A stretch of DNA of 64,000 nucleotides. Origin: Sphingobacterium corticibacterium (lineage in GTDB: Bacteria > Bacteroidota > Bacteroidia > Sphingobacteriales > Sphingobacteriaceae). The position numbers and the translations under genes were made by a program. The stretch's first letter is position 1; each line of letters starts with the position of its first letter. Location: positions 248,001-312,000 of the forward strand of contig NZ_SGIT01000002.1 in the NCBI RefSeq assembly GCF_004208525.1, read 5' to 3'. Below are positions 1-64,000 of this stretch, piece by piece. The notes under the pieces are model-generated. The model saw only the letters and a list, made by a program, of their open reading frames with translations, did no database searches and was not told the DNA's origin.

Positions 1-1650
1 AGTTTGTTTCCTTACGAAACAGCGAAAATCATCGGCCAGGAATTGGAATTTTGTCGATTAACAGGACAAGAATCAAACAATAACTATGATTTACCAACGA
101 GTGAGCAGATGTATTATTTCAAGTTTATCATACAGAAGTTTGATGATGGTCGTCTCCTTTGTCAATATCGTGATATTACGCGCCGGAGTAATATGAAACG
201 TAGGTTGAAGGCTGCACTCACAACATTATTAGAGGTCGAGAAGGAAGCCCGCATTGGCCATTGGACATACAATACTGCAACGCAACAAATGATGTATTCC
301 GGCTTTTTAAATGTTAATCGGAAAGATGTACTGGATCCAGTGTTTTTACGTCTTGAAGAGTTCTTAGAAATTGTCCATCCCGACGACAAAAGAAAGGTCT
401 ATAATTTCTTTTTCATCGATAAGCATGAACGACAGGTGGTCGAATATAGAATTTCTGTCCCAGGCGAAAAGATAAAGTATGTCGTCAGCACAAAATACAG
501 CAGACATTTAGAAAATGATGAATGGCTTATCAGTGGATTTTCACAAAATGTAACGGATTTGATCCAAAATAGAATTGAGCTTGAAATGATACTTTCTGTT
601 GTATTTAATGCCCCATACAGCATTCATGCCAATCACCTTGATGGAACCTTAGTGTTCGCCAATAAAGAATGTCGATTCCAAAACCATATCCCTAATAGTC
701 AACGTATTTTTACATTACCCATATCCGACGTGCTGAAAAACTTTTCCTCGCAAGAACAATGGGAAGAAATCATACACGAATTGAAGGAAAGAAAAGGTTT
801 TTATAAATATCGATGTGACTACGCCTATCCAGAGAGAAATATCTTTTCCTCAGAGTGCCGTTCTTTTCTAGTTAAGAATGGAGCGGGCGATGAAATCGTA
901 TGGACAATTCGTCGAGATATTTCTGATCAATTGCGGTATGAAGAGCAATTGATGAAAGCCAAAGAGGCCGCCGAAGAATCGGAACAGCTTAAATCAGCTT
1001 TCATTTCCAATATGAGCCATGAAATCCGCACTCCTTTGAATGCTATTGTAGGATTTAGCACGATAATCGCAAACACCGAAGATGCCGAACTCCGGCAAGA
1101 ATACGGCCAGATTGTTAGTTCGAATAGCGATCAGCTTCTCCGTTTGGTACAAGATGTTTTAGAAATGTCTCATTTAGAATCGGGAAAATTGCAATTTCAT
1201 ACGGAGTCTATATCGTTACATGGTATTTTGAGAGAGCTAGAGAAAAGCTTCAATCAACCCATCGCAAGACCTAATCTTTATTTCCATCTACTCGAAGATG
1301 ATAAACCGGTTTGTCTAGATCGTGGGCGTCTATTACAAGTATTGACCAATCTCATTTCTAATGCCATTAAATTTACCCCCGACACAGGAGAAATCCATGT
1401 GGGATATACCATTTCTTCAGAATCATTAATATTATCGGTCACAGACACGGGTATCGGCATATCTCCAGATAAATTAGAAGATATTTTCACCAGATTCTGG
1501 AAGGCTAACAGTGTTGCCCAAGGCACGGGTCTGGGACTGGCAATAAGTAAGAGTATCATAGAACAGATGAATGGTCGTATCGTTGTGCAATCAGAAGAAG
1601 GCAATGGTTCAATATTCAAAGTTTATATACCTTTAAGTGATGTGAAATAA
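1..1650 (+). CDS. PAS-domain sensor histidine kinase, 5' end outside the window
   Basis: The reading frame is open to base 1, so the N-terminus is missing. About the first 60 residues read as the end of a PAS domain (YFKFIIQKF...QYRDITRR). A second PAS-like domain spans about residues 80-190 (LEIVHPDDKRKVY) and a third about 195-310. The HisKA domain has its phospho-acceptor His near residue 339 in SNMSHEIRTPLN. The HATPase domain shows the N box (NLISNAIKF), G1 (DTGIGIS) and G2 (GTGLGLAISK). No transmembrane segment is seen in the visible part, so sensing is probably cytoplasmic. It ends at 1650 without a receiver domain. The PAS ligand is unknown. The kinase call is secure; its partner regulator cannot be named. 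Confidence 0.93.
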   Translation, partial: SLFPYETAKIIGQELEFCRLTGQESNNNYDLPTSEQMYYFKFIIQKFDDGRLLCQYRDITRRSNMKRRLKAALTTLLEVEKEARIGHWTYNTATQQMMYSGFLNVNRKDVLDPVFLRLEEFLEIVHPDDKRKVYNFFFIDKHERQVVEYRISVPGEKIKYVVSTKYSRHLENDEWLISGFSQNVTDLIQNRIELEMILSVVFNAPYSIHANHLDGTLVFANKECRFQNHIPNSQRIFTLPISDVLKNFSSQEQWEEIIHELKERKGFYKYRCDYAYPERNIFSSECRSFLVKNGAGDEIVWTIRRDISDQLRYEEQLMKAKEAAEESEQLKSAFISNMSHEIRTPLNAIVGFSTIIANTEDAELRQEYGQIVSSNSDQLLRLVQDVLEMSHLESGKLQFHTESISLHGILRELEKSFNQPIARPNLYFHLLEDDKPVCLDRGRLLQVLTNLISNAIKFTPDTGEIHVGYTISSESLILSVTDTGIGISPDKLEDIFTRFWKANSVAQGTGLGLAISKSIIEQMNGRIVVQSEEGNGSIFKVYIPLSDVK

Positions 1651-1681
1651 CCTTTTTTAGGATTTGATTTGATTATTTATT

Positions 1682-2719
1682 GTGAAGAATTTTCAGGTAC
1701 GTAAAATTTTCTTCGGAGGACTACTAACCCTCTTAGGATTGATAACTTCATGCTCTTTTTTAGCATATTATATCTCACCCACGGACTTCCTCCTTTTTCA
1801 ATGGATAGGGTTGATACTTCCGTTTTTATTAATTTTCCATATTATTTTATTTTTTGTCGGTTTGATTTTTCATAAATCATATGCGATTTTGTCGGTTGTC
1901 GTCCTTTTGGCAAATAGTCATTATTTTTCTGCTAAGTTTCGTTGGAATTATTCAAATACCCAAAAAGACACGCCAGCTCTAAGACTCATGACATATAATG
2001 TCCGGCAGTTAAAGATGGATTACAATCTGCCCTCTGCAGAATTTATTTCCACGTTTATCCAAGAAGAAAATATCGATATCATCTGTCTGCAAGAAATCCC
2101 TGAAACATACGAGACACAGGATTTGAAGAAGTTATTTGCTACGATGCCTTATTGTGTTTTGACCGATGTCAAGGACGGCAACCTACAATTAGCGATATTA
2201 AGTAAATATCCATTAAATTATGTGAAGACCATATCCTTTGATGAACGTCCGAATAGCGGATTGGTCGCTAATGTGACCCTCGGCAGAGATACACTAAAGC
2301 TATTCAATTATCACTTACAGACCACAGGATGGAATCATCTGAACAGTGATAACGGTAAATCAACAACTTTAAATGCTTTCGATATCATGTCGGACAATAT
2401 GATTTATCGAGGCCTGCAGGCAGAAAAGGCATATAGGGAAATTCAGGACTCAACATATCCTGTTATCGTTTGTGGCGATTTTAATACACCTATCGTTTCT
2501 TATACGTATCAAACAATAAAAGGTAAACTACGGGATGCTTTTTCAGAAGCAGGTCGAGGATATTCCTACAGTTATATTAATTTCCGAAAACTGTTCCGAA
2601 TAGATCACGTATTTTACGATGACAAGACACTGCGTGCAACTGCGTACAATATAGGAGAAATTGATTATAGTGATCACGCACCTATACTCGTTGATTTCAA
2701 ATTCTTAAAACAAATGTAA
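1682..2719 (+). CDS. Membrane-anchored endonuclease/exonuclease/phosphatase-fold protein
   Basis: 345 residues beginning with GTG; there is no other in-frame start before the domain. Three hydrophobic segments fill roughly residues 8-90. An EEP (DNase I-like) domain covers about 100-342. Catalytic signatures are visible: TYNVRQL (Asn), LQEIPE (metal-binding Glu), GDFNTP (Asp/Asn) and SDHAPI near the C-terminus (Asp-His). Members hydrolyse phosphodiester or phosphoester bonds in nucleic acids, inositol phosphates or sphingomyelin; which one applies here cannot be told. The membrane anchor suggests the domain works at the membrane. The gene starts 31 bp after the sensor kinase and may be cotranscribed with it. 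Confidence 0.85.
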   Translation: MKNFQVRKIFFGGLLTLLGLITSCSFLAYYISPTDFLLFQWIGLILPFLLIFHIILFFVGLIFHKSYAILSVVVLLANSHYFSAKFRWNYSNTQKDTPALRLMTYNVRQLKMDYNLPSAEFISTFIQEENIDIICLQEIPETYETQDLKKLFATMPYCVLTDVKDGNLQLAILSKYPLNYVKTISFDERPNSGLVANVTLGRDTLKLFNYHLQTTGWNHLNSDNGKSTTLNAFDIMSDNMIYRGLQAEKAYREIQDSTYPVIVCGDFNTPIVSYTYQTIKGKLRDAFSEAGRGYSYSYINFRKLFRIDHVFYDDKTLRATAYNIGEIDYSDHAPILVDFKFLKQM

Positions 2720-2824
2720 CAATAAACATGTTTTTCCATTTACTACCATTTCTATTAACAAATAGCTGGTTACAAAAAATTATATTTACACATTCTGCCT
2801 TGCGGAAGGTATGAAAAGTTCGAT

Positions 2825-3967
2825 ATGGAAGTCATTTTTTCAAATTACAGCATACTTATCGTTGACGATAATGAGATAAATGTGATGCTCTTACAGGTCA
2901 TATTGGAAGAAGAGCGTTTTCACATTTACGCCGCGGCCAGTGCCGAGGAAGCTTTAGCTATTTTGGATAAAAATAGGATCGATCTCATATTGATGGACGT
3001 TATGATGCCCGAGGTTAGTGGATTTGAGTTGACAGAAAAACTGAAATCCACCGAGAAACTTCGGGATATTCCGATTTTGTTTATCACCGCATTAAATTCT
3101 CCAAATGATATTATTAAAGGGTTTGATTTAGGTGCCTGCGATTACGTGACGAAACCATTTAACCAGCTAGAACTTGTACGGCGCATTAAACATCAGATAT
3201 CATTAATACATTCTCGGAATATCATTATAGAACAAAAGGATCGTCTTAAAGAGACGATGGAGAGTAGGGACCTGCTATATTCGATTGTCTCTCATGACCT
3301 CCGATCCCCCATTTCGTCACTTAAAATGATCCTGAATATACTGTCGTCAAAAGCGGAAGAAAATCAGCTCCCAGCAGAACTCGTAGACATGCTATATTCG
3401 GGAAGTGACATTGCGGAACAGCTGTTTTGTCTGTTAGATAATTTACTGAAGTGGACAAAGTCAAATATGGGCATACAGACCTCCATGTCCCAAGCATTTA
3501 TGTTTGACGAAACGATAACTGGCGTTATCGAGGTATTGTTGCCGACAGCTAAATTAAAAGATGTAGCTATACACCTACAATTACAACATAATATCGAAAT
3601 TCTTTTTGATGTCGATGTCATGAAAAGTATATTGCGTAACTTAATTATTAATGCTATAAAATTCAGTCATCAATCTGGAAATATTTTGATAAATCTCTAT
3701 GCAGATGATAAATGGGCAGTATTCGAGGTAACGGACCATGGAGTCGGTATGTCGATAGTGACACAAGATAGGTTGCGGGCAAAAATTTATGGAACGTACT
3801 CCCTCGGTACGGCACGGGAAGGAGGAACTGGTTTGGGGCTGTGGATCGTACAACATTTTGTGACCATTAACCATGGAGAATTTTATTTTAGGTCAAAAGA
3901 AGGCGAAGGATCGTGTTTCGGTTTTAAAATACCTAGGATATCGTCTGATGAACAAATATTATACTAA
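2825..3967 (+). CDS. Hybrid protein: N-terminal receiver domain fused to a histidine kinase
   Basis: 380 residues. The receiver domain is at about 8-125, with acidic pocket ILIVDDNE, phospho-acceptor Asp in [10 protein letters not shown] and the conserved Lys in YVTKPF. A linker helix leads to HisKA with His in [11 protein letters not shown] (about residue 157), then a HATPase domain with [17 protein letters not shown] and GTGLGLWIV. There is no signal peptide or membrane segment, so it is cytoplasmic, and the kinase activity is probably controlled by phosphorylation of its own receiver. The stop codon is 2 nt before the ATG of the UDP-xylose synthase gene, which implies one transcript. A TAnnTTTA-like box lies at 2781-2788, but no convincing -33 element was found. 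Confidence 0.92.
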
Positions 3968-3969
3968 AA

Positions 3970-4911
3970 ATGGATATTACACGTAAACGCATACTCGTCT
4001 CTGGGGGAGCAGGATTCATAGGTTCGCATCTTTGTGAAAAGCTTTTGAAAGAAGGAAATGAGGTGCTTTGTCTTGATAATTTTTTCACCGGAGACAAGTC
4101 AAATGTAGTCCATCTGCTGAATGATCCTTATTTCGAGTTAATCAGACACGATGTTACCGAACCTTTTTTAGCCGAGGTAGACCAGATCTATAACCTTGCT
4201 TGCCCGGCAAGTCCGGTACACTATCAATATAATGCTATTAAAACGATCAAAACTTCGGTGATGGGAGCGATTCATATGCTGGGGTTAGCTAAGCGTGTGC
4301 ATGCTCGTATCTTACAGGCTTCTACAAGTGAGATATACGGTAACCCAACAATTCACCCTCAGGAAGAGAGTTATTGGGGCAATGTAAATCCTATTGGCAT
4401 TCGTTCTTGTTATGATGAAGGTAAACGATGTGCGGAAACGCTTTTTATGGACTATCATCGTCAGCATCGGGTCGATATTAAGATTGTGCGCATATTCAAT
4501 ACATATGGTCCAAGAATGCACCCGCAGGACGGACGTGTCGTCTCCAATTTTATTGTACAAGCCCTTCGAGGAGAGGATATTACCATCTACGGAGATGGAA
4601 CGCAGACCCGTAGTTTCCAATATGTAGATGATCTAATCGACGGTATGGTCAAAATGATGGCGTCGGAAAACTTTATTGGCCCTGTAAACATCGGCAATCC
4701 GCATGAGTTTACCATGCTGCAGCTTGCAGAAAAAGTAATTGAACTCACGGATTCCAAATCCAACATTAAATTTATGCCGCTCCCGATGGATGATCCAAAG
4801 CAGCGCCAACCAAACATTGAATTAGCCAAGCAGGAACTTGGGTGGACACCAAAGGTACAGCTGGAAGAGGGGCTTCGAAATACCATAGATTATTTTACAA
4901 AAGTTATTTAA
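3970..4911 (+). CDS. UDP-glucuronate decarboxylase (UDP-xylose synthase), extended SDR family
   Basis: 313 residues. The Rossmann motif [10 protein letters not shown] is near residue 12. The active-site YxxxK is present as CYDEGKR, the form typical of UDP-xylose synthases, after a Ser/Thr-rich strand (ASTSEIYG). These enzymes oxidize and decarboxylate UDP-glucuronate to UDP-xylose with bound NAD+, in the cytoplasm, for glycan or surface polysaccharide synthesis. Length matches the soluble bacterial form. It is translationally close to the preceding receiver-kinase hybrid (2 nt gap), and no other sugar-nucleotide gene is adjacent. A dTDP-glucose dehydratase is the main alternative but fits the YDEGKR motif less well. 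Confidence 0.9.
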
Positions 4912-4946
4912 GGCATTTTATGAAAATTAATGTCCAGATCAAAAAA

Positions 4947-5696
4947 TCACACGGGCACAACTTCTTTATTTCGTCTCTCGAATATACGCTTTATTCGTCC
5001 TATTTTATAAAAATCGTATAGAGCGATAATCAATAGAATGGCGCAAGTAAGATAGAACGTTCCATTTTCCAGATATAAATAGCCAACTCCACCAAACAAT
5101 CCTCCGGCCACATAGGCAACCATAATAGTAAGAAGCAGATGAAATTTGTCGACCAATGCCTTATTATGTCTGTTTTCACGTTTACTAAACATAGAAACTA
5201 GAATAGCCAAATCGGTCGTGAGTCCCGTAAGATGAGTCGTTTTCACCACAGAATTTGATATACTTGCCGTAAGCCCATTTTGTAATCCCATAGCAAATAA
5301 CAAGGCACCGACAAGAATCTCTGTTTCCTTCAAGGAGTTTTCGTAAAAGATATCTAGGTAAATCCCAACAAATAGAATACTCAAAAACTCTAAAATAACG
5401 GGAATTGCATGTGAAATATATTGACTCCAACGTCCTTTACCTTGAATAATCACAAAATTCGACAAAAAACTTCCGATAAAAAACAGCAATACCCACAATA
5501 GTACGACAGCGCCTTGATACCAGTTCCCTTTGCTTATCTCTTGAGCCAGCACGGCATAATACCCTGTTATATTAGATGTAAAAGCAAAAAAGACAGTCAC
5601 AGAAGCAACATTTACCATCCCTGCCGAAAAAGCAGTCAACGCGCCTAATTTCACATTATCAGATTGTGTCCTATGATTACTATACTTTCTTAGCAT
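4947..5696 (-). CDS. YoaK/DUF1275 family membrane protein
   Basis: 249 residues with about six hydrophobic segments. The N-terminal pattern (LGALTAFSAGMVNVASVTVFF...TSNITGYYA) and the middle motif (GLQNGLTASISNSVVKTTHLTGLTTDLA) are characteristic of DUF1275 (YoaK) inner-membrane proteins. No transport substrate or reaction is established for the family. It is the third gene of a short minus-strand group after the Usp-like gene and a small anchored protein; its start overlaps the upstream stop by 17 bp, so translation is probably coupled. Confidence 0.85.
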   Translation of the reverse strand: MLRKYSNHRTQSDNVKLGALTAFSAGMVNVASVTVFFAFTSNITGYYAVLAQEISKGNWYQGAVVLLWVLLFFIGSFLSNFVIIQGKGRWSQYISHAIPVILEFLSILFVGIYLDIFYENSLKETEILVGALLFAMGLQNGLTASISNSVVKTTHLTGLTTDLAILVSMFSKRENRHNKALVDKFHLLLTIMVAYVAGGLFGGVGYLYLENGTFYLTCAILLIIALYDFYKIGRIKRIFERRNKEVVPV

Positions 5697-6168
5697 ATTG
5701 GTTTGATTGCTCCTTTCTTTCCAAAACGATTTCGATAATACCTTTGACTTGTAGATCGAAGTTTAAATGCAAAACCAGCCGATCTCTACTGATTTGCTGA
5801 ATTTGAAAACTTTCGATCTGCTTACCCGCTTTACGAAGTTCCAAGACGTGTCCTCGTCCTTTAATAAACCATTCAATCTCACTGTCCTGTTCAGATGTTT
5901 CTGATTGTAGTGTCCCGTCCTCGTAAAATTTCCAAATACCGAGATGTAGATCTTCCACATTACGTAAAATTTCCTTCTTTAATCCCACTTGTAACTGCAA
6001 GTCGGAGCTTGCACTGATATTATCCTTTTCTAGCCGCCATTCCTTTTCCACCCACTCCCCTTGGATAAGGCGTTCGGGGCTTTCAAAATGCATAACAATC
6101 AAGGATGCGCCAATCAGTAAAAGAGCTACCAACAAGTAATTAAGGTTTACTAACACATCTCTATTCAT
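5680..6168 (-). CDS. Small membrane-anchored protein of unknown function
   Basis: I chose the ATG at 6168, preceded by GGAGA and overlapping the upstream stop by 8 bp. An upstream in-frame start at 6204 would overlap the Usp-like gene much more. The product is 162 residues with one N-terminal hydrophobic helix (NYLLVALLLIGASLIVMHF) and a soluble part made of alternating hydrophobic strands (GEWVEKEWRLE, LGIWKFYEDGT, LVLHLNFDLQV). That pattern is reminiscent of lipocalin-like proteins, but I do not recognise the family. It is probably cotranscribed with its neighbours on both sides. Confidence 0.65.
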   Translation of the reverse strand: MNRDVLVNLNYLLVALLLIGASLIVMHFESPERLIQGEWVEKEWRLEKDNISASSDLQLQVGLKKEILRNVEDLHLGIWKFYEDGTLQSETSEQDSEIEWFIKGRGHVLELRKAGKQIESFQIQQISRDRLVLHLNFDLQVKGIIEIVLERKEQSNQYAKKV

Positions 6169-6673
6169 AACTGAGTCTCCATTTTTTTCGAAAGAAAAAT
6201 CCATCCAACGTATCCTGTCCTTTTAGTTTCCCTTCGCCCATAGAAACTGTTATGACTTCGGGCATATCGGACAGCTGTACGTTATTAAACATATCGACAA
6301 TGTCAAAACTGTTCTTCGTATGCTTAAATTCAAATGCATCTGGCAACACAATTCGGGCGAATTGACGTCCTTTTAGATAGTTACTTACATAGCGTTTATT
6401 TTTTGAAATCATAAAATCAGCGTACATCTCCACTACCTTATTTTTAAAACGTGATTTTATCATCTCACATGCCTTCAGAAAATCTTCATCCTGTAGCTCT
6501 GCAAGATGATCGTCCAAAGTAAATCCCAATAACATACTAATGGATTCACCAAGATTATATCCACCGGTCAACACCAGCTCTACTTGTTCGTTTTTACTGC
6601 TTTCTAAATACTCCAAAGCGATTCGTAGCGAGTTAACGGTAAAATCTGTTGGGATAAGCACACGTTGTATCAT
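6161..6673 (-). CDS. Universal stress protein (UspA)-like protein
   Basis: The start is set at the ATG at 6673 (MIQRVLIPTDFT), the usual UspA opening. A further-upstream frame start at 6697 is unlikely because a TAnnTTTG promoter box overlaps it. 170 residues. The N-terminal strand-helix unit (VLIPTDFTVNSLRIALEYL) is clear. The usual C-terminal ATP-binding GxxGxxxG loop is not visible, so it may be a divergent, non-nucleotide-binding member. Role inferred only from the fold: stress or signalling. First gene of the group 6161, 5680 and 4947. Confidence 0.65.
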   Translation of the reverse strand: MIQRVLIPTDFTVNSLRIALEYLESSKNEQVELVLTGGYNLGESISMLLGFTLDDHLAELQDEDFLKACEMIKSRFKNKVVEMYADFMISKNKRYVSNYLKGRQFARIVLPDAFEFKHTKNSFDIVDMFNNVQLSDMPEVITVSMGEGKLKGQDTLDGFFFRKKWRLSYE

Positions 6674-6694
6674 TGACTTCTTATTGTTTTGATA

Positions 6695-6702
6695 CAAAAG
6701 TA
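6695..6702 (-). promoter_or_regulatory. -7 box (TACTTTTG) upstream of the Usp-like gene
   Basis: On the minus strand the sequence matches the Bacteroidota -7 consensus TAnnTTTG, 21 bp upstream of the ATG at 6673. No good -33 TTTG is visible at the expected distance, so only half of the promoter is supported. Confidence 0.45.
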
Positions 6703-6807
6703 AGTCTGTGGCATAGCAACGGCATGAAACCCTAATTAGAATTTCATTAAACTTTCAATACAAAAATTAAAATGAGATTAAAAGAGGACTACCATATTAA
6801 AAAGGCA

Positions 6808-8163
6808 TTAAATAGGGCTATAAGTGGGTAACTCTATGCGTACTGTTGTTCCTTTTCCCAGAGTCGACGCAACGGACAACTCGCCATCATGCATCTTGAT
6901 GATATTCCGTGCTAAAGGCAACCCGATACCGTATCCTGAAAAATTTTGTGTATTGGAGGCTCTAAAATAAGGATCATAAATATAAGAGAGTTCTTTTTCG
7001 GGAATGCCGATACCTTCATCTCTAATTAGTATGAGAACGCCATTTTCAAACGCTCCAAGCGCTACGTAAGCCGTATGGTCCGGAGAATACTTGCAGGCAT
7101 TAGAAACGACATTAGAAATGGCTAACTGAAGCAGAGGCGCTAGCCCATTTACTTTGAGTTTCATACTATCATCGGGAAGCATACTAAAATCGGTTTTAAT
7201 ATGAAACCGTTCATTGATGGCTTTGACGGTCATCTCCGCATCCATTATAATCTGGTCGATACGAACAGGTTTAAAATTAAGTTTATTGTTTTTTTCATAT
7301 CCTGTTCTGGCAAGCAACAATAATGCATTCGTTTTTCTCTCCAAGTTTCCCGCAGCATCGACTATCTTTTGCATCGCTTGTTTATATTCTTCCACCGTTC
7401 GCTCTTTAGAAAGTGCGAGGTCTGCAATACCGATAATTGATGTTAGCGGTGTATTGAGTTCATGTGATGCATTGCCGATAAAATTTTTCTGCGTTTCAAA
7501 AGATGTTTCAACACGATTGAGCATTCTGTTAAATGTATTCGCTAATTTATGCAAAACGCCTTTATGTTTCTCTTCGCTTAACCGCAAATATAAATTTTCA
7601 GAACCGATTTTTTTCACCTCATCAATCAGTCCGTGGATAGGCTTAATAAAGGAGCCCTTCACCAATAGCGAAACCACAATGACAAATAACACCCCTAAAA
7701 CGAGAGCAATCAGCAACAAGTTTTGTAAATAGTGCAAATGATGCGTATAAAAATAGTTCTCTGCTGATACTCCGACAATATAGTTTTTGCCTTGTTGCCG
7801 ATAAAATTTTGTCGAATAAAAAGTGTTCCCTTCCTTAAAATTAGCTTCCCCCTGTTTATCTACCTTTTCCCATAAGTAAGCATTAAACCCACTGTTATTT
7901 ATAATATTCGCTTTTTCGTCAAATTCAACGATAAACGCTCGTTGATTATTTAGTTCTTCCACATAGGTTAGCGACCAATCTGCCCGATTTTCTTTTCCGT
8001 TCCACATTTGTTCCGCAGCGAGGTTTCGGCGTAAATCCAAACGTTTGTAAAAATCAGAAAAGGCAAAATTGGTAATCGAGTACATGATAAATGCCACAAA
8101 AGAAACGGTATAAATCACTAAGATAGTAATCAGCGCATATAACGTTTTGTTGTAACTTCTCAT
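6808..8163 (-). CDS. Membrane sensor histidine kinase with HAMP domain
   Basis: 451 residues. Topology: transmembrane helix at about 10-32, an extracytoplasmic sensor segment of about 110 residues, a second helix at about 147-168 (LLLIALVLGVLFVIVVSLLV), HAMP to about 222, then HisKA with His in NASHELNTPLTS, and HATPase with NVVSNACKYSP, RDEGIGIP and GYGIGLPLARN. It autophosphorylates and passes phosphate to the regulator encoded immediately upstream: that gene's TAG is followed directly by this ATG, with no gap. The signal sensed is unknown; the periplasmic segment has no recognised domain. Confidence 0.94.
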   Translation of the reverse strand: MRSYNKTLYALITILVIYTVSFVAFIMYSITNFAFSDFYKRLDLRRNLAAEQMWNGKENRADWSLTYVEELNNQRAFIVEFDEKANIINNSGFNAYLWEKVDKQGEANFKEGNTFYSTKFYRQQGKNYIVGVSAENYFYTHHLHYLQNLLLIALVLGVLFVIVVSLLVKGSFIKPIHGLIDEVKKIGSENLYLRLSEEKHKGVLHKLANTFNRMLNRVETSFETQKNFIGNASHELNTPLTSIIGIADLALSKERTVEEYKQAMQKIVDAAGNLERKTNALLLLARTGYEKNNKLNFKPVRIDQIIMDAEMTVKAINERFHIKTDFSMLPDDSMKLKVNGLAPLLQLAISNVVSNACKYSPDHTAYVALGAFENGVLILIRDEGIGIPEKELSYIYDPYFRASNTQNFSGYGIGLPLARNIIKMHDGELSVASTLGKGTTVRIELPTYSPI

Positions 8164-8871
8164 CTAATTTTCTATTTTTAATACATACCCCATGCCGATA
8201 ACCGTATGGATAGCTTTTACCGGGGTTGCTTTCTCTATTTTTTTACGCAAATAATTAACGTATACATCCACCACATTAGATCCGATATCAAAGTTGATTC
8301 CCCATATTTTGTCCAGCAGTTCACTTCGTTGGAAAACTTTTTGTGGCGATTGGATAAAAAGTAAAAGTAACCGATATTCAGTAGCTGTTAAGTTAAGCTC
8401 TTGTCCGTTGACAAACGCCACCTTTTTATAATCATCGATTTCGATTAATTTGTAAATATATCGGTGTTTCTCTGTAGCCTGCGATTGTTTCGCTATTTCG
8501 AGGTTTCGACGTATCAATGTCCGTACTCGAGCCTTGAGTTCAATTAACTTAAACGGTTTAGATAAGTAATCGTCCGCTCCGCTATCCAAACCCAATACAA
8601 CATTTTCAGGACCGCCGAGAGCAGTAACCATCAAAATGGGCAAGTTGATGTATCCTAGATTACGAAAATTTTTGCAGATGTCTAATCCGTTTGTTTCTGG
8701 GAGCAAAACATCCAGAATAACCAGATCTATCTTATTTGTCTGCAATAGACGAAGTGCACGCTCATAATTCGTGGCGTGCAAAACAGAAGCTCCGTCCTCT
8801 TCCAACCCTTGAATGATGACATCGGCGACGTTTTTCTCGTCTTCAATTAACAATATTTGTTTTCCTTTCAT
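8164..8871 (-). CDS. OmpR/PhoB-family response regulator
   Basis: 235 residues. The receiver domain (about 5-120) shows the acidic pair in LLIEDEKN, phospho-Asp in LVILDVLLPE, and Lys in YLSKPFKL. A winged-helix DNA-binding domain follows (about 140-232; ELNLTATEYRLLLLF, VDVYVNYLRKKIEK, HTVIGMGYVLK). First gene of the pair with the kinase at 6808-8163, so it is almost certainly that kinase's partner. Its targets cannot be read from the sequence. The ribBA terminator lies just upstream, so it has its own promoter, which I did not find with confidence. Confidence 0.95.
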   Translation of the reverse strand: MKGKQILLIEDEKNVADVIIQGLEEDGASVLHATNYERALRLLQTNKIDLVILDVLLPETNGLDICKNFRNLGYINLPILMVTALGGPENVVLGLDSGADDYLSKPFKLIELKARVRTLIRRNLEIAKQSQATEKHRYIYKLIEIDDYKKVAFVNGQELNLTATEYRLLLLFIQSPQKVFQRSELLDKIWGINFDIGSNVVDVYVNYLRKKIEKATPVKAIHTVIGMGYVLKIEN

Positions 8872-8946
8872 GATACCCCTAACTGTTTAGCAAATCGATA
8901 CGCTGCTAAATTAAAAATTTTGTGGACTTCACTTTTAAACTTTCAC

Positions 8947-8972
8947 AAAAAAAGGCGCCTTTGCGCCTTTTT
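8947..8972 (-). terminator. Intrinsic terminator after ribBA
   Basis: Stem 8951-8958 pairs with 8963-8970 (AAAGGCGC / GCGCCTTT, loop of 4). Read on the minus strand it is followed by a run of seven T (8947-8953). It starts 2 nt after the ribBA stop. Confidence 0.9.
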
Positions 8973-8973
8973 C

Positions 8974-10188
8974 CTATAAATTCTTCATGATGGAATGCCC
9001 CATTCGGTCTCTTTTTGTTTTGAGGTAGGACTCATTATATGGATTGGGTTCAATTTCTATCGGCACATTATCGACAATTTCCAGACCATAACCTACAAGT
9101 CCGGCACGTTTGGTGGGATTGTTAGACATTAAACGCATTTTGGAAACCCCCATATGACGCAAAATCTGTGCACCTACCCCATAATCACGTAAATCGGCTT
9201 TAAACCCCAGTTGAAGATTAGCATCAACTGTATCTACCCCCTCCTCTTGTAACCGGTATGCATGGAGTTTATTTACCAAACCTATTCCACGCCCTTCCTG
9301 ATTCATGTAAACAACAATACCTTTACCTTCTTTCTGAATCATTTCCATGGCTTTATGAAGCTGTGGCCCACAATCACATCTACACGACCCAAAAATATCA
9401 CCCGTCATACAAGAGCTGTGTACCCGTACTAAAATTGGCTCGTTTTCTTTCCACTCTCCTTTGAACAAAGCGAGGTGTTGCTCGCCTGTATTTTTTTGCG
9501 TGAATGCTTTTAACTTAAAGTCGCCCCATTGCGTAGGCATTTGAACCGTCTCCTCTTCCTGGATAAGGGAATCATGTTTCAGCCGGTACTCTATTAAATC
9601 CTGAATACTAACAATTTTAAGGTCAAACCGCTCGGCTACAGGGATTAAATCCGGAAGACGCGCCATTTCTCCGTCTTCTTTTAAGATTTCTACTAATACA
9701 CCGGCAGGTTCAAATCCAGCTAAACGCGCCAGATCAATAGCAGCTTCGGTATGACCTGTACGTCGTAATACGCCACCATCTTTGGCAATTAACGGAAAGA
9801 TATGTCCCGGACGACCCAATTCCTCGGGTTTAATATCGGGGTTTATCAATGCTTGAATGGTTTTTGATCGATCAGACGCTGATATACCCGTTGTGCATCC
9901 GTATCCCTGCAAGTCGACGGAAACTGTAAAATTGGTTTCATAAACCGCCGTATTTTGCCCTACCATCAAGCCCAGATCCAACTCCTCACAACGTTCTTGC
10001 GTCAGCGGAACACATACGAGCCCTCTACCATGCGTTGCCATGAAGTTTATTATTTCGGGTGTAGCGTTCCGGGCAGCTGTAACAAAATCTCCCTCATTTT
10101 CCCGATCTTCATCATCCACCACAATGACAACTTTCCCCGCCTTAATATCTTCTATAGCCTCCGCTATTGTATTTAATTTTATCTCCAT
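8974..10188 (-). CDS. ribBA: Bifunctional 3,4-dihydroxy-2-butanone-4-phosphate synthase / GTP cyclohydrolase II
   Basis: 404 residues. The N-terminal half (about 1-200) is DHBP synthase, with [13 protein letters not shown] (metal and substrate acidic loop) and [14 protein letters not shown]. The C-terminal half (about 205-400) is GTP cyclohydrolase II with its zinc cysteines in [15 protein letters not shown] and the loop NQEGRGIGL. The two activities supply both starting branches of riboflavin synthesis (ribulose 5-phosphate and GTP) in the cytoplasm. The 94 bp upstream of the ATG shows a -7 box but no room for, or sign of, an FMN riboswitch. No other rib gene is in the window. Confidence 0.97.
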
Positions 10189-10210
10189 CTTCGTATGCGC
10201 TTAATCTATG

Positions 10211-10218
10211 CAAAGGTA
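10211..10218 (-). promoter_or_regulatory. -7 box (TACCTTTG) upstream of ribBA
   Basis: Perfect TAnnTTTG on the minus strand, 22 bp before the ribBA ATG. The -33 region lacks a clear TTTG, so the promoter is only partly supported. Confidence 0.5.
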
Positions 10219-10282
10219 GATTTCATATGTAAATAATTTGTCTTTTAAAGGTCATATGGAATATCCTGTCAAAATCCCTGTG

Positions 10283-11737
10283 TTATATTTTCTTTCTATT
10301 AAATTTAGAAATGACCCATTTCCAAGCCCGTTCCGCTTTCTGCTTATATTGATCCGCATCAAATAAAGCCGAATCGGTTGTTGACTTATAGGTTAAAAAT
10401 GCCGCCAACGGTGTAAGCACAATAATCGCCATCCACATTCCAATAAGAGGATCCATACTCCCGTCTTTTGCGGCTTTTTCTGCCATCGTGGATATAATGT
10501 GATATATCAAAAAGAAAATGATAGCTACCACAACAGGCAAACCAAGTCCTCCTTTGCGGATAATTGCACCTAGCGGTGCACCTATAGCAAAAAGCAATAG
10601 ACAGGACACCGCTAACGTAAACTTTCTATGAAATTCAATGTGGTAACGAATATCTCTATCGGCAAAAGCTCGAAACTCAATATCTTTCATTTCCAACACA
10701 CTATTCATCTGCTGCGCTTGGCTCAACGCGTTGCTGATGATACCACGACGCTGGTCTTCTGGCACGTAATCCGTCACGAAATCGCGAAATTCTTTCACCG
10801 TTGCTTGTTGCACCGTGTCGGCTCGATAATAAGGAGAAAAATAAGAGACGTAACTTTGTGTTTCCGATAATATCTGCCGAGAAATACTATCCAATTGCAA
10901 GCGATTCGAATCGGTGTATAATTTAAGCTGCTTTAAGTTGAGCATGGAATGATGAGACTTAAATAAACTTTCATCCGTCCTTTTCATCTGAAAGGCTTCC
11001 ATATCAAACTTCTGTTCTGTTTCGGCAAAACGGAAACGTGTAAATTGCTGTCGTGGATCGTATCGTTTAGCATTCTTAACGCGTGATTCTTCGTATCGGA
11101 CACCATCTCTCAGTCGCAATATCATATAGTTATTGTCGGCAGAATTATGCATAAAACCTTCTTTTGCCAACAGCACATTATTAGCTGCATTACCGGTTCG
11201 ATGGTCATAAATCATCAAATCATACAATATTGTCCCGTCCTCACTTTTATTCTTGGCACGAATAGAATAACCGGGGATAGATTTATTAAATATTCCGGGT
11301 TTAATCAGAAAATCAGCTTTCTTATTGCGCACATCCCACAATAACGAACCCATTTTCAAGTTGACCACGGGTAGTATATAATCGGAAAACAGGAAAGAGC
11401 CTCCCGCAAATAGCGTAACCAGCACAATAAGTGGTGTCATGGCTTTTCGCAAGGAAAATCCAGCAGCTTTGATGGCAACCAATTCATAACTTTCTCCAAG
11501 ATTACCAAAAGTCATAATAGAGGACAGCAACATAGAAAGCGGCAATGCCATAGACAACTGGACAGCACACTGATAACCGATAAGTTCCATCAATACATAC
11601 CACTCAAAACCTTTCCCGATGAGATCATCGATATACTTAAATAAAAAAAGCATTAATAGCACAAACATCACGATACAAAAACATACCATGAACGGCCTAA
11701 TAAATGCTTGTAAAATTAATAAGTGTATCTTCTTCAT
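10283..11737 (-). CDS. LptF/LptG family permease (YjgP/YjgQ)
   Basis: 484 residues. Three hydrophobic helices at the N-terminus (about 10-35, 55-80, 100-125) and three at the C-terminus (about 370-460) flank a large periplasmic region, the LptF/G layout. The start FIRPFMVCFCIVMFVLLMLFLFKYIDD is typical. These proteins pair with the LptB ATPase to lift lipopolysaccharide from the inner membrane to the LptC/A bridge. It is longer than the roughly 360-residue E. coli proteins, as is usual in Bacteroidota. I cannot decide between LptF and LptG. It lies between ribBA and the START-like gene. Confidence 0.9.
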   Translation of the reverse strand: MKKIHLLILQAFIRPFMVCFCIVMFVLLMLFLFKYIDDLIGKGFEWYVLMELIGYQCAVQLSMALPLSMLLSSIMTFGNLGESYELVAIKAAGFSLRKAMTPLIVLVTLFAGGSFLFSDYILPVVNLKMGSLLWDVRNKKADFLIKPGIFNKSIPGYSIRAKNKSEDGTILYDLMIYDHRTGNAANNVLLAKEGFMHNSADNNYMILRLRDGVRYEESRVKNAKRYDPRQQFTRFRFAETEQKFDMEAFQMKRTDESLFKSHHSMLNLKQLKLYTDSNRLQLDSISRQILSETQSYVSYFSPYYRADTVQQATVKEFRDFVTDYVPEDQRRGIISNALSQAQQMNSVLEMKDIEFRAFADRDIRYHIEFHRKFTLAVSCLLLFAIGAPLGAIIRKGGLGLPVVVAIIFFLIYHIISTMAEKAAKDGSMDPLIGMWMAIIVLTPLAAFLTYKSTTDSALFDADQYKQKAERAWKWVISKFNRKKI

Positions 11738-11769
11738 ATCACCTCTTATCGATCATCGCAATACGGCTA

Positions 11770-11777
11770 CAAAGATA
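11770..11777 (-). promoter_or_regulatory. -7 box (TATCTTTG) upstream of the LptF/G gene
   Basis: Perfect TAnnTTTG on the minus strand, in the 66 bp between the START-like gene and the permease gene, 32 bp before the ATG. The -33 element is not convincing. Confidence 0.45.
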
Positions 11778-11803
11778 CTATTTTTTTCGGTAGTAATCTT
11801 AAC

Positions 11804-12181
11804 TTATGCGCCTATAACACTCTGCAGATAGCCGACAGAATTGTTCCATATCTGCTTCCTATCTTCCAAATTATCAGGCTTTACAAAATCGGTGATGGCA
11901 AGTGCTACGTCATTGGTTAATTCATCCTGTATAATCTCTATTTCAAAATAATAAGGCTCGTCCTCCAGCCATTTAAAACGTACACTTTTATTCTCCTTTA
12001 CCGAGACTAATTTGGCCCGATTCATCTCGTCGTCCCATATGAACTCATAGATACCCTCTTTGTAATTGACGTCATCAGCAAACCATTGCGCCAATGCATT
12101 CGGCTCATGGATAAAAGGAAACAAAATTCGTGGTGATGAATTTATAATATACTCTAAGTGAATTTCTACTTTCTTTTCCAT
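11804..12181 (-). CDS. START-like (AHSA1/SRPBCC-type) domain protein
   Basis: 125 residues, one domain. The opening KVEIHLEYIINSSPRILFPFIHEPNALAQWFADDV and the segment FEWDDEMNRAKLVSVKENKSVRFKW-type strand pattern match the START-like proteins common in Bacteroidota, small cytoplasmic helix-grip folds with a hydrophobic pocket. Ligand and role are unknown. No signal peptide. It precedes the LptF/G gene on the same strand by 66 bp, which may have its own promoter. Confidence 0.75.
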   Translation of the reverse strand: MEKKVEIHLEYIINSSPRILFPFIHEPNALAQWFADDVNYKEGIYEFIWDDEMNRAKLVSVKENKSVRFKWLEDEPYYFEIEIIQDELTNDVALAITDFVKPDNLEDRKQIWNNSVGYLQSVIGA

Positions 12182-12322
12182 ATAGTTTGTTTTGGTTAAT
12201 TAAAAAACCAAGCTATTTTGTCTGTCGGTAAGTATACAATTTTATTTTGTGATTCAAAACAGAATAACAGAATTAATTTTTTACATCGATTGTTTACGAA
12301 AACAAAAAAAATATTTTTTGCC

Positions 12323-12352
12323 TTTGGAAATGGCGACTTATTGCTATATTTG
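12323..12352 (+). promoter_or_regulatory. Promoter of the tRNA-Met gene
   Basis: A TTTG at 12323-12326 and a perfect TAnnTTTG (TATATTTG) at 12345-12352 are separated by 18 nt, one less than the usual 19-21. The box ends 13 nt before the mature tRNA, as expected for a short 5' leader. Confidence 0.7.
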
Positions 12353-12365
12353 CATCACGAAAAAC

Positions 12366-12439
12366 GGCGGGGTAGCTCAGATGGTTAGAGCGCAGGATTC
12401 ATAACCCTGAGGTCGGCAGTTCGATCCTGCTCCCCGCTA
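12366..12439 (+). tRNA. tRNA-Met (anticodon CAT)
   Basis: A 74-nt cloverleaf can be folded by hand: acceptor GGCGGGG with CCCCGCT (G1-U72 wobble), D arm GCTC...GAGC, anticodon loop TTCATAA, variable loop AGGTC and T arm GGCAG-TTCGATC-CTGCT, discriminator A, and no encoded CCA. The anticodon stem has one A-C mismatch at its loop end. The acceptor lacks the 1-72 mismatch style of initiators, so this is probably the elongator. A lysidine-modified tRNA-Ile(CAT) cannot be fully excluded. Confidence 0.93.
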
Positions 12440-12449
12440 CTTGGTTATC

Positions 12450-12487
12450 AGAGGGTTACATGTAAAAATGTAACCCTCTTTGTTTTT
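12450..12487 (+). terminator. Intrinsic terminator after tRNA-Met
   Basis: A 12-bp perfect stem, 12450-12461 (AGAGGGTTACAT) with 12468-12479, loop of 6, followed by a T-rich stretch (TTGTTTTT). It begins 11 nt after the tRNA. Confidence 0.93.
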
Positions 12488-12558
12488 GGTACGGAACTAA
12501 ATTATCAATGCTTTTTTTGCAGACGAAATGCAACATACGGCAGTTATTATATTTTCCA

Positions 12559-12566
12559 TATCTTTG
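12559..12566 (+). promoter_or_regulatory. -7 box (TATCTTTG) abutting the NlpC/P60 start codon
   Basis: Perfect TAnnTTTG, separated from the ATG at 12572 by only 5 nt. Transcription would begin at or next to the start codon. No -33 TTTG is visible. Confidence 0.45.
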
Positions 12567-12571
12567 TTAAC

Positions 12572-13084
12572 ATGAATGCAGCACACTACATAGGAAAAAA
12601 CTGCCTCATGGTCATTTTTTTGATCATGGCTATTTCGCTAAAGGCTGTTTCTTCTACGAAATCTACTATAGATTATACGCATAATGATCCTGCCGAACAA
12701 AGTCTTATTACGTTTGCCAAGAAACTATTGGGTGTCAAATATAAATATGGCGCAGCGAGTCCATCTCAAGGGTTCGACTGTTCCGGCTTTGTCCATTATG
12801 TATTTAAACAGTTTGGTATAACATTGCCCAGAAGCTCTTCTGCTATCGGACAAACCGGTGACAACATTTCGTTAGCGGAGGCCAAAGCCGGTGATATCAT
12901 CCTATTTACCGGTACCAACCCGGCAAAGAGAATAATAGGTCATGTCGGTATTGTTTTGTCAAATAACAAGGGGAAAGAATTACGTTTTATCCATGCAAGC
13001 TCCGGTAAAGCGTACGCGGTCACCGAAACGTCGTTGGAAGGCAGCTACAAAAAGCGGTTCATGAAGGTGATCCGAGTTATATAA
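12572..13084 (+). CDS. NlpC/P60 family cysteine peptidase (cell-wall hydrolase)
   Basis: 170 residues. Signal peptide in the first 30 or so residues (CLMVIFLIMAISLKAVSS). The NlpC/P60 domain (about 45-165) shows the catalytic Cys in QGFDCSGFVHYVF, His in GHVGIVL and a third polar residue in IHASSGK. Such enzymes cut the gamma-D-glutamyl-diaminopimelate bond in peptidoglycan peptides, in the periplasm. If the ATG at 12572 is used the transcript may be leaderless; an internal ATG at 12608 would still give a signal peptide. The gene stands alone between the tRNA terminator and the next plus-strand gene. Confidence 0.9.
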   Translation: MNAAHYIGKNCLMVIFLIMAISLKAVSSTKSTIDYTHNDPAEQSLITFAKKLLGVKYKYGAASPSQGFDCSGFVHYVFKQFGITLPRSSSAIGQTGDNISLAEAKAGDIILFTGTNPAKRIIGHVGIVLSNNKGKELRFIHASSGKAYAVTETSLEGSYKKRFMKVIRVI

Positions 13085-13090
13085 CGCAAC

Positions 13091-13274
13091 TTATCTTTTA
13101 GAAAATAGAGAACGTCCTAGCTTTTTTCGTGTTATTATTGTCAAGTAAGGGTAGATCCCCTGTACAGTAATCAGCGCATTACGGAAGATCATCATGCTAA
13201 ACGGATACAATTCCAAAAAATATATCCCGAACTGTTAAGGCTGACATACTACCACTTAATATAATCTTAAACAT
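13091..13274 (-). pseudogene. Possible small broken membrane-protein gene
   Basis: Two overlapping minus-strand frames fill this otherwise empty 255-bp gap. Frame A starts with ATG at 13274 and runs 25 residues (MFKIILSGSMSALTVRDIFF...) to a TAG at 13197-13199. Frame B is open from 13234 and gives 47 residues with protein-like content (YPFSMMIFRNALITVQGIYP, then a basic tail RKKLGRS) to TAA at 13091. A single-base change in the A/T-rich stretch near 13215-13232 would join them into a small hydrophobic protein of roughly 65 residues. It may be a frameshifted remnant or chance. I do not recognise the family. Confidence 0.3.
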
Positions 13275-13339
13275 ACCGCTACGATTTGTTAATTTTAAAA
13301 AGTGACTTTTGTGAAAACAAAAATTTATCAGCTAAAAAT

Positions 13340-14911
13340 ATGAATTTAAAACTCACTACACTCATTGCCGGGCTTTTTATTTCAAACTTCGTCTACGGAC
13401 AAGAGATTGCCAAAGGAATAGTTTATGAGGACACAAACCTGAACGGTAAAAGGGATGCAAAAGAAAAAGGAGTAGCACAAGTTGCCGTCAGCAACGGGAT
13501 AGATGTTGTCCTTACCGATGCATCAGGGCGCTACAGCATTCCAGCGCGGGATAATAGTATTTTTTTTGTTATCAAACCCAACGGCTATCAGTTCCCAGTG
13601 GACGAAAATAACAAGCCAAAATTTTATTATATCCACAAACCGGCGGGGTCACCTAACCTAAAGTATGAAGGCAGTAAACCAACCGGAAAACTACCTAAAT
13701 CTGTCGATTTTGCTTTAAAAAAAGATGTCAACGAGCAAAAGAATTTTAGTGCTTTAGTCTTTGGTGATCCACAGGCATACAATTTGGATGAGATTGATTA
13801 TTTTGACAGGGGTATTATACAGGATATTGTGGATAAAGAGAAGTTCTCTTTTGGTCTGAGTTTAGGGGATTTAGTGGGTGACGATCTGGTTTTACACGCT
13901 CCTTATATAGAAACCGTAGGTAAGCTTGGTCTTCCTTGGTTTAACGTAATGGGAAACCACGACATGAATTATGATGTTCAGGAGGATATATTGTCTGATG
14001 AAACATATGAAAGCAATTTCGGACCCAATAATTTCTCTTTTAATTACGGAGATGCACATTTTATCATCCTTGATAACATTTTATATCCTAATCCCCGCAC
14101 AGGAAAAGGCTATTTGGGTGGTTTCCGAAAAGATCAACTAGACTTTGTAGAAAACAATTTAAAGTTCGTCCCGAAAGATAAATTGATTGTACTAGCCTTC
14201 CACATCCCCCTCTTTCACGAAAATTCCAATGTTTTCCGAGATGAAGACAGACAGCGTTTATTCGATTTGTTGGCAGAATATCCTAATACGCTTTCGCTAT
14301 CTGCGCATACGCATCTCCAAAGACATAATTTTTACACCAAAGATGATGGCTGGAAACAGGAGAAGCCGCACCACGAATATAATGTAGGTACTACTTCAGG
14401 TGATTGGTATTCGGGGTTAAAAAATAAACAGGGTGTACCTGCATCGACGATGCGTGATGGAACCCCAAAAGGTTACGCCATCTTGAACATCAGTGGCAAT
14501 ACCTATACAGTTGACTACAAAGTAGCAGGCGAGCCCGACGATTACCAGTTAAGCATTACGTTCCCAACAGAATTGCAACAAAGGAACGTTAGACGTCATA
14601 CCCTGTATGCAAACTTTTTTATCGGCTCCGCTAATGATGTGGTAGAATATAGTCTCGATGGTAAAAGCTGGATCAAAATGCAACACACCGAAATAGAAGA
14701 TCCTCGTTATCAATTCAACGTATTGAAGTTTGATAACGCAGCAACCTTAATGGATGGACGCAGACCATCGGCAGCGGCACCATCTACCCACATCTGGGAA
14801 ACTAAACTACCTGGAAAATTGGAAATGGGCCAACACACTATACAGGTAAGAGCTACCGATATGTTCGGAAAAACACACTTACAAACGAAGGAACTAAAAA
14901 TAGTTCAATAA
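13340..14911 (+). CDS. Secreted calcineurin-like phosphoesterase
   Basis: Start set at ATG 13340, which gives a clean signal peptide (KLTTLIAGLFISNFVYGQ); the frame opens earlier at a TTG (13286). 523 residues. An N-terminal beta-sandwich of about 110 residues (KGIVYEDTNLNGKRDAKE..., SdrD/MetallophosN-like) is followed by the metallophosphatase core with all metal ligands: FGDPQ, LGDLVGD, GNHD, AFHIP and SAHTH. A C-terminal domain of about 150 residues resembles MetallophosC. It would hydrolyse phosphoesters in the periplasm or outside the cell; the substrate is unknown. No operon partner. Confidence 0.9.
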   Translation: MNLKLTTLIAGLFISNFVYGQEIAKGIVYEDTNLNGKRDAKEKGVAQVAVSNGIDVVLTDASGRYSIPARDNSIFFVIKPNGYQFPVDENNKPKFYYIHKPAGSPNLKYEGSKPTGKLPKSVDFALKKDVNEQKNFSALVFGDPQAYNLDEIDYFDRGIIQDIVDKEKFSFGLSLGDLVGDDLVLHAPYIETVGKLGLPWFNVMGNHDMNYDVQEDILSDETYESNFGPNNFSFNYGDAHFIILDNILYPNPRTGKGYLGGFRKDQLDFVENNLKFVPKDKLIVLAFHIPLFHENSNVFRDEDRQRLFDLLAEYPNTLSLSAHTHLQRHNFYTKDDGWKQEKPHHEYNVGTTSGDWYSGLKNKQGVPASTMRDGTPKGYAILNISGNTYTVDYKVAGEPDDYQLSITFPTELQQRNVRRHTLYANFFIGSANDVVEYSLDGKSWIKMQHTEIEDPRYQFNVLKFDNAATLMDGRRPSAAAPSTHIWETKLPGKLEMGQHTIQVRATDMFGKTHLQTKELKIVQ

Positions 14912-14925
14912 ATAGCTTAAAAAAA

Positions 14926-14951
14926 GAGTGCTATGTTTTTTCATAGCACTC
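14926..14951. terminator. Bidirectional terminator between convergent genes
   Basis: A 10-bp perfect stem, 14926-14935 (GAGTGCTATG) with 14942-14951, loop TTTTTT, preceded by an A run and followed by CTTTT. It lies between the phosphoesterase (+) and the barrel protein (-) and can serve both. Confidence 0.85.
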
Positions 14952-14972
14952 CTTTTCATATTCCTTGTAAGT

Positions 14973-15479
14973 TTACCACAAATGATACCGCACACCAAAC
15001 ATCAAATAGTTCGGTTGTGTTTCCTCCCATTCAAGATTGTACTTCAATTTATATCCGGTGTACAACGATAAGTTCGCTGATGGAAAGTAATAACTCACGC
15101 CGACTTGCCCATTCATGATCGTAAAGTTCTCCCTTCTTTCAGGCAAGACTTGTTCTTGGTCTGCCATCAACTCATTGTAACGGTAAAAATCCTGGCTTAC
15201 CCCACCACCAATAAATACGTTAAAGTTACTCCGGGTTTTATCCAGCAATGACAACAGATAATCCGCTCCTACGGCGACATACCCATTTCGACCGTATACC
15301 TGCGCCTGTATGGCGGAGTGCTTGGCGAAATCGTACTTTCCTTGGATACCAAACGCTCCTTGATAATCCGGAGATTCTAATTGTACATCACCGTTGAACC
15401 CGAATGCCCAAGCATGATCTTGTGCTTTTCCATGCGACATGATTACCGATAAAAGTAGCAATAGAAAGATTTTCTTCAT
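14973..15479 (-). CDS. Small outer-membrane beta-barrel-like protein
   Basis: 168 residues with a signal peptide (KKIFLLLLLSVIMSHGKAQ). The mature part is alternating amphipathic strands (AWAFGFNGDVQLE, AFGIQGKYDF, NGQVGVSYYF, LSLYTGYKLKY) and ends in an aromatic residue (...MFGVRYHLW), the usual OmpA/OmpW-type barrel signature. With about 150 mature residues it could make an eight-stranded barrel. Function unknown. Last gene of the minus-strand run that includes hemE and hemJ, 38 bp after hemJ. Confidence 0.7.
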   Translation of the reverse strand: MKKIFLLLLLSVIMSHGKAQDHAWAFGFNGDVQLESPDYQGAFGIQGKYDFAKHSAIQAQVYGRNGYVAVGADYLLSLLDKTRSNFNVFIGGGVSQDFYRYNELMADQEQVLPERRENFTIMNGQVGVSYYFPSANLSLYTGYKLKYNLEWEETQPNYLMFGVRYHLW

Positions 15480-15517
15480 TTGTTTAATTCGTTATTTGTA
15501 ATTATTAGCTAGTCACG

Positions 15518-16057
15518 TCATGAATTACGAGACCTATACCGCTTATATAACTTGATTAAAATCATCAATAACACGGCCAATCCTAATAAACCTAACACAC
15601 CATAAATCCAATCAATGGCCGATCTAAAAATAACTAAAAAAACGATAGCAAAAAGAATAATAGTAGATACTTCGTTCCACAAGCGTAACTGCGAGGATGT
15701 CCATACCGATTCGCCTTTTGCTAGCTGTTTCATAATCTGCTGACTTTTAAAGTGGTAAAACACCAAAAGTCCCACAAAAGCGAGCTTCACATGCATCCAG
15801 CCCTGACTTAACAAACCCGGCGACAGATAAAGCATAGTTAACGCCGTAGCCACGGTGATATACATCGCCGGTGTAGCGATTACCCACCAAAGTCTCCGTT
15901 CCATAACCACGAATTGCCCATGCAACACCTGATATTCTATATCCGATTTTTGCTTTGCTTCAGTATGATAGATGAACAAACGAGGCATGTAGAACAACCC
16001 TGCCATCCAGCAGACCATAAAGATAATATGCAACGCTTTTGCGTATAGGTATATCAT
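15518..16057 (-). CDS. hemJ: Protoporphyrinogen IX oxidase HemJ
   Basis: 179 residues with about four to five transmembrane helices. The N-terminal motif YAKALHIIFMVCWMAGLFYMPRLFIYH, with its conserved His residues, is diagnostic of HemJ (UPF0093). It oxidizes protoporphyrinogen IX to protoporphyrin IX in the inner membrane, the penultimate step of heme synthesis by the protoporphyrin route. It lies 92 bp downstream of hemE on the same strand, which supports the call. A run of basic residues closes the C-terminus (KLYKRYRSRNS). Confidence 0.9.
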   Translation of the reverse strand: MIYLYAKALHIIFMVCWMAGLFYMPRLFIYHTEAKQKSDIEYQVLHGQFVVMERRLWWVIATPAMYITVATALTMLYLSPGLLSQGWMHVKLAFVGLLVFYHFKSQQIMKQLAKGESVWTSSQLRLWNEVSTIILFAIVFLVIFRSAIDWIYGVLGLLGLAVLLMILIKLYKRYRSRNS

Positions 16058-16149
16058 TTTATTTAATTAGCAGTCAGCAACTATATTGTTAACTAACTTC
16101 CACTTTTTACTTGTCACTTTATAATCTTGTTATCATTTCACTCATCATG

Positions 16150-17184
16150 CTAATAGCGAAATCTCTTCACCACGTTGATCGCATGTTTCACGTTATCAAA
16201 CGGAATATCCGGCATAATACCATGTCCCAGATTAAAGATAAATCCATTCTCGCCACGCATCCGTTCAAACAATTGCAGAATTTTGTCTTCGATAACGCTC
16301 TTATCCGCATACAATACAAACGGATCTAAATTACCTTGTACGGCAACGCCCGCCGGAAGTATCTGCTTCACATTTTTTAAGTCAGCATTCCAATCGATAG
16401 ATATTACATCCGGATTTGCATCTGCCATCATCGGCGCAAATACCGACGATCCCTTACAGAAAGAAATCACGGGAACAGTGCGCTTGATATTGGCTAGGAT
16501 ATATTTATTATAATAGTGTGAAAAATCACGATAATCGTTCCATGACAACGCTAACGCCCAACTATCGAACAATTGTACAGCGTTGACCCCAGCATCGATT
16601 TGCATATTCAGATAGTTTATCGTTACATCGGCAATTTTTTGTAGAAGCTGATGTGCTAAAGCCGGTTCGTTATTAAGCAATAATTTTGTTCGTTTAAAGT
16701 CTTTAGAAGAACCTCCTTCCACAAGATAACTCAAGATAGTGAATGGCGCACCCGCAAAGCCGATTAAGGGGATACGTCCCGCCAAGCGTTCCTGTATTAC
16801 GCGAATTGCATCTGCCACATACCGTAGTTTATCCACACAATCGGTTTCCAGTCTGTCCACGTCTGCCTGCGTACGTATGGGATTACTGAATCGAGGACCT
16901 ACACCTTGTTCAAACGACAACTCTCCTCCCATGGCTTCTCCCGTTACCAAAATATCCGAAAATAGGATGGCCGCATCAATATCCAAAAGGTCTACGGGCA
17001 GCATGGTAACGTCTGCCGCAATTTCCGGTGTTTTACACATCTCTAAAAAACTGTACTTATTCTTTATTTCCCAATATTCGGGCATAAAGCGTCCAGCTTG
17101 ACGCATCATCCAAACAGGAGGTCTCTCCGTAGACTGCGATAACGCAGCTCTAATCAATAAATCGTTCTGTAAAGTTTTGTTCAC
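16150..17184 (-). CDS. hemE: Uroporphyrinogen decarboxylase
   Basis: 344 residues, full length. The conserved N-terminal segment RPPVWMMRQAGRFMPEY and the glycine-rich loop FAGAPFTILSYLVEG identify the family; QLFDSWA and GNLDP are also present. It removes four acetate carboxyls from uroporphyrinogen III to give coproporphyrinogen III in the cytoplasm. The start is a GTG whose first base is the last base of the upstream gene's TAG (TAGTG), so translation is probably coupled to that gene. Confidence 0.97.
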   Translation of the reverse strand: MNKTLQNDLLIRAALSQSTERPPVWMMRQAGRFMPEYWEIKNKYSFLEMCKTPEIAADVTMLPVDLLDIDAAILFSDILVTGEAMGGELSFEQGVGPRFSNPIRTQADVDRLETDCVDKLRYVADAIRVIQERLAGRIPLIGFAGAPFTILSYLVEGGSSKDFKRTKLLLNNEPALAHQLLQKIADVTINYLNMQIDAGVNAVQLFDSWALALSWNDYRDFSHYYNKYILANIKRTVPVISFCKGSSVFAPMMADANPDVISIDWNADLKNVKQILPAGVAVQGNLDPFVLYADKSVIEDKILQLFERMRGENGFIFNLGHGIMPDIPFDNVKHAINVVKRFRY

Positions 17185-17699
17185 TAGGTCTGTTTATTTA
17201 GTTCATTTTCTATTTTTTCAATAATCGCTTTTTGGCGTTCCGTAAGCTTAAGCTTATTGGCAAGCTCGATATAGACGGGTACGCGGTCGTAATTACGTTT
17301 GCGCAAACTGATGTTTGCTAAATTGATCAATACAAATCCTTTCTCGGCATCCCGTTTCCACGGCAAACGGGATGCTAATTGAAAATGATATTCGGCATCG
17401 TCGACCCGTTCCTCTTTAAGGGCTATATTTCCCATCATAAATTCATAGTAATTCCGACGCCTCTTCCGTAGTTTGTCGGGATCCTTAATTTCCGATAACA
17501 ACGCCTTTGTTTTCTCATAATCTTGTTTGTGAAACGCCTGAGTAGCTAAGAAAACGGTACCTTCGCGGTAATGACTCCATATAAAATATCCGATCAGCCC
17601 TAAAATATAAACCGCCATATTATAGTGCTTCTCGTAAACTGCATAAAGAAGAAATGTCACCGCTATACCGATGACAATCATTCTCACTCGTGTATTCAT
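17184..17699 (-). CDS. Membrane-anchored TPR-like protein
   Basis: 171 residues. Two hydrophobic helices occupy about residues 7-45. The rest is helical with TPR-like spacing (ATQAFHKQDYEKTKALL, YEFMMGNIALKEERVDDAEY, GFVLINLANISLRKRNYDRV). No enzyme motif. It lies between a response regulator gene and hemE; its stop overlaps the hemE start by 1 nt and its start is 7 bp after the regulator gene. It may act as a scaffold at the inner membrane, but this is inference. Confidence 0.7.
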   Translation of the reverse strand: MNTRVRMIVIGIAVTFLLYAVYEKHYNMAVYILGLIGYFIWSHYREGTVFLATQAFHKQDYEKTKALLSEIKDPDKLRKRRRNYYEFMMGNIALKEERVDDAEYHFQLASRLPWKRDAEKGFVLINLANISLRKRNYDRVPVYIELANKLKLTERQKAIIEKIENELNKQT

Positions 17700-17706
17700 C
17701 TATGTG

Positions 17707-18414
17707 TTATGTTGGTGTATCCGTGAATTTATACCCTACCCCACGAATCGAATGAAAATACACAGGATGTTTTTGGTCTGGCTCAAAATACTTGCGGAAT
17801 GTCAAAATAAAATTATCTATTGTACGCGTCGATGGATAAACATCATAATTCCACACAGTTTCCAATATTTGCTCCCGGGAAACGGCTTCATTTTTTCGTT
17901 CAATCAACAGTTTCAACAGCATCGTTTCCTTTTTTGTCAACGAGGTAACCGTACCGTCCGCATGATGGAGTTCATACGAGTTAAAGTAAATTGTTTTATC
18001 ACCGATAGTATATGAATTAAACTCCTTTAAATCGTCTGATTTAAGTCCTCTGCGAATCAGATTACCAACACGAAGAATAAGCTCTTCTAGATTAAAAGGC
18101 TTCACCAAATAATCATCCGCCCCTTTTTTCAAACCGGTGATACGATCTTCACTGCTGTTTTTAGCGGTCAGAAACATGATAGGTACTTCGGTATTCTGCA
18201 GCCGAATGGTTTCGGCAACCTGAAAGCCGTCGATTTCCGGAATCATCACGTCCAGAATAATTAGATTAAAGCGTTCTTCCTTGAAAATCTTCAACGCTTT
18301 CTTTCCGTCTGTAGCCGTCGTTACCCGATACCCCTCTAATTCTAAATTTAATTTAATCGCTTCCAACAAGTGCTCCTCGTCTTCCACCAATAGTATACGT
18401 TGCTTAGTTTGCAT
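17707..18414 (-). CDS. OmpR-family response regulator
   Basis: Start taken at ATG 18414 (MQTKQRILLVEDEEH); an in-frame TTG lies 9 bp earlier. 235 residues. The receiver domain has phospho-Asp in LIILDVMIPEIDG and Lys in YLVKPFNLEE. The winged-helix domain carries SLTKKETMLLKLL and IRGVGYKFTD. The gene overlaps the 3' end of the kinase gene by 11 bp, so the two form a two-component system. It is followed after 7 bp by the TPR-like gene and then hemE. Confidence 0.94.
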   Translation of the reverse strand: MQTKQRILLVEDEEHLLEAIKLNLELEGYRVTTATDGKKALKIFKEERFNLIILDVMIPEIDGFQVAETIRLQNTEVPIMFLTAKNSSEDRITGLKKGADDYLVKPFNLEELILRVGNLIRRGLKSDDLKEFNSYTIGDKTIYFNSYELHHADGTVTSLTKKETMLLKLLIERKNEAVSREQILETVWNYDVYPSTRTIDNFILTFRKYFEPDQKHPVYFHSIRGVGYKFTDTPT

Positions 18415-19282
18415 AATTTTCAAATGTTACTTCAAAAATACTCCCCGATGGAGTGTTATCTTTTACCTTAATAGAGGCGTTGTGTTTTTGCAATACTGTC
18501 TTCACTATATACAACCCTAAACCCGTGCCTTTAGTTTTACGCGTCGACTCATTGCCTATCCGGTAAAACTTATTAAATATATTCTTTTTTTCTTCTTCGG
18601 CAACACCCGGTCCGTGGTCTGCAACCGAAAAGACAATCCGTTCGTCTTCTCTTTCCTTAAGCTGCACTTCCACGGTGGCACACGGAGGAGAATATTTAAT
18701 TGCATTTTCAATTAAATTGGTAACCACATTCGTGATGGCGAACTTATCGGCGTGGATAATGAGTCCTTTATCTAAATCGGGCTTTATAATCTGTGAGCTA
18801 CACGCATTTTTTTGTAACCTATCCACCACATTATCTACTACTTCTGTAAAATTGAAGTTTTCTTTTGGAAAATTAAAACTTCTGTTTTCCAATTTGGTGG
18901 TTAACAATACATTTTCGACGAGATCGTCCAATCGCTCAATATCCTTCAAGGAGTTAGAAAGAAAAACTTTCTGCTGCTCCCGTTCTAAGTCACGTTTTAG
19001 AATGGTTTGAATGTATAATTTCACCGAAGCTAAAGGTGACTTTAATTCATGGGTTACGGACAACAGAAAATTCTGTTGTTGTTGTTGTTGTTTATGCTCT
19101 CGGCTAAATAGCTTTTTTAAGCGCATAGCTCCCCAAATAAAAATCAACAGAAAGAAAAGCCCTTCACCGATGATCATCCCTTTGCGTTCCGGTTCGTAAT
19201 TAACCAACAGGTATCCCCACCAAAGCAATTGGGTAATGGCATAAAACACCAGAAAATAAAACAGGACGAGCGCTCGCTTCAT
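18404..19282 (-). CDS. Sensor histidine kinase, short two-helix membrane form
   Basis: 292 residues. Two transmembrane helices (about 5-27 and 36-55) are separated by only a few residues, so there is hardly any periplasmic sensor; it may sense within the membrane. A glutamine run (KQQQQQQNF) precedes HisKA, with His in LSVTHELKSPLAS. HATPase boxes: NLIENAIKYSP, ADHGPGV, GTGLGLYIVK. It is the first gene of the run kinase, regulator, TPR protein, hemE, hemJ and barrel protein. This layout suggests that it may control, or be controlled with, heme synthesis. Confidence 0.93.
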   Translation of the reverse strand: MKRALVLFYFLVFYAITQLLWWGYLLVNYEPERKGMIIGEGLFFLLIFIWGAMRLKKLFSREHKQQQQQQNFLLSVTHELKSPLASVKLYIQTILKRDLEREQQKVFLSNSLKDIERLDDLVENVLLTTKLENRSFNFPKENFNFTEVVDNVVDRLQKNACSSQIIKPDLDKGLIIHADKFAITNVVTNLIENAIKYSPPCATVEVQLKEREDERIVFSVADHGPGVAEEEKKNIFNKFYRIGNESTRKTKGTGLGLYIVKTVLQKHNASIKVKDNTPSGSIFEVTFENYAN

Positions 19283-19302
19283 ACAAGTAAATTAATGTCA
19301 TG

Positions 19303-19310
19303 CAAAAATA
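19303..19310 (-). promoter_or_regulatory. -7 box (TATTTTTG) upstream of the kinase/heme run
   Basis: Perfect TAnnTTTG on the minus strand, 20 bp before the kinase ATG at 19282. No clear TTTG at the -33 distance. Confidence 0.45.
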
Positions 19311-19371
19311 ACCATTTGTTAATCTGAAAGGAAATAGTAGGTGCATTATGACAATAGGTTAAGAAAGGTGT

Positions 19372-19379
19372 TATCTTTG
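19372..19379 (+). promoter_or_regulatory. -7 box (TATCTTTG) abutting the YjjG-like start codon
   Basis: Perfect TAnnTTTG with only 4 nt before the ATG at 19384. A TTATG at 19346-19350 lies 21 nt upstream and is a weak -33 candidate. The layout predicts a leaderless mRNA. Confidence 0.5.
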
Positions 19380-19383
19380 CGCT

Positions 19384-20085
19384 ATGTTTTTTCACAAAAG
19401 AGATATTTTCTTCGATTTAGACCACACGATTTGGGATTTTGACAAAAACGCACAGGAAACCTTACATGAACTTTATGCCAAATACCGTTTTGATAAATTG
19501 ACCGGAAAGGCAGAGTCTGATCTTTTTATTGAAACATACACCGTCAATAATCACCGGCTATGGGGGCTATACCACCATGGAAAAATTGACAAACCCACAC
19601 TACGCCGACTTCGGTTTGCCGATACATTTACCCAGTTAGGTATTGATCCGGAACTATTTCCGAAGGCCTTTGAAGAGGAATATTTACATATTTGCCCAAC
19701 CAAAACGAATCTCTTTCCAAATGCTATCGAAACATTGACATATTTGCAAAGCAAGTATAGATTACATTTAATATCGAATGGTTTCAAAGAAGCTTGTGAA
19801 CAGAAGTTGGAGCACAGCAAATTAAAATCTTATTTTAAAACAATTGTAATTTCGGAATTAATCGGCGTAAATAAACCTGATCCAAGAATTTTCGAACATG
19901 CCCTACAGAACGGGAAAGCAGAGCGAAAAACATCTATCATGATCGGAGACAACCTCGATGCCGATGTTCGCGGTGCTCAAAACGCAGGGATAGACGCGAT
20001 CTTCTTTAATGCAGTAGGTCTTGAACAACCACAAGATGTCCATCACATGGTTCGGGACCTGGGAGAATTACAACAGGTCTTTTAA
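19384..20085 (+). CDS. HAD-family phosphatase, YjjG-type (noncanonical pyrimidine nucleotidase)
   Basis: 233 residues. HAD motif I is FFDLDHTIWDF with the nucleophile Asp near residue 12; motif II LISNG; motif III Lys in GVNKPDPRIF; motif IV GDNLDADVRGAQNAG. A helical C1 cap lies at about 20-100. The DHTIWDF start and length match YjjG, which dephosphorylates nucleoside monophosphates, including noncanonical ones, in the cytoplasm. Other short HAD phosphatases remain possible. It is divergent from the sensor kinase and has no operon partner. Confidence 0.88.
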   Translation: MFFHKRDIFFDLDHTIWDFDKNAQETLHELYAKYRFDKLTGKAESDLFIETYTVNNHRLWGLYHHGKIDKPTLRRLRFADTFTQLGIDPELFPKAFEEEYLHICPTKTNLFPNAIETLTYLQSKYRLHLISNGFKEACEQKLEHSKLKSYFKTIVISELIGVNKPDPRIFEHALQNGKAERKTSIMIGDNLDADVRGAQNAGIDAIFFNAVGLEQPQDVHHMVRDLGELQQVF

Positions 20086-20088
20086 AAA

Positions 20089-20136
20089 TGTAGAGACGCA
20101 ATTAATCTAGCTCGCGGAAATAATTGCATCTCTACA
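20089..20136. repeat. Imperfect palindrome resembling an intergenic palindromic repeat; may also terminate
   Basis: TGTAGAGACGCAATTA (20089-20104) pairs with 20121-20136 in a 16-bp stem with one C-A mismatch and a 16-nt loop. It fills the 58-bp gap between the convergent YjjG-like and DUF1080 genes. The GTAGAGACGCAATTA form is like dispersed palindromic repeats I recall from other Bacteroidota and cyanobacteria; no second copy is in this window. There is no T run, so strong termination is uncertain. Confidence 0.55.
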
Positions 20137-20143
20137 ATATAAA

Positions 20144-20956
20144 TCACAATACCTTTACGGTAATATTTTTCAGCCACACATCATCACCATGATCTTGAAA
20201 CCCGATAACACCCGATTTAGATGGTCCGCCGACGTTATTCAATAGTTCAAAAGCCAATGGCCATTTTTCTTGACTGAACTTACTCGCCTGCAATAAAGTC
20301 GTCCAATCTGATGTCCATAACGTGTATTCAACTACTTTTTCTCCATTTTGATAATGCGTTACTGTTCCGTTATTTACAATAATCTTCGCTTTATTCCATT
20401 CTCCTGCTGGATTGCCATTTTGAGGCTTAGCCGGAATCATATCGTAAAGAGAACCCGATTTTCGATTTCCGTCAACACCCTGCTTTGCGTCGGGATGATT
20501 GTCGTTATCCAATAATTGATACTCGGGGCTTGATATATATATAGCTTGATCTTTTACTTCTTTTGCCAAGAAAAATACACCTGAATTCCCTGCATGGGAA
20601 ATTTTCCATTCAAATTCCAGTTCAAAATTTTTAAAATCGTAGGCAAAAATAATATCTCCACCATCTTCTTTGGTACGGTCTGCACCTTTACTGGAAAATT
20701 TTAAAGCACCATCTTCAATACCCCATTTTCCGGGAACTTTTTCCTTGTTATACCCTCGCCAACCTTCGAGCGATGCGCCATTAAATAGCACATAAGCTCC
20801 ATCAGCATTTTTTTGAAACTTGGTAATATCAACTTTCGGGAGGTTATTTAGCACATACTGTGGAACATTATTACCCGCAGCACCATCTTGTGCCTGACAA
20901 ATAGTGGCGGATAATAAAACGACCGCGCCTATCATATACATAAATCTTTTCTTCAT
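20144..20956 (-). CDS. DUF1080 (3-keto-disaccharide hydrolase-like) secreted protein
   Basis: Start at ATG 20956 (MKKRFMYMIGAV); an in-frame start 12 bp upstream is less likely. 270 residues with a signal peptide ending near CQAQDG. One DUF1080 domain, a concanavalin-like beta-sandwich, with ADGAYVLFNGASLEGWRGYN, FELEFEWKISHAGNSGVFF and the C-terminal GVIGFQDHGDDVWLKNI, all typical. Some members hydrolyse 3-keto-glycosides outside the cytoplasm; the substrate here is not known. A TACCTTTA box (20989-20996) lies upstream. It is downstream of a TonB-type receptor on the same strand but 57 bp away. Confidence 0.88.
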   Translation of the reverse strand: MKKRFMYMIGAVVLLSATICQAQDGAAGNNVPQYVLNNLPKVDITKFQKNADGAYVLFNGASLEGWRGYNKEKVPGKWGIEDGALKFSSKGADRTKEDGGDIIFAYDFKNFELEFEWKISHAGNSGVFFLAKEVKDQAIYISSPEYQLLDNDNHPDAKQGVDGNRKSGSLYDMIPAKPQNGNPAGEWNKAKIIVNNGTVTHYQNGEKVVEYTLWTSDWTTLLQASKFSQEKWPLAFELLNNVGGPSKSGVIGFQDHGDDVWLKNITVKVL

Positions 20957-21013
20957 GTTAAAACACATCTTTTAGTTTAGTTATTCGCTAAAGGTAGAAA
21001 AATATCTGATTTT

Positions 21014-23515
21014 TTAAAAGCCTCCTTCCATGCCTTCATCCATACCGTTGTCTCCCGCTCCGCGGTCCTCTTTTTTCTTGGTCAAATCTTGAATGCCAAA
21101 ACGGTATGTGAACGACAACGAGAACATTCTACGCATCCAACGGTTTTCCATTTGGATGAACTGCGTCGGTAGGTTGTTTTCCATACGGAACCTTTGGCTG
21201 TTGAACACATCGCGTACATTAAACATTACACTCCCTTTTCCCGCCAGCACATCCTGCCGTACCGCAACATCCAAACCCGCCATTGATTTCATCCGACCTT
21301 GAATCCATTTTCGGGGAGCGCGATAAAACCCACGGGCCTGCAAGGTGGTGGATTTCGTAAACTTCACATTGGTATTGATGTTTCCATTCCAACTGAAGTT
21401 CTCTACATCACCCGTATTAAACTCCGCATAAGGCATTGTTTTATCATAAAACAAGTTAACATTCGCCGTTGCGTCCCACCAGCGTAGAAAATTCACTTTT
21501 GATATCAACTCCAGTCCCATCGCATCTTGTTTCGAAACGTTTTCCCAACGACTATAGGTGACATTACTTCGATCGCCGACAATATCCGCTATTTCTTCGG
21601 GATCTCTTAAAAACGGACTCATCATATCGCTTGAACGACGATAGTATGCCGAACTAATAAAATTCCATTTGTCATAGAACTTCGCAAAGCTCAATTCAAA
21701 GGAATGTATATCCTCGGGCAACAAGTTTGGGTTACCTTGCCGATAATTGATTTCATCATTTATATTAACGAAAGGATTCACTTGCCATCCACGTGGCCGT
21801 TGCACACGACGTGTGTAGGAAAGTTGGACCTTGTCATCCGAATTTCCCACTTCATAGGATAAAAAGGCACTCGGATACAAACGAAAGAAATCCTGATTCC
21901 CATCATTTGTTTTTTCATCCTCAGGGGCATTTGGGTCTAAATTGTAATATGTCGATTGTAAATAAGTTTGCTCACCTCGTAATCCCACTTGTACGCCTAA
22001 TTTTTCTGTTAATTTGCGTTGATAATTTACATAGAGTGCATGTACACTATTCGTCAGATCAAAATCATTGCTAACGCCGTAGTCTGGCATAAATTGATTC
22101 GTCACGGTATCCAATATTTCCGACCACTGGGAATCTTCACTGTTACGCACAATGGTACGATAACCGGCCTCGAATTTATGGTCTTGCGCAAATGGCAAAA
22201 CATAATCCAATTGAAAATTCCAATTCTTTCCGGCTTCACTCGTCACATTCTGACGCTCGAAAGGAGCACGTCCGTTGGCATAGGTTTGATAAAAATCATT
22301 CGTTCCGTCTTCCGTATCATTGCCATAGGTGATGTTGGCGGTAATTTCCTCTCCTTCTCTTTTAAGCTCTTGCTTAAAGTCAAAGGTTATATCCACTCCT
22401 AAATCCTCTTCGTATTGTTGGGAAACCCGAGAAGCACTCTCTCCTAAATCCGGAATGTTAAAATAACGATAATCAATGTCCGAACGCCTATCATTATCTC
22501 GGACGCTTACATTCGCTCCTAAGCTAAACGTGGTTTTTGGTGCAGCGTACCAATCGGTACCAAACCGGAAAGTGTGGTTCTTACCTTTCCGGTTATTGTC
22601 GGTTGTGCTAATCGTACGTTCACTATTTTCTCGTATAATCCCATCAATAAGTTCCGTATTATCATTGAATCCATTGCCCGGACGAACCCTGTTCGCATAG
22701 TTATATCCGCCAAAGAAATTAAAATTACGATCTCTGTAGTTCAAGTCCACTCCCCCACTGTAGTTATCATAAGAACCGCCCGATGCAGTTACACTCCCAT
22801 TCAGCCCGGTTCTCACATTCTTTTTTAATATAATATTGATGATACCAGATTGACCTTCTGCATCATATTTAGCAGATGGGTTGGTGATAAGTTCGACTTT
22901 TTCTATACTATTGGCGGGTAGAGATTGTAGCAAGGCGTTAATATCGGAACCGGCCATCGCGGACTCTCTTCCATCAATCAAAATCTTTACACTGCTAGAA
23001 CCCCGGAGAGAAACATTCCCGTCGGCATCGACATCAAGCGTGGGTACATTCTGCAACAAATCACTGGCAGATCCCCCCACACTTACCAAACTCTGCGAAA
23101 CATCAAATACTTTTTTATCAATTCCCAAACTCATCTCGGGCACTCGTCCTTCTACGACCACTTCTTCAATCAAGGTTCCGTCATCCATCATGGATACTTG
23201 TGCGAGTTTTATTGGCTGTTGGTTTGTCACGCGTACATTTTCAATAAGAACGTTTTCTTTCCCAACATAAGTGATCCGAATTGCATATGTTCCGAAATCA
23301 ACATCAGAAAACACGAGTTTCCCTTGGACGTCACTCTGTGCTCCTTGGATATAACTTTGGTTAGATTGTTGGAGAAGGGAAGCACTCGCACCTATAATAG
23401 GATCGTTTGTTTCTTCATCAATAACAATGGTCTCTATCGTACCTTGTTGTGCAAAAAGAAATAGGGGGCAAAAAATAATAAAAAAAATCAGCTTTAAGTC
23501 TCTAGTAGATATCAT
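21014..23515 (-). CDS. Outer-membrane TonB-dependent receptor-like protein
   Basis: ATG at 23515 chosen over a GTG at 23536; it gives a signal peptide (LKLIFFIIFCPLFLFAQQ). 833 residues: carboxypeptidase-regulatory-like domain (about 20-110), plug domain (about 120-220; LLQNVPTLDVDADGNVSLRGSS, KVELITNPSAKYDAEGQSG) and an outer-membrane beta-barrel family 3 C-terminus. It is not SusC-like and no SusD gene is adjacent. The extreme C-terminus has a low-complexity acidic tail (KKEDRGAGDNGMDEGMEGGF) beyond the last strand FRFGIQDL-type end. Ligand unknown. Confidence 0.9.
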   Translation of the reverse strand: MISTRDLKLIFFIIFCPLFLFAQQGTIETIVIDEETNDPIIGASASLLQQSNQSYIQGAQSDVQGKLVFSDVDFGTYAIRITYVGKENVLIENVRVTNQQPIKLAQVSMMDDGTLIEEVVVEGRVPEMSLGIDKKVFDVSQSLVSVGGSASDLLQNVPTLDVDADGNVSLRGSSSVKILIDGRESAMAGSDINALLQSLPANSIEKVELITNPSAKYDAEGQSGIINIILKKNVRTGLNGSVTASGGSYDNYSGGVDLNYRDRNFNFFGGYNYANRVRPGNGFNDNTELIDGIIRENSERTISTTDNNRKGKNHTFRFGTDWYAAPKTTFSLGANVSVRDNDRRSDIDYRYFNIPDLGESASRVSQQYEEDLGVDITFDFKQELKREGEEITANITYGNDTEDGTNDFYQTYANGRAPFERQNVTSEAGKNWNFQLDYVLPFAQDHKFEAGYRTIVRNSEDSQWSEILDTVTNQFMPDYGVSNDFDLTNSVHALYVNYQRKLTEKLGVQVGLRGEQTYLQSTYYNLDPNAPEDEKTNDGNQDFFRLYPSAFLSYEVGNSDDKVQLSYTRRVQRPRGWQVNPFVNINDEINYRQGNPNLLPEDIHSFELSFAKFYDKWNFISSAYYRRSSDMMSPFLRDPEEIADIVGDRSNVTYSRWENVSKQDAMGLELISKVNFLRWWDATANVNLFYDKTMPYAEFNTGDVENFSWNGNINTNVKFTKSTTLQARGFYRAPRKWIQGRMKSMAGLDVAVRQDVLAGKGSVMFNVRDVFNSQRFRMENNLPTQFIQMENRWMRRMFSLSFTYRFGIQDLTKKKEDRGAGDNGMDEGMEGGF

Positions 23516-23597
23516 GTGAAAAATTGTCCTTTTCACAAAAAAACAAAATAAAAGCTGCTATCGTTCTATCGTAACTGCATTATTACGATGTCATAAG

Positions 23598-23879
23598 TTA
23601 CTCTACGGAAACGGTCAACCCTTCGGATTTAAGGATTTTTCGATATACTTCCATTTCTGTCAAAGAGCCTTCCAGTACGGCACATTTCCCTTCTGTATGC
23701 ACCTTCCAGGCAATTTGTTCGGCTTGAGCTTCCGAATATTGCAAATGCTTCATGAGGCAATAAATGACATGATCAAATGTATTGATTTCGTCATTCCACA
23801 GAATCAAACGGTTTGAAGATTGGACAGTTGCTAATATCTCTTCCAGCGTAAACGCTTCTTGCTCTGTTTGTACACCCAT
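23598..23879 (-). CDS. clpS: ATP-dependent Clp protease adaptor ClpS
   Basis: 93 residues. The family core is visible: LILWNDEINTFDHVIYCLMKHL (substrate-pocket Asn/Asp and His), AEQIAWKVHTEGKCAVLEG. ClpS binds the N domain of ClpA/ClpC and delivers N-degron proteins, in the cytoplasm. The ATG lies only 4 nt after a TATTTTTG box, so the mRNA may be leaderless. Divergent from the FabH-like gene. Confidence 0.93.
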   Translation of the reverse strand: MGVQTEQEAFTLEEILATVQSSNRLILWNDEINTFDHVIYCLMKHLQYSEAQAEQIAWKVHTEGKCAVLEGSLTEMEVYRKILKSEGLTVSVE

Positions 23880-23883
23880 GCTG

Positions 23884-23891
23884 CAAAAATA
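23884..23891 (-). promoter_or_regulatory. -7 box (TATTTTTG) abutting the clpS start codon
   Basis: Perfect TAnnTTTG on the minus strand, 4 nt before the ATG. No TTTG is seen at -33. Confidence 0.45.
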
Positions 23892-23948
23892 ACTAATATT
23901 TTAAAAAATATGTAGATTTACACACTAATCATGAGGAAAGGAAGTAAG

Positions 23949-24995
23949 ATGTTTCAATCGAAAATTGCCGGCATAGGATATTACGTGCCAAAAAATGTAT
24001 ATACAAACGATGACCTTACCCGGTTTATGGATACCAGTGATGAATGGATCCAGGAGCGGACAGGCATTAAGGAGCGGCGTTATGCGCACCGCATTGGAGA
24101 AACGACGACCACGATGGGGATCGAAGCAGCTAAGATTGCTATCGAACGTGCTAATACGACGGTTGAAGATATTGATTTTATCATATTCGCAACCCTATCC
24201 CCCGACTATTATTTCCCGGGCTGTGGTGTGTTGTTACAACGTGAAATGGGCATGAAAGAAGTTGGTGCACTGGATATCCGAAACCAGTGCTCTGGTTTTG
24301 TCTACGCGCTCTCTATTGCGGATCAATTCATCAAAACCGGCATGTATAAAAACATCTTGGTTGTGGGTTCTGAAAAACATTCTTTTGCGTTGGACTACTC
24401 CACCCGAGGACGAGCTGTTTCGGTTATTTTTGGAGATGGTGCCGGAGCCGTCGTCGTACAACCCACGAGTGAGCCAGGAAAAGGTATCCTCAGCACCCAT
24501 TTACACTCGGACGGAGCTGAGGCTGAAAAACTCGCCATGTATTATCCCGGAAGCTCCGGTGGAATATGGCTGGATCAACAGCCGGACTGGCCAGAGCAAG
24601 AACTCGGCGGCATGCTCATGACAAAGGAAATGTTGGACGATGGCACTACGTTTCCCTATATGGATGGGCAAGCAGTGTTCAAAAAAGCTGTCGTCAAGTT
24701 TCCAGAAGTTATACAAGAAGCATTGGCAAAAAACAACCTCCAATCGACCGATATTGATTTACTCATACCTCATCAAGCCAACCTACGGATTGCTCAATTT
24801 GTGCAGAAAACATTGGGATTGGGTGATGATCAAGTTTTTAACAATATTCAAAAATACGGCAATACGACTGCTGCCTCTGTTCCTATTGCTTTATGCGAAG
24901 CATGGGAAGAAGGAAAAGTTAAAGAGGGCGATCTTATTTGCTTAGCTGCCTTTGGCGCTGGATTTACTTGGGGATCGGCATTGATTCGATGGTAA
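23949..24995 (+). CDS. 3-oxoacyl-ACP synthase III (FabH-like)
   Basis: The ATG at 23949 (MFQSKIAGIGYYVPKNV) is preferred over 23931: it gives the standard FabH N-terminus and has AAGGAAG upstream. 348 residues. Catalytic triad: Cys in DIRNQCSGFVYAL, His in PHQANLRI and Asn in YGNTTAASVP. FabH condenses acyl-CoA with malonyl-ACP to start fatty acid synthesis; related KAS III enzymes act in secondary pathways. No acyl carrier or other fab gene is adjacent, so a housekeeping or an accessory role are both open. A TAGATTTA box at 23913-23920 may serve it. Confidence 0.9.
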   Translation: MFQSKIAGIGYYVPKNVYTNDDLTRFMDTSDEWIQERTGIKERRYAHRIGETTTTMGIEAAKIAIERANTTVEDIDFIIFATLSPDYYFPGCGVLLQREMGMKEVGALDIRNQCSGFVYALSIADQFIKTGMYKNILVVGSEKHSFALDYSTRGRAVSVIFGDGAGAVVVQPTSEPGKGILSTHLHSDGAEAEKLAMYYPGSSGGIWLDQQPDWPEQELGGMLMTKEMLDDGTTFPYMDGQAVFKKAVVKFPEVIQEALAKNNLQSTDIDLLIPHQANLRIAQFVQKTLGLGDDQVFNNIQKYGNTTAASVPIALCEAWEEGKVKEGDLICLAAFGAGFTWGSALIRW

Positions 24996-25033
24996 CTGAA
25001 AAAGGAGCTGATTAATCAGCTCCTTTTTCAGTT
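24994..25033. terminator. Perfect 40-bp palindrome shared by convergent genes
   Basis: 24994-25013 (AACTGAAAAAGGAGCTGATT) is an exact inverted copy of 25014-25033. It overlaps the last two bases of the FabH-like stop codon and all of the last codons of the convergent fatty acid hydroxylase gene. The arms contain A and T runs, so each direction has a stem followed by T-rich RNA. It probably works as a two-way terminator. Confidence 0.85.
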
Positions 25034-25668
25034 ATAACGTTCTTCTTCTTTTTCTTGAAACCGGAATCGAAGATAATATCCCATATGGCAGAACTAACGC
25101 CGAACCCTCGCTCTGGGTCAGCATAGTGATGCAGCATGTGGTGATCCTTTATTTTCTTAAACAAACCTGATTTAAAATTAGCATGGTGCATCGCGTAGTG
25201 ACATTCGTCATAAATAAGATAACCTAACAGAAATCCAGCAAAAAAAGCTGCTAACATAAATTCCGGCAAGAATAGACTAAAAATAAAATAGATGATAGCT
25301 GCTAATGGAATACTGGCAGAAAGAGGCATGACTAATCGTAAACGGTCTTTCGGATAGTCATGATGTACTCCATGAAAAATAAAGTGGATACGCTTGCCCC
25401 AATTAGAAGTCGGCTCATAATGAAATATCCAGCGGTGCAATACATATTCAGCCAATGTCCAAAACGCCAAACCCGCGAAAAAATACAAAGCAACATCCCC
25501 TGCAGACATTCCACCTTGTGTATGCGCCTTATAGATAAAATAACCTATCACCGGGATCCAAAATATCAGTGGAACACTGTAATGTATTTTCGTCAGGGAT
25601 TCTAAAAAATTATTTTTGAACATCCGAACGGATTCGGTGCCGTTAGAAACATATAACTTCTTTGCCAT
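25012..25668 (-). CDS. Sterol desaturase / fatty acid hydroxylase family protein
   Basis: Start set at ATG 25668 (MAKKLYVSNG); a longer frame would run through the promoter. 218 residues with about four hydrophobic helices. The di-iron histidine clusters are visible: HRWIFH, HFIFHGVHHDYPKD, HYAMHHANF and HHMLHHYADPERGFGVSS. Members hydroxylate or desaturate lipids in the membrane; related bacterial enzymes hydroxylate the fatty acyl chain of ceramides, carotenoids or hopanoids. Sphingobacteria make sphingolipids, so a lipid 2-hydroxylase role is an attractive inference only. Ends inside the shared palindrome. Confidence 0.88.
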   Translation of the reverse strand: MAKKLYVSNGTESVRMFKNNFLESLTKIHYSVPLIFWIPVIGYFIYKAHTQGGMSAGDVALYFFAGLAFWTLAEYVLHRWIFHYEPTSNWGKRIHFIFHGVHHDYPKDRLRLVMPLSASIPLAAIIYFIFSLFLPEFMLAAFFAGFLLGYLIYDECHYAMHHANFKSGLFKKIKDHHMLHHYADPERGFGVSSAIWDIIFDSGFKKKKKNVITEKGAD

Positions 25669-25698
25669 AACACGTAATTTTTGATAAATGCAGCAAAA

Positions 25699-25729
25699 CA
25701 AAGTTACCATGTATTGCCGTCTTATCAAA
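25699..25729 (-). promoter_or_regulatory. Promoter of the fatty acid hydroxylase gene
   Basis: On the minus strand TTTG (25726-25729), a 19-nt spacer and TAACTTTG (25699-25706): both elements of the Bacteroidota consensus. It lies 30 bp before the ATG at 25668 and covers the alternative upstream start, which supports the shorter protein. Confidence 0.82.
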
Positions 25730-25775
25730 GGTTTACTTTTTGAACATTTTCACATTTTTGTCAAAAACCTATCAC

Positions 25776-26960
25776 TTACACTACCCGGACCAACAATCCC
25801 TTTAAATATTCCCCTTCTGGAAATGACGCGCGAACAGGGTGATCTTCCGGTTGGCTAAATTGTCTGATAAACTGGATTTCCTTTGCAGCATCTAAAGCTG
25901 CCCAGGCGACAACTTGCTTAAAGGTATCGATATCCATCGCTCCGGAGCATGAAAATGTAGCCAATAATCCACCGCTTTCTAACAAAAGCAGGGCACGCCT
26001 ATTCAAATCTTTATACGCTCTAGCCGCCTTGTCTAATGCAGAACGAGATGGAGCGTACTTCGGAGGATCAAGAATAATGACGTCAAATTTCTCTCCTTCC
26101 TCCCCTAATTGACGAAGGTATTTATTGACGTCTGCTTGTACGGTGGAGTGCACCGCAGCATCTAGTTTATTGAATACTAAATTCTTTTGCAGCGTTTCTA
26201 TCGCTAAAGCGGAACTATCTACCGAAACAACAGCGGAAGCTCCCGATTTCAAAGCATTCAACGTAAAGCCTCCGGTGTAACAAAAACAATCAAGCACCCG
26301 TTTCCCTTTGACATACTGTGCCGTTAGCGAACGATTATCCCGTTGATCGCAATAAAAACCAGATTTTTGTCCTTCAATAATATTAATTTGATAACGAATA
26401 CCGTTTTCTATGACATCGACAAAGTCGGATGGCTTTTCACCATACAACAACCCGTTCGCATCTGGTAGCCCTTCATGTTGGCGGGCGTTTAAATCACTTC
26501 GCTCGTAAATCCCTTTGGGTTGTAAAAGCTGTACTAGTTCATCCACGATGATGGTCTTCACTGCTTCTATACCAGAAGAATGTATTTGTACCGATAAGAA
26601 ATCACCATACTTATCCACAATAAGCCCCGGTAAAAAATCAGCTTCCGCAAATACCAACCGAACCGTATCGTTCTGATCTGTCAACAAATGGGTTCTTAAC
26701 GCTACTGCACGCTGTATTCTATGACGCCACCACCTTTCATCTATTGGAAACTCTTGATTCCATTCCAATAGACGAACGGCCACTCTGGAATGTGCGTTGT
26801 AAACACCATAAGCAACAAATTCTTTATCAACATTAAAAACCTTAACAACAGTGCCGTTTGTAGGTTTTCCATCAACTGTCTTTATGGCTCCCGAGAAAAT
26901 CCACGGATGTAATTGCCACGCAGCTTTCTCTTTGCCTTTATGCAGGATTACTTTGTTCAT
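25776..26960 (-). CDS. Class I SAM-dependent rRNA methyltransferase, RlmI-like
   Basis: ATG at 26960 is used; an in-frame TTG precedes it. 394 residues: PUA-type RNA-binding domain (about 1-80; LHKGKEKAAWQLHPWIFSGAI), a linker domain with the peptide GQKSGFYCDQRDNR, and a Rossmann methyltransferase (VLDCFCYTGGFTLNAL; IILDPPKYAPS). The DPPK motif and layout match the 23S rRNA m5C methyltransferase RlmI. It begins 6 bp after the thrC stop, so it is probably the last gene of the threonine operon transcript. Confidence 0.88.
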   Translation of the reverse strand: MNKVILHKGKEKAAWQLHPWIFSGAIKTVDGKPTNGTVVKVFNVDKEFVAYGVYNAHSRVAVRLLEWNQEFPIDERWWRHRIQRAVALRTHLLTDQNDTVRLVFAEADFLPGLIVDKYGDFLSVQIHSSGIEAVKTIIVDELVQLLQPKGIYERSDLNARQHEGLPDANGLLYGEKPSDFVDVIENGIRYQINIIEGQKSGFYCDQRDNRSLTAQYVKGKRVLDCFCYTGGFTLNALKSGASAVVSVDSSALAIETLQKNLVFNKLDAAVHSTVQADVNKYLRQLGEEGEKFDVIILDPPKYAPSRSALDKAARAYKDLNRRALLLLESGGLLATFSCSGAMDIDTFKQVVAWAALDAAKEIQFIRQFSQPEDHPVRASFPEGEYLKGLLVRVV

Positions 26961-26966
26961 CAAATT

Positions 26967-28274
26967 CTATTTATTTTCCAATAAGTAATTTTTGAAAAGC
27001 GCGTAGTCAGCAGACAATTCCGTTACTAATTTCGGCTTCCCAGCTAATTCCTCTGCTCCCTTTGGCAATTCGATTTTTGCAAATACTTCTTCGGAAATGG
27101 CATCTGGAAATTTACATGGATGGGCGGTTGACAAAAATACCGAAGCATATGTTCCCGGCTTATCCTGACGATATTGATTCGATGCGAGATAAGCAATAGC
27201 AGTATGCGGACAAGCGATATATTGATATTTCTGATAGAGTTCCTCCATAGCGTTTACCGTCTGCTCATCATCATACGTGTAAGAAGAAATCATGCTACGG
27301 AGTTCTTCTAGGCTGTTGGGGAACATATCTTGAATGCGCACCCAATTGCTCGGATTGCCCACATCCATAGCGTTTGCTAAAGTCTGCACAGATGGTTTCG
27401 GATCATAGCTGCCGGATTGCAAAAAACGCGGCACGGTGTCATTAACATTGGTTCCCGCAACAAAATGCTTCACAGGTAGTCCCATTTTATAAGCTAATAA
27501 GCCCGCACCGATATTGCCAAAATTGCCACTAGGCACGGTAAATACCACTTCTGAAATGCCTTGCGACTTCAATTGGGCATAAGCCCAAAAATAATAGAAT
27601 GTTTGAGGTATCAATCGAGCGATATTAATAGAGTTAGCAGAGGTTAACCGTAATACTTTATTAAGATCGGTATCATTAAATGCAGTTTTTACGAGTGCCT
27701 GACAATCGTCAAACGTACCATCAACTTCTAATGCCCGTATATTTTTCCCATTCGTTGTCAATTGTTCTTCCTGCACTTTGGAAACTTTTCCTTTCGGATA
27801 AAGTATAGTTACACGTGTACCTTCGACGCCCAAAAAACCAGATGCTACTGCTCCACCCGTATCTCCCGAAGTAGCGACCAAAACATCTAACAATTGATCA
27901 CCCTGCTTCGAAAAATAACCCATTACACGACTCATAAATCGTGCACCAAAATCCTTGAATGCATAAGATGGTCCGTGAAACAATTCCAGTACACCCGTTT
28001 CAGCATCCAAAAACCGAACAGGTGCATCAAAATTAATCGCGTCGGCAATAATAGCCTTCAAATCAGCATTCGGAATATCATCACCAATTAAAGCATTCGC
28101 CACTTCAAAAGCTATCTCCTGCAAAGAATACTGTTGAATCCGGCCAATAAAGGCGGAATCTAACGATGGAATGATTTCGGGCATATATAAGCCTTTATCT
28201 GACGGTAAGGAATTGAAAACGGCTTCTTGAAAGGAAACCCGAAGATCTTTATTATTTGTACTATATAATTTCAT
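26967..28274 (-). CDS. thrC: Threonine synthase
   Basis: 435 residues. The PLP lysine is in FHGPSYAFKDFGARF; the phosphate loop is VATSGDTGGAVASGF, and VTVPSGNFGN-type residues follow (FTVPSGNFGNI). It converts O-phosphohomoserine to threonine in the cytoplasm. Full length for the short bacterial form. Third gene of the thr operon; 25 bp after thrB. Confidence 0.97.
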   Translation of the reverse strand: MKLYSTNNKDLRVSFQEAVFNSLPSDKGLYMPEIIPSLDSAFIGRIQQYSLQEIAFEVANALIGDDIPNADLKAIIADAINFDAPVRFLDAETGVLELFHGPSYAFKDFGARFMSRVMGYFSKQGDQLLDVLVATSGDTGGAVASGFLGVEGTRVTILYPKGKVSKVQEEQLTTNGKNIRALEVDGTFDDCQALVKTAFNDTDLNKVLRLTSANSINIARLIPQTFYYFWAYAQLKSQGISEVVFTVPSGNFGNIGAGLLAYKMGLPVKHFVAGTNVNDTVPRFLQSGSYDPKPSVQTLANAMDVGNPSNWVRIQDMFPNSLEELRSMISSYTYDDEQTVNAMEELYQKYQYIACPHTAIAYLASNQYRQDKPGTYASVFLSTAHPCKFPDAISEEVFAKIELPKGAEELAGKPKLVTELSADYALFKNYLLENK

Positions 28275-28299
28275 CTATTTATTTTTTTCACTCTTCAAC

Positions 28300-29277
28300 T
28301 TATATTACTTTCGGCCCGTCAATATTTACAGGTGATACATATTTAAAACTGTCAATTTCACAATCCGTTAAATGCTGTTGGATGCGATTGGCCGCATTTT
28401 CCGCCGTTTCCTTTCCACGGGAAATCGCGACTACCGAAGGACCAGATCCCGAAATACCAAAACTAAGCGCACCTGCATCGAGTGCAATTTGCTTCATTGT
28501 GTAAAACTCTGGAATCAAAATGGCACGGGTAGGTTCGATAAGCACATCGTGCATACTGCGACTGATTAACCCGTAGTCGCTTTCATAAAGACCTGCGATT
28601 AATCCCGCAATATTGCCCCATTGTGTCACGGCATCTCGTAAAAAAACTTTTTCCTTTATAAGTTGTCGTGCATCACGCGTCGGCACATCGACCTTTGGAA
28701 ACACAATTCCGGCATATAGCTCTTCCGGAACAGGCAATTTGATCACATCCAAAGGGTGTTGTCCACGAATTAGTGTAATACCTCCCATCAAGGCCGGAGC
28801 TACATTATCAGCATGTCCATGACCGCAGGCAAGACGCTCTCCCTCCACACAGAAAGGCAGAAGCTCTTGTTTAGTCAACGGATTTCCCAAGAGGCTATTG
28901 ATAGCAAATAATCCCGCTACTGTACTGGCAGAGCTCGACCCTAAACCACTCCCAATAGGCATGTGCTTAATAAGCTCAATCTCCACACCAACTTCTTTTG
29001 AAACTCCTAGGTGCTCCAATAACATTTGAACACAAGCACTTACGGTATTTTTATCGGCATCTAGCGGCAGCCTACCGTCATCTCCAGCAATGGAGCGAAT
29101 GCGTACACCCGGGGTTGCTACACGATGCATAATAACTTCATCTCCCGGATAGTCTACCGCAAACCCTAATATGTCAAACCCACATATCATATTCGCTACG
29201 GTGGCCGGTGCAAACACCCGTACAACCTCCACAATGCTGTCGAAATCTATTTTTTTAACTGTTTTATTCTGATTCAT
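28300..29277 (-). CDS. thrB: Homoserine kinase
   Basis: 325 residues, GHMP kinase family. The ATP-binding loop is MPIGSGLGSSSASTVAG (about residues 105-121), and the C-terminal motif is GISGSGPSVVAIS. N-terminal FAPATVANMICGFDILGFA is typical of ThrB. It phosphorylates homoserine with ATP. 15 bp after the thrA stop. Confidence 0.97.
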   Translation of the reverse strand: MNQNKTVKKIDFDSIVEVVRVFAPATVANMICGFDILGFAVDYPGDEVIMHRVATPGVRIRSIAGDDGRLPLDADKNTVSACVQMLLEHLGVSKEVGVEIELIKHMPIGSGLGSSSASTVAGLFAINSLLGNPLTKQELLPFCVEGERLACGHGHADNVAPALMGGITLIRGQHPLDVIKLPVPEELYAGIVFPKVDVPTRDARQLIKEKVFLRDAVTQWGNIAGLIAGLYESDYGLISRSMHDVLIEPTRAILIPEFYTMKQIALDAGALSFGISGSGPSVVAISRGKETAENAANRIQQHLTDCEIDSFKYVSPVNIDGPKVI

Positions 29278-29292
29278 AGTGTCATTAACTAA

Positions 29293-31740
29293 TTATGCTC
29301 CCACATTGACCAAATCAGCGAATACACCTGCAGCAGTCACTTCCGCTCCGGCGCCAGGACCTTTTACGACCAACGGACGTTCTTTATAACGCTCTGTGGT
29401 GAACGAGATAATATTGTCACTTCCTGACAAAGCATAAAAGGGATGATTTTCGTCTACCATCTCCAGTGCGATAGATACTTTACCATCTTCCAACTTACCA
29501 ATGTATCGGATTACTTTCTTTTGGCTTTCTGCTTCTTCTTTTAATCCATTGAAATACTGATCGGCTTTCAACAATTCTGCATAGAAATCATCGACAGATG
29601 TAGCTTCCAAACAAGCTGGAGGAAGAATAGCTCCTAAATTAACGTCAGAAGGTTCAATCACATGTCCTGCATCTCTCGCCAAAATCAGCATCTTCCGCAT
29701 GAAGTCGATACCTCCTAAATCATCCCGTGGATCAGGCTCCGTATACCCTAATTCTTGTGCCTTCTTCACGATTTCATAAAACGATACATCCCCCGTAAAA
29801 TTATTGAATATATAAGAAATCGTTCCGGAAAGAATAGCTTCTATACGTACAATGCGGTCTCCACTCAACATCAAGTCTTTCAACACCCGAACAATAGGCA
29901 AGCCCGCTCCTACATTTGTTTCATAGAAAAAGTCCACCCCATATTTACGAGCAGTATCATGGAGTGATTTGTATTGCTTATAGTCGCCAGAATTAGCTAT
30001 TTTGTTGCAGGTAACAACCGAAATATTCGATTTGAATACATCTAAATAATAAGTAGATGGAAGTGGACTAGCTGTATTATCGATAAAAACACAGTTCGGT
30101 AAATTCATGGCTTTCATGCGTTCCACAAAACCAGACAAATCTGCAACTTCTCCCTCATCTTCCAATATTGTACGCCAATCTGACAAATCTATACCTTCTG
30201 GATTAAATAACATTTTTCTAGAATTGGAAATACCGGCAATTTTAATTTCCAGGTCGTTATTCTCTACCAAAAAGTCATATTGTTCATGGATCTGTTTAAA
30301 TAATGTAGCACCGATATTACCCGTACCCACATTAAATACGTACAGGGTCTTCTTTAGCTCCGCGAAGAATGCATCATGCACGGTATTCAACGCTTTCGCC
30401 ATGTTTTCTTTCTCAATAATAACGGATATATTGAGTTCCGAAGAACCTTGTGCAATAGCACGTACGTTGATACCATTTCTGCCCAATGCATGGAATAATC
30501 GACCGGACATACCCGGTGTACGTTTCATATTCTCCCCCACGATGGCCAATACCGAAAGATCATTTTCTACAGTAGGTAAAACCAGTTTATTCGCTTCTAA
30601 TTCCAGCTCGAATTCCGCTTTAATAAGCTGCACAGCTTTCGCTGCATCACTTGGATGAACAGCAAAAGTGATACTATGTTCAGAAGACGATTGCGTGATT
30701 AGCACGACATTGATCTGCTCTCTCGCTAACAAGGTAAAAAGACGACCACTGAATCCTGATTTGCCAATCATACCACTTCCCGAGACATTGATAACAGAAA
30801 TATCGGCAATAGATGAAATTCCTTTAATCGGATAAGCGGATTTCCCGCTTTCAAACTGAATAACCGTACCTGGAAACTCTGGTTCAAAAGTGTTTCTGAT
30901 CACAATCGGAATTTTTTTCAAAAAAGCCGGAATCATCGTCGGCGGATAAATTACCTTCGCTCCAAAATAAGAAAGCTCCATGGCTTCGTTGTACGACAGG
31001 GTTGGCTGCGAAAACGCTTTCTTTACAATACGCGGATCTGCTGTTAGCATTCCGTTGACGTCCGTCCAAATCTCGATAGCAGAAGCCTGCAATACCGATC
31101 CAAAAACTGCAGCCGTATAATCGGATCCTCCTCTTCCCAATGTAGTGATGCGGCCATTCTCGTTAGAACCAATAAAACCAGTAACGAATAACAGCTTGTC
31201 TGAATGGGTATGTGCAAGCGACTGAATGAGTTGATTTGTCACCTCCTCGTTAATATGCGCATGCCCAAAATTGGAATCCGTCTTTATATAATGAGAAGCG
31301 TCAACATACATGGCTTGCTCTACATATTGTTCCATGATTTTGGAGATCATATAGTTCGACAATCGCTCTCCAAAAGATACGATCAGATCTTTACTTTGTA
31401 AGCTTAGTTCCCGAAGTGCACTAATACCTTGCAAAATATCCTCTAGTTCATTGAGCATCAGCTTCAATTTAGTAAAAACCGGATTTTGATATTTTACCGC
31501 AATGAGTTTCTTCACCACCTCGAAATGACGCTCTTCCAATAATTTCAAATCTTCGTCAAAAGGGATACGCTCTGCCGCATTTTCTGCCATTTTCGTCAGT
31601 AAGTTCGTTACGCCAGCCATTGCCGACAACACGACCAAAGGTTTTTGTCCTTCATCGTAAGCGCTTTTGACAATACCTAATACCGCCTTTACACTCTCTA
31701 CGCTGCCAACTGATGTCCCTCCAAACTTTAATACTTTCAT
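29293..31740 (-). CDS. thrA: Bifunctional aspartate kinase / homoserine dehydrogenase I
   Basis: 815 residues. Aspartokinase domain about 1-290 (MKVLKFGGTSVGS; GRGGSDYTAAVFGS), two ACT regulatory domains about 305-460 (VINVSGSGMIGKSGFSGRLF; VLAIVGENMKRTPGMSGRLF), homoserine dehydrogenase about 465-815 (FNVGTGNIGATLFKQI; TNVGAGLPIVRVLKDL). It catalyses the first and third steps from aspartate to threonine and is probably feedback inhibited through the ACT domains. First structural gene behind the leader attenuator. Confidence 0.97.
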   Translation of the reverse strand: MKVLKFGGTSVGSVESVKAVLGIVKSAYDEGQKPLVVLSAMAGVTNLLTKMAENAAERIPFDEDLKLLEERHFEVVKKLIAVKYQNPVFTKLKLMLNELEDILQGISALRELSLQSKDLIVSFGERLSNYMISKIMEQYVEQAMYVDASHYIKTDSNFGHAHINEEVTNQLIQSLAHTHSDKLLFVTGFIGSNENGRITTLGRGGSDYTAAVFGSVLQASAIEIWTDVNGMLTADPRIVKKAFSQPTLSYNEAMELSYFGAKVIYPPTMIPAFLKKIPIVIRNTFEPEFPGTVIQFESGKSAYPIKGISSIADISVINVSGSGMIGKSGFSGRLFTLLAREQINVVLITQSSSEHSITFAVHPSDAAKAVQLIKAEFELELEANKLVLPTVENDLSVLAIVGENMKRTPGMSGRLFHALGRNGINVRAIAQGSSELNISVIIEKENMAKALNTVHDAFFAELKKTLYVFNVGTGNIGATLFKQIHEQYDFLVENNDLEIKIAGISNSRKMLFNPEGIDLSDWRTILEDEGEVADLSGFVERMKAMNLPNCVFIDNTASPLPSTYYLDVFKSNISVVTCNKIANSGDYKQYKSLHDTARKYGVDFFYETNVGAGLPIVRVLKDLMLSGDRIVRIEAILSGTISYIFNNFTGDVSFYEIVKKAQELGYTEPDPRDDLGGIDFMRKMLILARDAGHVIEPSDVNLGAILPPACLEATSVDDFYAELLKADQYFNGLKEEAESQKKVIRYIGKLEDGKVSIALEMVDENHPFYALSGSDNIISFTTERYKERPLVVKGPGAGAEVTAAGVFADLVNVGA

Positions 31741-31782
31741 TTCAGTTTATTTATTAATTTAAAATAATGTATACTATTAACT

Positions 31783-31811
31783 AAAAAAGCCTTCCCATTT
31801 GGAGGAAGGCT
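31783..31811 (-). terminator. Attenuator terminator of the thr operon
   Basis: On the minus strand AGCCTTCC (31811-31804) pairs with GGAAGGCT (31795-31788), loop of 8, followed by six T (31788-31783). It lies 34 nt after the leader peptide stop and 42 nt before thrA, so reading through it is required for operon expression. Its 5' arm can instead pair with the leader peptide's end. Confidence 0.92.
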
Positions 31812-31845
31812 CTATATGTTATGTACACTTTCTTATACAATAGAA

Positions 31846-31914
31846 TTACTTCCTCCGATGAATAGCGCCGGTGGTAATAATAATCGTTGTTATAATAAGG
31901 TGTAAACTTTCCAT
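31846..31914 (-). CDS. thrL: thr operon leader peptide
   Basis: 22 codons plus TAA. The peptide begins MESLHL, continues with nine consecutive Ile/Thr residues (IITTIIITT, positions 7-15) and ends TGAIHRRK-like (GAIHRRK). In total 6 Ile and 4 Thr of 22. It resembles the enterobacterial ThrL only in composition and in the ITTG segment. No clear Shine-Dalgarno sequence precedes the ATG, as is common in Bacteroidota. The function is in its translation; the peptide itself need not act. Confidence 0.88.
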   Translation of the reverse strand: MESLHLIITTIIITTGAIHRRK

Positions 31915-31960
31915 ATTTTTGAAAAACGGTATAAATATAGGAGTTTTAATTTGAATCCAT

Positions 31961-31992
31961 CAAATATTTTTTCATTTCCATTAAAATTTCAA
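31961..31992 (-). promoter_or_regulatory. Candidate promoter of the thr operon leader
   Basis: On the minus strand TTG (31992-31990), a 21-nt spacer and AATATTTG (31968-31961), one mismatch to TAnnTTTG. It would start the RNA about 40 nt before the leader ATG. The rest of the gap between thrA and 32215 is A/T-rich and shows only this leader region and the divergent promoter at 32112-32142. Confidence 0.4.
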
Positions 31993-32111
31993 TAATGAAT
32001 CTTTCGAAAAAGTAGTTCTTTTACTACACGCAAGAAAAAGAAGTTTGATTGAAAAACAATAAAAAATATGTTAAAATTCGTTAAAACACCTTAAAATAAT
32101 CACAAATATGC

Positions 32112-32142
32112 TTGGAAGCCTAGACATTATGTAGTAGATTTG
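32112..32142 (+). promoter_or_regulatory. Promoter of the NlpC/P60 gene at 32215
   Basis: TTG (32112-32114), a 20-nt spacer, then a perfect TAGATTTG (32135-32142). This predicts a 5' leader of about 65 nt before the ATG at 32215. Confidence 0.75.
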
Positions 32143-32214
32143 CTTCAGTTCTGTAGAAAATATAAGACAGAACAAAAAAAACGTATCATAAATCAAGTGA
32201 AATAGGCGAACATA

Positions 32215-32790
32215 ATGAATACAAAAAAACTGATAGCAGGTATGCTTTTCGTAGGCTTATGTGCGGTGTCTCAGGCACAAACAGCAAAATCAACTTCTTC
32301 CGATCCTGATAACCTAGCCAAAGAATACTTTTCACAGATAATGGGTGTTGCCTCTAATGCAATGGCCAATACGAAGCTATATCAATTCGTATATGAATGG
32401 TTAGGTACCCCCTATCGTTTGGGCGGAGATTCTAAGAAGGGAATTGATTGTTCTAAATTTTCACTTGCTGTATATGAAAATGTATTTAACACGACCATAG
32501 GCTACAATAGCCGCAATCAATATGCAAACGTAAAACCTATTCGTAAAAACGATCTGCAACCGGGCGATCTTGTATTTTTCAAGATCCGCAGCAGACAGAT
32601 TACGCATGTAGGCATCTATCTTGGAGATGACAAGTTTGCTCATGCTGCCTCTAGCAGAGGGGTCATGATCAGCAACCTTAACGAAGCCTATTGGAAACGA
32701 TATTATTATAACGGAGGCAGACCGTCGGAAATAAATGAAGCGATGTTAGCGGATGCCGGATCCGATGATGAAGATAAAAATTTACACTAA
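32215..32790 (+). CDS. NlpC/P60 family cysteine peptidase (C40)
   Basis: 191 residues with signal peptide (KLIAGMLFVGLCAVSQAQ). NlpC/P60 domain about 60-165 with catalytic Cys in KGIDCSKFSLAVY, His in ITHVGIYLG and the third polar position in FAHAASSRG. The acidic C-terminal tail (LADAGSDDEDKN) is outside the domain. A periplasmic peptidoglycan peptide hydrolase by family; the second such gene in the window (see 12572-13084). Single-gene unit with promoter and terminator on both sides. Confidence 0.9.
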   Translation: MNTKKLIAGMLFVGLCAVSQAQTAKSTSSDPDNLAKEYFSQIMGVASNAMANTKLYQFVYEWLGTPYRLGGDSKKGIDCSKFSLAVYENVFNTTIGYNSRNQYANVKPIRKNDLQPGDLVFFKIRSRQITHVGIYLGDDKFAHAASSRGVMISNLNEAYWKRYYYNGGRPSEINEAMLADAGSDDEDKNLH

Positions 32791-32811
32791 TTTTTCTTGA
32801 GACATGATTAG

Positions 32812-32847
32812 AAAAGGTTCGGATATATAGATATCCGAACCTTTTTT
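32812..32847 (+). terminator. Intrinsic terminator after the NlpC/P60 gene
   Basis: A 12-bp perfect stem, 32815-32826 (AGGTTCGGATAT) with 32831-32842, loop ATAG, flanked by AAA and followed by six T (32842-32847). Confidence 0.94.
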
Positions 32848-32880
32848 GTATTTTTATAGGCAGTAATCAACGTATATACT

Positions 32881-33396
32881 ATGTCTAATAAACGAACCCT
32901 TATTCTGGATAAAGAACAGATTCATCAAAAATCTATCCGCATCGCATACCAGATTCTTGAAGATAATTTCGAAGAAAAATCATTGGTATTGGTGGGCGTT
33001 GCAGACCGGGGTTACGTTTTTGCGAAGCGACTTCAACAGCTTTTACAAGAAATCGCTCCAGAAAAAACAACCGAACTCATCAAAGTTACTGTTTCGAAAA
33101 CGAAAAGAAACTTAGAAGCTACTACAGACGTACCGGTTGAGACAGCAAAAAACAAAGTAATTATATTGATTGATGATGTGCTTAATAGCGGCCGAACCTT
33201 AGCATATGGATTGGGTTTATTCCTCAATGTTCCCCTTAAGAAAATGCGGACAGCAGTATTAATTGATAGGTCTCATCACCAATTCCCCCTGTTCAGCGAT
33301 TATTATGGGCTTAAGCTCTCGACAATATTAAAGGAACATGTGGAGGTTGAACTGGAAGAATTCGACCAAACAGAAGATGCTGCTTGGTTGTCGTAA
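32881..33396 (+). CDS. Type I phosphoribosyltransferase-fold protein (PyrR-like)
   Basis: 171 residues. The PRPP-binding loop is VIILIDDVLNSGRTLAYGL (about residues 95-115), the hallmark of type I phosphoribosyltransferases. The N-terminal LVLVGVADRGYVFAKRL and the C-terminal hydrophobic pattern resemble PyrR/uracil-type enzymes. It may bind or transfer PRPP to a base; the substrate is not identifiable, and no pyr gene or PyrR-type attenuator is nearby. Confidence 0.82.
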   Translation: MSNKRTLILDKEQIHQKSIRIAYQILEDNFEEKSLVLVGVADRGYVFAKRLQQLLQEIAPEKTTELIKVTVSKTKRNLEATTDVPVETAKNKVIILIDDVLNSGRTLAYGLGLFLNVPLKKMRTAVLIDRSHHQFPLFSDYYGLKLSTILKEHVEVELEEFDQTEDAAWLS

Positions 33397-33415
33397 AATA
33401 ATTTTACGATTTTTT
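33391..33415. terminator. Terminator overlapping two convergent stop codons
   Basis: TCGTAAAA (33391-33398) pairs with TTTTACGA (33402-33409), loop TAA, followed by six T (33410-33415). The stem contains the stop codon of the phosphoribosyltransferase gene, and the minus-strand mltD-like stop (33404-33406) lies in its 3' arm. Confidence 0.82.
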
Positions 33416-34702
33416 AATTCTTAGCTTCTGCCCTATTTTAAGCTGGGTACTACGCAAGTTGTTATCGGCTTTTATCTGAGAAACAGTAACGCCTTTAAAT
33501 CGAGCTGCTATATGGGACAATGTGTCTCCCTTTCTGACAGTATACGTCGTATATGTCGCCGAATGTTTGGCAGTAGTCCTCGAAGCTGTGATCGACCTTT
33601 CCCCTTTGCTAGATGGACGTTTGGTTATAGAAGAAGCATCATCATTACTAGCCAGCATGCTGGATGAAGCCTCCAACTGATTATTTAACGCAACATATAA
33701 CAAGCTATCATTCAAATGTTCAGTATCCGGCAGAACCAAACGCTTTGGACTTTCTGTACTGGCGTTTACAACTGAACGCTTATACGCAGGGTTGAATTTC
33801 TTAATCGTTTCCAGCGGTAAATCGACCGCTTGGGCAATTTGCTGCAAGTCGATCGGCTTTTCAACCATAACAGGCTTTGCTTCCCAAGCGAAGTCCGTAG
33901 GAGATACCAATATACCGTATTCATCTGCGTGCTCTAATGTGTATGTCATCGCGATGAATTTAGGAATATAATCTTGTGTTTCTTTCGGTAAATAAGGAGA
34001 AAGTTGCCAAAAATTCGGATTTTGTAATCCCGATCGTTGAATAGCACGTCGCACACATCCCCTTCCACAATTATAAGAAGCCAATGCCAATAGCCAATCG
34101 TTAAACTCATCGTAAGCATCCTTGAAATAGCGACTTGCTGCATAGCAGGCTGCGTAGGGATCTTTGCGTTCATCTACATAACTATCCATCGTCAAATCAT
34201 ATATTTTCGCCGTGGGGTACATAAATTGCCATAATCCCACTGCGCCAGAACGCGATACTAAATGCGGATCTAACGAAGATTCAATAACGGATATATATTT
34301 TATTTCATCAGGCAACTGGCTTTCGGAAAAAATCTTTTCATATATCGGAAAATAGTATTGTGCTAATCCTTGTAACTTACTCATATAAGGATTGTAATTG
34401 CGTGAGCTATATTTATCGATATAAGATTTTATTTTTTCGTTTAGAGCTAATGGAATAGTTTGTTGTATTTTACGCATACGATTAAAGACCAATGAGTCTT
34501 CAGCTGTATGTAATGGATCACAATAAGATAATGTTTTGAGCGAATCCAATCCAGAAATAATGATGTTTCGTTGGCTAGATACTGCTTCTATCAAATGCAA
34601 TGGAACAGGCTCCATATCGACATGGGCTATGTCTTGAGCGTGTAAAGAGAATTGTAATCCCAATACACAAAAAGGCATTAACCACAAACGGTTTTTAATC
34701 AT
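33404..34702 (-). CDS. Membrane-bound lytic murein transglycosylase D-like protein with LysM
   Basis: 432 residues with signal peptide (LWLMPFCVLGLQFSLHAQ). The lytic transglycosylase domain (about 105-250) has the catalytic Glu in YISVIESSLDPHLVSRSGAVGLWQF. One LysM peptidoglycan-binding repeat closes the protein (YTVRKGDTLSHIAARF...LKIGQKLRI, about 387-430). It cleaves the glycan strand with formation of 1,6-anhydro ends in the periplasm. No lipobox is seen, so it may be soluble. Downstream of tatA in the same direction but separated by a strong terminator. Confidence 0.92.
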   Translation of the reverse strand: MIKNRLWLMPFCVLGLQFSLHAQDIAHVDMEPVPLHLIEAVSSQRNIIISGLDSLKTLSYCDPLHTAEDSLVFNRMRKIQQTIPLALNEKIKSYIDKYSSRNYNPYMSKLQGLAQYYFPIYEKIFSESQLPDEIKYISVIESSLDPHLVSRSGAVGLWQFMYPTAKIYDLTMDSYVDERKDPYAACYAASRYFKDAYDEFNDWLLALASYNCGRGCVRRAIQRSGLQNPNFWQLSPYLPKETQDYIPKFIAMTYTLEHADEYGILVSPTDFAWEAKPVMVEKPIDLQQIAQAVDLPLETIKKFNPAYKRSVVNASTESPKRLVLPDTEHLNDSLLYVALNNQLEASSSMLASNDDASSITKRPSSKGERSITASRTTAKHSATYTTYTVRKGDTLSHIAARFKGVTVSQIKADNNLRSTQLKIGQKLRIKKS

Positions 34703-34771
34703 ACGGTATTCTCGGTGTTTTTATGTAAACGTAAATTTTCCCCAAGTAGTATATTCACGTCAAAAAACTAA

Positions 34772-34806
34772 AAGAGTTTCGTAGAGGATTACTCTGCGAA
34801 ACTCTT
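34772..34806 (-). terminator. Intrinsic terminator after tatA
   Basis: A 15-bp stem, 34772-34786 with 34792-34806 (outer arm AAGAGTTTCG, one G-U pair, inner AGAG/CTCT), loop GATTA. On the minus strand it is followed by CTTTTAGTTTTTT. It separates tatA from the mltD-like gene. Confidence 0.9.
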
Positions 34807-34829
34807 ATTTCTTCCTTTTACCCTCTAAT

Positions 34830-35036
34830 TTAGTTCTGGGGGTTATTGTTATTATTTGTGTTGTTGTTTTGGTTTTCACTAGGCTCTTCTCGTTGACCGT
34901 CCTTAAACTCCTTCACGCCACGACCTAGCCCACGCATTAATTCTGGAATTTTTTTGCCACCAAAAAGTAACAAAACCAAAACCACTATGATAATAATCTC
35001 TTGCGTCCCGATAAATAATAATCCCGATGTATACAT
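34830..35036 (-). CDS. tatA: Sec-independent translocase subunit TatA
   Basis: 68 residues: an N-terminal transmembrane helix ([25 protein letters not shown]) followed by the amphipathic helix ([14 protein letters not shown]), the TatA/TatE pattern with the FGxxxxP motif. The C-terminal tail is asparagine-rich ([14 protein letters not shown]). It forms the pore with TatC; no tatC is in the window. A TATATTTG box lies at 35079-35086. Confidence 0.93.
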
Positions 35037-35078
35037 AGTTTTAACATTCTTAGCGTTGCTTTCATTATCAACGCATTA

Positions 35079-35086
35079 CAAATATA
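35079..35086 (-). promoter_or_regulatory. -7 box (TATATTTG) upstream of tatA
   Basis: Perfect TAnnTTTG on the minus strand in the 76-bp gap between the EnvC-like gene and tatA. No TTTG at -33, so it is uncertain whether tatA has its own promoter. Confidence 0.4.
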
Positions 35087-35112
35087 TAATTAAAATCCTG
35101 AATTTCCTGTAA

Positions 35113-36384
35113 CTATTTTGCTAACCACGAAACTGGGTTCATTGCAGTCTGTCCCTGGAAGACACCAAAGTTCACAATCGAATACCCTGCATCCGGATCC
35201 TCACCTGCCGTTCCAATTTGTTGTCCTCTTCCTACTTTCTGCCCACGCCTTACAGACACACTCTTCAGATTGGAATACGAGGTGAAATATTCCCCGTGCT
35301 TTATCACCACAAAACTTCCAATTACCTGCACTACATCTCCTTCGAAGACTGCTTTCACCGGCGCGTTATCAGCCGTCCGAATGGCCACATCAGAGTTATC
35401 GATACGCACATTCCGTTCTACCGTTTCGAAACCAAAGTTCCGCACAACATTTCCTTGTGACACTGGCCAAGGTAGTCGTCCGCGATTAGATTTGAAATCT
35501 GCAGATAGTTTTGCTGCTTCCGGTGTAGAGCGAAGGACTTCACTATCTGATTTCCGCGGCGTCGATTTCTCCACTTCTTCTACGGTTTTACCTGTCCGTT
35601 TGGCCTCTGCCTCTGCAGCCTTTCTCCGTGCTTCTTCTGCTAGTTTACGCTGTGCTTCGATTTCCCGACGGATCGCCGCTTGAATCATCGCATCAATACG
35701 TTTTTTCTCTTGCTGTTTCTGGCTGAGCTGTCCTCTATAGGTAGATTCTTCTTTTTGCAATTGGCTAAGTTCTTTTGCATGTGCAGATCGGTCCTTAGCA
35801 ATAATCGCTTTCTCTGCTTCCTGTTCTTTCAAAAGTTTATTTTGCATTTCACGATCTCTCTCCAATTGTGCAATTTTCAACTCAATCTCCTTTTTAGTAG
35901 CCTCAATTTCAGCAGCTTTTATCTTACGTGCGTCATTAAACTGTTGTAAATATTTCACGCGTTTAAAAGCTTGGTTAAAATCTTTCGAAGCAAAAATAAA
36001 CATGAGTTTATTATACCCGTTTTTATTACGGAAAGCAAAGAGAATCATTTTCTCATAATCCTTCCGCATCTTTTCCAACTCGGCTTTTAACTCATTAACA
36101 GCCTTCGTATTCTTTTGGATATTGTTATTAATAATCCGTAATTCTGAACTTATCGTCTTGATTTTATCTTCCCGTAGATTTAGTTGTCGACTTAACGCAT
36201 TCACCTCTTTTTGAGAAAGTAACTTTTCTTGTGTTTTGGCACGCACAATTTTCATTAACTCCGCAATCTCTGCATCTATCTTCTCTCGTTGCTTTTTTAA
36301 TTCAGCGCTACTTTGAGCAGAAACCAGTCCTACCCCGACACTGCAAATAAACAAGAAACTAAATAGTATTTTTTTTATATCCAT
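35113..36384 (-). CDS. EnvC-like murein hydrolase activator (M23-fold, catalytically degenerate)
   Basis: ATG at 36384 (MDIKKILFSFLFICSVGVGLVSAQ) gives the signal peptide; an in-frame start 27 bp upstream is less likely. 423 residues: signal peptide, a long coiled coil (about 20-265) and a C-terminal LytM/M23 fold (about 310-423). The zinc and catalytic histidines are missing: YSNL where YxHL is usual, and SIVNFGVF where LHFEI is usual. That fits EnvC, which does not cut peptidoglycan but activates amidases during division. Preceded by the DUF4292 gene (78-bp gap). Confidence 0.88.
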   Translation of the reverse strand: MDIKKILFSFLFICSVGVGLVSAQSSAELKKQREKIDAEIAELMKIVRAKTQEKLLSQKEVNALSRQLNLREDKIKTISSELRIINNNIQKNTKAVNELKAELEKMRKDYEKMILFAFRNKNGYNKLMFIFASKDFNQAFKRVKYLQQFNDARKIKAAEIEATKKEIELKIAQLERDREMQNKLLKEQEAEKAIIAKDRSAHAKELSQLQKEESTYRGQLSQKQQEKKRIDAMIQAAIRREIEAQRKLAEEARRKAAEAEAKRTGKTVEEVEKSTPRKSDSEVLRSTPEAAKLSADFKSNRGRLPWPVSQGNVVRNFGFETVERNVRIDNSDVAIRTADNAPVKAVFEGDVVQVIGSFVVIKHGEYFTSYSNLKSVSVRRGQKVGRGQQIGTAGEDPDAGYSIVNFGVFQGQTAMNPVSWLAK

Positions 36385-36462
36385 GAACCGTTTTTCTCTT
36401 TTTTTCGGCAAAAATAAGCCTACAAAAATAAAGATTATTTTGCGCTTTTATGATGATCGTCC

Positions 36463-37245
36463 CTAATTTATTACTTTATATCGACTAGGAACAGAAAAAG
36501 GCATTTCGATATGTTCATTAAAAGAGACACGATTATATCCTAATCGTGCTTTCAGCGAAACGTCTTCTCCTACGATATTTAACGCGATATCTTGCGGAAA
36601 ATTATAGCCGTCCGTTTTTACATAGTCTCCATAAAAAGCCTCAAGATTGTTTCCTCCTCCTACTTCTTGTAAGATGAAATGGAAAGGTCTATTTTCCTTA
36701 TTGATACGGTATTGATAGGATAATTGTTCTTTAATCCCGACAACAATAAGCTCATCCACAGCACTGGCTACCTGCACATCGGTCGCACGCAACAAGTTCG
36801 AAGACACATTCGCCATTAACAAATCTTGGAGCGTCGCAAATGTAATACCGCGGTTCGTATAATTGTATATATAAGAAAAAGGTTTCGCGATATACTCCCC
36901 CGGCAATTTATTAAGTATTTTAACACTGTCAGGCGTTATGAAGATACGAGCCACCTCAATACCTAATGTGGCCGTGACGGACATCCAGATAGCCTTATCT
37001 CTTTCTATCCGTACATTCAACGTAATGTCCTGTGTATTTTTACCCATCTCGATTTTTGTTTTTGCTCGTCCGGAGAATGTATAAAAATCCAAATTATTCA
37101 TTTCGAAAGTCTTGATACTCGCTGCATTCGCCGCACTAATTTCTGCTGGCGTATCATGCGATGGCATAGCTATTTTTCGCTTTGTTTTACAAGAAGTAAA
37201 CACTAACGTCCCGACTATTACCAACAAAATTATTCTACTCCACAT
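36463..37245 (-). CDS. DUF4292 lipoprotein
   Basis: 260 residues. The signal sequence RIILLVIVGTLVFTSCKT ends with a lipobox-like TSC, so it is probably an outer-membrane-directed lipoprotein. The remainder is DUF4292 (MNNLDFYTFSGRAKTKIEMGKNTQDITLNVRI..., LGIEVARIFITPDSV), a LolA/LolB-like half-barrel by general pattern. Exact role unknown. The start overlaps the TPR gene's 3' end by 11 bp. Confidence 0.82.
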   Translation of the reverse strand: MWSRIILLVIVGTLVFTSCKTKRKIAMPSHDTPAEISAANAASIKTFEMNNLDFYTFSGRAKTKIEMGKNTQDITLNVRIERDKAIWMSVTATLGIEVARIFITPDSVKILNKLPGEYIAKPFSYIYNYTNRGITFATLQDLLMANVSSNLLRATDVQVASAVDELIVVGIKEQLSYQYRINKENRPFHFILQEVGGGNNLEAFYGDYVKTDGYNFPQDIALNIVGEDVSLKARLGYNRVSFNEHIEMPFSVPSRYKVIN

Positions 37246-38947
37246 AACTTTTTGTTGCTATTTTCGACTTCAATTTTTCTACATCGATATCACTCCCATC
37301 ACTCACCGCCAAAGCTCTTTCCCATTGCTTCAATGCATCTTTACTGTTTCCTGATTTAAATAAGATATCGCCATAATGCTCATACAGCACTGCCGATGGA
37401 GACGATCCGCGAACTGCTTTTTCTATCCATTTTAACGCTTCTTTATAATTCTCTTGCTGGAAAAGTACCCATGCATATGTATCCTGAAAAGTAGCAGATG
37501 CTGGTTCCAGTTCGTTGGATTGTCGAGAAAGCTTTTCGGCCAAATCGAGCTTCTCTTTGCGTTCAGCCAGATAATACGCATAGTTATTCATAGCCGTAGC
37601 ATTTGTACTGTCTAATTTTATAGCCTCTTCATAAGCCACATCCGAAACATCCGCCAACTCTAATTTATGATATAAATCGCCAAGGCCTGCGTAGATGAGC
37701 GATTGTAAATATGTATTATCTTCTCCGCTATTATCCAACGCAGCTTCCATCAATTTACGAGCATTCTCCCCATCATCTTTCACCATATACGCCAACCCCG
37801 TAAAATACAACAACATCGGATTATTTGGATTGGCATCTAATGCTTCTAAACCGTGATCAACAGCTTGATCCACCTCATTAAGTGCCATTTCCACGTTCAT
37901 CAACATACGCCATGCATCGACGTGTGCACGATTAATGCCTACAGCCGTTAGAAACAAAGACCGAGCTTCCTGCAAATTCCCTCTACGCCAAAGCACATCA
38001 CCTTTCGCTACATGACTATCGGCAATTCGCGGATGCTTCAACACCAATATATTTGCCAACCCCTGAATCTGTTCCAGTGTAAATCCCGATTTGCCACGCA
38101 ACAATGTAAACATGACACGATGCTTATCCATATAGTTGACATCCATCGATTCGAAAGCTTTTCGTAACGACTCCAAAGCTTGCTTACCTCTTTTGCCTGC
38201 GGTATAGGCATCTGCAAGATCTAGATATAATAATGGATCGTTCGTATTTTTTAACCCTTTCTCTAAGATCTGTATGGCTTGCCTTGTTGCATTTTTATCC
38301 ATGTAGATGAATCCCAACGTACTGTACACCTGGCGGAGCCCCGAATTGTCCTGCATTCGAACCAATAATATTTTTTCCGCTTCCTGTTTTCTGTCCAGAT
38401 CGACCAGCATTTCTGCTTTCATGACATCCAAGGTATCGGAATCTCCAAATTTTGCCACCGCATCATCATACACCTGTAAAGCCTCTTCTGATTTTTTGGA
38501 TGCGTGAAGTAATAACATTTTCTCCCGATAAAGTGACTCGTTGTCAGGGAGCGCTTCAATAGCGCGATCAACTACCGGAACTGCAGCTGCCAGATCTCCT
38601 TTGCTTTTATGGAGTTCGACCAGATAGTTGGCATATAACATATTTTTAGGCTCTATCTCCCATGCTTTCTCTACGATAGGTATAGCCATATCAAAATTAC
38701 GGGCCTGTCCGTATAAAAGCGCTTTCGCATAATACACTTCTGCCGCATCGGGATATTTGGCGATAATATCATCCAGTTTCTCTATCGCTCCTACAAAATC
38801 CCCCGTACGTAATCTTCCTTCTACATCAACTAACAATTGCTTATAAGGCTTATCGCCTTCCTGCTCTTGCGCATAAATATTTTCTATGCAAAACAATCCG
38901 AAGATGGTAAGTAATCCTATACAAGCTATTTTTTTCAACATATTCAT
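37235..38947 (-). CDS. Large TPR-repeat protein
   Basis: 570 residues with an N-terminal hydrophobic signal (IACIGLLTIFGLFCIENIYAQ). About eleven TPR-like repeats follow (for example AAEVYYAKALLYGQARNFDMAI, PMLLYFTGLAYMVKDDGENA, YAYYLAERKEKLDLAEKL). Such proteins bind partner proteins, here probably at the periplasmic side. Homologues lead the DUF4292-EnvC gene group in Bacteroidota, which suggests an envelope assembly role (inference). A short 5-bp hairpin (38971-38987) lies in its presumed 5' leader. The rest of the 38948-39161 gap shows only the candidate sigma-factor promoter. Confidence 0.85.
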   Translation of the reverse strand: MNMLKKIACIGLLTIFGLFCIENIYAQEQEGDKPYKQLLVDVEGRLRTGDFVGAIEKLDDIIAKYPDAAEVYYAKALLYGQARNFDMAIPIVEKAWEIEPKNMLYANYLVELHKSKGDLAAAVPVVDRAIEALPDNESLYREKMLLLHASKKSEEALQVYDDAVAKFGDSDTLDVMKAEMLVDLDRKQEAEKILLVRMQDNSGLRQVYSTLGFIYMDKNATRQAIQILEKGLKNTNDPLLYLDLADAYTAGKRGKQALESLRKAFESMDVNYMDKHRVMFTLLRGKSGFTLEQIQGLANILVLKHPRIADSHVAKGDVLWRRGNLQEARSLFLTAVGINRAHVDAWRMLMNVEMALNEVDQAVDHGLEALDANPNNPMLLYFTGLAYMVKDDGENARKLMEAALDNSGEDNTYLQSLIYAGLGDLYHKLELADVSDVAYEEAIKLDSTNATAMNNYAYYLAERKEKLDLAEKLSRQSNELEPASATFQDTYAWVLFQQENYKEALKWIEKAVRGSSPSAVLYEHYGDILFKSGNSKDALKQWERALAVSDGSDIDVEKLKSKIATKSYVE

Positions 38948-39106
38948 CCCTTTTCTTTCTTATTTTATTCGTGGGAACAAAGCCCACCTTATAAAGATGA
39001 CAAAAAAAAGTAAAAGTTTAGTGTTTGTATCTTAAAATAGGTTAAATTTTGAATTTTCATACTTTTTCGTTCGCTGTCATTTTTACACACTAACTATTCT
39101 TTAGAT

Positions 39107-39138
39107 TTTTTCTTTACAAAATATTTTATTTAGATTTG
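39107..39138 (+). promoter_or_regulatory. Candidate promoter of the ECF sigma gene
   Basis: A perfect TAGATTTG (39131-39138), 23 bp before the ATG. At the 20-nt spacing there is only TTTT (39107-39110) instead of TTTG, so the -33 element is weak. Confidence 0.5.
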
Positions 39139-39161
39139 GCCAAGTAACTAATTTAAATCTG

Positions 39162-39740
39162 ATGTACAGATCGCCTTTTACCGATGAAAAAGACCTGTTA
39201 AACAAGGTGCAGAACGGAGATAGATTGGCTTTTGAAATCATTTATCATCGTTATAAAGGCTTGCTTTATGTACATGCTTCTAGACACTTACGAAATCAAG
39301 AAGAGGCAAAAGATATCGTACACGATATCTTTTCAAATTTATGGCAGAACAGAACAACATTATACATACAAGATAGCTTGACGGCTTATCTCTATCAGGC
39401 TGTACGGAACGGCGTCATCAACCAACAACTCAAAAGTCAACGAGCAGACGAATACATCAACTCTTTACAGGGATTTATTGAACATGTCCAAATGGACACT
39501 GACCATCGCGTCAGAGAAAAAATGCTTATGGAGCTTATTGAACAAGAGATAGCTTCTTTACCTCCCAAAATGCGATCCGTATTTGAACTTAGCCGAAAAG
39601 AAGGCCTCTCTCACAAAGAAATCGCCGAACAGCTCCATATCAGTGAGCAAAGTGTCCGTAGCCATGTAAAAGGTGCGCTCAAAATCCTGCGTTTACGACT
39701 TGGCCTCCTTTTCATACTCCTCTACTTTACGGGATTTTAA
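39162..39740 (+). CDS. ECF-type RNA polymerase sigma factor
   Basis: 192 residues. Region 2 (about 15-85: AFEIIYHRYKGLLYVHASRHLRNQEEAKDIVHDIFSNLW) and region 4 (about 125-180: LPPKMRSVFELSRKEGLSHKEIAEQLHISEQSVRSHVKGAL) are complete. A hydrophobic C-terminal tail (LLFILLYFTGF) follows region 4, as in other Bacteroidota ECF sigmas. It probably activates the downstream SusC/SusD genes when released by the FecR-type protein encoded next. Confidence 0.95.
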   Translation: MYRSPFTDEKDLLNKVQNGDRLAFEIIYHRYKGLLYVHASRHLRNQEEAKDIVHDIFSNLWQNRTTLYIQDSLTAYLYQAVRNGVINQQLKSQRADEYINSLQGFIEHVQMDTDHRVREKMLMELIEQEIASLPPKMRSVFELSRKEGLSHKEIAEQLHISEQSVRSHVKGALKILRLRLGLLFILLYFTGF

Positions 39741-39820
39741 AAATAATTCATTTTTTTTACCCCCATACACTCGTTTCGATTGTCTCTTCTTGTATATAAG
39801 CCGAAAACAGGGAGAAACAA

Positions 39821-40960
39821 TTGAAAGAACAACAACATGCTAAAGATATTCTGCGTCGTTATGTAAATGATCAATGTACCGAAGAAGAGCGGATATGGGT
39901 TGAAGAGTGGTATAGAAAACATTACGATACGGAATTCAAAATTGATTCGAAGTTGGCTGAAGAGCATCTTGCGGATGTGTGGCAGTTACTTGATAGTGAA
40001 GTGCAGCGTAAAAAGATATGGACTTTGCGTAAAATAGCAGTAGCTGCAGCGTCGGTAATCCTTCTCGTTGGTATCGGCTTTCTTGTAAATAAATCGACAA
40101 AGTCTTCTACACATCACATCGCGCATTCATCCCAAGAAGCTCCAATACAGGCTGGTCGTGATCAAGCGTTGCTTACTCTTGCAGACGGTCGCACCATCCA
40201 TCTGGATAGTATAGCTGTAGGCGATCATCTCTCCGAAAATGGCATTACCATCACTAAAATGGATGACGGCACATTGACATATGCTATAAAAGAGGTTCTT
40301 GGCCACACAACCGAGCAGATATACAATACCATTTCCACTCCTCGCGGAGGACAATATAAGGTTGTCCTACCGGACAATTCCATCGTGTGGCTCAATGCCG
40401 CTTCCTCTCTTCGGTTTCCGATTGCCTTTACAGGGAATACACGTGAAGTAGAGCTCGTTGGCGAGGGGTATTTTGAGGTCGCCCATCATAAACAAAAACC
40501 TTTTATCGTTACATCCACAGATCAGCAAACCATCGTCAAAGGAACCAAATTTAATATTACGTCCTATCCAGATGATGTCAAAAAAACGACTACGTTGCTA
40601 GAGGGATCGGTGTTGGTGAAAAAAACATCCGATATGGGACATGATGATCTATTGCTTCAACCTAATGAACAAGTAGTATTACAGCATAACCGCTTTACTA
40701 AATCACATGTTAACGCTGCTGATGCTATCTCTTGGAAAAACGGGAAGTTTGTGTTTAACGATACACCTTTAAAGAATATCATGCAACAACTTGCACGTTG
40801 GTATGATGTGGAGATTGTTTATTTGGAATCTACAGAAGGAATTACTTTCACTGGCTCCATATCTCGATTCGATGACATACAAGATGTATTACGTAAGATA
40901 TCACTCACCGAAAGCGTACAATTTCAAACAAAAGAAAGGAGGATTATGGTACGACGCTAA
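39821..40960 (+). CDS. FecR-family anti-sigma factor
   Basis: 379 residues beginning with TTG, preceded by AGGGAGAAACAA; there is no ATG close enough to keep the N-terminal domain. Cytoplasmic N-terminal domain (DILRRYVNDQCTEEERIWVEEWY), one transmembrane helix at about 70-87 (VAVAAASVILLVGIGFLV), then the periplasmic FecR domain (ISTPRGGQYKVVLPDNSIVWLNAASSLRFP) and the C-terminal DUF4974 part (LKNIMQQLARWYDVEIVY). It holds the sigma factor until the SusC-like receptor's signalling domain reports ligand. Confidence 0.95.
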   Translation: MKEQQHAKDILRRYVNDQCTEEERIWVEEWYRKHYDTEFKIDSKLAEEHLADVWQLLDSEVQRKKIWTLRKIAVAAASVILLVGIGFLVNKSTKSSTHHIAHSSQEAPIQAGRDQALLTLADGRTIHLDSIAVGDHLSENGITITKMDDGTLTYAIKEVLGHTTEQIYNTISTPRGGQYKVVLPDNSIVWLNAASSLRFPIAFTGNTREVELVGEGYFEVAHHKQKPFIVTSTDQQTIVKGTKFNITSYPDDVKKTTTLLEGSVLVKKTSDMGHDDLLLQPNEQVVLQHNRFTKSHVNAADAISWKNGKFVFNDTPLKNIMQQLARWYDVEIVYLESTEGITFTGSISRFDDIQDVLRKISLTESVQFQTKERRIMVRR

Positions 40961-40991
40961 CGCCAATCTGTGGAGTATCCCAAAATGAAAA

Positions 40992-41018
40992 CCGGATTCC
41001 GATTGCAGCGGAACCCGG
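40992..41018 (+). other. Hairpin in the FecR-SusC gap
   Basis: CCGGATTCCG (40992-41001) pairs with CGGAACCCGG (41009-41018), one A-C mismatch, 7-nt loop, in the 141-bp gap between the anti-sigma stop and the preferred SusC start. No T run, so it is not a standard terminator. It may be a processing or pausing signal. Confidence 0.4.
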
Positions 41019-41101
41019 CGAAAATCATTAGGGAGTCGCAGATCAAATCTTATAATAAGGACATAAAATATATTGCTAACCCTAAAATTCAATTCAAATA
41101 T

Positions 41102-44100
41102 ATGAATTTTTACAACCATGTTATTGTATGGAGGGGATTTATACACACAATAACATTTAGAAGAATGATGATGAGAATACAGCTCGTATTACTATCTCTT
41201 TTTTTAATCATACAAATACATGCCAACGACCTGAAGGCACAAAGATTGACATTGAATGCCAACCAAATGTCGTTGGAAAATGTACTAAAAGAGGTAACAA
41301 AACAGACCGCTTATGATTTTCTGTACAATCCGGATTTGCTAATAAAACATGCTGTACCGGTAACGCTAAGCCAGATAAACAAACCGTTGGAAGACGTGCT
41401 CGAGTACATTTTCAAAGGACAACCACGTCTCACTTATACCGTGGATCAGAAAACGGTTATTATTCGACCAAAAAAAGAAACAGCGACACCTATCAGCACA
41501 ACAAACACAGCCACATTGCAAGCGGTTATTCGCGGCCGTGTGATCAACGAACAAGGTGAACCAATGTCAGATGTGACTGTGCAATTCCAAGGGACGACAA
41601 GGGGAACCAAGACAAATGAACAGGGATTGTACGACATCGAAATTATCGGAAATAACACGACCTTAGTCTTCAGTTATGTAGGTTATACCACAGAAGAAGT
41701 TTCCATTGCCGGGAAACAGGAAATAAATGTGGTATTGAAAATACAGGACGCCAACCTAGATGAAGTTGTCGTGGTTGGATATGGCACACAGAAAAGAAGC
41801 GACGTAACAGGTGCCATTGTATCCATCAGACCACAAGAACTCGAAAATATGCCCTACTCCAATGTGGTGCAATCGTTACAAGGCAAGCTTCCGGGGGTGA
41901 ACATCACCAACACCGGAACCAGTGCCGAAGGAGATACCCGGCTACGGGTACGCGCACAGAATTCGATCAACGCCGATGCCGGACCATTGATCGTATTGGA
42001 CGGTATCCAGTTCGAAGGATTCCTTTCGGAAATCAGTCCGAACGATATCGAATCGATCGAAGTACTAAAGGACGCTTCTTCTGCCGCGATCTATGGGGCA
42101 CGTGGAGCTAATGGTGTCATGTTGATCACCACTAAGCGGGGCCTTGCAGGTAAAACCCGTATCGCGCTGGAATCCATGTTCAGCACCAGCAACATCATCA
42201 ACCGGCCGGATATGATGGATGCTACACAGTTTTATAATTTCAAACAACAGCGCATGGGGTTCGTCAGTTCGTTTGAGGAACAGCAATACCAAAACGGCGT
42301 GAATACCGATTGGCTGGACTATGCGACACAGACCGGCTTTAAACAGGATCACAACCTATCCATTTCGGGTGGAGCGGAAAAAACAAAGTTTTTTATCGCC
42401 GGAAATGCTTCCCGAACCGATGGTGTCGCCCGTAATGACGTATACAATCGTTATGCATTGCGGATCAATATGGATACCGAGATCACCCCGTGGCTAACGT
42501 TCGGTACAGCATCTACCATAGGCTATTACGATCGTCCCGGTGAGGGAGCCAATATCAGCAACGCCAGCCGGATGAATCCGCTGACAGCACCCTATGACGA
42601 GGACGGAAACTTGAATTTCCAACCCAATCCGGACGACTTGAACATTGTAAGTCCATTGGAAGGATTAAACATCCAAAAAGAAGATGTAGCCAGACGGATA
42701 TTGACCAACAACTACATTCAGGTCGATTTCCCCTTTGTCGAAGGGCTTTCGTTCAAGACGTTGACGGGCTACAATTACCGAACCAGGCTAATCGAACAAT
42801 ACAGTTCTGCCTCCAACACGCTACGAGGCAGCCAGGTGGGTGGCTCTGCAACGGTAAACAATCAAAACCGAGAAGAATGGTCCATTGAAAACATCCTAAG
42901 TTATACGCGGGATTTCGGGCCGCATAATATCTTCCTAACTGGGGTCTATACCGCCCGGGCGTACGAAACGAAGTTTCACGACAATTCCGGTGTAGGGTTT
43001 CCGGGCGATCACATGTCGTACTACCAATTCAGGTTGGCCACCACCCTGACCCCATCGGATCAATATACCAAAGAATCTTCCTTATCACAAATGTTTCGTG
43101 CGAACTACAGCTACGACAGCAGGTATCTGTTTACCTTCACGGTGCGCCGCGATGGCTTTTCCGCTTTTGGCGCGAACAACAAATACAGCGTCTTTCCTTC
43201 TGCAGCTGTTGGGTGGAATATGGAACGGGAATCTTTTATGCAATCCCTCACTTGGCTAAATCGCTCGAAGCTGCGGCTTTCGCTGGGCGAAAGCGGCAAC
43301 CAGGCCATCAGTGCCTATTCGTCAATGCCGACCATGGCCAACCAATATTACCTGGATAACGCTGGCGACCCATTGATCGGCTTCTATCCTAACCAGCTGG
43401 CCGATCCCACCCTTAGTTGGGAAACCACGCGCCAGCTCAATATCGGATGGGATTTCGCCCTACTCAAAAATCGGTTATCCGGAACTGTGGACGCCTATTT
43501 TTCCAATACCCGGTCCTTGTTACTGAACAAACAAATCCCTCAAATCAACGGCGTGACTACCATCCGGCAGAACATTGGTCAGACAAAGAGTAACGGTATT
43601 GAGGTGGCGTTATCTTCAATCAATGTACAAAGCGATAACTTCTCTTGGCAAACCAATGCCAACTTTACCTACGCCAAAAACGAAATTGTAGACGTCGGAT
43701 TGTTTGATGAAGCAGGGAATCCGTTGGATAACGTGGCCAGCAGTTGGTTTATCGGCAAGCCAATAGGTGTCATTTATACCTATGGGTTTGACGGGATATG
43801 GCAGGAAACCGACGATATACTCAACTCGCACATGCCCACGGCAAGACCAGGCGATGTTCGGGTAAAGGACTACAACAACGACGGTGCCATCACGGTGGAT
43901 GACCGGCATATAATCGGCCAGAACTTCCCGAAATACACGATTGGCTTCACCAACACGTTCGCTTACAGGGATCTCTCGCTAAGCTTCTTCATCTATGCAT
44001 CTCAGGGGGCTACTCGTTATACCGAACATATGAATACCTACTTCAATGGATCAACAACCATCCGTCAACGGGAATGGTGGACACCGGAAAATAAAATCAA

Positions 44101-44380
44101 CACTTACCCCGCGAATCGGGACGATTCCAACCCCTATGGCCTCAATTATTTCGGGAAGACGAACGACGCTTCGTTTATTCGCTTGAGCGATATTTCGCTG
44201 GCGTATAAACTGCCCCTATCGATTACCAATAAAATACATGTAGATCGTCTAGAACTTTTTAACAACGTGAAAAATGTACTAACGTTAACTCGTTACATAG
44301 GGATGGATCCCGAATACGAATCTGACTTCGGCATTCCGCAAATACGAACATTTCTTTTCGGTGCGCGAATCGGATTTTAA
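41102..44380 (+). CDS. SusC/RagA-family TonB-dependent receptor with STN signalling domain
   Basis: The preferred start is ATG 41102 (MNFYNHVIVWRGFIHT...), typical of long-leader SusC proteins; 41165 is a shorter option, and an upstream in-frame GTG at 40970 is unlikely. About 1092 residues: signal peptide (MRIQLVLLSLFLIIQIHA), STN secretin/TonB domain (LENVLKEVTKQTAYDFLYNPDLL), carboxypeptidase-like domain (VIRGRVINEQGEPMSDVTVQF), plug (SDVTGAIVSIRPQELENMPY) and a large barrel. It imports oligosaccharides with TonB energy and, through the STN domain, signals to FecR and the sigma factor. Confidence 0.96.
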   Translation: MNFYNHVIVWRGFIHTITFRRMMMRIQLVLLSLFLIIQIHANDLKAQRLTLNANQMSLENVLKEVTKQTAYDFLYNPDLLIKHAVPVTLSQINKPLEDVLEYIFKGQPRLTYTVDQKTVIIRPKKETATPISTTNTATLQAVIRGRVINEQGEPMSDVTVQFQGTTRGTKTNEQGLYDIEIIGNNTTLVFSYVGYTTEEVSIAGKQEINVVLKIQDANLDEVVVVGYGTQKRSDVTGAIVSIRPQELENMPYSNVVQSLQGKLPGVNITNTGTSAEGDTRLRVRAQNSINADAGPLIVLDGIQFEGFLSEISPNDIESIEVLKDASSAAIYGARGANGVMLITTKRGLAGKTRIALESMFSTSNIINRPDMMDATQFYNFKQQRMGFVSSFEEQQYQNGVNTDWLDYATQTGFKQDHNLSISGGAEKTKFFIAGNASRTDGVARNDVYNRYALRINMDTEITPWLTFGTASTIGYYDRPGEGANISNASRMNPLTAPYDEDGNLNFQPNPDDLNIVSPLEGLNIQKEDVARRILTNNYIQVDFPFVEGLSFKTLTGYNYRTRLIEQYSSASNTLRGSQVGGSATVNNQNREEWSIENILSYTRDFGPHNIFLTGVYTARAYETKFHDNSGVGFPGDHMSYYQFRLATTLTPSDQYTKESSLSQMFRANYSYDSRYLFTFTVRRDGFSAFGANNKYSVFPSAAVGWNMERESFMQSLTWLNRSKLRLSLGESGNQAISAYSSMPTMANQYYLDNAGDPLIGFYPNQLADPTLSWETTRQLNIGWDFALLKNRLSGTVDAYFSNTRSLLLNKQIPQINGVTTIRQNIGQTKSNGIEVALSSINVQSDNFSWQTNANFTYAKNEIVDVGLFDEAGNPLDNVASSWFIGKPIGVIYTYGFDGIWQETDDILNSHMPTARPGDVRVKDYNNDGAITVDDRHIIGQNFPKYTIGFTNTFAYRDLSLSFFIYASQGATRYTEHMNTYFNGSTTIRQREWWTPENKINTYPANRDDSNPYGLNYFGKTNDASFIRLSDISLAYKLPLSITNKIHVDRLELFNNVKNVLTLTRYIGMDPEYESDFGIPQIRTFLFGARIGF

Positions 44381-44401
44381 TCATTTCAATCACACCCAAT
44401 C

Positions 44402-46054
44402 ATGAAAACATACGCATACAAGCTATTCATACTACTGACACTGACCGTATTACTGGTCGGATGCAGCGACAGCTTTCTTGACGAAGTTGCAAAAGACGAG
44501 ACTTACGCAGATAACCTCTATACCGACCTGAACGGCTTTAAACTGGCCAAAAACGCACTGCTCCATTTCCCAAGGCAGGAACGCATGGAGCCCATTCAAT
44601 CCGCCGAGTTAGGTGTAATATGGAAAATCGGCACGGACATCGGCTGGGCAAATACAGAACTTTCGTGGACGAGAGGCCTCAATCAATATACGACAGCCGA
44701 CCTAAACGGAATGATGCAATTTTTAAATGGTGACACCGAAGGAAGACCAGGAATATTCCTCATCCTGTACAGATGTATCAGTTCCGCCAATTTACTGATT
44801 GCCCGTTCGGACAACCCCGAGGTCGATTGGCAAGGGGGAAATGAAGTGGAAAACGAGGCAAATAAGAATGAAATGGTCGCCCATGCCAGGCTCATCCGTG
44901 CGTGGGCCTATCGTCATCTGGTCATGACGTTCGGACCCGTTCCGATCAATACGACCGAAATCACCGGAGAGAATTACCGGGACGATTGGCAACGGGATCC
45001 GGTAGAAAGCATCCAAGCCTTAATTGAAGAGGATCTGCTTTTTGCAGAACAATGGTTGCCAGATAATTCCAACGATGTCGCTCGGTTGTCAAAGGCGATT
45101 GCGCAGCATTATCTCGCTGAATTGTATCTTTGGCAAAATAAACCCGAACAGGCAGAGGCCAAGGCTAGGGCAGTAGTTGATAACCCAAACTACCGATTGA
45201 TTACCGAGCGCTACGGCGTCCGCAGAAACGAGCCAGGATGCGCGTTTATGGATCAATTCTATGACGGCAACATCCTACCCAGCCAGGGCAATACCGAAGC
45301 TCTTTGGGTATTTCCAAATTCCGATGTCGACAATATCCTGGGGGCGTACGGCAATACGATGCGTCGCACGTGGGTCTCGGCATACAACAACCGAAACATC
45401 GAGTATTCGCCTGAGTATGGCGGAAGGGGTATCGGGCGTGCCGCAATTACGGCTTGGGTATTTTCTATATATGAGTCGTCGGACGATCGGTTTAGCGAAC
45501 ATGCTATTCGGAAAAGCTATGTGGATCGGGATGGAAATACCATCATGTGCCACATGTCTGCATCTCAAATGACAACCAATAACCACATTTGGGCTAGTAC
45601 CCGAAAATGGGATTGGACGTACGATAATCCTTCGCGGTATGGAGAGAGCTATTCCTATGCTGACCAGACCTATCTGCGATTGGCGGACACCTACCTGTTA
45701 CTTGCCGAAGCACTACATATGCAAGGAAATAATAGTGAGAGTAATGGTGCCGCATTTTTCATCAACCAAGTGCGCCAACGCGCCAATGCAACGCCTGTTT
45801 CCACGGGCGACGTTACATTGGATTATATCCTTGACGAAAGAGCCCGCGAGCTTGTGACGGAAGAACCGCGTCGGGAAACACTCATGCGTACCGGTAAATT
45901 GATCGAGCGGACACGATTGTACAACCCGATTGCATCTGGTCAGCGCGACGGTGGTACAGGCATTCAATCGTTCCATACGCTCTTGCCGTTCCCACAGCGA
46001 ATCATTGACGCCAATACCGGGCATCCACTTAAACAGAATCCTGGGTATAACTAA
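44402..46054 (+). CDS. SusD/RagB-family outer-membrane lipoprotein
   Basis: 550 residues. The lipoprotein signal is LLTLTVLLVGCSDSFLDE. Typical SusD segments are ELYLWQNKPEQAEAKARAVVDNP and the C-terminal YLRLADTYLLLAEALHMQGN. It binds glycans at the cell surface and passes them to the SusC-like partner encoded 21 bp upstream. Together they place the locus among polysaccharide-utilization loci. Sequence here looks richer in G and C than the flanking housekeeping genes. Confidence 0.95.
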   Translation: MKTYAYKLFILLTLTVLLVGCSDSFLDEVAKDETYADNLYTDLNGFKLAKNALLHFPRQERMEPIQSAELGVIWKIGTDIGWANTELSWTRGLNQYTTADLNGMMQFLNGDTEGRPGIFLILYRCISSANLLIARSDNPEVDWQGGNEVENEANKNEMVAHARLIRAWAYRHLVMTFGPVPINTTEITGENYRDDWQRDPVESIQALIEEDLLFAEQWLPDNSNDVARLSKAIAQHYLAELYLWQNKPEQAEAKARAVVDNPNYRLITERYGVRRNEPGCAFMDQFYDGNILPSQGNTEALWVFPNSDVDNILGAYGNTMRRTWVSAYNNRNIEYSPEYGGRGIGRAAITAWVFSIYESSDDRFSEHAIRKSYVDRDGNTIMCHMSASQMTTNNHIWASTRKWDWTYDNPSRYGESYSYADQTYLRLADTYLLLAEALHMQGNNSESNGAAFFINQVRQRANATPVSTGDVTLDYILDERARELVTEEPRRETLMRTGKLIERTRLYNPIASGQRDGGTGIQSFHTLLPFPQRIIDANTGHPLKQNPGYN

Positions 46055-46155
46055 TAGAAACCTAAACGATGAAACCGAGATGTAAATAAGCATTGACAAA
46101 CCAGGCAGTAATTATATACTCGAGCTCTCATCAGCCATAAGAAAAAAATAAATAG

Positions 46156-48588
46156 ATGAAAACGATACTATATCTAACATTTTTTTTGACCGCCTTTACC
46201 ACATGTAAAGTCGAAAAATTTGAATCAGACAACCGTATTTCCGGCTACCCTGAAGCAGCTATTGAAACACTACGTGAGGCTCCATACCCCATGGGAGCAG
46301 CCATCACAATGGGCGCGCTGCGCGATAACGAAACCTACCGTCAAACGGTAATTAAAGAAATGAGCAGCATCACAGCCGAAAATGCCATGAAAATGAATTT
46401 CATCAGCACAGGCCGTGGGGAATACTTCTGGGACGATGCCGACTATTTGGTTGATTTTGCAGTACAAAACGACATCCGGATACATGGCCACACGTTACTG
46501 TGGTACCGACATACACCAGATTGGGTCAGCGGATTTTCGGGAACCAAAGAAGAATGGATAGCGATTATGCGTGAATATATTCAGACCGTAGTAGGTCGCT
46601 ACCGAGGGAAAATCGCCTCCTGGGATGTCCTCAATGAAATCATCCTGGATGACGGTTCCTTACGCCCTTCGGTTTGGTTGACCAATATTGGCCAGGAGTA
46701 CATTGGCTTAGCTTACCAGTTTGCACACGAAGCTGATCCCGACGCACTGCTTTTCTACAATGATTATGGGCATGAATACAGCCACAACCGTCGGTTAGCA
46801 ACCAAACAATTGGCAGACAGCTTGGTGGATGCCGGTGTTCCTATCCATGGCATCGGACTGCAAATGCATACCAACACCAACCGGTCGATCAACGATCTGC
46901 GGTATGCCATCATGTCCGCGGCCACAACCAAACTGTTGATACATGTGTCAGAGCTCGATGTTGCAGTAAACCCGGATCAAAATCCTAACGCGACATTTAC
47001 AGAGGCTTTAGCGATCCGGCAACAGGAGGCTTATCGGGCGGTAGCCCAGGCCATGTTGGATTTGCCGGAAGAACAGCAGTTCGGCATTACTTTTTGGGGA
47101 GTATCTGATGCCAATTCGTTCATGCGGGATAATCCGGATTGGCCATTGGTTTTCGACAGCAACTATCAACGGAAAACAGCCTATCGAGGACTTTTGCAAG
47201 GAATTTACCGAAAAGGCGATAAAATGGTACCCGTATCTCTTGACCAAGCATCACTGAATTTGTTTTCGGATGCCCAAGTGGAAATAGCCATTTCGGGGGG
47301 GATGTCACCGTATGTTGTAAGCGAAAATTCCAACCCGGCGGCAGCAACGGCTGTTATTAAAGGAACTAAACTTGTCATAACGGGTACAACAGAAGGAACA
47401 ACAAACATTGCCATCACAGGAGAAGACGGAAGCAGTGCCCAGCTACTGGTAACAGTAAAGAGGACGCCAAATCTGATTACTTTTGAACAATTGAAAGCTA
47501 ACTTATCATCACAAGAATCTATTATTTTACCTGATGACATTAAAATCAAAGGCATCGTTATCTCGGATAATAAAAGCAGAAATATTGACAATAAAACTAT
47601 TGTATTACAAGAAGATAACAACAAAGGGGGGCTTTTTATAGAGATGACAGGAGAAGCCGATTTGAATATAGGAGATGAAGTAGAAGTGATTGTATCACAA
47701 CGTACGCTGGCGAAGGTATATGATGAGTTTACATTAAAGGATATTCCGACGGATCATATTCAAAAACTGGGAGACAAAATCATTATACCTAATGAAACAA
47801 CTATCGACCAGATACTTGCCAACAAAAAAGATTGGACAGGTACATTGGTAAAATTAGGTAGCGGCAGTTTTTCGGGAGGAAATGGGAAGTATACCGGGAT
47901 ATTGGAATATACCAATGCAAGTGGTGCCGTTAAATCAATGATACGACAAAACGCGACTTTTGCAGGTAATGATTATCCGGAACAGGTTGACAACCTCATC
48001 GGTATCATACGAAGTGAAGGAGGTGATATCAGATTGGATATTCGGAATACCGACGACGTCATGGGGAAAGTAAGGCCGCACACCTTTATTTTAGATAATT
48101 TTGAAAGTGGGGTGAAGGATATCAAATTTAGAGGAGGACCGGATGCTGCCGTTGTAGAAGTGGTGAACAACCCCTTGAAATCGGGCTTAAATACCAGTGA
48201 TAAAGTGCTCATGGTAACAAAGAGCTTTGCAAGCCAGCAATTAAATATTTATATTAGAAGAGCGAGCAATCCAACCGTGGATATATCCGACGAGGTATGG
48301 GGGAAGAATTTCAACCGTGTCAGGTTTATGTATTACAACCCGATTACCTCCGGAAGGTTTGTTAGCTGGAAGTATAATGGACAAGATCCGACACTCAATA
48401 TTACGCCTCAACCGGAATTTGGTGTTTGGTCTTACGTAGATATAGCCGTGACACCAAATCAGATGGATGCCCTTACGTCAATACATTTACGTTTAAATGA
48501 CGGAGGAAATAGCGATAATGATGTCGTCTATATAGATAATATTGAATTTTATAACGCAGAGCTTATGGAAGAATGGATGGGGCAATAA
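46156..48588 (+). CDS. GH10 endo-1,4-beta-xylanase with Ig-like, DUF5689-like and C-terminal sugar-binding-like domains
   Basis: 810 residues; lipoprotein-like start (LTFFLTAFTTCKVEKF). GH10 barrel about 30-350 with acid/base Glu161 in WDVLNEII and nucleophile Glu266 in VSELDVAV; also HGHTLLWYRHTPDW. After it come an Ig-like stretch (about 355-435), a DUF5689/OB-like domain (about 440-630) and a beta-sandwich C-terminus (FILDNFESGVKDI...DVVYIDNIEFYNA, about 635-805). It cleaves xylan or a related beta-1,4-xylosyl backbone at the cell surface. The last three domains are A/T-richer than the catalytic part, suggesting fusion of parts with different histories. Confidence 0.93.
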   Translation: MKTILYLTFFLTAFTTCKVEKFESDNRISGYPEAAIETLREAPYPMGAAITMGALRDNETYRQTVIKEMSSITAENAMKMNFISTGRGEYFWDDADYLVDFAVQNDIRIHGHTLLWYRHTPDWVSGFSGTKEEWIAIMREYIQTVVGRYRGKIASWDVLNEIILDDGSLRPSVWLTNIGQEYIGLAYQFAHEADPDALLFYNDYGHEYSHNRRLATKQLADSLVDAGVPIHGIGLQMHTNTNRSINDLRYAIMSAATTKLLIHVSELDVAVNPDQNPNATFTEALAIRQQEAYRAVAQAMLDLPEEQQFGITFWGVSDANSFMRDNPDWPLVFDSNYQRKTAYRGLLQGIYRKGDKMVPVSLDQASLNLFSDAQVEIAISGGMSPYVVSENSNPAAATAVIKGTKLVITGTTEGTTNIAITGEDGSSAQLLVTVKRTPNLITFEQLKANLSSQESIILPDDIKIKGIVISDNKSRNIDNKTIVLQEDNNKGGLFIEMTGEADLNIGDEVEVIVSQRTLAKVYDEFTLKDIPTDHIQKLGDKIIIPNETTIDQILANKKDWTGTLVKLGSGSFSGGNGKYTGILEYTNASGAVKSMIRQNATFAGNDYPEQVDNLIGIIRSEGGDIRLDIRNTDDVMGKVRPHTFILDNFESGVKDIKFRGGPDAAVVEVVNNPLKSGLNTSDKVLMVTKSFASQQLNIYIRRASNPTVDISDEVWGKNFNRVRFMYYNPITSGRFVSWKYNGQDPTLNITPQPEFGVWSYVDIAVTPNQMDALTSIHLRLNDGGNSDNDVVYIDNIEFYNAELMEEWMGQ

Positions 48589-48605
48589 GAATAACTAAAT
48601 TAAAT

Positions 48606-49466
48606 ATGAAAAAACTATTTGTGCCGGCAATAGCCTCAGGACTATTATCAATTATGATTTTATGTTCCTTTACCTGGAAACCGCTTACTCCCGAAACAAT
48701 CGGCATGGTATCTTATACCTATCGGAAGAGTTTACAGAAAGATATGGCTGCAACTCTTGATACGATCAAGTCCCTAGGTGTTGTGGATATGGAGTTTTCT
48801 AACCTATTCGGTAAAACTGCCGGGGAAATACGTAAGCTACTTGACGAAAGAGGAATGTATTGTTCGTCTTTCGGCGTCGGCTATGATGATTTGACCAATA
48901 AAACAAGAGAGGTAGGCGAGAATGCCCGGATATTAGGTGCGAAATACGTACGAGTCGCTTGGATATCCCACAACGCGCCATTTTCTATTGAAGATGCTCA
49001 AAAAGCGGTGAAAGATTTCAATACAGCGGGGAAAATATTGAAGGATGAGTTTGATATTACGTTCTGTTACCATAACCACGGATACGAGTTTCATCCGTAT
49101 GAAAACGGGACCATTTTTGATTATATCATGAAAAACACAAACCCTGAATATGTTAGCTTCGAACTGGATATATTTTGGGCATTCTTTCCGGGAGCAGATC
49201 CGATACAACTGTTAGAGAACTACGGAAAAAGATTCAAGTTAATGCATCTGAAGGATCTAAAAAAAGGGGTTACTGGAAATTTATCGGGGGGAACGGATGT
49301 GAAAAATGGCGTAGCATTGGGAACCGGGCAGTTGGATCTACCTGCTATCTTGAAGGCAGCAGAACAATCTGCTATTGAACATTATTATATTGAAGATGAA
49401 AGTCCGATTTATTACAAACAGGTACCTCAGTCTATTGCTTATTTAAACGACATTCTTCAGAAATAA
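48606..49466 (+). CDS. Secreted sugar phosphate isomerase/epimerase-like TIM-barrel protein
   Basis: Start at ATG 48606 (MKKLFVPAIASGLLSIMILCSF) gives a signal peptide and a 17-bp gap from the xylanase stop. 286 residues of AP endonuclease 2 / xylose isomerase-like TIM barrel: DMEFSNLFGK, GAKYVRVAWIS, FCYHNHGYEFHP (metal-site His/Glu), FELDIFWAFFPGADP, LMHLKDL, HYYIEDES. It may act on an oligosaccharide or keto-sugar in the periplasm; the reaction is unknown. Last gene of the xylanase locus. Confidence 0.85.
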   Translation: MKKLFVPAIASGLLSIMILCSFTWKPLTPETIGMVSYTYRKSLQKDMAATLDTIKSLGVVDMEFSNLFGKTAGEIRKLLDERGMYCSSFGVGYDDLTNKTREVGENARILGAKYVRVAWISHNAPFSIEDAQKAVKDFNTAGKILKDEFDITFCYHNHGYEFHPYENGTIFDYIMKNTNPEYVSFELDIFWAFFPGADPIQLLENYGKRFKLMHLKDLKKGVTGNLSGGTDVKNGVALGTGQLDLPAILKAAEQSAIEHYYIEDESPIYYKQVPQSIAYLNDILQK

Positions 49467-49495
49467 CAGGATTTTTTCTGTGTAACAAGGATAAA

Positions 49496-49530
49496 AACTG
49501 TAAAGTGTTTGCAAAAAACGCTTTACAGTT
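49496..49530 (+). terminator. Hairpin after the xylanase locus
   Basis: A 15-bp stem (49496-49510 with 49516-49530, one U-G pair, outer arm AACTGTAAAG, loop GCAAA), 30 nt after the last stop. It is not followed by a T run, so it may be Rho-assisted or mark an RNA end. Confidence 0.6.
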
Positions 49531-49562
49531 CCTTCGGGATCGAATCACGTTTTCGTAATATA

Positions 49563-49594
49563 AAATCCCCGACACAAAAATGTATCGGGGATTT
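49563..49594. terminator. Terminator hairpin between the xylanase locus and tsf
   Basis: AAATCCCCGA (49563-49572) pairs perfectly with 49585-49594. Followed by T-rich sequence on the plus strand (TTTCCTTATTTT) and TTTTAT on the minus strand. It can end both the tsf transcript and the preceding plus-strand locus. Confidence 0.75.
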
Positions 49595-49614
49595 CCTTAT
49601 TTTAAACACTAAAA

Positions 49615-50451
49615 TTACGCGCCTAACTGTACACGTTTAAACGCTGTAACAGTCAATCCTTTCGATACAGAATCTAAGAATTGAGCAATATTTTTAGAAG
49701 AATCTTTCACAAATTCCTGGTTCAACAATGTTGTGTCTTTGAAGAATTTGTTCAATTTCCCTTGTGCAATTTTCTCTGCCATCTCAGCAGGCTTTCCTTC
49801 AGCAATTATTTGCTCTTTTGCAATGGCAATTTCACGATCAATTGTTTCTTGATCTACACCATCTTTATCAATAGCAATAGGATTCATAGCAGCAATTTGC
49901 ATCGCCACATCTTTACCAGCTTCATCAGCACTAGCCGCATCCGCAGAAAGACCAACCAATACCCCTAGACGGTAATTTCCGTGGATATACGCAACAACTT
50001 TTTCCGCAGAAACAGCTTCATATTTAGAAACATCAATTTTCTCACCGATTACACCTGTTTGCTCGATTAAAGCATCGGCAATTTTCTTACCGTCCAATTC
50101 TAGATCTTTTAGTTCTTCTACGGAAGTAGGACCATTTTGCAATGCAACGTCAGCAATTTTTTCTGCGAAAGCGACGAAGTCTGCATTTTTTGCGACGAAA
50201 TCTGTCTCACAGTTTACTTCTACGACGATGCCTGATTTACCATCAGCAGAAGCTTTAGCGATAACAACACCTTCGTTAGAATCACGGTCCTGACGACTAG
50301 CTGCTACCTTAGCACCTTTTTTACGCAAGTAGTCGATAGCCGCTTCGAAATCACCGTTTGATTCTACTAATGCTTTTTTACAATCCATCATACCAGCGCC
50401 AGTTTGTTGACGCAATTTGTTTACATCTGATGCAGAAATTTGTACTGACAT
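49615..50451 (-). CDS. tsf: Translation elongation factor Ts
   Basis: 278 residues. N-terminal UBA-like domain (SASDVNKLRQQTGAGMMDCKKALVESNGDFEAAIDYLRKKG), the TDFV loop in NCETDFVAKN, and the dimerization domain. It exchanges GDP for GTP on EF-Tu. It lies 181 bp downstream of rpsB, with a terminator-like structure between them, and has no Shine-Dalgarno sequence. Confidence 0.98.
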   Translation of the reverse strand: MSVQISASDVNKLRQQTGAGMMDCKKALVESNGDFEAAIDYLRKKGAKVAASRQDRDSNEGVVIAKASADGKSGIVVEVNCETDFVAKNADFVAFAEKIADVALQNGPTSVEELKDLELDGKKIADALIEQTGVIGEKIDVSKYEAVSAEKVVAYIHGNYRLGVLVGLSADAASADEAGKDVAMQIAAMNPIAIDKDGVDQETIDREIAIAKEQIIAEGKPAEMAEKIAQGKLNKFFKDTTLLNQEFVKDSSKNIAQFLDSVSKGLTVTAFKRVQLGA

Positions 50452-50542
50452 GTTTTTATTTCTTTAATAAATTTTACGATTCGATAGCCTGACAAGTATA
50501 ACATATACATGCAACACAGGCATTAAACTTTTGTTAAATAAT

Positions 50543-50612
50543 AAAAAACCGGACAAACTTATGTAGACTCCGCGAAGCAAGGCTTCATAAAGGCTAACAC
50601 TTGTTTATCCGG
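50543..50612 (-). terminator. Branched terminator-like structure between rpsB and tsf
   Basis: On the minus strand an outer stem (50612-50603 with 50558-50549, CCGGATAAAC against GTTTGTCCGG, one mismatch) is followed by six T (50548-50543). Within its 44-nt loop lie further pairing options: TTATG (50559-50563) with CATAA (50586-50590) and GAAGC (50574-50578) with GCTTC (50582-50586). It can end transcription after rpsB, so tsf must use read-through or its own promoter. Confidence 0.65.
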
Positions 50613-50632
50613 CTTCCACACGGAGAGGAATA

Positions 50633-51439
50633 TTATTCTCCGTCTTTTGCTTTACGAGGACGTTTTCCAGTGTTAGCTTCTTCAGCTTCACCGTTATCTA
50701 TTGCAGCTTTAGCAGCTACAGCTTCTTTTTCAGCCTCTTCTTCTTTATCGCGTTTGCGTTCTTCCAAGCCTTCTTGAATAGCTTTTCCTATAATTCCCGC
50801 GATCAAGCTAATTGATTTTGTAGCATCATCATTTGCCGGAATAGGAAAATCGATATTGGAAGGATCAGAGTTGGTATCTACCATTGCGAACGTAGGAATA
50901 TTCAACTTAATTGCTTCCGAAACTGCGATATGTTCTTTTTTCACATCGATGATAAACAAAGCAGCAGGTAGACGGTTCAAATCAGCGATACCTCCTAAAA
51001 GGCTCTCTAACTTCACGCGCTCGCGTTGAATCATCAACTTCTCCTTTTTAGACAATACAGCATATGTACCGTCTTTTTGCATTTTGTCAATGTTAGACAT
51101 TTTCTTGATAGACTTACGCACTGTTGCAAAGTTTGTAAGCATACCACCCAACCATCTTTCCGTAACGAAAGGCATGTTTACCGCTTTCGCCTGCTCAGAG
51201 ATGATTTCTTTTGCTTGTTTTTTCGTTGCTACGAATAGCACTTTACGACCCGATTTCACGATTTGTTTGATAGCTGAAGCAGCTTCTTCTAATTTCGTTA
51301 AGGTTTTATTCAAGTCGATAATGTGGATACCGTTGCGTTCCATGAAAATGTACTTAGCCATTTTCGGATCCCACTTACGAGTAAGGTGACCAAAGTGAAC
51401 ACCTGCATCCAATAGTTCTTGATATGTTGTTCTTGCCAT
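50633..51439 (-). CDS. rpsB: 30S ribosomal protein S2
   Basis: 268 residues. TYQELLDAGVHFGHLTRKWDPKMAKYIF is the S2 start. The C-terminus has a charged extension (EERKRDKEEEAEKEAVAAKAAIDNGEAEEANTGKRPRKAKDGE-type) longer than in E. coli. A full Shine-Dalgarno AAAGGAGG (51448-51455) stands 8 nt before the ATG, unusual for this phylum. 18 bp after rpsI. Confidence 0.98.
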   Translation of the reverse strand: MARTTYQELLDAGVHFGHLTRKWDPKMAKYIFMERNGIHIIDLNKTLTKLEEAASAIKQIVKSGRKVLFVATKKQAKEIISEQAKAVNMPFVTERWLGGMLTNFATVRKSIKKMSNIDKMQKDGTYAVLSKKEKLMIQRERVKLESLLGGIADLNRLPAALFIIDVKKEHIAVSEAIKLNIPTFAMVDTNSDPSNIDFPIPANDDATKSISLIAGIIGKAIQEGLEERKRDKEEEAEKEAVAAKAAIDNGEAEEANTGKRPRKAKDGE

Positions 51440-51457
51440 TTTTTGATCCTCCTTTGA

Positions 51458-51844
51458 TTAACGTTTACTGAATTGGAATCTTCTACGTGCTTTACGACGT
51501 CCTGGTTTTTTACGCTCAACCATACGGTCATCACGTGTCATTAAACCTTTAGCACGCAAAGCTGGTTTTACTTCTGGGTCAAGTTCCACTAAAGCTTTAG
51601 CTATTGCTAAACGTACTGCTTCAGCCTGTCCTTTAACACCACCCCCATTTACGTTAACTTTCACATCAAAATTTCCTGCAGCACCCGCTACCTCAATAGA
51701 TTGCGTAACGATGTATTGCAATGGCAATGTTGGGAAATATTCTTTATAATCTTTACCATTTACGGTAATGTTTCCGCCACCAGCAGATAAGTAAATGCGG
51801 GCAACAGCTGTTTTTCTTCTTCCTGAAGTATTCGTTGTTGACAT
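51458..51844 (-). CDS. rpsI: 30S ribosomal protein S9
   Basis: 128 residues ending in the typical basic tail KPGRRKARRRFQFSKR. An AAGGAG (51852-51857) lies 7 nt before the ATG and overlaps the rplM stop codon. 11 bp after rplM. Confidence 0.98.
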   Translation of the reverse strand: MSTTNTSGRRKTAVARIYLSAGGGNITVNGKDYKEYFPTLPLQYIVTQSIEVAGAAGNFDVKVNVNGGGVKGQAEAVRLAIAKALVELDPEVKPALRAKGLMTRDDRMVERKKPGRRKARRRFQFSKR

Positions 51845-51855
51845 ATTTGCTCTCC

Positions 51856-52299
51856 TTAAAATTTAACTGGTTTCGGTTTTTGGGCCTCATGTTTGTGCTC
51901 TGTTCCTGCATAAACAAAAAGGTTTTTGAATAATTGACGACCTAAACGGTTTTTAGGTAACATCCCGCGAACTGCTTTTTCAACAAGACGCTCTGGGTGT
52001 TTAGCCAACAACTCTTTTGGAGAGATAAAGCGCTGACCACCCGGGTAGCCTGTGTAGCGTACGTACACTTTGTCGCTTAATTTGTTCCCAGTCAACTTAA
52101 CTTTGTCTGCGTTGATAACAATAACGTTATCTCCACAGTCTACGTGTGGGGTGAACTCCGGCTTATGCTTACCACGAATCACTTTCGCAATCTGGCTTGC
52201 TAAGCGCCCCAAAATCTCTCCTTCAGCGTCAACAACAATCCACTCCTTGTTAACGGTGTTTTTGTTGGCAGAGACAGTTTTGTAACTTAACGTATTCAC
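51856..52299 (-). CDS. rplM: 50S ribosomal protein L13
   Basis: 147 residues; core [27 protein letters not shown] and [18 protein letters not shown]. First gene of rplM-rpsI-rpsB(-tsf). Its ATG has no Shine-Dalgarno sequence, in contrast to the next two genes. The promoter lies 69-100 bp upstream. Confidence 0.98.
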
Positions 52300-52367
52300 T
52301 TGCTTTTGCTTAAATAAAATAATTAATAAAATGTTCTATTCCCTTGTAATCTCTACAATAAGGTCTG

Positions 52368-52399
52368 CAAAGGTACAATAATGAATTTGAAAATACAAA
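52368..52399 (-). promoter_or_regulatory. Promoter of the rplM-rpsI-rpsB operon
   Basis: On the minus strand TTTG (52399-52396), a 20-nt spacer and TACCTTTG (52375-52368): full consensus. Predicted RNA start near 52361, a 5' leader of about 60 nt. Its spacer contains the -33 element of the divergent promoter. Confidence 0.88.
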
Positions 52400-52417
52400 A
52401 CATTTTATCTAAGTTTG
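52386..52417 (+). promoter_or_regulatory. Promoter of the SGNH hydrolase gene, interlocked with the rplM promoter
   Basis: TTTG (52386-52389), a 20-nt spacer, TAAGTTTG (52410-52417): full consensus. It overlaps the rplM promoter by 14 bp; each promoter's -33 box lies in the other's spacer. Confidence 0.85.
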
Positions 52418-52437
52418 AGAAACCTAATAGATAGCAT

Positions 52438-53529
52438 ATGCGCATGAAGTATCTCCTGATGATTATAGTATTGTTGAGTAGCCTAGCTGAGGTACAGGCG
52501 CAACAAATCATCCCATCGTCCAAACTTACTATTCAAGGCCGAGCATTTCCAGAAAGCCCTGCTTTCCATCGAATTGACACCGCAAAATATGCCAATCTCC
52601 CAATTACCGTAAAGCAACTATACACCCATGCTGCAGGCCTGTTTATCACATTCCGCACGAATAGCACAAAGCTTTCCATCGACTGGGAAACGGCGGATGC
52701 AGCGCTAGGCAACAACTCTACCCCGATCATGTCCCGTGGCTTTGATGCTTATGTCAAAGAACCTGATGGCTGGCGTTTTGCTGGTGTAGCACGTCCAAAC
52801 TTGAAGAAGGCGGAGAGTAGCTATACCATAGTGGAAAATATGGAGAAAACCGAAAAAGAATTCCTCCTTTACTTTCCGCTTTATAAGGAACTTCGTTCGT
52901 TTCAGTTGCGTATAGACGAGGAAGCCAACTTTTCGCCCACCGTACAGCAATTCCATAAAAAAATAATTGTTTACGGTTCTAGTATTGTACATGGGGCATC
53001 GGCAAGTCGCCCGGGCCTCGCGTACCCGGCGAAGATCTCCCGTAATATGCACGCCGATGTCATTAACATGGGCGTAAGTGGAAATGCACGTATGGAAATC
53101 GCCGTTGCACAAATGATAAATGACATCCAAAATGTGGATCTCATCGTCATGGACTGCGTACCGAACTGTTCACCAGAACAGGTTACCGAACGTACTTTTG
53201 CTTTTGTACAGGAGCTTCGAAAAACACATCCGCAAACACCGATTCTAATGATGGAAAGTATCATTAGACAAATCGGAAATTACAACCTAGAGTGGAAGAA
53301 AAAGCGACATGAACAAAATGTCAATTTCAGAACGGAATACGACCGATTGTTGGCAGCAGGATATAAAAACCTTTTTTATCTTCCAGCTGATCACTTACTC
53401 GGCGACGATTATGAAGGTACGATAGATGGCACACACCCTACAGATGTAGGCTTCGAACGCATGGTAAAAATCATTCAACCTGAAATAGAAAAGATATTAA
53501 ATTTCAGGTCAAAAATAGGTGAAAAATAA
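52438..53529 (+). CDS. Secreted SGNH/GDSL-type hydrolase
   Basis: 363 residues. Signal peptide MKYLLMIIVLLSSLAEVQAQ-like at the start. An N-terminal beta-sandwich (about 30-170) precedes the SGNH core: Ser nucleophile in IVYGSSIVHGASASRPG, Gly/Asn in GVSGNARME, and the Asp-His pair in DGTHPTDVG. It is probably an extracellular carbohydrate or lipid esterase; deacetylation of xylan would fit the nearby locus, but the gene is 3 kb away with its own promoter. Confidence 0.88.
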   Translation: MRMKYLLMIIVLLSSLAEVQAQQIIPSSKLTIQGRAFPESPAFHRIDTAKYANLPITVKQLYTHAAGLFITFRTNSTKLSIDWETADAALGNNSTPIMSRGFDAYVKEPDGWRFAGVARPNLKKAESSYTIVENMEKTEKEFLLYFPLYKELRSFQLRIDEEANFSPTVQQFHKKIIVYGSSIVHGASASRPGLAYPAKISRNMHADVINMGVSGNARMEIAVAQMINDIQNVDLIVMDCVPNCSPEQVTERTFAFVQELRKTHPQTPILMMESIIRQIGNYNLEWKKKRHEQNVNFRTEYDRLLAAGYKNLFYLPADHLLGDDYEGTIDGTHPTDVGFERMVKIIQPEIEKILNFRSKIGEK

Positions 53530-53545
53530 AGCGAATTATGTATTT

Positions 53546-53565
53546 TGTGACAGTATAGCGTCACA
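53546..53565 (+). other. Inverted repeat next to the AI-2E family start codon
   Basis: TGTGAC (53546-53551) and GTCACA (53560-53565) are separated by 8 nt and end 2 nt before the ATG at 53568. It may be an operator or a hairpin near the ribosome site. Spacing does not fit CRP or FNR sites. Confidence 0.35.
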
Positions 53566-53567
53566 CC

Positions 53568-54626
53568 ATGAAATACAAACAAATTAATAACAATTCCATC
53601 AATCAGATTATGCTGATCATTATCATTGTATTGATATTGATCCTCGTTTTTAGTAATCTATTGTACTATCTACCTGGTTTTCTGGGAGCTATTACACTTT
53701 ATATCTTGTTCCGTAAATCTTATTTTCATCTTACGGAAGTTCGTCGCTGGAAAAAATCGTTGGCCAGCATCTTTTTTATTGTATTATCGATCGTATTTAT
53801 CGTCTTGCCCCTGTGGGCTTTAATAGATTATTTGATCGCACAGCTCAACAGCTTTTTAGGCAATCGCGAGGAGATCATTGAAAAATTTAACATGTTAAAG
53901 GAATACATGGCCGATAAGCCTCTCCTAAGGGATATCGACATGTCAGATGCCGCTTTATTAGCTTTTTTGCAAAACTTGACACGTTACGTACCTAGCATCT
54001 TAAACTCCGTTGCAGAGGTGGGCGTCAATATTATTGTCACGCTGTTTGTTTTATATTTCATGCAAGTACACGCAAAAAAGATGGAAATTACCATTTATCG
54101 CGCTATCCCCTTTAGCCGTATGAGCAAACAGGAGATATGGGATGAAGTAAACATGATGGTTCGCTCGAATGCACTAGGCATCCCTATACTTGGATTTTTT
54201 CAGGGAATCGTGGCAATGATAGGATACTGGATTTTCGGAGTCGAAAGCTACATCTTACTGGGACTATTGACGGGCATTGCATCGATTATTCCTATTTTAG
54301 GAACGATGACGATCTACGTTCCTATTTGTCTCATTGCTTTCGCAACAGGTTCTCTTGGCAACGCTATCGGACTAACGCTTTACTGTTTTTTCTTAGTAGG
54401 CGGAATCGACAATATTTTACGTTTCACCATTTTAAAAACCATCGGAAACGTTCCTCCCATGATTACGGTATTTGGTGTATTATTGGGCTTGAATCTCTTC
54501 GGCATGCTTGGTCTTATTTTTGGACCGTTGATTCTTTCTTCCATTGGCGTATTGGTAAAAGTATACAGCAATGAATACGGGAAAGGTATTATACGGGATT
54601 ATACACACCGGCGTCGTATACCCTAA
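53568..54626 (+). CDS. AI-2E family (PerM/YdiK-like) membrane transporter
   Basis: 352 residues with about seven to eight transmembrane helices. The family's C-terminal signature GVESYILLGLLTGIASIIPILGTMTIYVP and ITVFGVLLGLNLFGMLGLIFGPL are plain. Members move autoinducer-2, ions or small solutes; the family name does not prove AI-2 export. Not in an operon; converges with the GH78 gene 33 bp away. Confidence 0.9.
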   Translation: MKYKQINNNSINQIMLIIIIVLILILVFSNLLYYLPGFLGAITLYILFRKSYFHLTEVRRWKKSLASIFFIVLSIVFIVLPLWALIDYLIAQLNSFLGNREEIIEKFNMLKEYMADKPLLRDIDMSDAALLAFLQNLTRYVPSILNSVAEVGVNIIVTLFVLYFMQVHAKKMEITIYRAIPFSRMSKQEIWDEVNMMVRSNALGIPILGFFQGIVAMIGYWIFGVESYILLGLLTGIASIIPILGTMTIYVPICLIAFATGSLGNAIGLTLYCFFLVGGIDNILRFTILKTIGNVPPMITVFGVLLGLNLFGMLGLIFGPLILSSIGVLVKVYSNEYGKGIIRDYTHRRRIP

Positions 54627-54659
54627 CGATCAAAAACGGAGCGCTATATCGGTTTATCT

Positions 54660-57284
54660 TTACCAAATTATGGCGTGCGTACCAGCTTGTAAATTTCTCT
54701 CACTACCATCAGGTAGAATCAAAGTTGCACCGCTGTTTGCTGGTATCACAATATCTAGAAAGATTTTTTCGCCGCTTCTCCGCCAACTACTTTTTATTTC
54801 ACCGTATGGGCCATCAAATCTGACACTAAAAGTATCTAATCCTTTCACAAAATGAGGCTGGAGAAGAATGTTCTTAAAACCCGGTGCATTCTCATCCGGT
54901 TTAATTCCGCCTAATGCCTTAAAAAACCATGCACCAATCTCTCCGAACATCATATGGTTATCGGAAATATCGCGAGTCGCATGTAGATCCCAGTTTTCTA
55001 AAAAGGTAGTTGCTCCCGCAGCAATCCAAGCCCCCCAGGACGGATAAGTATCACGCGATGCGAGCTGATAAGCTAAATCGGGATAACCATTTTCACTCAG
55101 CGCATTTAAGATCGCCTTTGCACCCAAAACGCCAACATCTATCTGGTTTCCATCAGCACGGACACGTTCTGACAAGCTTTTTGCCACAGCCTTAACCTTG
55201 TCGTCAGGAACAACGCCCCACATCAAAGCCATACTCAACTCTGTCTGTGTCCCCGAAGCATATAGTGCGCGTTCTTCATCGAAGTATTTGCTATTGATAG
55301 CGTCACGTACTTTACGCGCTAATGCCGTATATTTCAAATGGTCGTCGTCACGCCTCAACAACTTAGCAGCTTTTGCTAAAATTACAGCGTCTGTATAATA
55401 ATAAATAGATGATGTTAGTTCTAACGATGACGTAGTTTTCACCGGAACCCAGTCCCCACGCCCCCAAGAAGTCAAACCGGCTGGACTTATCCATGTGACA
55501 TAGTCTACATATCTTTTTATAGCGTCGTAATTATCTTTCAAGGGACGAAGATCTCCATAAAACAAATATAGGTTCCACGGGATGATGGCTATCGTACTTG
55601 TCCAATCTGTACCGTTAGCAGTACCATATCCCCATCCACCAGTGGGTATGATATCGGGTAAAACACCGTTGGGTTGTTGTTCGTCTCTATGATCAGCTAA
55701 CCATTTTTCATACACAGTTATCCCGTCAAAATTATATAAAGCCGTCTCTATAGCAAAGTGCCCGTCTCCTGTCCATCCGTTCTTTTCTCGTTGCGGGCAG
55801 TCTGTCGGATAACCAAAAAGATTCGAAAGGTAAGAGTTGTTGTTAGCCCATGCAATACGGTTTATTAGCGAATCTGAAGAGGTGATATTCCCGATTGGCG
55901 GCACATCACTATGCATAAAATACCCCAGCAGATTGTCTTTCGTCAGATCAATCGGAGTCGAGGAGACTACTTCAATATAACGAAACCCCTTATAATTGAA
56001 TTTTGGCATGAATGTATCCACACCTTTTCCACTCAAAATTACGATATCGGTTTGGAATGGATCTGTGTCATCCGTAGGGCGATAGTAGACATCAATATTC
56101 GACATATCTACGTGACCATTCTCTCGAAGACGTTCACCATGTATAAGTTTTATGACGGTACCTGCTTCTCCTTCGGCACTGAACTGCGTCACCCCAGCTA
56201 TATTCCGTCCTAAGTCATAAAGATATGTCGAGTCATTCAACTTGCTGACCGATTGCGGAGATATTGCGTTCACATTCCGAATAGGATGAAGAGCTTGAGC
56301 AGTCACCAACGGAGCAGGAGCAGATCGATACATTACCTGCTGCCATTTACGATCATCAAAACCTACAGTATTCCACCCCACTTGTTCTAACCTAGCGTCA
56401 TAATGTTCCGCCGTATATATATTATTCGATATAATCTCCCCTAGACTTGTTTTCCAATCTCGCTCAGACACGATGACCTCCGAACTACCGTCATCATATG
56501 TAATATGAAGATCCATACAAAATGCGGGTCGATTCCGCCAGGGAGCCTGGTCAAAATTCCACACGGCTTTAGCTTGATGGTTATACCAACCATTTCCTAA
56601 AATCACACCAACAGCATTTGCCCCCGATTGCAGTTCTTTCGTTATGTCATAGGTCACGTATAATATTCGTCTATCATAACGTGTATACATGGGATCAAGA
56701 CGATGATCTCCTACGCGCTCCCCATTTAGCGAAACGTCATGTAACCCCGCAGTCGCTATATAAATCCGCGCATATTTCACGGTTTTTTTCACCATAAATT
56801 CTTTACGGAAGTAGGGCGCTTCCCGCTGATGGATGTCGTGATGATCACTAATCCACGCGCCTTTCCAATGAGCTACTCCCATCATACCCATTTCGAAAAC
56901 GGCTACCTCCGAAGGCTTAGCCTTCCCGTCCCTATCCCATACAATAACTTTCCAAAAATAGCGTGTGAGCGGTCGAAGCCTCTCTCCCGCATAAGAAACC
57001 AACATATCCGACTCAGCCTGTTTACCTGTATCCCACACTGTCCCCAAATTATCAACTACTGACATGGAATCCGTATCCACTATAACCTGATATGCGGTTT
57101 GAAAAGCACCTTGTCTACTATCTTCCATCTTCCAAGTTAATCTTGGATTAGAAATATCAATCCCTATAGGATCCGTAAGATACTCACATTTTAATTGAAC
57201 AGGTTTACCATTTTTGGCGAGAACTGCGGTGGAAAAAAGTAGACCAAACAGCATCAACGCAATGAATGTATTTATCTCTCTCAT
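54660..57284 (-). CDS. GH78 family alpha-L-rhamnosidase
   Basis: 874 residues with signal peptide (TFIALMLFGLLFSTAVLAKNG). Domains in the GH78 order: N-terminal Ig-like and jelly-roll parts (about 30-430), then the (alpha/alpha)6 barrel with the catalytic acid in CPQREKNGWTGDGHFA and GRGDWVP, and a C-terminal beta-domain (DIVIPANSGATLILPDG). It releases terminal alpha-L-rhamnose from glycosides or pectic chains in the periplasm or outside. 27 bp after folC, so possibly cotranscribed with it. Confidence 0.95.
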   Translation of the reverse strand: MREINTFIALMLFGLLFSTAVLAKNGKPVQLKCEYLTDPIGIDISNPRLTWKMEDSRQGAFQTAYQVIVDTDSMSVVDNLGTVWDTGKQAESDMLVSYAGERLRPLTRYFWKVIVWDRDGKAKPSEVAVFEMGMMGVAHWKGAWISDHHDIHQREAPYFRKEFMVKKTVKYARIYIATAGLHDVSLNGERVGDHRLDPMYTRYDRRILYVTYDITKELQSGANAVGVILGNGWYNHQAKAVWNFDQAPWRNRPAFCMDLHITYDDGSSEVIVSERDWKTSLGEIISNNIYTAEHYDARLEQVGWNTVGFDDRKWQQVMYRSAPAPLVTAQALHPIRNVNAISPQSVSKLNDSTYLYDLGRNIAGVTQFSAEGEAGTVIKLIHGERLRENGHVDMSNIDVYYRPTDDTDPFQTDIVILSGKGVDTFMPKFNYKGFRYIEVVSSTPIDLTKDNLLGYFMHSDVPPIGNITSSDSLINRIAWANNNSYLSNLFGYPTDCPQREKNGWTGDGHFAIETALYNFDGITVYEKWLADHRDEQQPNGVLPDIIPTGGWGYGTANGTDWTSTIAIIPWNLYLFYGDLRPLKDNYDAIKRYVDYVTWISPAGLTSWGRGDWVPVKTTSSLELTSSIYYYTDAVILAKAAKLLRRDDDHLKYTALARKVRDAINSKYFDEERALYASGTQTELSMALMWGVVPDDKVKAVAKSLSERVRADGNQIDVGVLGAKAILNALSENGYPDLAYQLASRDTYPSWGAWIAAGATTFLENWDLHATRDISDNHMMFGEIGAWFFKALGGIKPDENAPGFKNILLQPHFVKGLDTFSVRFDGPYGEIKSSWRRSGEKIFLDIVIPANSGATLILPDGSERNLQAGTHAIIW

Positions 57285-57311
57285 GTTCAGATATTTAGGT
57301 TCTGCCAGACG

Positions 57312-58607
57312 CTAGCTCAATACTTCAGCGACGACAAAGTTACTTCCTCCCACAAAAATTAAATCCCCTTCCTGATAGGCATCTCTTGCTGAAGTCAAAG
57401 CATTGCCTACAGAGGGGTATGCTTCTCCCTTCAATCCGTAGGACGCTGCTTTATCTTTCAACTCCACGGCGGGCATGGCGCGTGGCATAGCTGGGTTACA
57501 AAAATAATAAACGGCTTTTTTCGGAAGTTGAGGCAGCATATGACTGATGTCTTTATCACGCATCGCACCAATAATAACATGCAATACCGTATGTGGGGTG
57601 GATTGGATATTGACCATAACCTCCCGAATACCATCTTCGTTATGACCTGTATCACATATAATAAGTGGATTCGCTGACAGTGTTTGCCACCTTCCCTGTA
57701 GGCCCGTATTCCGCACCACATCAGCAAGTCCCTCACGCAACTGCTCTTCTCCGATTTCCCACCCACGTTTCTTAAGTTCATCCACTGCCGTCAATACGCC
57801 CAAAACATTTTTTTGTTGATAATGCCCTGCCAAACCGACATATATCTCTGTGCGCTGCTGATTTACGTAGTCTAGTATTCTTAATGCTAATCCTTCTTCT
57901 TTACGTTCGTAGGTCTGTACAGCGAATTCTGTTGAGGCAAAACGCAATGGAGCATTCATTTCATGGGCTTTCTGTTCAAAGACATAAGCGACGGTCTCAT
58001 CCCGTTCCGATAAAACAACGGGTATCTGTGGCTTGATAATGCCGGCTTTCTCGCTTGCGATTTCAGCTAATGTATTCCCAAGCAAATCCGTATGATCCAT
58101 CCCGATATTGGTGATGATACATAACTCCGGACGTAAAATATTAGTACTATCCAATCTGCCGCCAAGTCCTACTTCGATAACCGCAACGTCTACCTGCTCC
58201 GCAGCAAAATAATCGAATGCCATGGCTACCGTCACCTCAAAAAAAGATGGTTGTATATCTTCTATCAAGGACCGGTGTTGATTCACAAAATCGATTACGT
58301 TTTCTTTTGGGATCATGGCTCCATTTATTCGGATCCGTTCTCTAAAATCAACAAGATGAGGTGATGTGTATAATCCCGTTTTGTATCCGGCAGAAGCCAA
58401 AATAGAAGCCAATAGATGGGAGGTGGAACCTTTTCCGTTTGTACCGGCAACATGGATAGACTTAAATTTGGTATGGGGATTCCCTAATGCCTGACATAAA
58501 CGCACCGTATTGTCGGTATCTTTTTTTATCGCGCTTGCACCGTCACGGGTAAACATGGGTAATCGAGCAAACAGATACTCGATTACCTCATTATATGTTT
58601 TTATCAT
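57312..58607 (-). CDS. folC: Bifunctional folylpolyglutamate synthase / dihydrofolate synthase
   Basis: The start is taken as ATG 58607 (MIKTYNEVIEYLFARLPMF), which leaves 7 bp after the TonB-like gene; the frame extends 60 bp further upstream into it. 431 residues. Mur-ligase-type P-loop HVAGTNGKGSTSHLLA, then GLGGRLDSTNI and the Lys/His region GHYQQKNVLGVL. It adds glutamate to dihydropteroate or folates in the cytoplasm. Confidence 0.94.
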   Translation of the reverse strand: MIKTYNEVIEYLFARLPMFTRDGASAIKKDTDNTVRLCQALGNPHTKFKSIHVAGTNGKGSTSHLLASILASAGYKTGLYTSPHLVDFRERIRINGAMIPKENVIDFVNQHRSLIEDIQPSFFEVTVAMAFDYFAAEQVDVAVIEVGLGGRLDSTNILRPELCIITNIGMDHTDLLGNTLAEIASEKAGIIKPQIPVVLSERDETVAYVFEQKAHEMNAPLRFASTEFAVQTYERKEEGLALRILDYVNQQRTEIYVGLAGHYQQKNVLGVLTAVDELKKRGWEIGEEQLREGLADVVRNTGLQGRWQTLSANPLIICDTGHNEDGIREVMVNIQSTPHTVLHVIIGAMRDKDISHMLPQLPKKAVYYFCNPAMPRAMPAVELKDKAASYGLKGEAYPSVGNALTSARDAYQEGDLIFVGGSNFVVAEVLS

Positions 58608-58614
58608 GGAAAGG

Positions 58615-59436
58615 CTACCTAGACTTGAAATTGAAAACGATTGTCCCCTGTTGAGATTCTGGCGCATTAGGTAATTGGTTTAGTCGAGCCGATAGGACAG
58701 CCCGTTCAATTTTCTCCCATAATCCCGGCTCTGACAACGTTGTACCCGACCGACCAGCCCGGGCGGAAGTAATTCTTCCTTCCTTGTTTACCGTAAATAA
58801 TACCACAACGCGGCCTGGTCGTTGACCTTTATCATCAAATCTGGGAGGTACCGCCCAATTTCTATTTTCTATAGATAACATCATATTACCATCACCAGAT
58901 CCCCCATCCCCATAATTGCTCGCCAATGGATCGCCTAGATTACTGCCCTGATTTCCGGGTACAGTTCCCGTTCCATCTCCTTTTCCGGTAGCATTATTTT
59001 GCTTGCCCCTATATAACGCATTTGGATTAACCGCAGGTTTTGATTCTTTCTTTTCAGGGGTAGCCACATCTGCATTCGCCACTACCGGCTTTTCCTGTTT
59101 CGGCACCGCAGGAGCATCGTCCATATCTTGTGTTGCGACGACTTTATCCGTTACCTGTTGTGATGGTGTTGGTACAGGTGTTGTATTTGGGTCTACTTTA
59201 TCGGGCTTCACATTATTGGCATCTTCACTCATCGATGGTTCGTCGACACTCATATAGTCGTCTCCCATTCCCTCATCAGCGGTACCATAGTTAACAATGA
59301 TCCCTCCCATACCATAACGTGGTATATCTCCCCCAAAAACGATAAAGAAACCGATTAACACGAATAAACCCATCACCGCAGTCGATAGACCGAGTGCCTT
59401 GGGCATATTATTTTCCTCTTGTGTATGGTAGTACAT
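58615..59436 (-). CDS. TonB-like energy transducer
   Basis: 273 residues. One transmembrane helix (LSTAVMGLFVLIGFFIVFGG), a long proline/lysine-rich periplasmic linker (about 45-180), and a C-terminal TonB/TolA-type domain (RVVVLFTVNKEGRITSARAGRSGTTLSEPGLWEKIERAVL). It would carry ExbB/ExbD energy to TonB-dependent outer-membrane proteins. A start 30 bp downstream (MPKALGL) is also possible. Follows exbD by 48 bp. Confidence 0.88.
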   Translation of the reverse strand: MYYHTQEENNMPKALGLSTAVMGLFVLIGFFIVFGGDIPRYGMGGIIVNYGTADEGMGDDYMSVDEPSMSEDANNVKPDKVDPNTTPVPTPSQQVTDKVVATQDMDDAPAVPKQEKPVVANADVATPEKKESKPAVNPNALYRGKQNNATGKGDGTGTVPGNQGSNLGDPLASNYGDGGSGDGNMMLSIENRNWAVPPRFDDKGQRPGRVVVLFTVNKEGRITSARAGRSGTTLSEPGLWEKIERAVLSARLNQLPNAPESQQGTIVFNFKSR

Positions 59437-59484
59437 GTCTAATTCATTTACCTTTTGACCATGTGATTGTCAAATCGTTTAATG

Positions 59485-59892
59485 CTAATCCCTCTTCGGT
59501 TCCGTTGCTAAAACCATCCTTACGCTATTCCTATTCGCGATATCCATGACAGAAATAACATTCTGGATAGGAACCGCACTATCTGCATATAACATAATTG
59601 TCAATTCTTCACCTTGGGCTATATTCGATTGAATAAGAGGCTCCAATTGTTCTAAACTGACAGGTTGCTTATCTACATGATAGATCAAGTCCGACGTAAT
59701 GGAAACTGTCATGGTCTTTTTTGCGACCGATTGTTCGCCTGCGCTAGACTTCGGCAACAACAACTTGACTACTTGAGGATTTGCCACCGCAGAGGCCAAC
59801 AAGAAAAACAACATCAAGAAAAACATAATATCGTTCAACGCCGCGGTATGTACCTCCGCTGTAGGCTTATGTCGTCTATTCCTTAAATTCAT
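59485..59892 (-). CDS. ExbD/TolR family proton-channel protein
   Basis: 135 residues. One N-terminal helix (IMFFLMLFFLLASAVA) with the essential Asp just before it (ALNDIMFF), then a periplasmic domain (LTIMLYADSAVPIQNVISVMDIAN). It works with ExbB to couple proton flow to the TonB-like protein. 11 bp after exbB. Confidence 0.92.
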   Translation of the reverse strand: MNLRNRRHKPTAEVHTAALNDIMFFLMLFFLLASAVANPQVVKLLLPKSSAGEQSVAKKTMTVSITSDLIYHVDKQPVSLEQLEPLIQSNIAQGEELTIMLYADSAVPIQNVISVMDIANRNSVRMVLATEPKRD

Positions 59893-59903
59893 TTTAAAAA
59901 GTT

Positions 59904-60596
59904 TTATGCCCCCGGCTCATCCAATAAATCGATAAACTCTACCGCCTCGGTTTCCATCCGAAGAATCAACCGCTCTACCATCATGTTCAATACGTGATAA
60001 CCAATATACGCCAAGATACCTACCGTCAATCCACTAGCCGACGCAATCATTTTCACATAAAGGCCACCCGAAACTGTACCAATATCAATACCTCCTGCCA
60101 TCTCTACCTCACGGAAGATCTGGATAACCCCAAAAATGGTTCCGACGAAACCCATCATCGGTGCGATACCCGCTACGATACCCAAAATATTGATATTTTT
60201 CTCCAATTTAGAAACCTCTAGTTTACCAGCATTTTCAATAGCGCCTTCGATATCTTTAATCGGCCTCCCTACGCGTGCTAAGCCTTTTTGGAGCATCCGT
60301 CCCAAAGCGGAATTGTTGGAGCGACATATGGCAACTGCTGCATCTAAACGTCCCGACATCACATTACTCTTTACCTGTGACATTAAACCTGTATCCGATT
60401 TTGTCGCTTTCCTAATTGTTATATACCGCTCAAAGAAGATAACCAATGCGAGAAATAAAAGAAACGTGATGGGAATCATGATCCATCCTCCTTTCATCAA
60501 CATCTGAATCATGTTTAGGCTCTCCTCCGTTGTCGCTAACTGTATAGCCTGTTGTTGAACTGTGTTCAAAGAATCCATCTCTTGCATAAATAACAT
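59904..60596 (-). CDS. ExbB/TolQ/MotA family proton-channel protein
   Basis: ATG at 60596 (MLFMQEMDSLN); the frame continues upstream into the preceding gene, so longer forms are unlikely. 230 residues, three helices (FLLFLALVIFFERYITI; ILGIVAGIAPMMGFVGTIFGVIQIF; LTVGILAYIGYHVLNMMVERLI). The conserved GFVGTIFGV loop is present. 37 bp after the HU/SPOR gene. Confidence 0.93.
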   Translation of the reverse strand: MLFMQEMDSLNTVQQQAIQLATTEESLNMIQMLMKGGWIMIPITFLLFLALVIFFERYITIRKATKSDTGLMSQVKSNVMSGRLDAAVAICRSNNSALGRMLQKGLARVGRPIKDIEGAIENAGKLEVSKLEKNINILGIVAGIAPMMGFVGTIFGVIQIFREVEMAGGIDIGTVSGGLYVKMIASASGLTVGILAYIGYHVLNMMVERLILRMETEAVEFIDLLDEPGA

Positions 60597-60633
60597 TGTC
60601 TTTTTATAATATTTGTTATAGGGTTTATTTACT

Positions 60634-61713
60634 TTATTTAATCTGATCCGGCCAAGCATCCCGAATGTGATGTCTTTGCACATATTTTAATGCCGAATCC
60701 GCCTCCTGTTTTGTTGCGTAAGAATCCCAGATCACTTTCTTACGATTTTTCGCTAAGTTGCTTGGAATGACCCTCACCCGAGGGAATCCAGCTTTTTGGT
60801 ACGATTCCGCTTGTTCATAAGCTTGCGCCAATGTTTTGTGTGAACCTATTACAATCTGCCAAGTGTGGTGTTCGGGAACCAACGGCTCCTTCGCCCCTAC
60901 TTTTATTTCCGTACTGTCTATAGTATTCTGTATTAGTGAATCAGCGACAAGCGTAGAGTCTCCCACAAGAGAAAACGCGGCTGTATCTTGTTCATTCCGG
61001 TTCGAGTCGACAGTCGGCACAGATACCTGCTCGCGTGACACTGTTGGTTGGTTTTGGTTCGCCAAATACAACGCGACCATGATACCCAACGCGACCAACA
61101 CCATAATAACATACCATATCGTGTTACTGCGCGATGCCGGCGCTTCCTCTTCATCGGCAGTTTCTGGAATCACAATATCTGCTGCAACAGGTTGCTCTAT
61201 CTCTGCAGTTGTTTGTATTTCCTCCTGCGGTTCCTCTTCAACAACAGCAGGCTCATCGTCTAAATGCGTCACCGCTGGTTGTTCTGGTTCCGGTATTTCC
61301 TCTTTTACAGATTGTGGCGGACCGGCTATTGCTTCTACGGGCTCATAATGAAAGCCCGATAAATCCAATGCTTTAAACACATAACTGTCTCCGTAGCTTA
61401 CCAAATGACCTAAGTCATCCAATTTGGCCTGACCATCGGCATGTACGCGGCGAAGCAAATCCGCTACTTGAGACGCTACAGATTCTTCAGCTTCCTTCCG
61501 GTCGATAAGCTGAAGCTGTTGTATATATTGGATGAAATCGTATCCTTTCTGGCTTGTCCGATCAAAATCAATATACGTAATGGGAGGAAGATAGACATTC
61601 CGCTTCTCATCATACGTTGCTGGCGTATGATTCCGTCTAAAAGAGCCTAACCCTTCTACGTATACTTCAGGTTGCCTTTTTAACAGATTATAAACGTTTT
61701 TACCTAAATTCAT
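60634..61713 (-). CDS. HU/CCDC81-like and SPOR-domain membrane protein
   Basis: 359 residues. N-terminal CCDC81-type HU domain repeats (NVYNLLKRQPEVYVEGLGSFRRNHTPA; about 1-110), an acidic low-complexity linker (EEPQEEIQTTAEIEQPVAAD), one transmembrane helix (WYVIMVLVALGIMVALYLA, about 200-218) and a C-terminal SPOR domain (WQIVIGSHKTLAQAYEQA...). SPOR binds denuded septal peptidoglycan, suggesting a tie between a cytoplasmic or nucleoid-like domain and the septum. 40 bp after the barrel gene. Confidence 0.88.
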   Translation of the reverse strand: MNLGKNVYNLLKRQPEVYVEGLGSFRRNHTPATYDEKRNVYLPPITYIDFDRTSQKGYDFIQYIQQLQLIDRKEAEESVASQVADLLRRVHADGQAKLDDLGHLVSYGDSYVFKALDLSGFHYEPVEAIAGPPQSVKEEIPEPEQPAVTHLDDEPAVVEEEPQEEIQTTAEIEQPVAADIVIPETADEEEAPASRSNTIWYVIMVLVALGIMVALYLANQNQPTVSREQVSVPTVDSNRNEQDTAAFSLVGDSTLVADSLIQNTIDSTEIKVGAKEPLVPEHHTWQIVIGSHKTLAQAYEQAESYQKAGFPRVRVIPSNLAKNRKKVIWDSYATKQEADSALKYVQRHHIRDAWPDQIK

Positions 61714-61753
61714 CCTAGTTTCTATTAACTTACAAAGTTATAATGTTCTGCGC

Positions 61754-63493
61754 TTAAAATGAAAAATTTAAACCGCCGAGCACGTTAAATCCGAGCTTCG
61801 GATAATATAAATATGTTTGATATTCGGTATTGAACATATTATTTGCTTTCACAAAGAGTCCCAGCTGTTTGGTTGCCTTATATTCTGCTCCAGCACTCAA
61901 GTCGAAAAAAGAAGGTACTTCTTTTCTGTAATAATCTGCCGAAATTACGGTACCTGTACCTGCATCGTAATCAAAGGTTTTTCCATAGGAAACACCGTGG
62001 AATAACGCTTCTGCATCTATATATAATTTCTCCGAAATATTAAATCGTGCATTTGCGGCCAACCGTAGCTTTGGTGTGTGCCAAGCCTCTTCTTGTTGTG
62101 CAGTCGTATATTGGTCAATATTCAGTCGACCGCCCAAATTTACGAGTTCGGAAAGGCGTACATTAAGTTCTCCCTCTATCCCCACATGTTTTACCGCTTT
62201 ATCGCCATCGCCGTCATATACTATATCAAACTGAAAAGGAGTCCCCATATTGTTAACAAACAAAGGCATCCCTTCCAATTGCCTATATATCGCTTTTACC
62301 TTATATCCGAATGTAGCCCCTGCATTGCCTTTAATCCCTCCAAAGACGTGTAAACGCTCTACCATATTCTGAATAGCTAAGTTAGGTCCTAAGAACGGAT
62401 TTTGTCTGGCAAATTCCCGGTAAGAAGCCTTTTTCACACCACCATTTACCCCTCCAAAAATATGGAAATATTCGGGAGCCAATGCAAAGTCCACTTCCGC
62501 GGACGGAAAAATATTGAAGCTGGTACTATCACCAAATTCAGGAATAAAATTAGCGCCTAACGTAATAGCGTAATTATCTCCTTTAAAACGGATATAAGGA
62601 TTTAAAATGGCTAGAGAATTCTTTGTTCTTCCCCCATTAGCCACATTGTTAGTCCCATCTACACTGTTGACATCCACACTCACATTCGCGCCAATGTTAA
62701 AAGCACTTACACGCTTGTTTAAATAAGCAGATAACGCAACAGACGTTTCCTTCGCGTCAAACTTATCACTAAACGAATAAGCATCCAACTTTGCGGAATA
62801 GCTTAATGCTTGATCGTCATTCGGGTCGTAATTACTAGTCAACTCACCAGTAAAGTAGATATCGTTGAATGCCTGGCTCTCCGGTGACGGGTTCAAGGTC
62901 GTCATGCCGTCATTTGCCAAGGGTATTCCGTAAAAGTTGGTGGCATAACGGTTATAGCCGACTAAACCATCTACCGTAAATAAAGGTAGAATTCGCTTGC
63001 CGAATACCCCCACTTCTTGACGAGAAAACTTTTGTCCTTCCAGACTTCCTTTTTGACTTAAATGTTTCAGGAAACCGCCTACCTGCATATCCTCATATTC
63101 ATCATAAGAGAAATAGCCTTCACCCAAAATGGTGTTGAAATTTCCGAGACCAAACTTCACATAATTACTTCGTAGATCTTGTGCTTGCGAAAAAGGTGTT
63201 TCCTGCACATTTAGTTCTTTTAATCCCGTGTTAATATCCAACTTTTTGTCAGGTATATTTCCATAGGACAGTTTCGGCATATAGCTGCGCTTGTTTGTCA
63301 TATCCGGACTGCGGCGAATTTTAACCGCATCTGCAAGAATAGGTCTATAATCACGGACGATATCAAAAGAATCGACCGTTACCGGTCTATCAGGAACGGT
63401 ATCCCGCCCCTGTGCATATCCCTCCACACCTATACCAAGTAATAACGCCGTGATGGCGTACTTCCCAAATACTGTTTTATGCAAGTTCATCAT
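61754..63493 (-). CDS. Outer-membrane beta-barrel protein, TonB-receptor-like end
   Basis: ATG at 63493 (a GTG lies 6 bp upstream). 579 residues. Signal peptide HKTVFGKYAITALLLGIGVEGYAQ. No plug domain is visible, but the C-terminal part is a run of barrel strands ending in an aromatic (LYYPKLGFNVLGGLNFSF), with KQLGLFVKANNMFNTEYQTYLYYP like the last strands of TonB receptors. It may be a plugless porin or a divergent barrel. Follows the TPR gene by 15 bp. Confidence 0.78.
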   Translation of the reverse strand: MMNLHKTVFGKYAITALLLGIGVEGYAQGRDTVPDRPVTVDSFDIVRDYRPILADAVKIRRSPDMTNKRSYMPKLSYGNIPDKKLDINTGLKELNVQETPFSQAQDLRSNYVKFGLGNFNTILGEGYFSYDEYEDMQVGGFLKHLSQKGSLEGQKFSRQEVGVFGKRILPLFTVDGLVGYNRYATNFYGIPLANDGMTTLNPSPESQAFNDIYFTGELTSNYDPNDDQALSYSAKLDAYSFSDKFDAKETSVALSAYLNKRVSAFNIGANVSVDVNSVDGTNNVANGGRTKNSLAILNPYIRFKGDNYAITLGANFIPEFGDSTSFNIFPSAEVDFALAPEYFHIFGGVNGGVKKASYREFARQNPFLGPNLAIQNMVERLHVFGGIKGNAGATFGYKVKAIYRQLEGMPLFVNNMGTPFQFDIVYDGDGDKAVKHVGIEGELNVRLSELVNLGGRLNIDQYTTAQQEEAWHTPKLRLAANARFNISEKLYIDAEALFHGVSYGKTFDYDAGTGTVISADYYRKEVPSFFDLSAGAEYKATKQLGLFVKANNMFNTEYQTYLYYPKLGFNVLGGLNFSF

Positions 63494-63508
63494 TCTCACC
63501 TATGCTTA

Positions 63509-64000
63509 TTATTTCAATTTTTGTAAACGAGACTTGGCTTCTTTTAGCACATCGTCCTCTTGATTATCATAATTATCGATTACACTTTCCAATGTTGATT
63601 TCGCTTGGAAGTTATCTCCTTTGCCAGCGTATGCATCTGCCATCAAGATAAATCCTTTTGCTACCCAATAATCATAAGACGAAAAGGTATTGGCAATATC
63701 AAATGCGGATTCGATTGCTTTATCATATTGCTTCGATTTCAACTGTTGTTCCGCCACACGGTATCTTGCTTCTGCTCCAGTAATTGTATTACTCTTTAAT
63801 GCCGCTAGATTAAATTCTTTAAGTGCATCTGCAGGTTTGTTGGTCGCGACATACGCTTTGCCAGCATAAAGATGTGCCAAGGCGATATCTTCTTCGGAAG
63901 ATTTATCGTGTTCCTTCACCAATTTCGCATAGTTCTGCGTTTCCACATAATCGCCTATATGATAGTAGGCCATCAACTGGTTATTGATGGCAAAACCGTA
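63509..64000 (-). CDS. TPR-repeat protein, 5' end outside the window
   Basis: The frame is open to base 64000, so the N-terminus is missing; 163 residues are visible, of repeats such as AHLYAGKAYVATNKPADALKEFNLAAL and ARYRVAEQQLKSKQYDKAIESAFDIAN. YbgF/BamD-like TPR proteins precede barrels in this family of loci, so an outer-membrane or periplasmic scaffold role is likely but inferred. First visible gene of the run to folC. Confidence 0.85.
   Translation of the reverse strand, partial: YGFAINNQLMAYYHIGDYVETQNYAKLVKEHDKSSEEDIALAHLYAGKAYVATNKPADALKEFNLAALKSNTITGAEARYRVAEQQLKSKQYDKAIESAFDIANTFSSYDYWVAKGFILMADAYAGKGDNFQAKSTLESVIDNYDNQEDDVLKEAKSRLQKLK

Follow-up and report, generated by a model that had tools for sequence, protein, structure and literature searches.

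We have identified, upstream of the threonine operon thrABC of Sphingobacterium corticibacterium, a 5′ element that is very likely a classical ribosome-mediated transcription attenuator, as judged from its sequence, its conservation and modelling of its folds. Comparison of related upstream regions indicates that this attenuator is real and is family-wide in Sphingobacteriaceae. The operon is probably read through only when threonine or isoleucine is short. The element carries the features by which the class is recognized: a leader, apparently translated, that is rich in codons for the operon product (with a coding signature, and present in 97 of 97 relatives), an intrinsic terminator between this leader and the first gene, and an antiterminator sharing an arm with the terminator, predicted to be freed by a stalled ribosome and hidden by a ribosome at the stop codon.

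The thr operon and its leader

In the window (the whole 64-kb stretch of DNA that was analysed), thrA, thrB and thrC were identified by NCBIfam equivalog matches on the − strand, downstream of the leader and the terminator. The order on this strand is a Bacteroidota-type promoter, the 22-codon leader ORF, the intrinsic terminator and thrA.

29293..31740, − strand: thrA, bifunctional aspartate kinase/homoserine dehydrogenase (NF006959 above cut-off)
28300..29277, − strand: thrB, homoserine kinase (TIGR00191 and NF002288 above cut-off)
26967..28274, − strand: thrC, threonine synthase (TIGR00260 above cut-off)
31846..31914, − strand: leader ORF, 22 codons, ATG to TAA, peptide MESLHLIITTIIITTGAIHRRK (sequence; coding signature in relatives)
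31870..31896, − strand: regulatory codons 7–15 of the leader, the Ile/Thr run IITTIIITT (sequence, conservation, pattern search)
31961..31964, − strand: promoter −33 element TTTG of the Bacteroidota type (pattern count in 97 relatives)
31932..31939, − strand: promoter −7 element TATATTTA, 21 nt after TTTG in the window (same pattern count)

The promoter assignment comes from the pattern TTTG-N18..22-TAnnTT[TA], which was looked for in the 75 nt that precede the leader and was found in 50 of the 97 relatives, against 2.9 expected from shuffles; the spacer is 21 nt long in 49 of these 50. From the position of TATATTTA the leader RNA is expected to start a few nucleotides downstream of it. All elements named in the preliminary description of this DNA lie where it put them, on the − strand; the Ile/Thr run occupies codons 7–15 (31896-31870), and the T-run ends at 31783.

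Chance occurrence and coding signal

Within the 64-kb window the nine-codon AYN run occurs once, and it did not arise in 100 shuffles. The same pattern occurs at two further places in the 5.1 Mb genome, both inside large genes, where the same bases encode a His-Asp-rich and an Asp-Tyr-rich stretch. In 27 of 20,000 dinucleotide shuffles an exact 8-mer complementary to the terminator arm appeared, the region folds with z = −3.6, and two terminator-like sites, one per strand, were found against a shuffle mean of 0.2.

The leader could in principle be incidental, with the run serving as an AT-rich pairing sequence and the terminator either ending an upstream or antisense transcript or acting as a constitutive brake. 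The region is indeed AT-rich, and the Ile/Thr run is engaged in RNA pairing (in the protector, on folding of native sequences). We consider this reading very improbable, since the gene upstream of the leader is divergent, leaving no upstream operon on the − strand to end here, since a run such as this one occurs nowhere else in the window and never in the shuffles, and since the leader behaves as coding sequence. Its reading frame is preserved in all 97 family sequences; gap lengths in the family alignment are divisible by three in 147 of 148 leader segments versus 122 of 212 in the linker; and the third codon position of the run is the freest (1.76 bits versus 0.62 and 1.14). The gaps in threes and the free third positions argue that the leader is translated, beyond any role in RNA pairing. 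The complementarity of strand 2 to the terminator arm and the association with thrA, both given below, also count against an incidental ORF.

Terminator, antiterminator and protector

The elements of the predicted switch in the window are as follows.

31849..31856, − strand: strand 2, GGAGGAAG, the 5′ arm of the antiterminator within the last leader codons (sequence, fold, arm-swap)
31801..31808, − strand: strand 3, CTTCCTCC, common to antiterminator and terminator (sequence, fold, covariation)
31783..31812, − strand: intrinsic terminator, 31812-31803 pairing with 31796-31787, T-run 31788-31783 (terminator scan, covariation)
31834..31845, − strand: element X, TTCTATTGTATA, which forms the antiterminator's middle and inner helices by pairing with 31815-31810 and 31827-31822 (fold)
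31845..31881, − strand: inner stem of the protector, strand 1 at 31881-31868 with 31858-31845, which includes strand 2 (native fold)
31818..31907, − strand: outer stems of the protector, 31895-31887 with 31840-31833 and 31907-31900 with 31828-31818 (native fold)

Folded as far as strand 3, the RNA is predicted to form an antiterminator of 20 bp in three stacked helices: GGAGGAAG/CTTCCTCC, then TTCTAT/ATAGAG, then TGTATA/TGTACA. When the RNA before strand 3 is folded, a protector hairpin is predicted instead, in which the Thr codons UUACCACCGG pair with CGGAGGAAGUAA and the earlier Ile/Thr codons pair with element X in the outer stems; strand 1 is located in the Ile/Thr codons and the codons just after them. 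Element X is thus common to both folds, forming either the inner antiterminator helices or the pairing with leader codons in the protector. By inspection, X occurs in clade variants (UUGUA, UGGU and UUGUGU), and both its downstream partner (UACA, ACCA or AACACA) and its partner within the leader codons (ACAA or ACCA) vary by clade too. The eight exact pairs previously reported between GGAGGAAG (31856-31849) and CTTCCTCC (31808-31801) are correct. The element had been called a complete attenuator; everything then named is present, but the antiterminator extends to 20 pairs in three helices, and the protector and the promoter had gone unmentioned.

The pairing of the terminator is supported by covariation: in 60 relatives 95.8% of the cells are paired, with 78 two-sided changes, a level that 0 of 500 shuffles reach. 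Control of thrA translation by the leader, through re-initiation or masking of the start site rather than through transcription termination, is hard to reconcile with such a strongly covarying U-tract terminator between the leader and thrA, and with a thrA start that lies 42 nt past the T-run, outside the predicted switch. Thr leaders that have no U-tract terminator do occur in other Bacteroidota families, and a mode of control other than termination may thus exist among Bacteroidota; for the present element we regard it as highly unlikely and prefer transcription attenuation.

For the antiterminator and the protector, pair counts in the MAFFT alignment of 60 representatives are weak, with registers that shift between clades. 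The shifting registers and the scarce variation within clades led us to choose chimera and arm-swap tests instead. Native antiterminators are more stable than chimeras with distant relatives (−17.6 versus −14.0 kcal/mol), as are native protectors (−18.5 versus −14.7 kcal/mol), with a Wilcoxon p of about 1e-10 in each case, uncorrected for kinship. The effect is consistent and modest per sequence, a median of 21% of chimeras being equally stable. On arm swapping, strand 2 of sequences with CCTTCCTC-type arms pairs at −15.1 kcal/mol with its own arm versus −9.8 with other arm types; strand 2 of the other arm types gives −13.4 kcal/mol with its own arm versus −11.6 and −10.9 when swapped. Between clades, strand 2 tends to covary with the terminator arm, and complementarity is kept even where both differ.

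The inner stem of the protector has 88% of cells paired in 23 sequences of the Sphingobacterium group, and the outermost stem is weakly conserved. A Mucilaginibacter/Pedobacter alignment shows a small excess in pair counts. The covariation proposed as a check in the preliminary description is seen for the terminator and, between clades, as a tendency for strand 2 and its arm; within a genus the covariation of the antiterminator is not above shuffles, its pairs varying almost only on one side. As pairs within a genus hardly vary or do so one-sidedly, support for the antiterminator pairing comes from the comparison between clades. The duplex energy of the window's strand 2 with a truncated arm is not significant alone (515 of 5000 shuffles).

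We considered and rejected a second small ORF, starting with TTG just past the leader stop, for which GGAGG would be the Shine-Dalgarno site. This ORF is open through the terminator in the window; it meets an early stop in relatives such as L010 and L012, and GGAGG varies with the terminator arm.

Conservation in Sphingobacteriaceae

We compiled 97 distinct thrA upstream regions from 80 named loci of GTDB genomes and 30 loci from a family search, sampling Sphingobacterium, Pedobacter, Mucilaginibacter, Daejeonella, Hufsiella, Desertivirga and other genera. Orthologues without Ile/Thr runs or without complementary arms had been named beforehand as evidence against an attenuator; the Ile/Thr leader and strand 2 are present in every one of these regions, and a U-tract terminator was detected by scan in 96 of them. 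The exception (L015) was missed because its T-run is interrupted, and a stem-loop with a T-rich tail is still present there. In 20 additional loci from 16 genera a recognizable leader was found throughout, and a terminator accompanies it everywhere except in a single weak case (G019), for which the scan gave no convincing terminator.

A covariance model, R1, was built from 60 representatives and applied with a threshold of E<1e-5. It matches 170 of the 182 family genomes that encode ThrA, and among the 19 that do not it has no match; the ThrA-bearing genomes without a match belong to genera g5, g8, g9, g16 and g18. Of the matches, 20 were compared for their position, and each immediately precedes thrA in the same orientation.

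Several individual loci deserve mention. A second R1 match in the genome of S. corticibacterium (C4:1543065) was rejected as an attenuator, being a terminator without a leader. In another family genome (G101, locus L238) thrA is preceded by two copies of the attenuator; they are separated by about 650-790 nt, a 187-codon ORF lies in the interval, and the Ile/Thr run of the upstream leader is shortened. In Pedobacter planticolens a Flavo-1 RNA (RF01705 above cut-off; L024:1076-1179) lies upstream of the thr leader.

Ribosome positions and the proposed mechanism

The effect of a translating ribosome was modelled by hiding the RNA as far as 12 nt beyond the first base of the codon in the A site, an assumed downstream footprint. 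With the A site at codons 7–16 of the window's leader, about 8 of the 8 pairs between strands 2 and 3 remain; at codon 17 the number is 5.8, at codon 18 it is 0.8, and no pair is left for positions from codon 19 through the stop codon. The suggestion that a stall at codons 14–15 frees the antiterminator strand thus agrees with the model. With no ribosome, three pairs are expected in the window, since the protector competes. In all 60 representatives the model gives more pairing of strand 2 with strand 3 for the stalled position than for the stop-codon position, as a classical attenuator would. For about half of the sequences the antiterminator is also predicted to form when the leader is not translated, and so the protector may be weak in these sequences. 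In L014, L021, L066, L104 and similar loci the leader ORF stops only past strand 2, and a finishing ribosome would there cover a different part of the switch.

We infer stalling, transcription-translation coupling, actual termination and the response to amino acids from sequence, conservation and structure prediction, and propose the following course of events. Transcription would begin just upstream of the leader ORF. When charging of Thr-tRNA or Ile-tRNA is low, the leader ribosome would stall in codons 7–15 and hide strand 1; strand 2 and X would then pair with X′ and strand 3 as the 20-bp antiterminator, the terminator would be blocked and thrABC would be transcribed. When both amino acids are ample, the ribosome would reach the stop codon and hide strand 2, allowing strand 3 to pair with strand 4, and RNA polymerase would stop at the T-run. 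If there is no translation, the protector would compete for strand 2 and termination would be favoured.

Leaders of other operons and families

Upstream of pheA in the same genome (L195, reverse complement of 2041-2560) a Phe/Tyr-rich leader, MITHHTYFYFNNFYFKR, lies ahead of a strong terminator, AAAAGTCCCGGATTACATTCGGGACTTTTTT, with a complementary strand CCGGGA; from this arrangement it is probably a Phe/Tyr attenuator. Upstream of hisG (L193:1350-1409) there is a His-rich leader, MTYLFTRHVHFHHRHFGDM, with a hairpin ATCGCC-ATTTT-GGCGAT just before its stop codon; a U-tract terminator was not seen at this locus. The similar appearance of the pheA and hisG leaders was counted in favour of the thr attenuator. 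In other families, R1 matches fall on Ile/Val/Thr leaders with similar terminators at ilvD (L235, L236, L240) and ilvA (L237), genes that were named by reading their translations.

In seven other Bacteroidota families (f2, f3, f4, f8, f9, f11 and f23) there are leaders that are rich in Thr and end in a short GC hairpin, mostly without a U-tract terminator, apart from single-locus exceptions such as L114 and L145. The stop codon lies in the hairpin loop in 19 of 23 such Thr leaders, versus 10 of 305 control small ORFs. These stop-in-hairpin leaders upstream of thrA (L115-L122, L129, L139-L143, L160-L165) resemble those of Sphingobacteriaceae in being rich in Thr and Ile and in lying mostly about 80-110 nt upstream of thrA; they differ in the short GC hairpin, the stop codon in its loop and, for the most part, the missing U-tract. 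Examples are ACCCC-TTAG-GGGT, CAACCC-GTTAA-GGGTTG and ACGGG-GTAA-CCCGT. One such leader (L143) is 198 nt before thrA, and a CATATnATCC-like motif often follows leaders of this type. The f2 exception L114 is nearer to the type in the window: its Met/Thr/Ile leader is short, and it has GGAGG as well as a hairpin of the sequence CCTTCCTCC. A clear Thr leader was not found in the sampled genomes of f5, f14-f17, f21, f28 and f34.

Tentatively, and short of the strength at which we would favour it, one may suggest that the Sphingobacteriaceae attenuator is structurally distinct and of separate origin from the enterobacterial one, with X pairing either with the hungry codons or in the three-helix antiterminator, and that it replaces the terminator-free stop-in-hairpin leader kept by most other leader-keeping families of Bacteroidota. 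If this is true, the phylum has switched its mode of thr control at least once.

Terminator-based leader-peptide attenuation requires a ribosome close behind RNA polymerase. In Bacteroidota, translation mostly starts without a Shine-Dalgarno site. A family-wide attenuator of the terminator type predicts transcription-translation coupling there, for which the thr attenuator offers a simple reporter. The covariance model also provides a means to annotate regulatory RNA that present databases miss at their cut-offs.

Comparison with known systems

Vitreschak et al. 2004 reportedly described attenuators of amino-acid operons by comparative genomics, some of them outside Proteobacteria, including Bacteroidetes/Chlorobi. 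The closest counterpart of the present element is the enterobacterial thr attenuator (RF00506, Thr_leader), which likewise has a Thr/Ile leader peptide ahead of thrABC, a U-tract terminator, a protector that spans the Thr codons and a strand 2 situated where the leader ORF ends. The Rfam model aligns end to end with the window element, over all 118 positions, at scores below its cut-off of 55 bits (29.4 for the window and at most 49.2 for ten relatives). The leader peptide scores 16.3 bits against the TIGR02077 cut-off of 22.95 and has no match to PF08254 (Leader_Thr); an E. coli control peptide passes both. The element appears to work in the enterobacterial manner and yet, by these scores, stands outside the curated families. 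The Sphingobacteriaceae element differs in having GGAGGAAG as strand 2, an extra inner antiterminator hairpin (X) and a promoter of the Bacteroidota type.

That the element is instead a metabolite- or tRNA-binding riboswitch (a T-box or similar) is extremely unlikely: a 5′ RNA with mutually exclusive hairpins ahead of an amino-acid operon would suit one, but none of the T-box and riboswitch families gives a match, Thr_leader being the best one in Rfam, and what is conserved is a translated run of Ile/Thr codons rather than an aptamer core. The leader-peptide attenuator remains the preferred reading.

Within the phylum, Flavobacterium psychrophilum has been suggested to use leader-peptide attenuation ahead of amino-acid operons (PMC9723704), and the kind of mechanism has thus been proposed before in Bacteroidota. 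The available text of that report names 5′ elements at pheA and hisG, where similar-looking leaders also occur in the genome of S. corticibacterium, and describes no thr element; the family and the structure are different from ours. In Bacteroides thetaiotaomicron, sORFs resembling leader peptides were mentioned (PMC7366714). For Sphingobacteriaceae we found no report of a thr attenuator in the open literature. The thr attenuator is of a kind known from E. coli, and here it is conserved across a family of another phylum.
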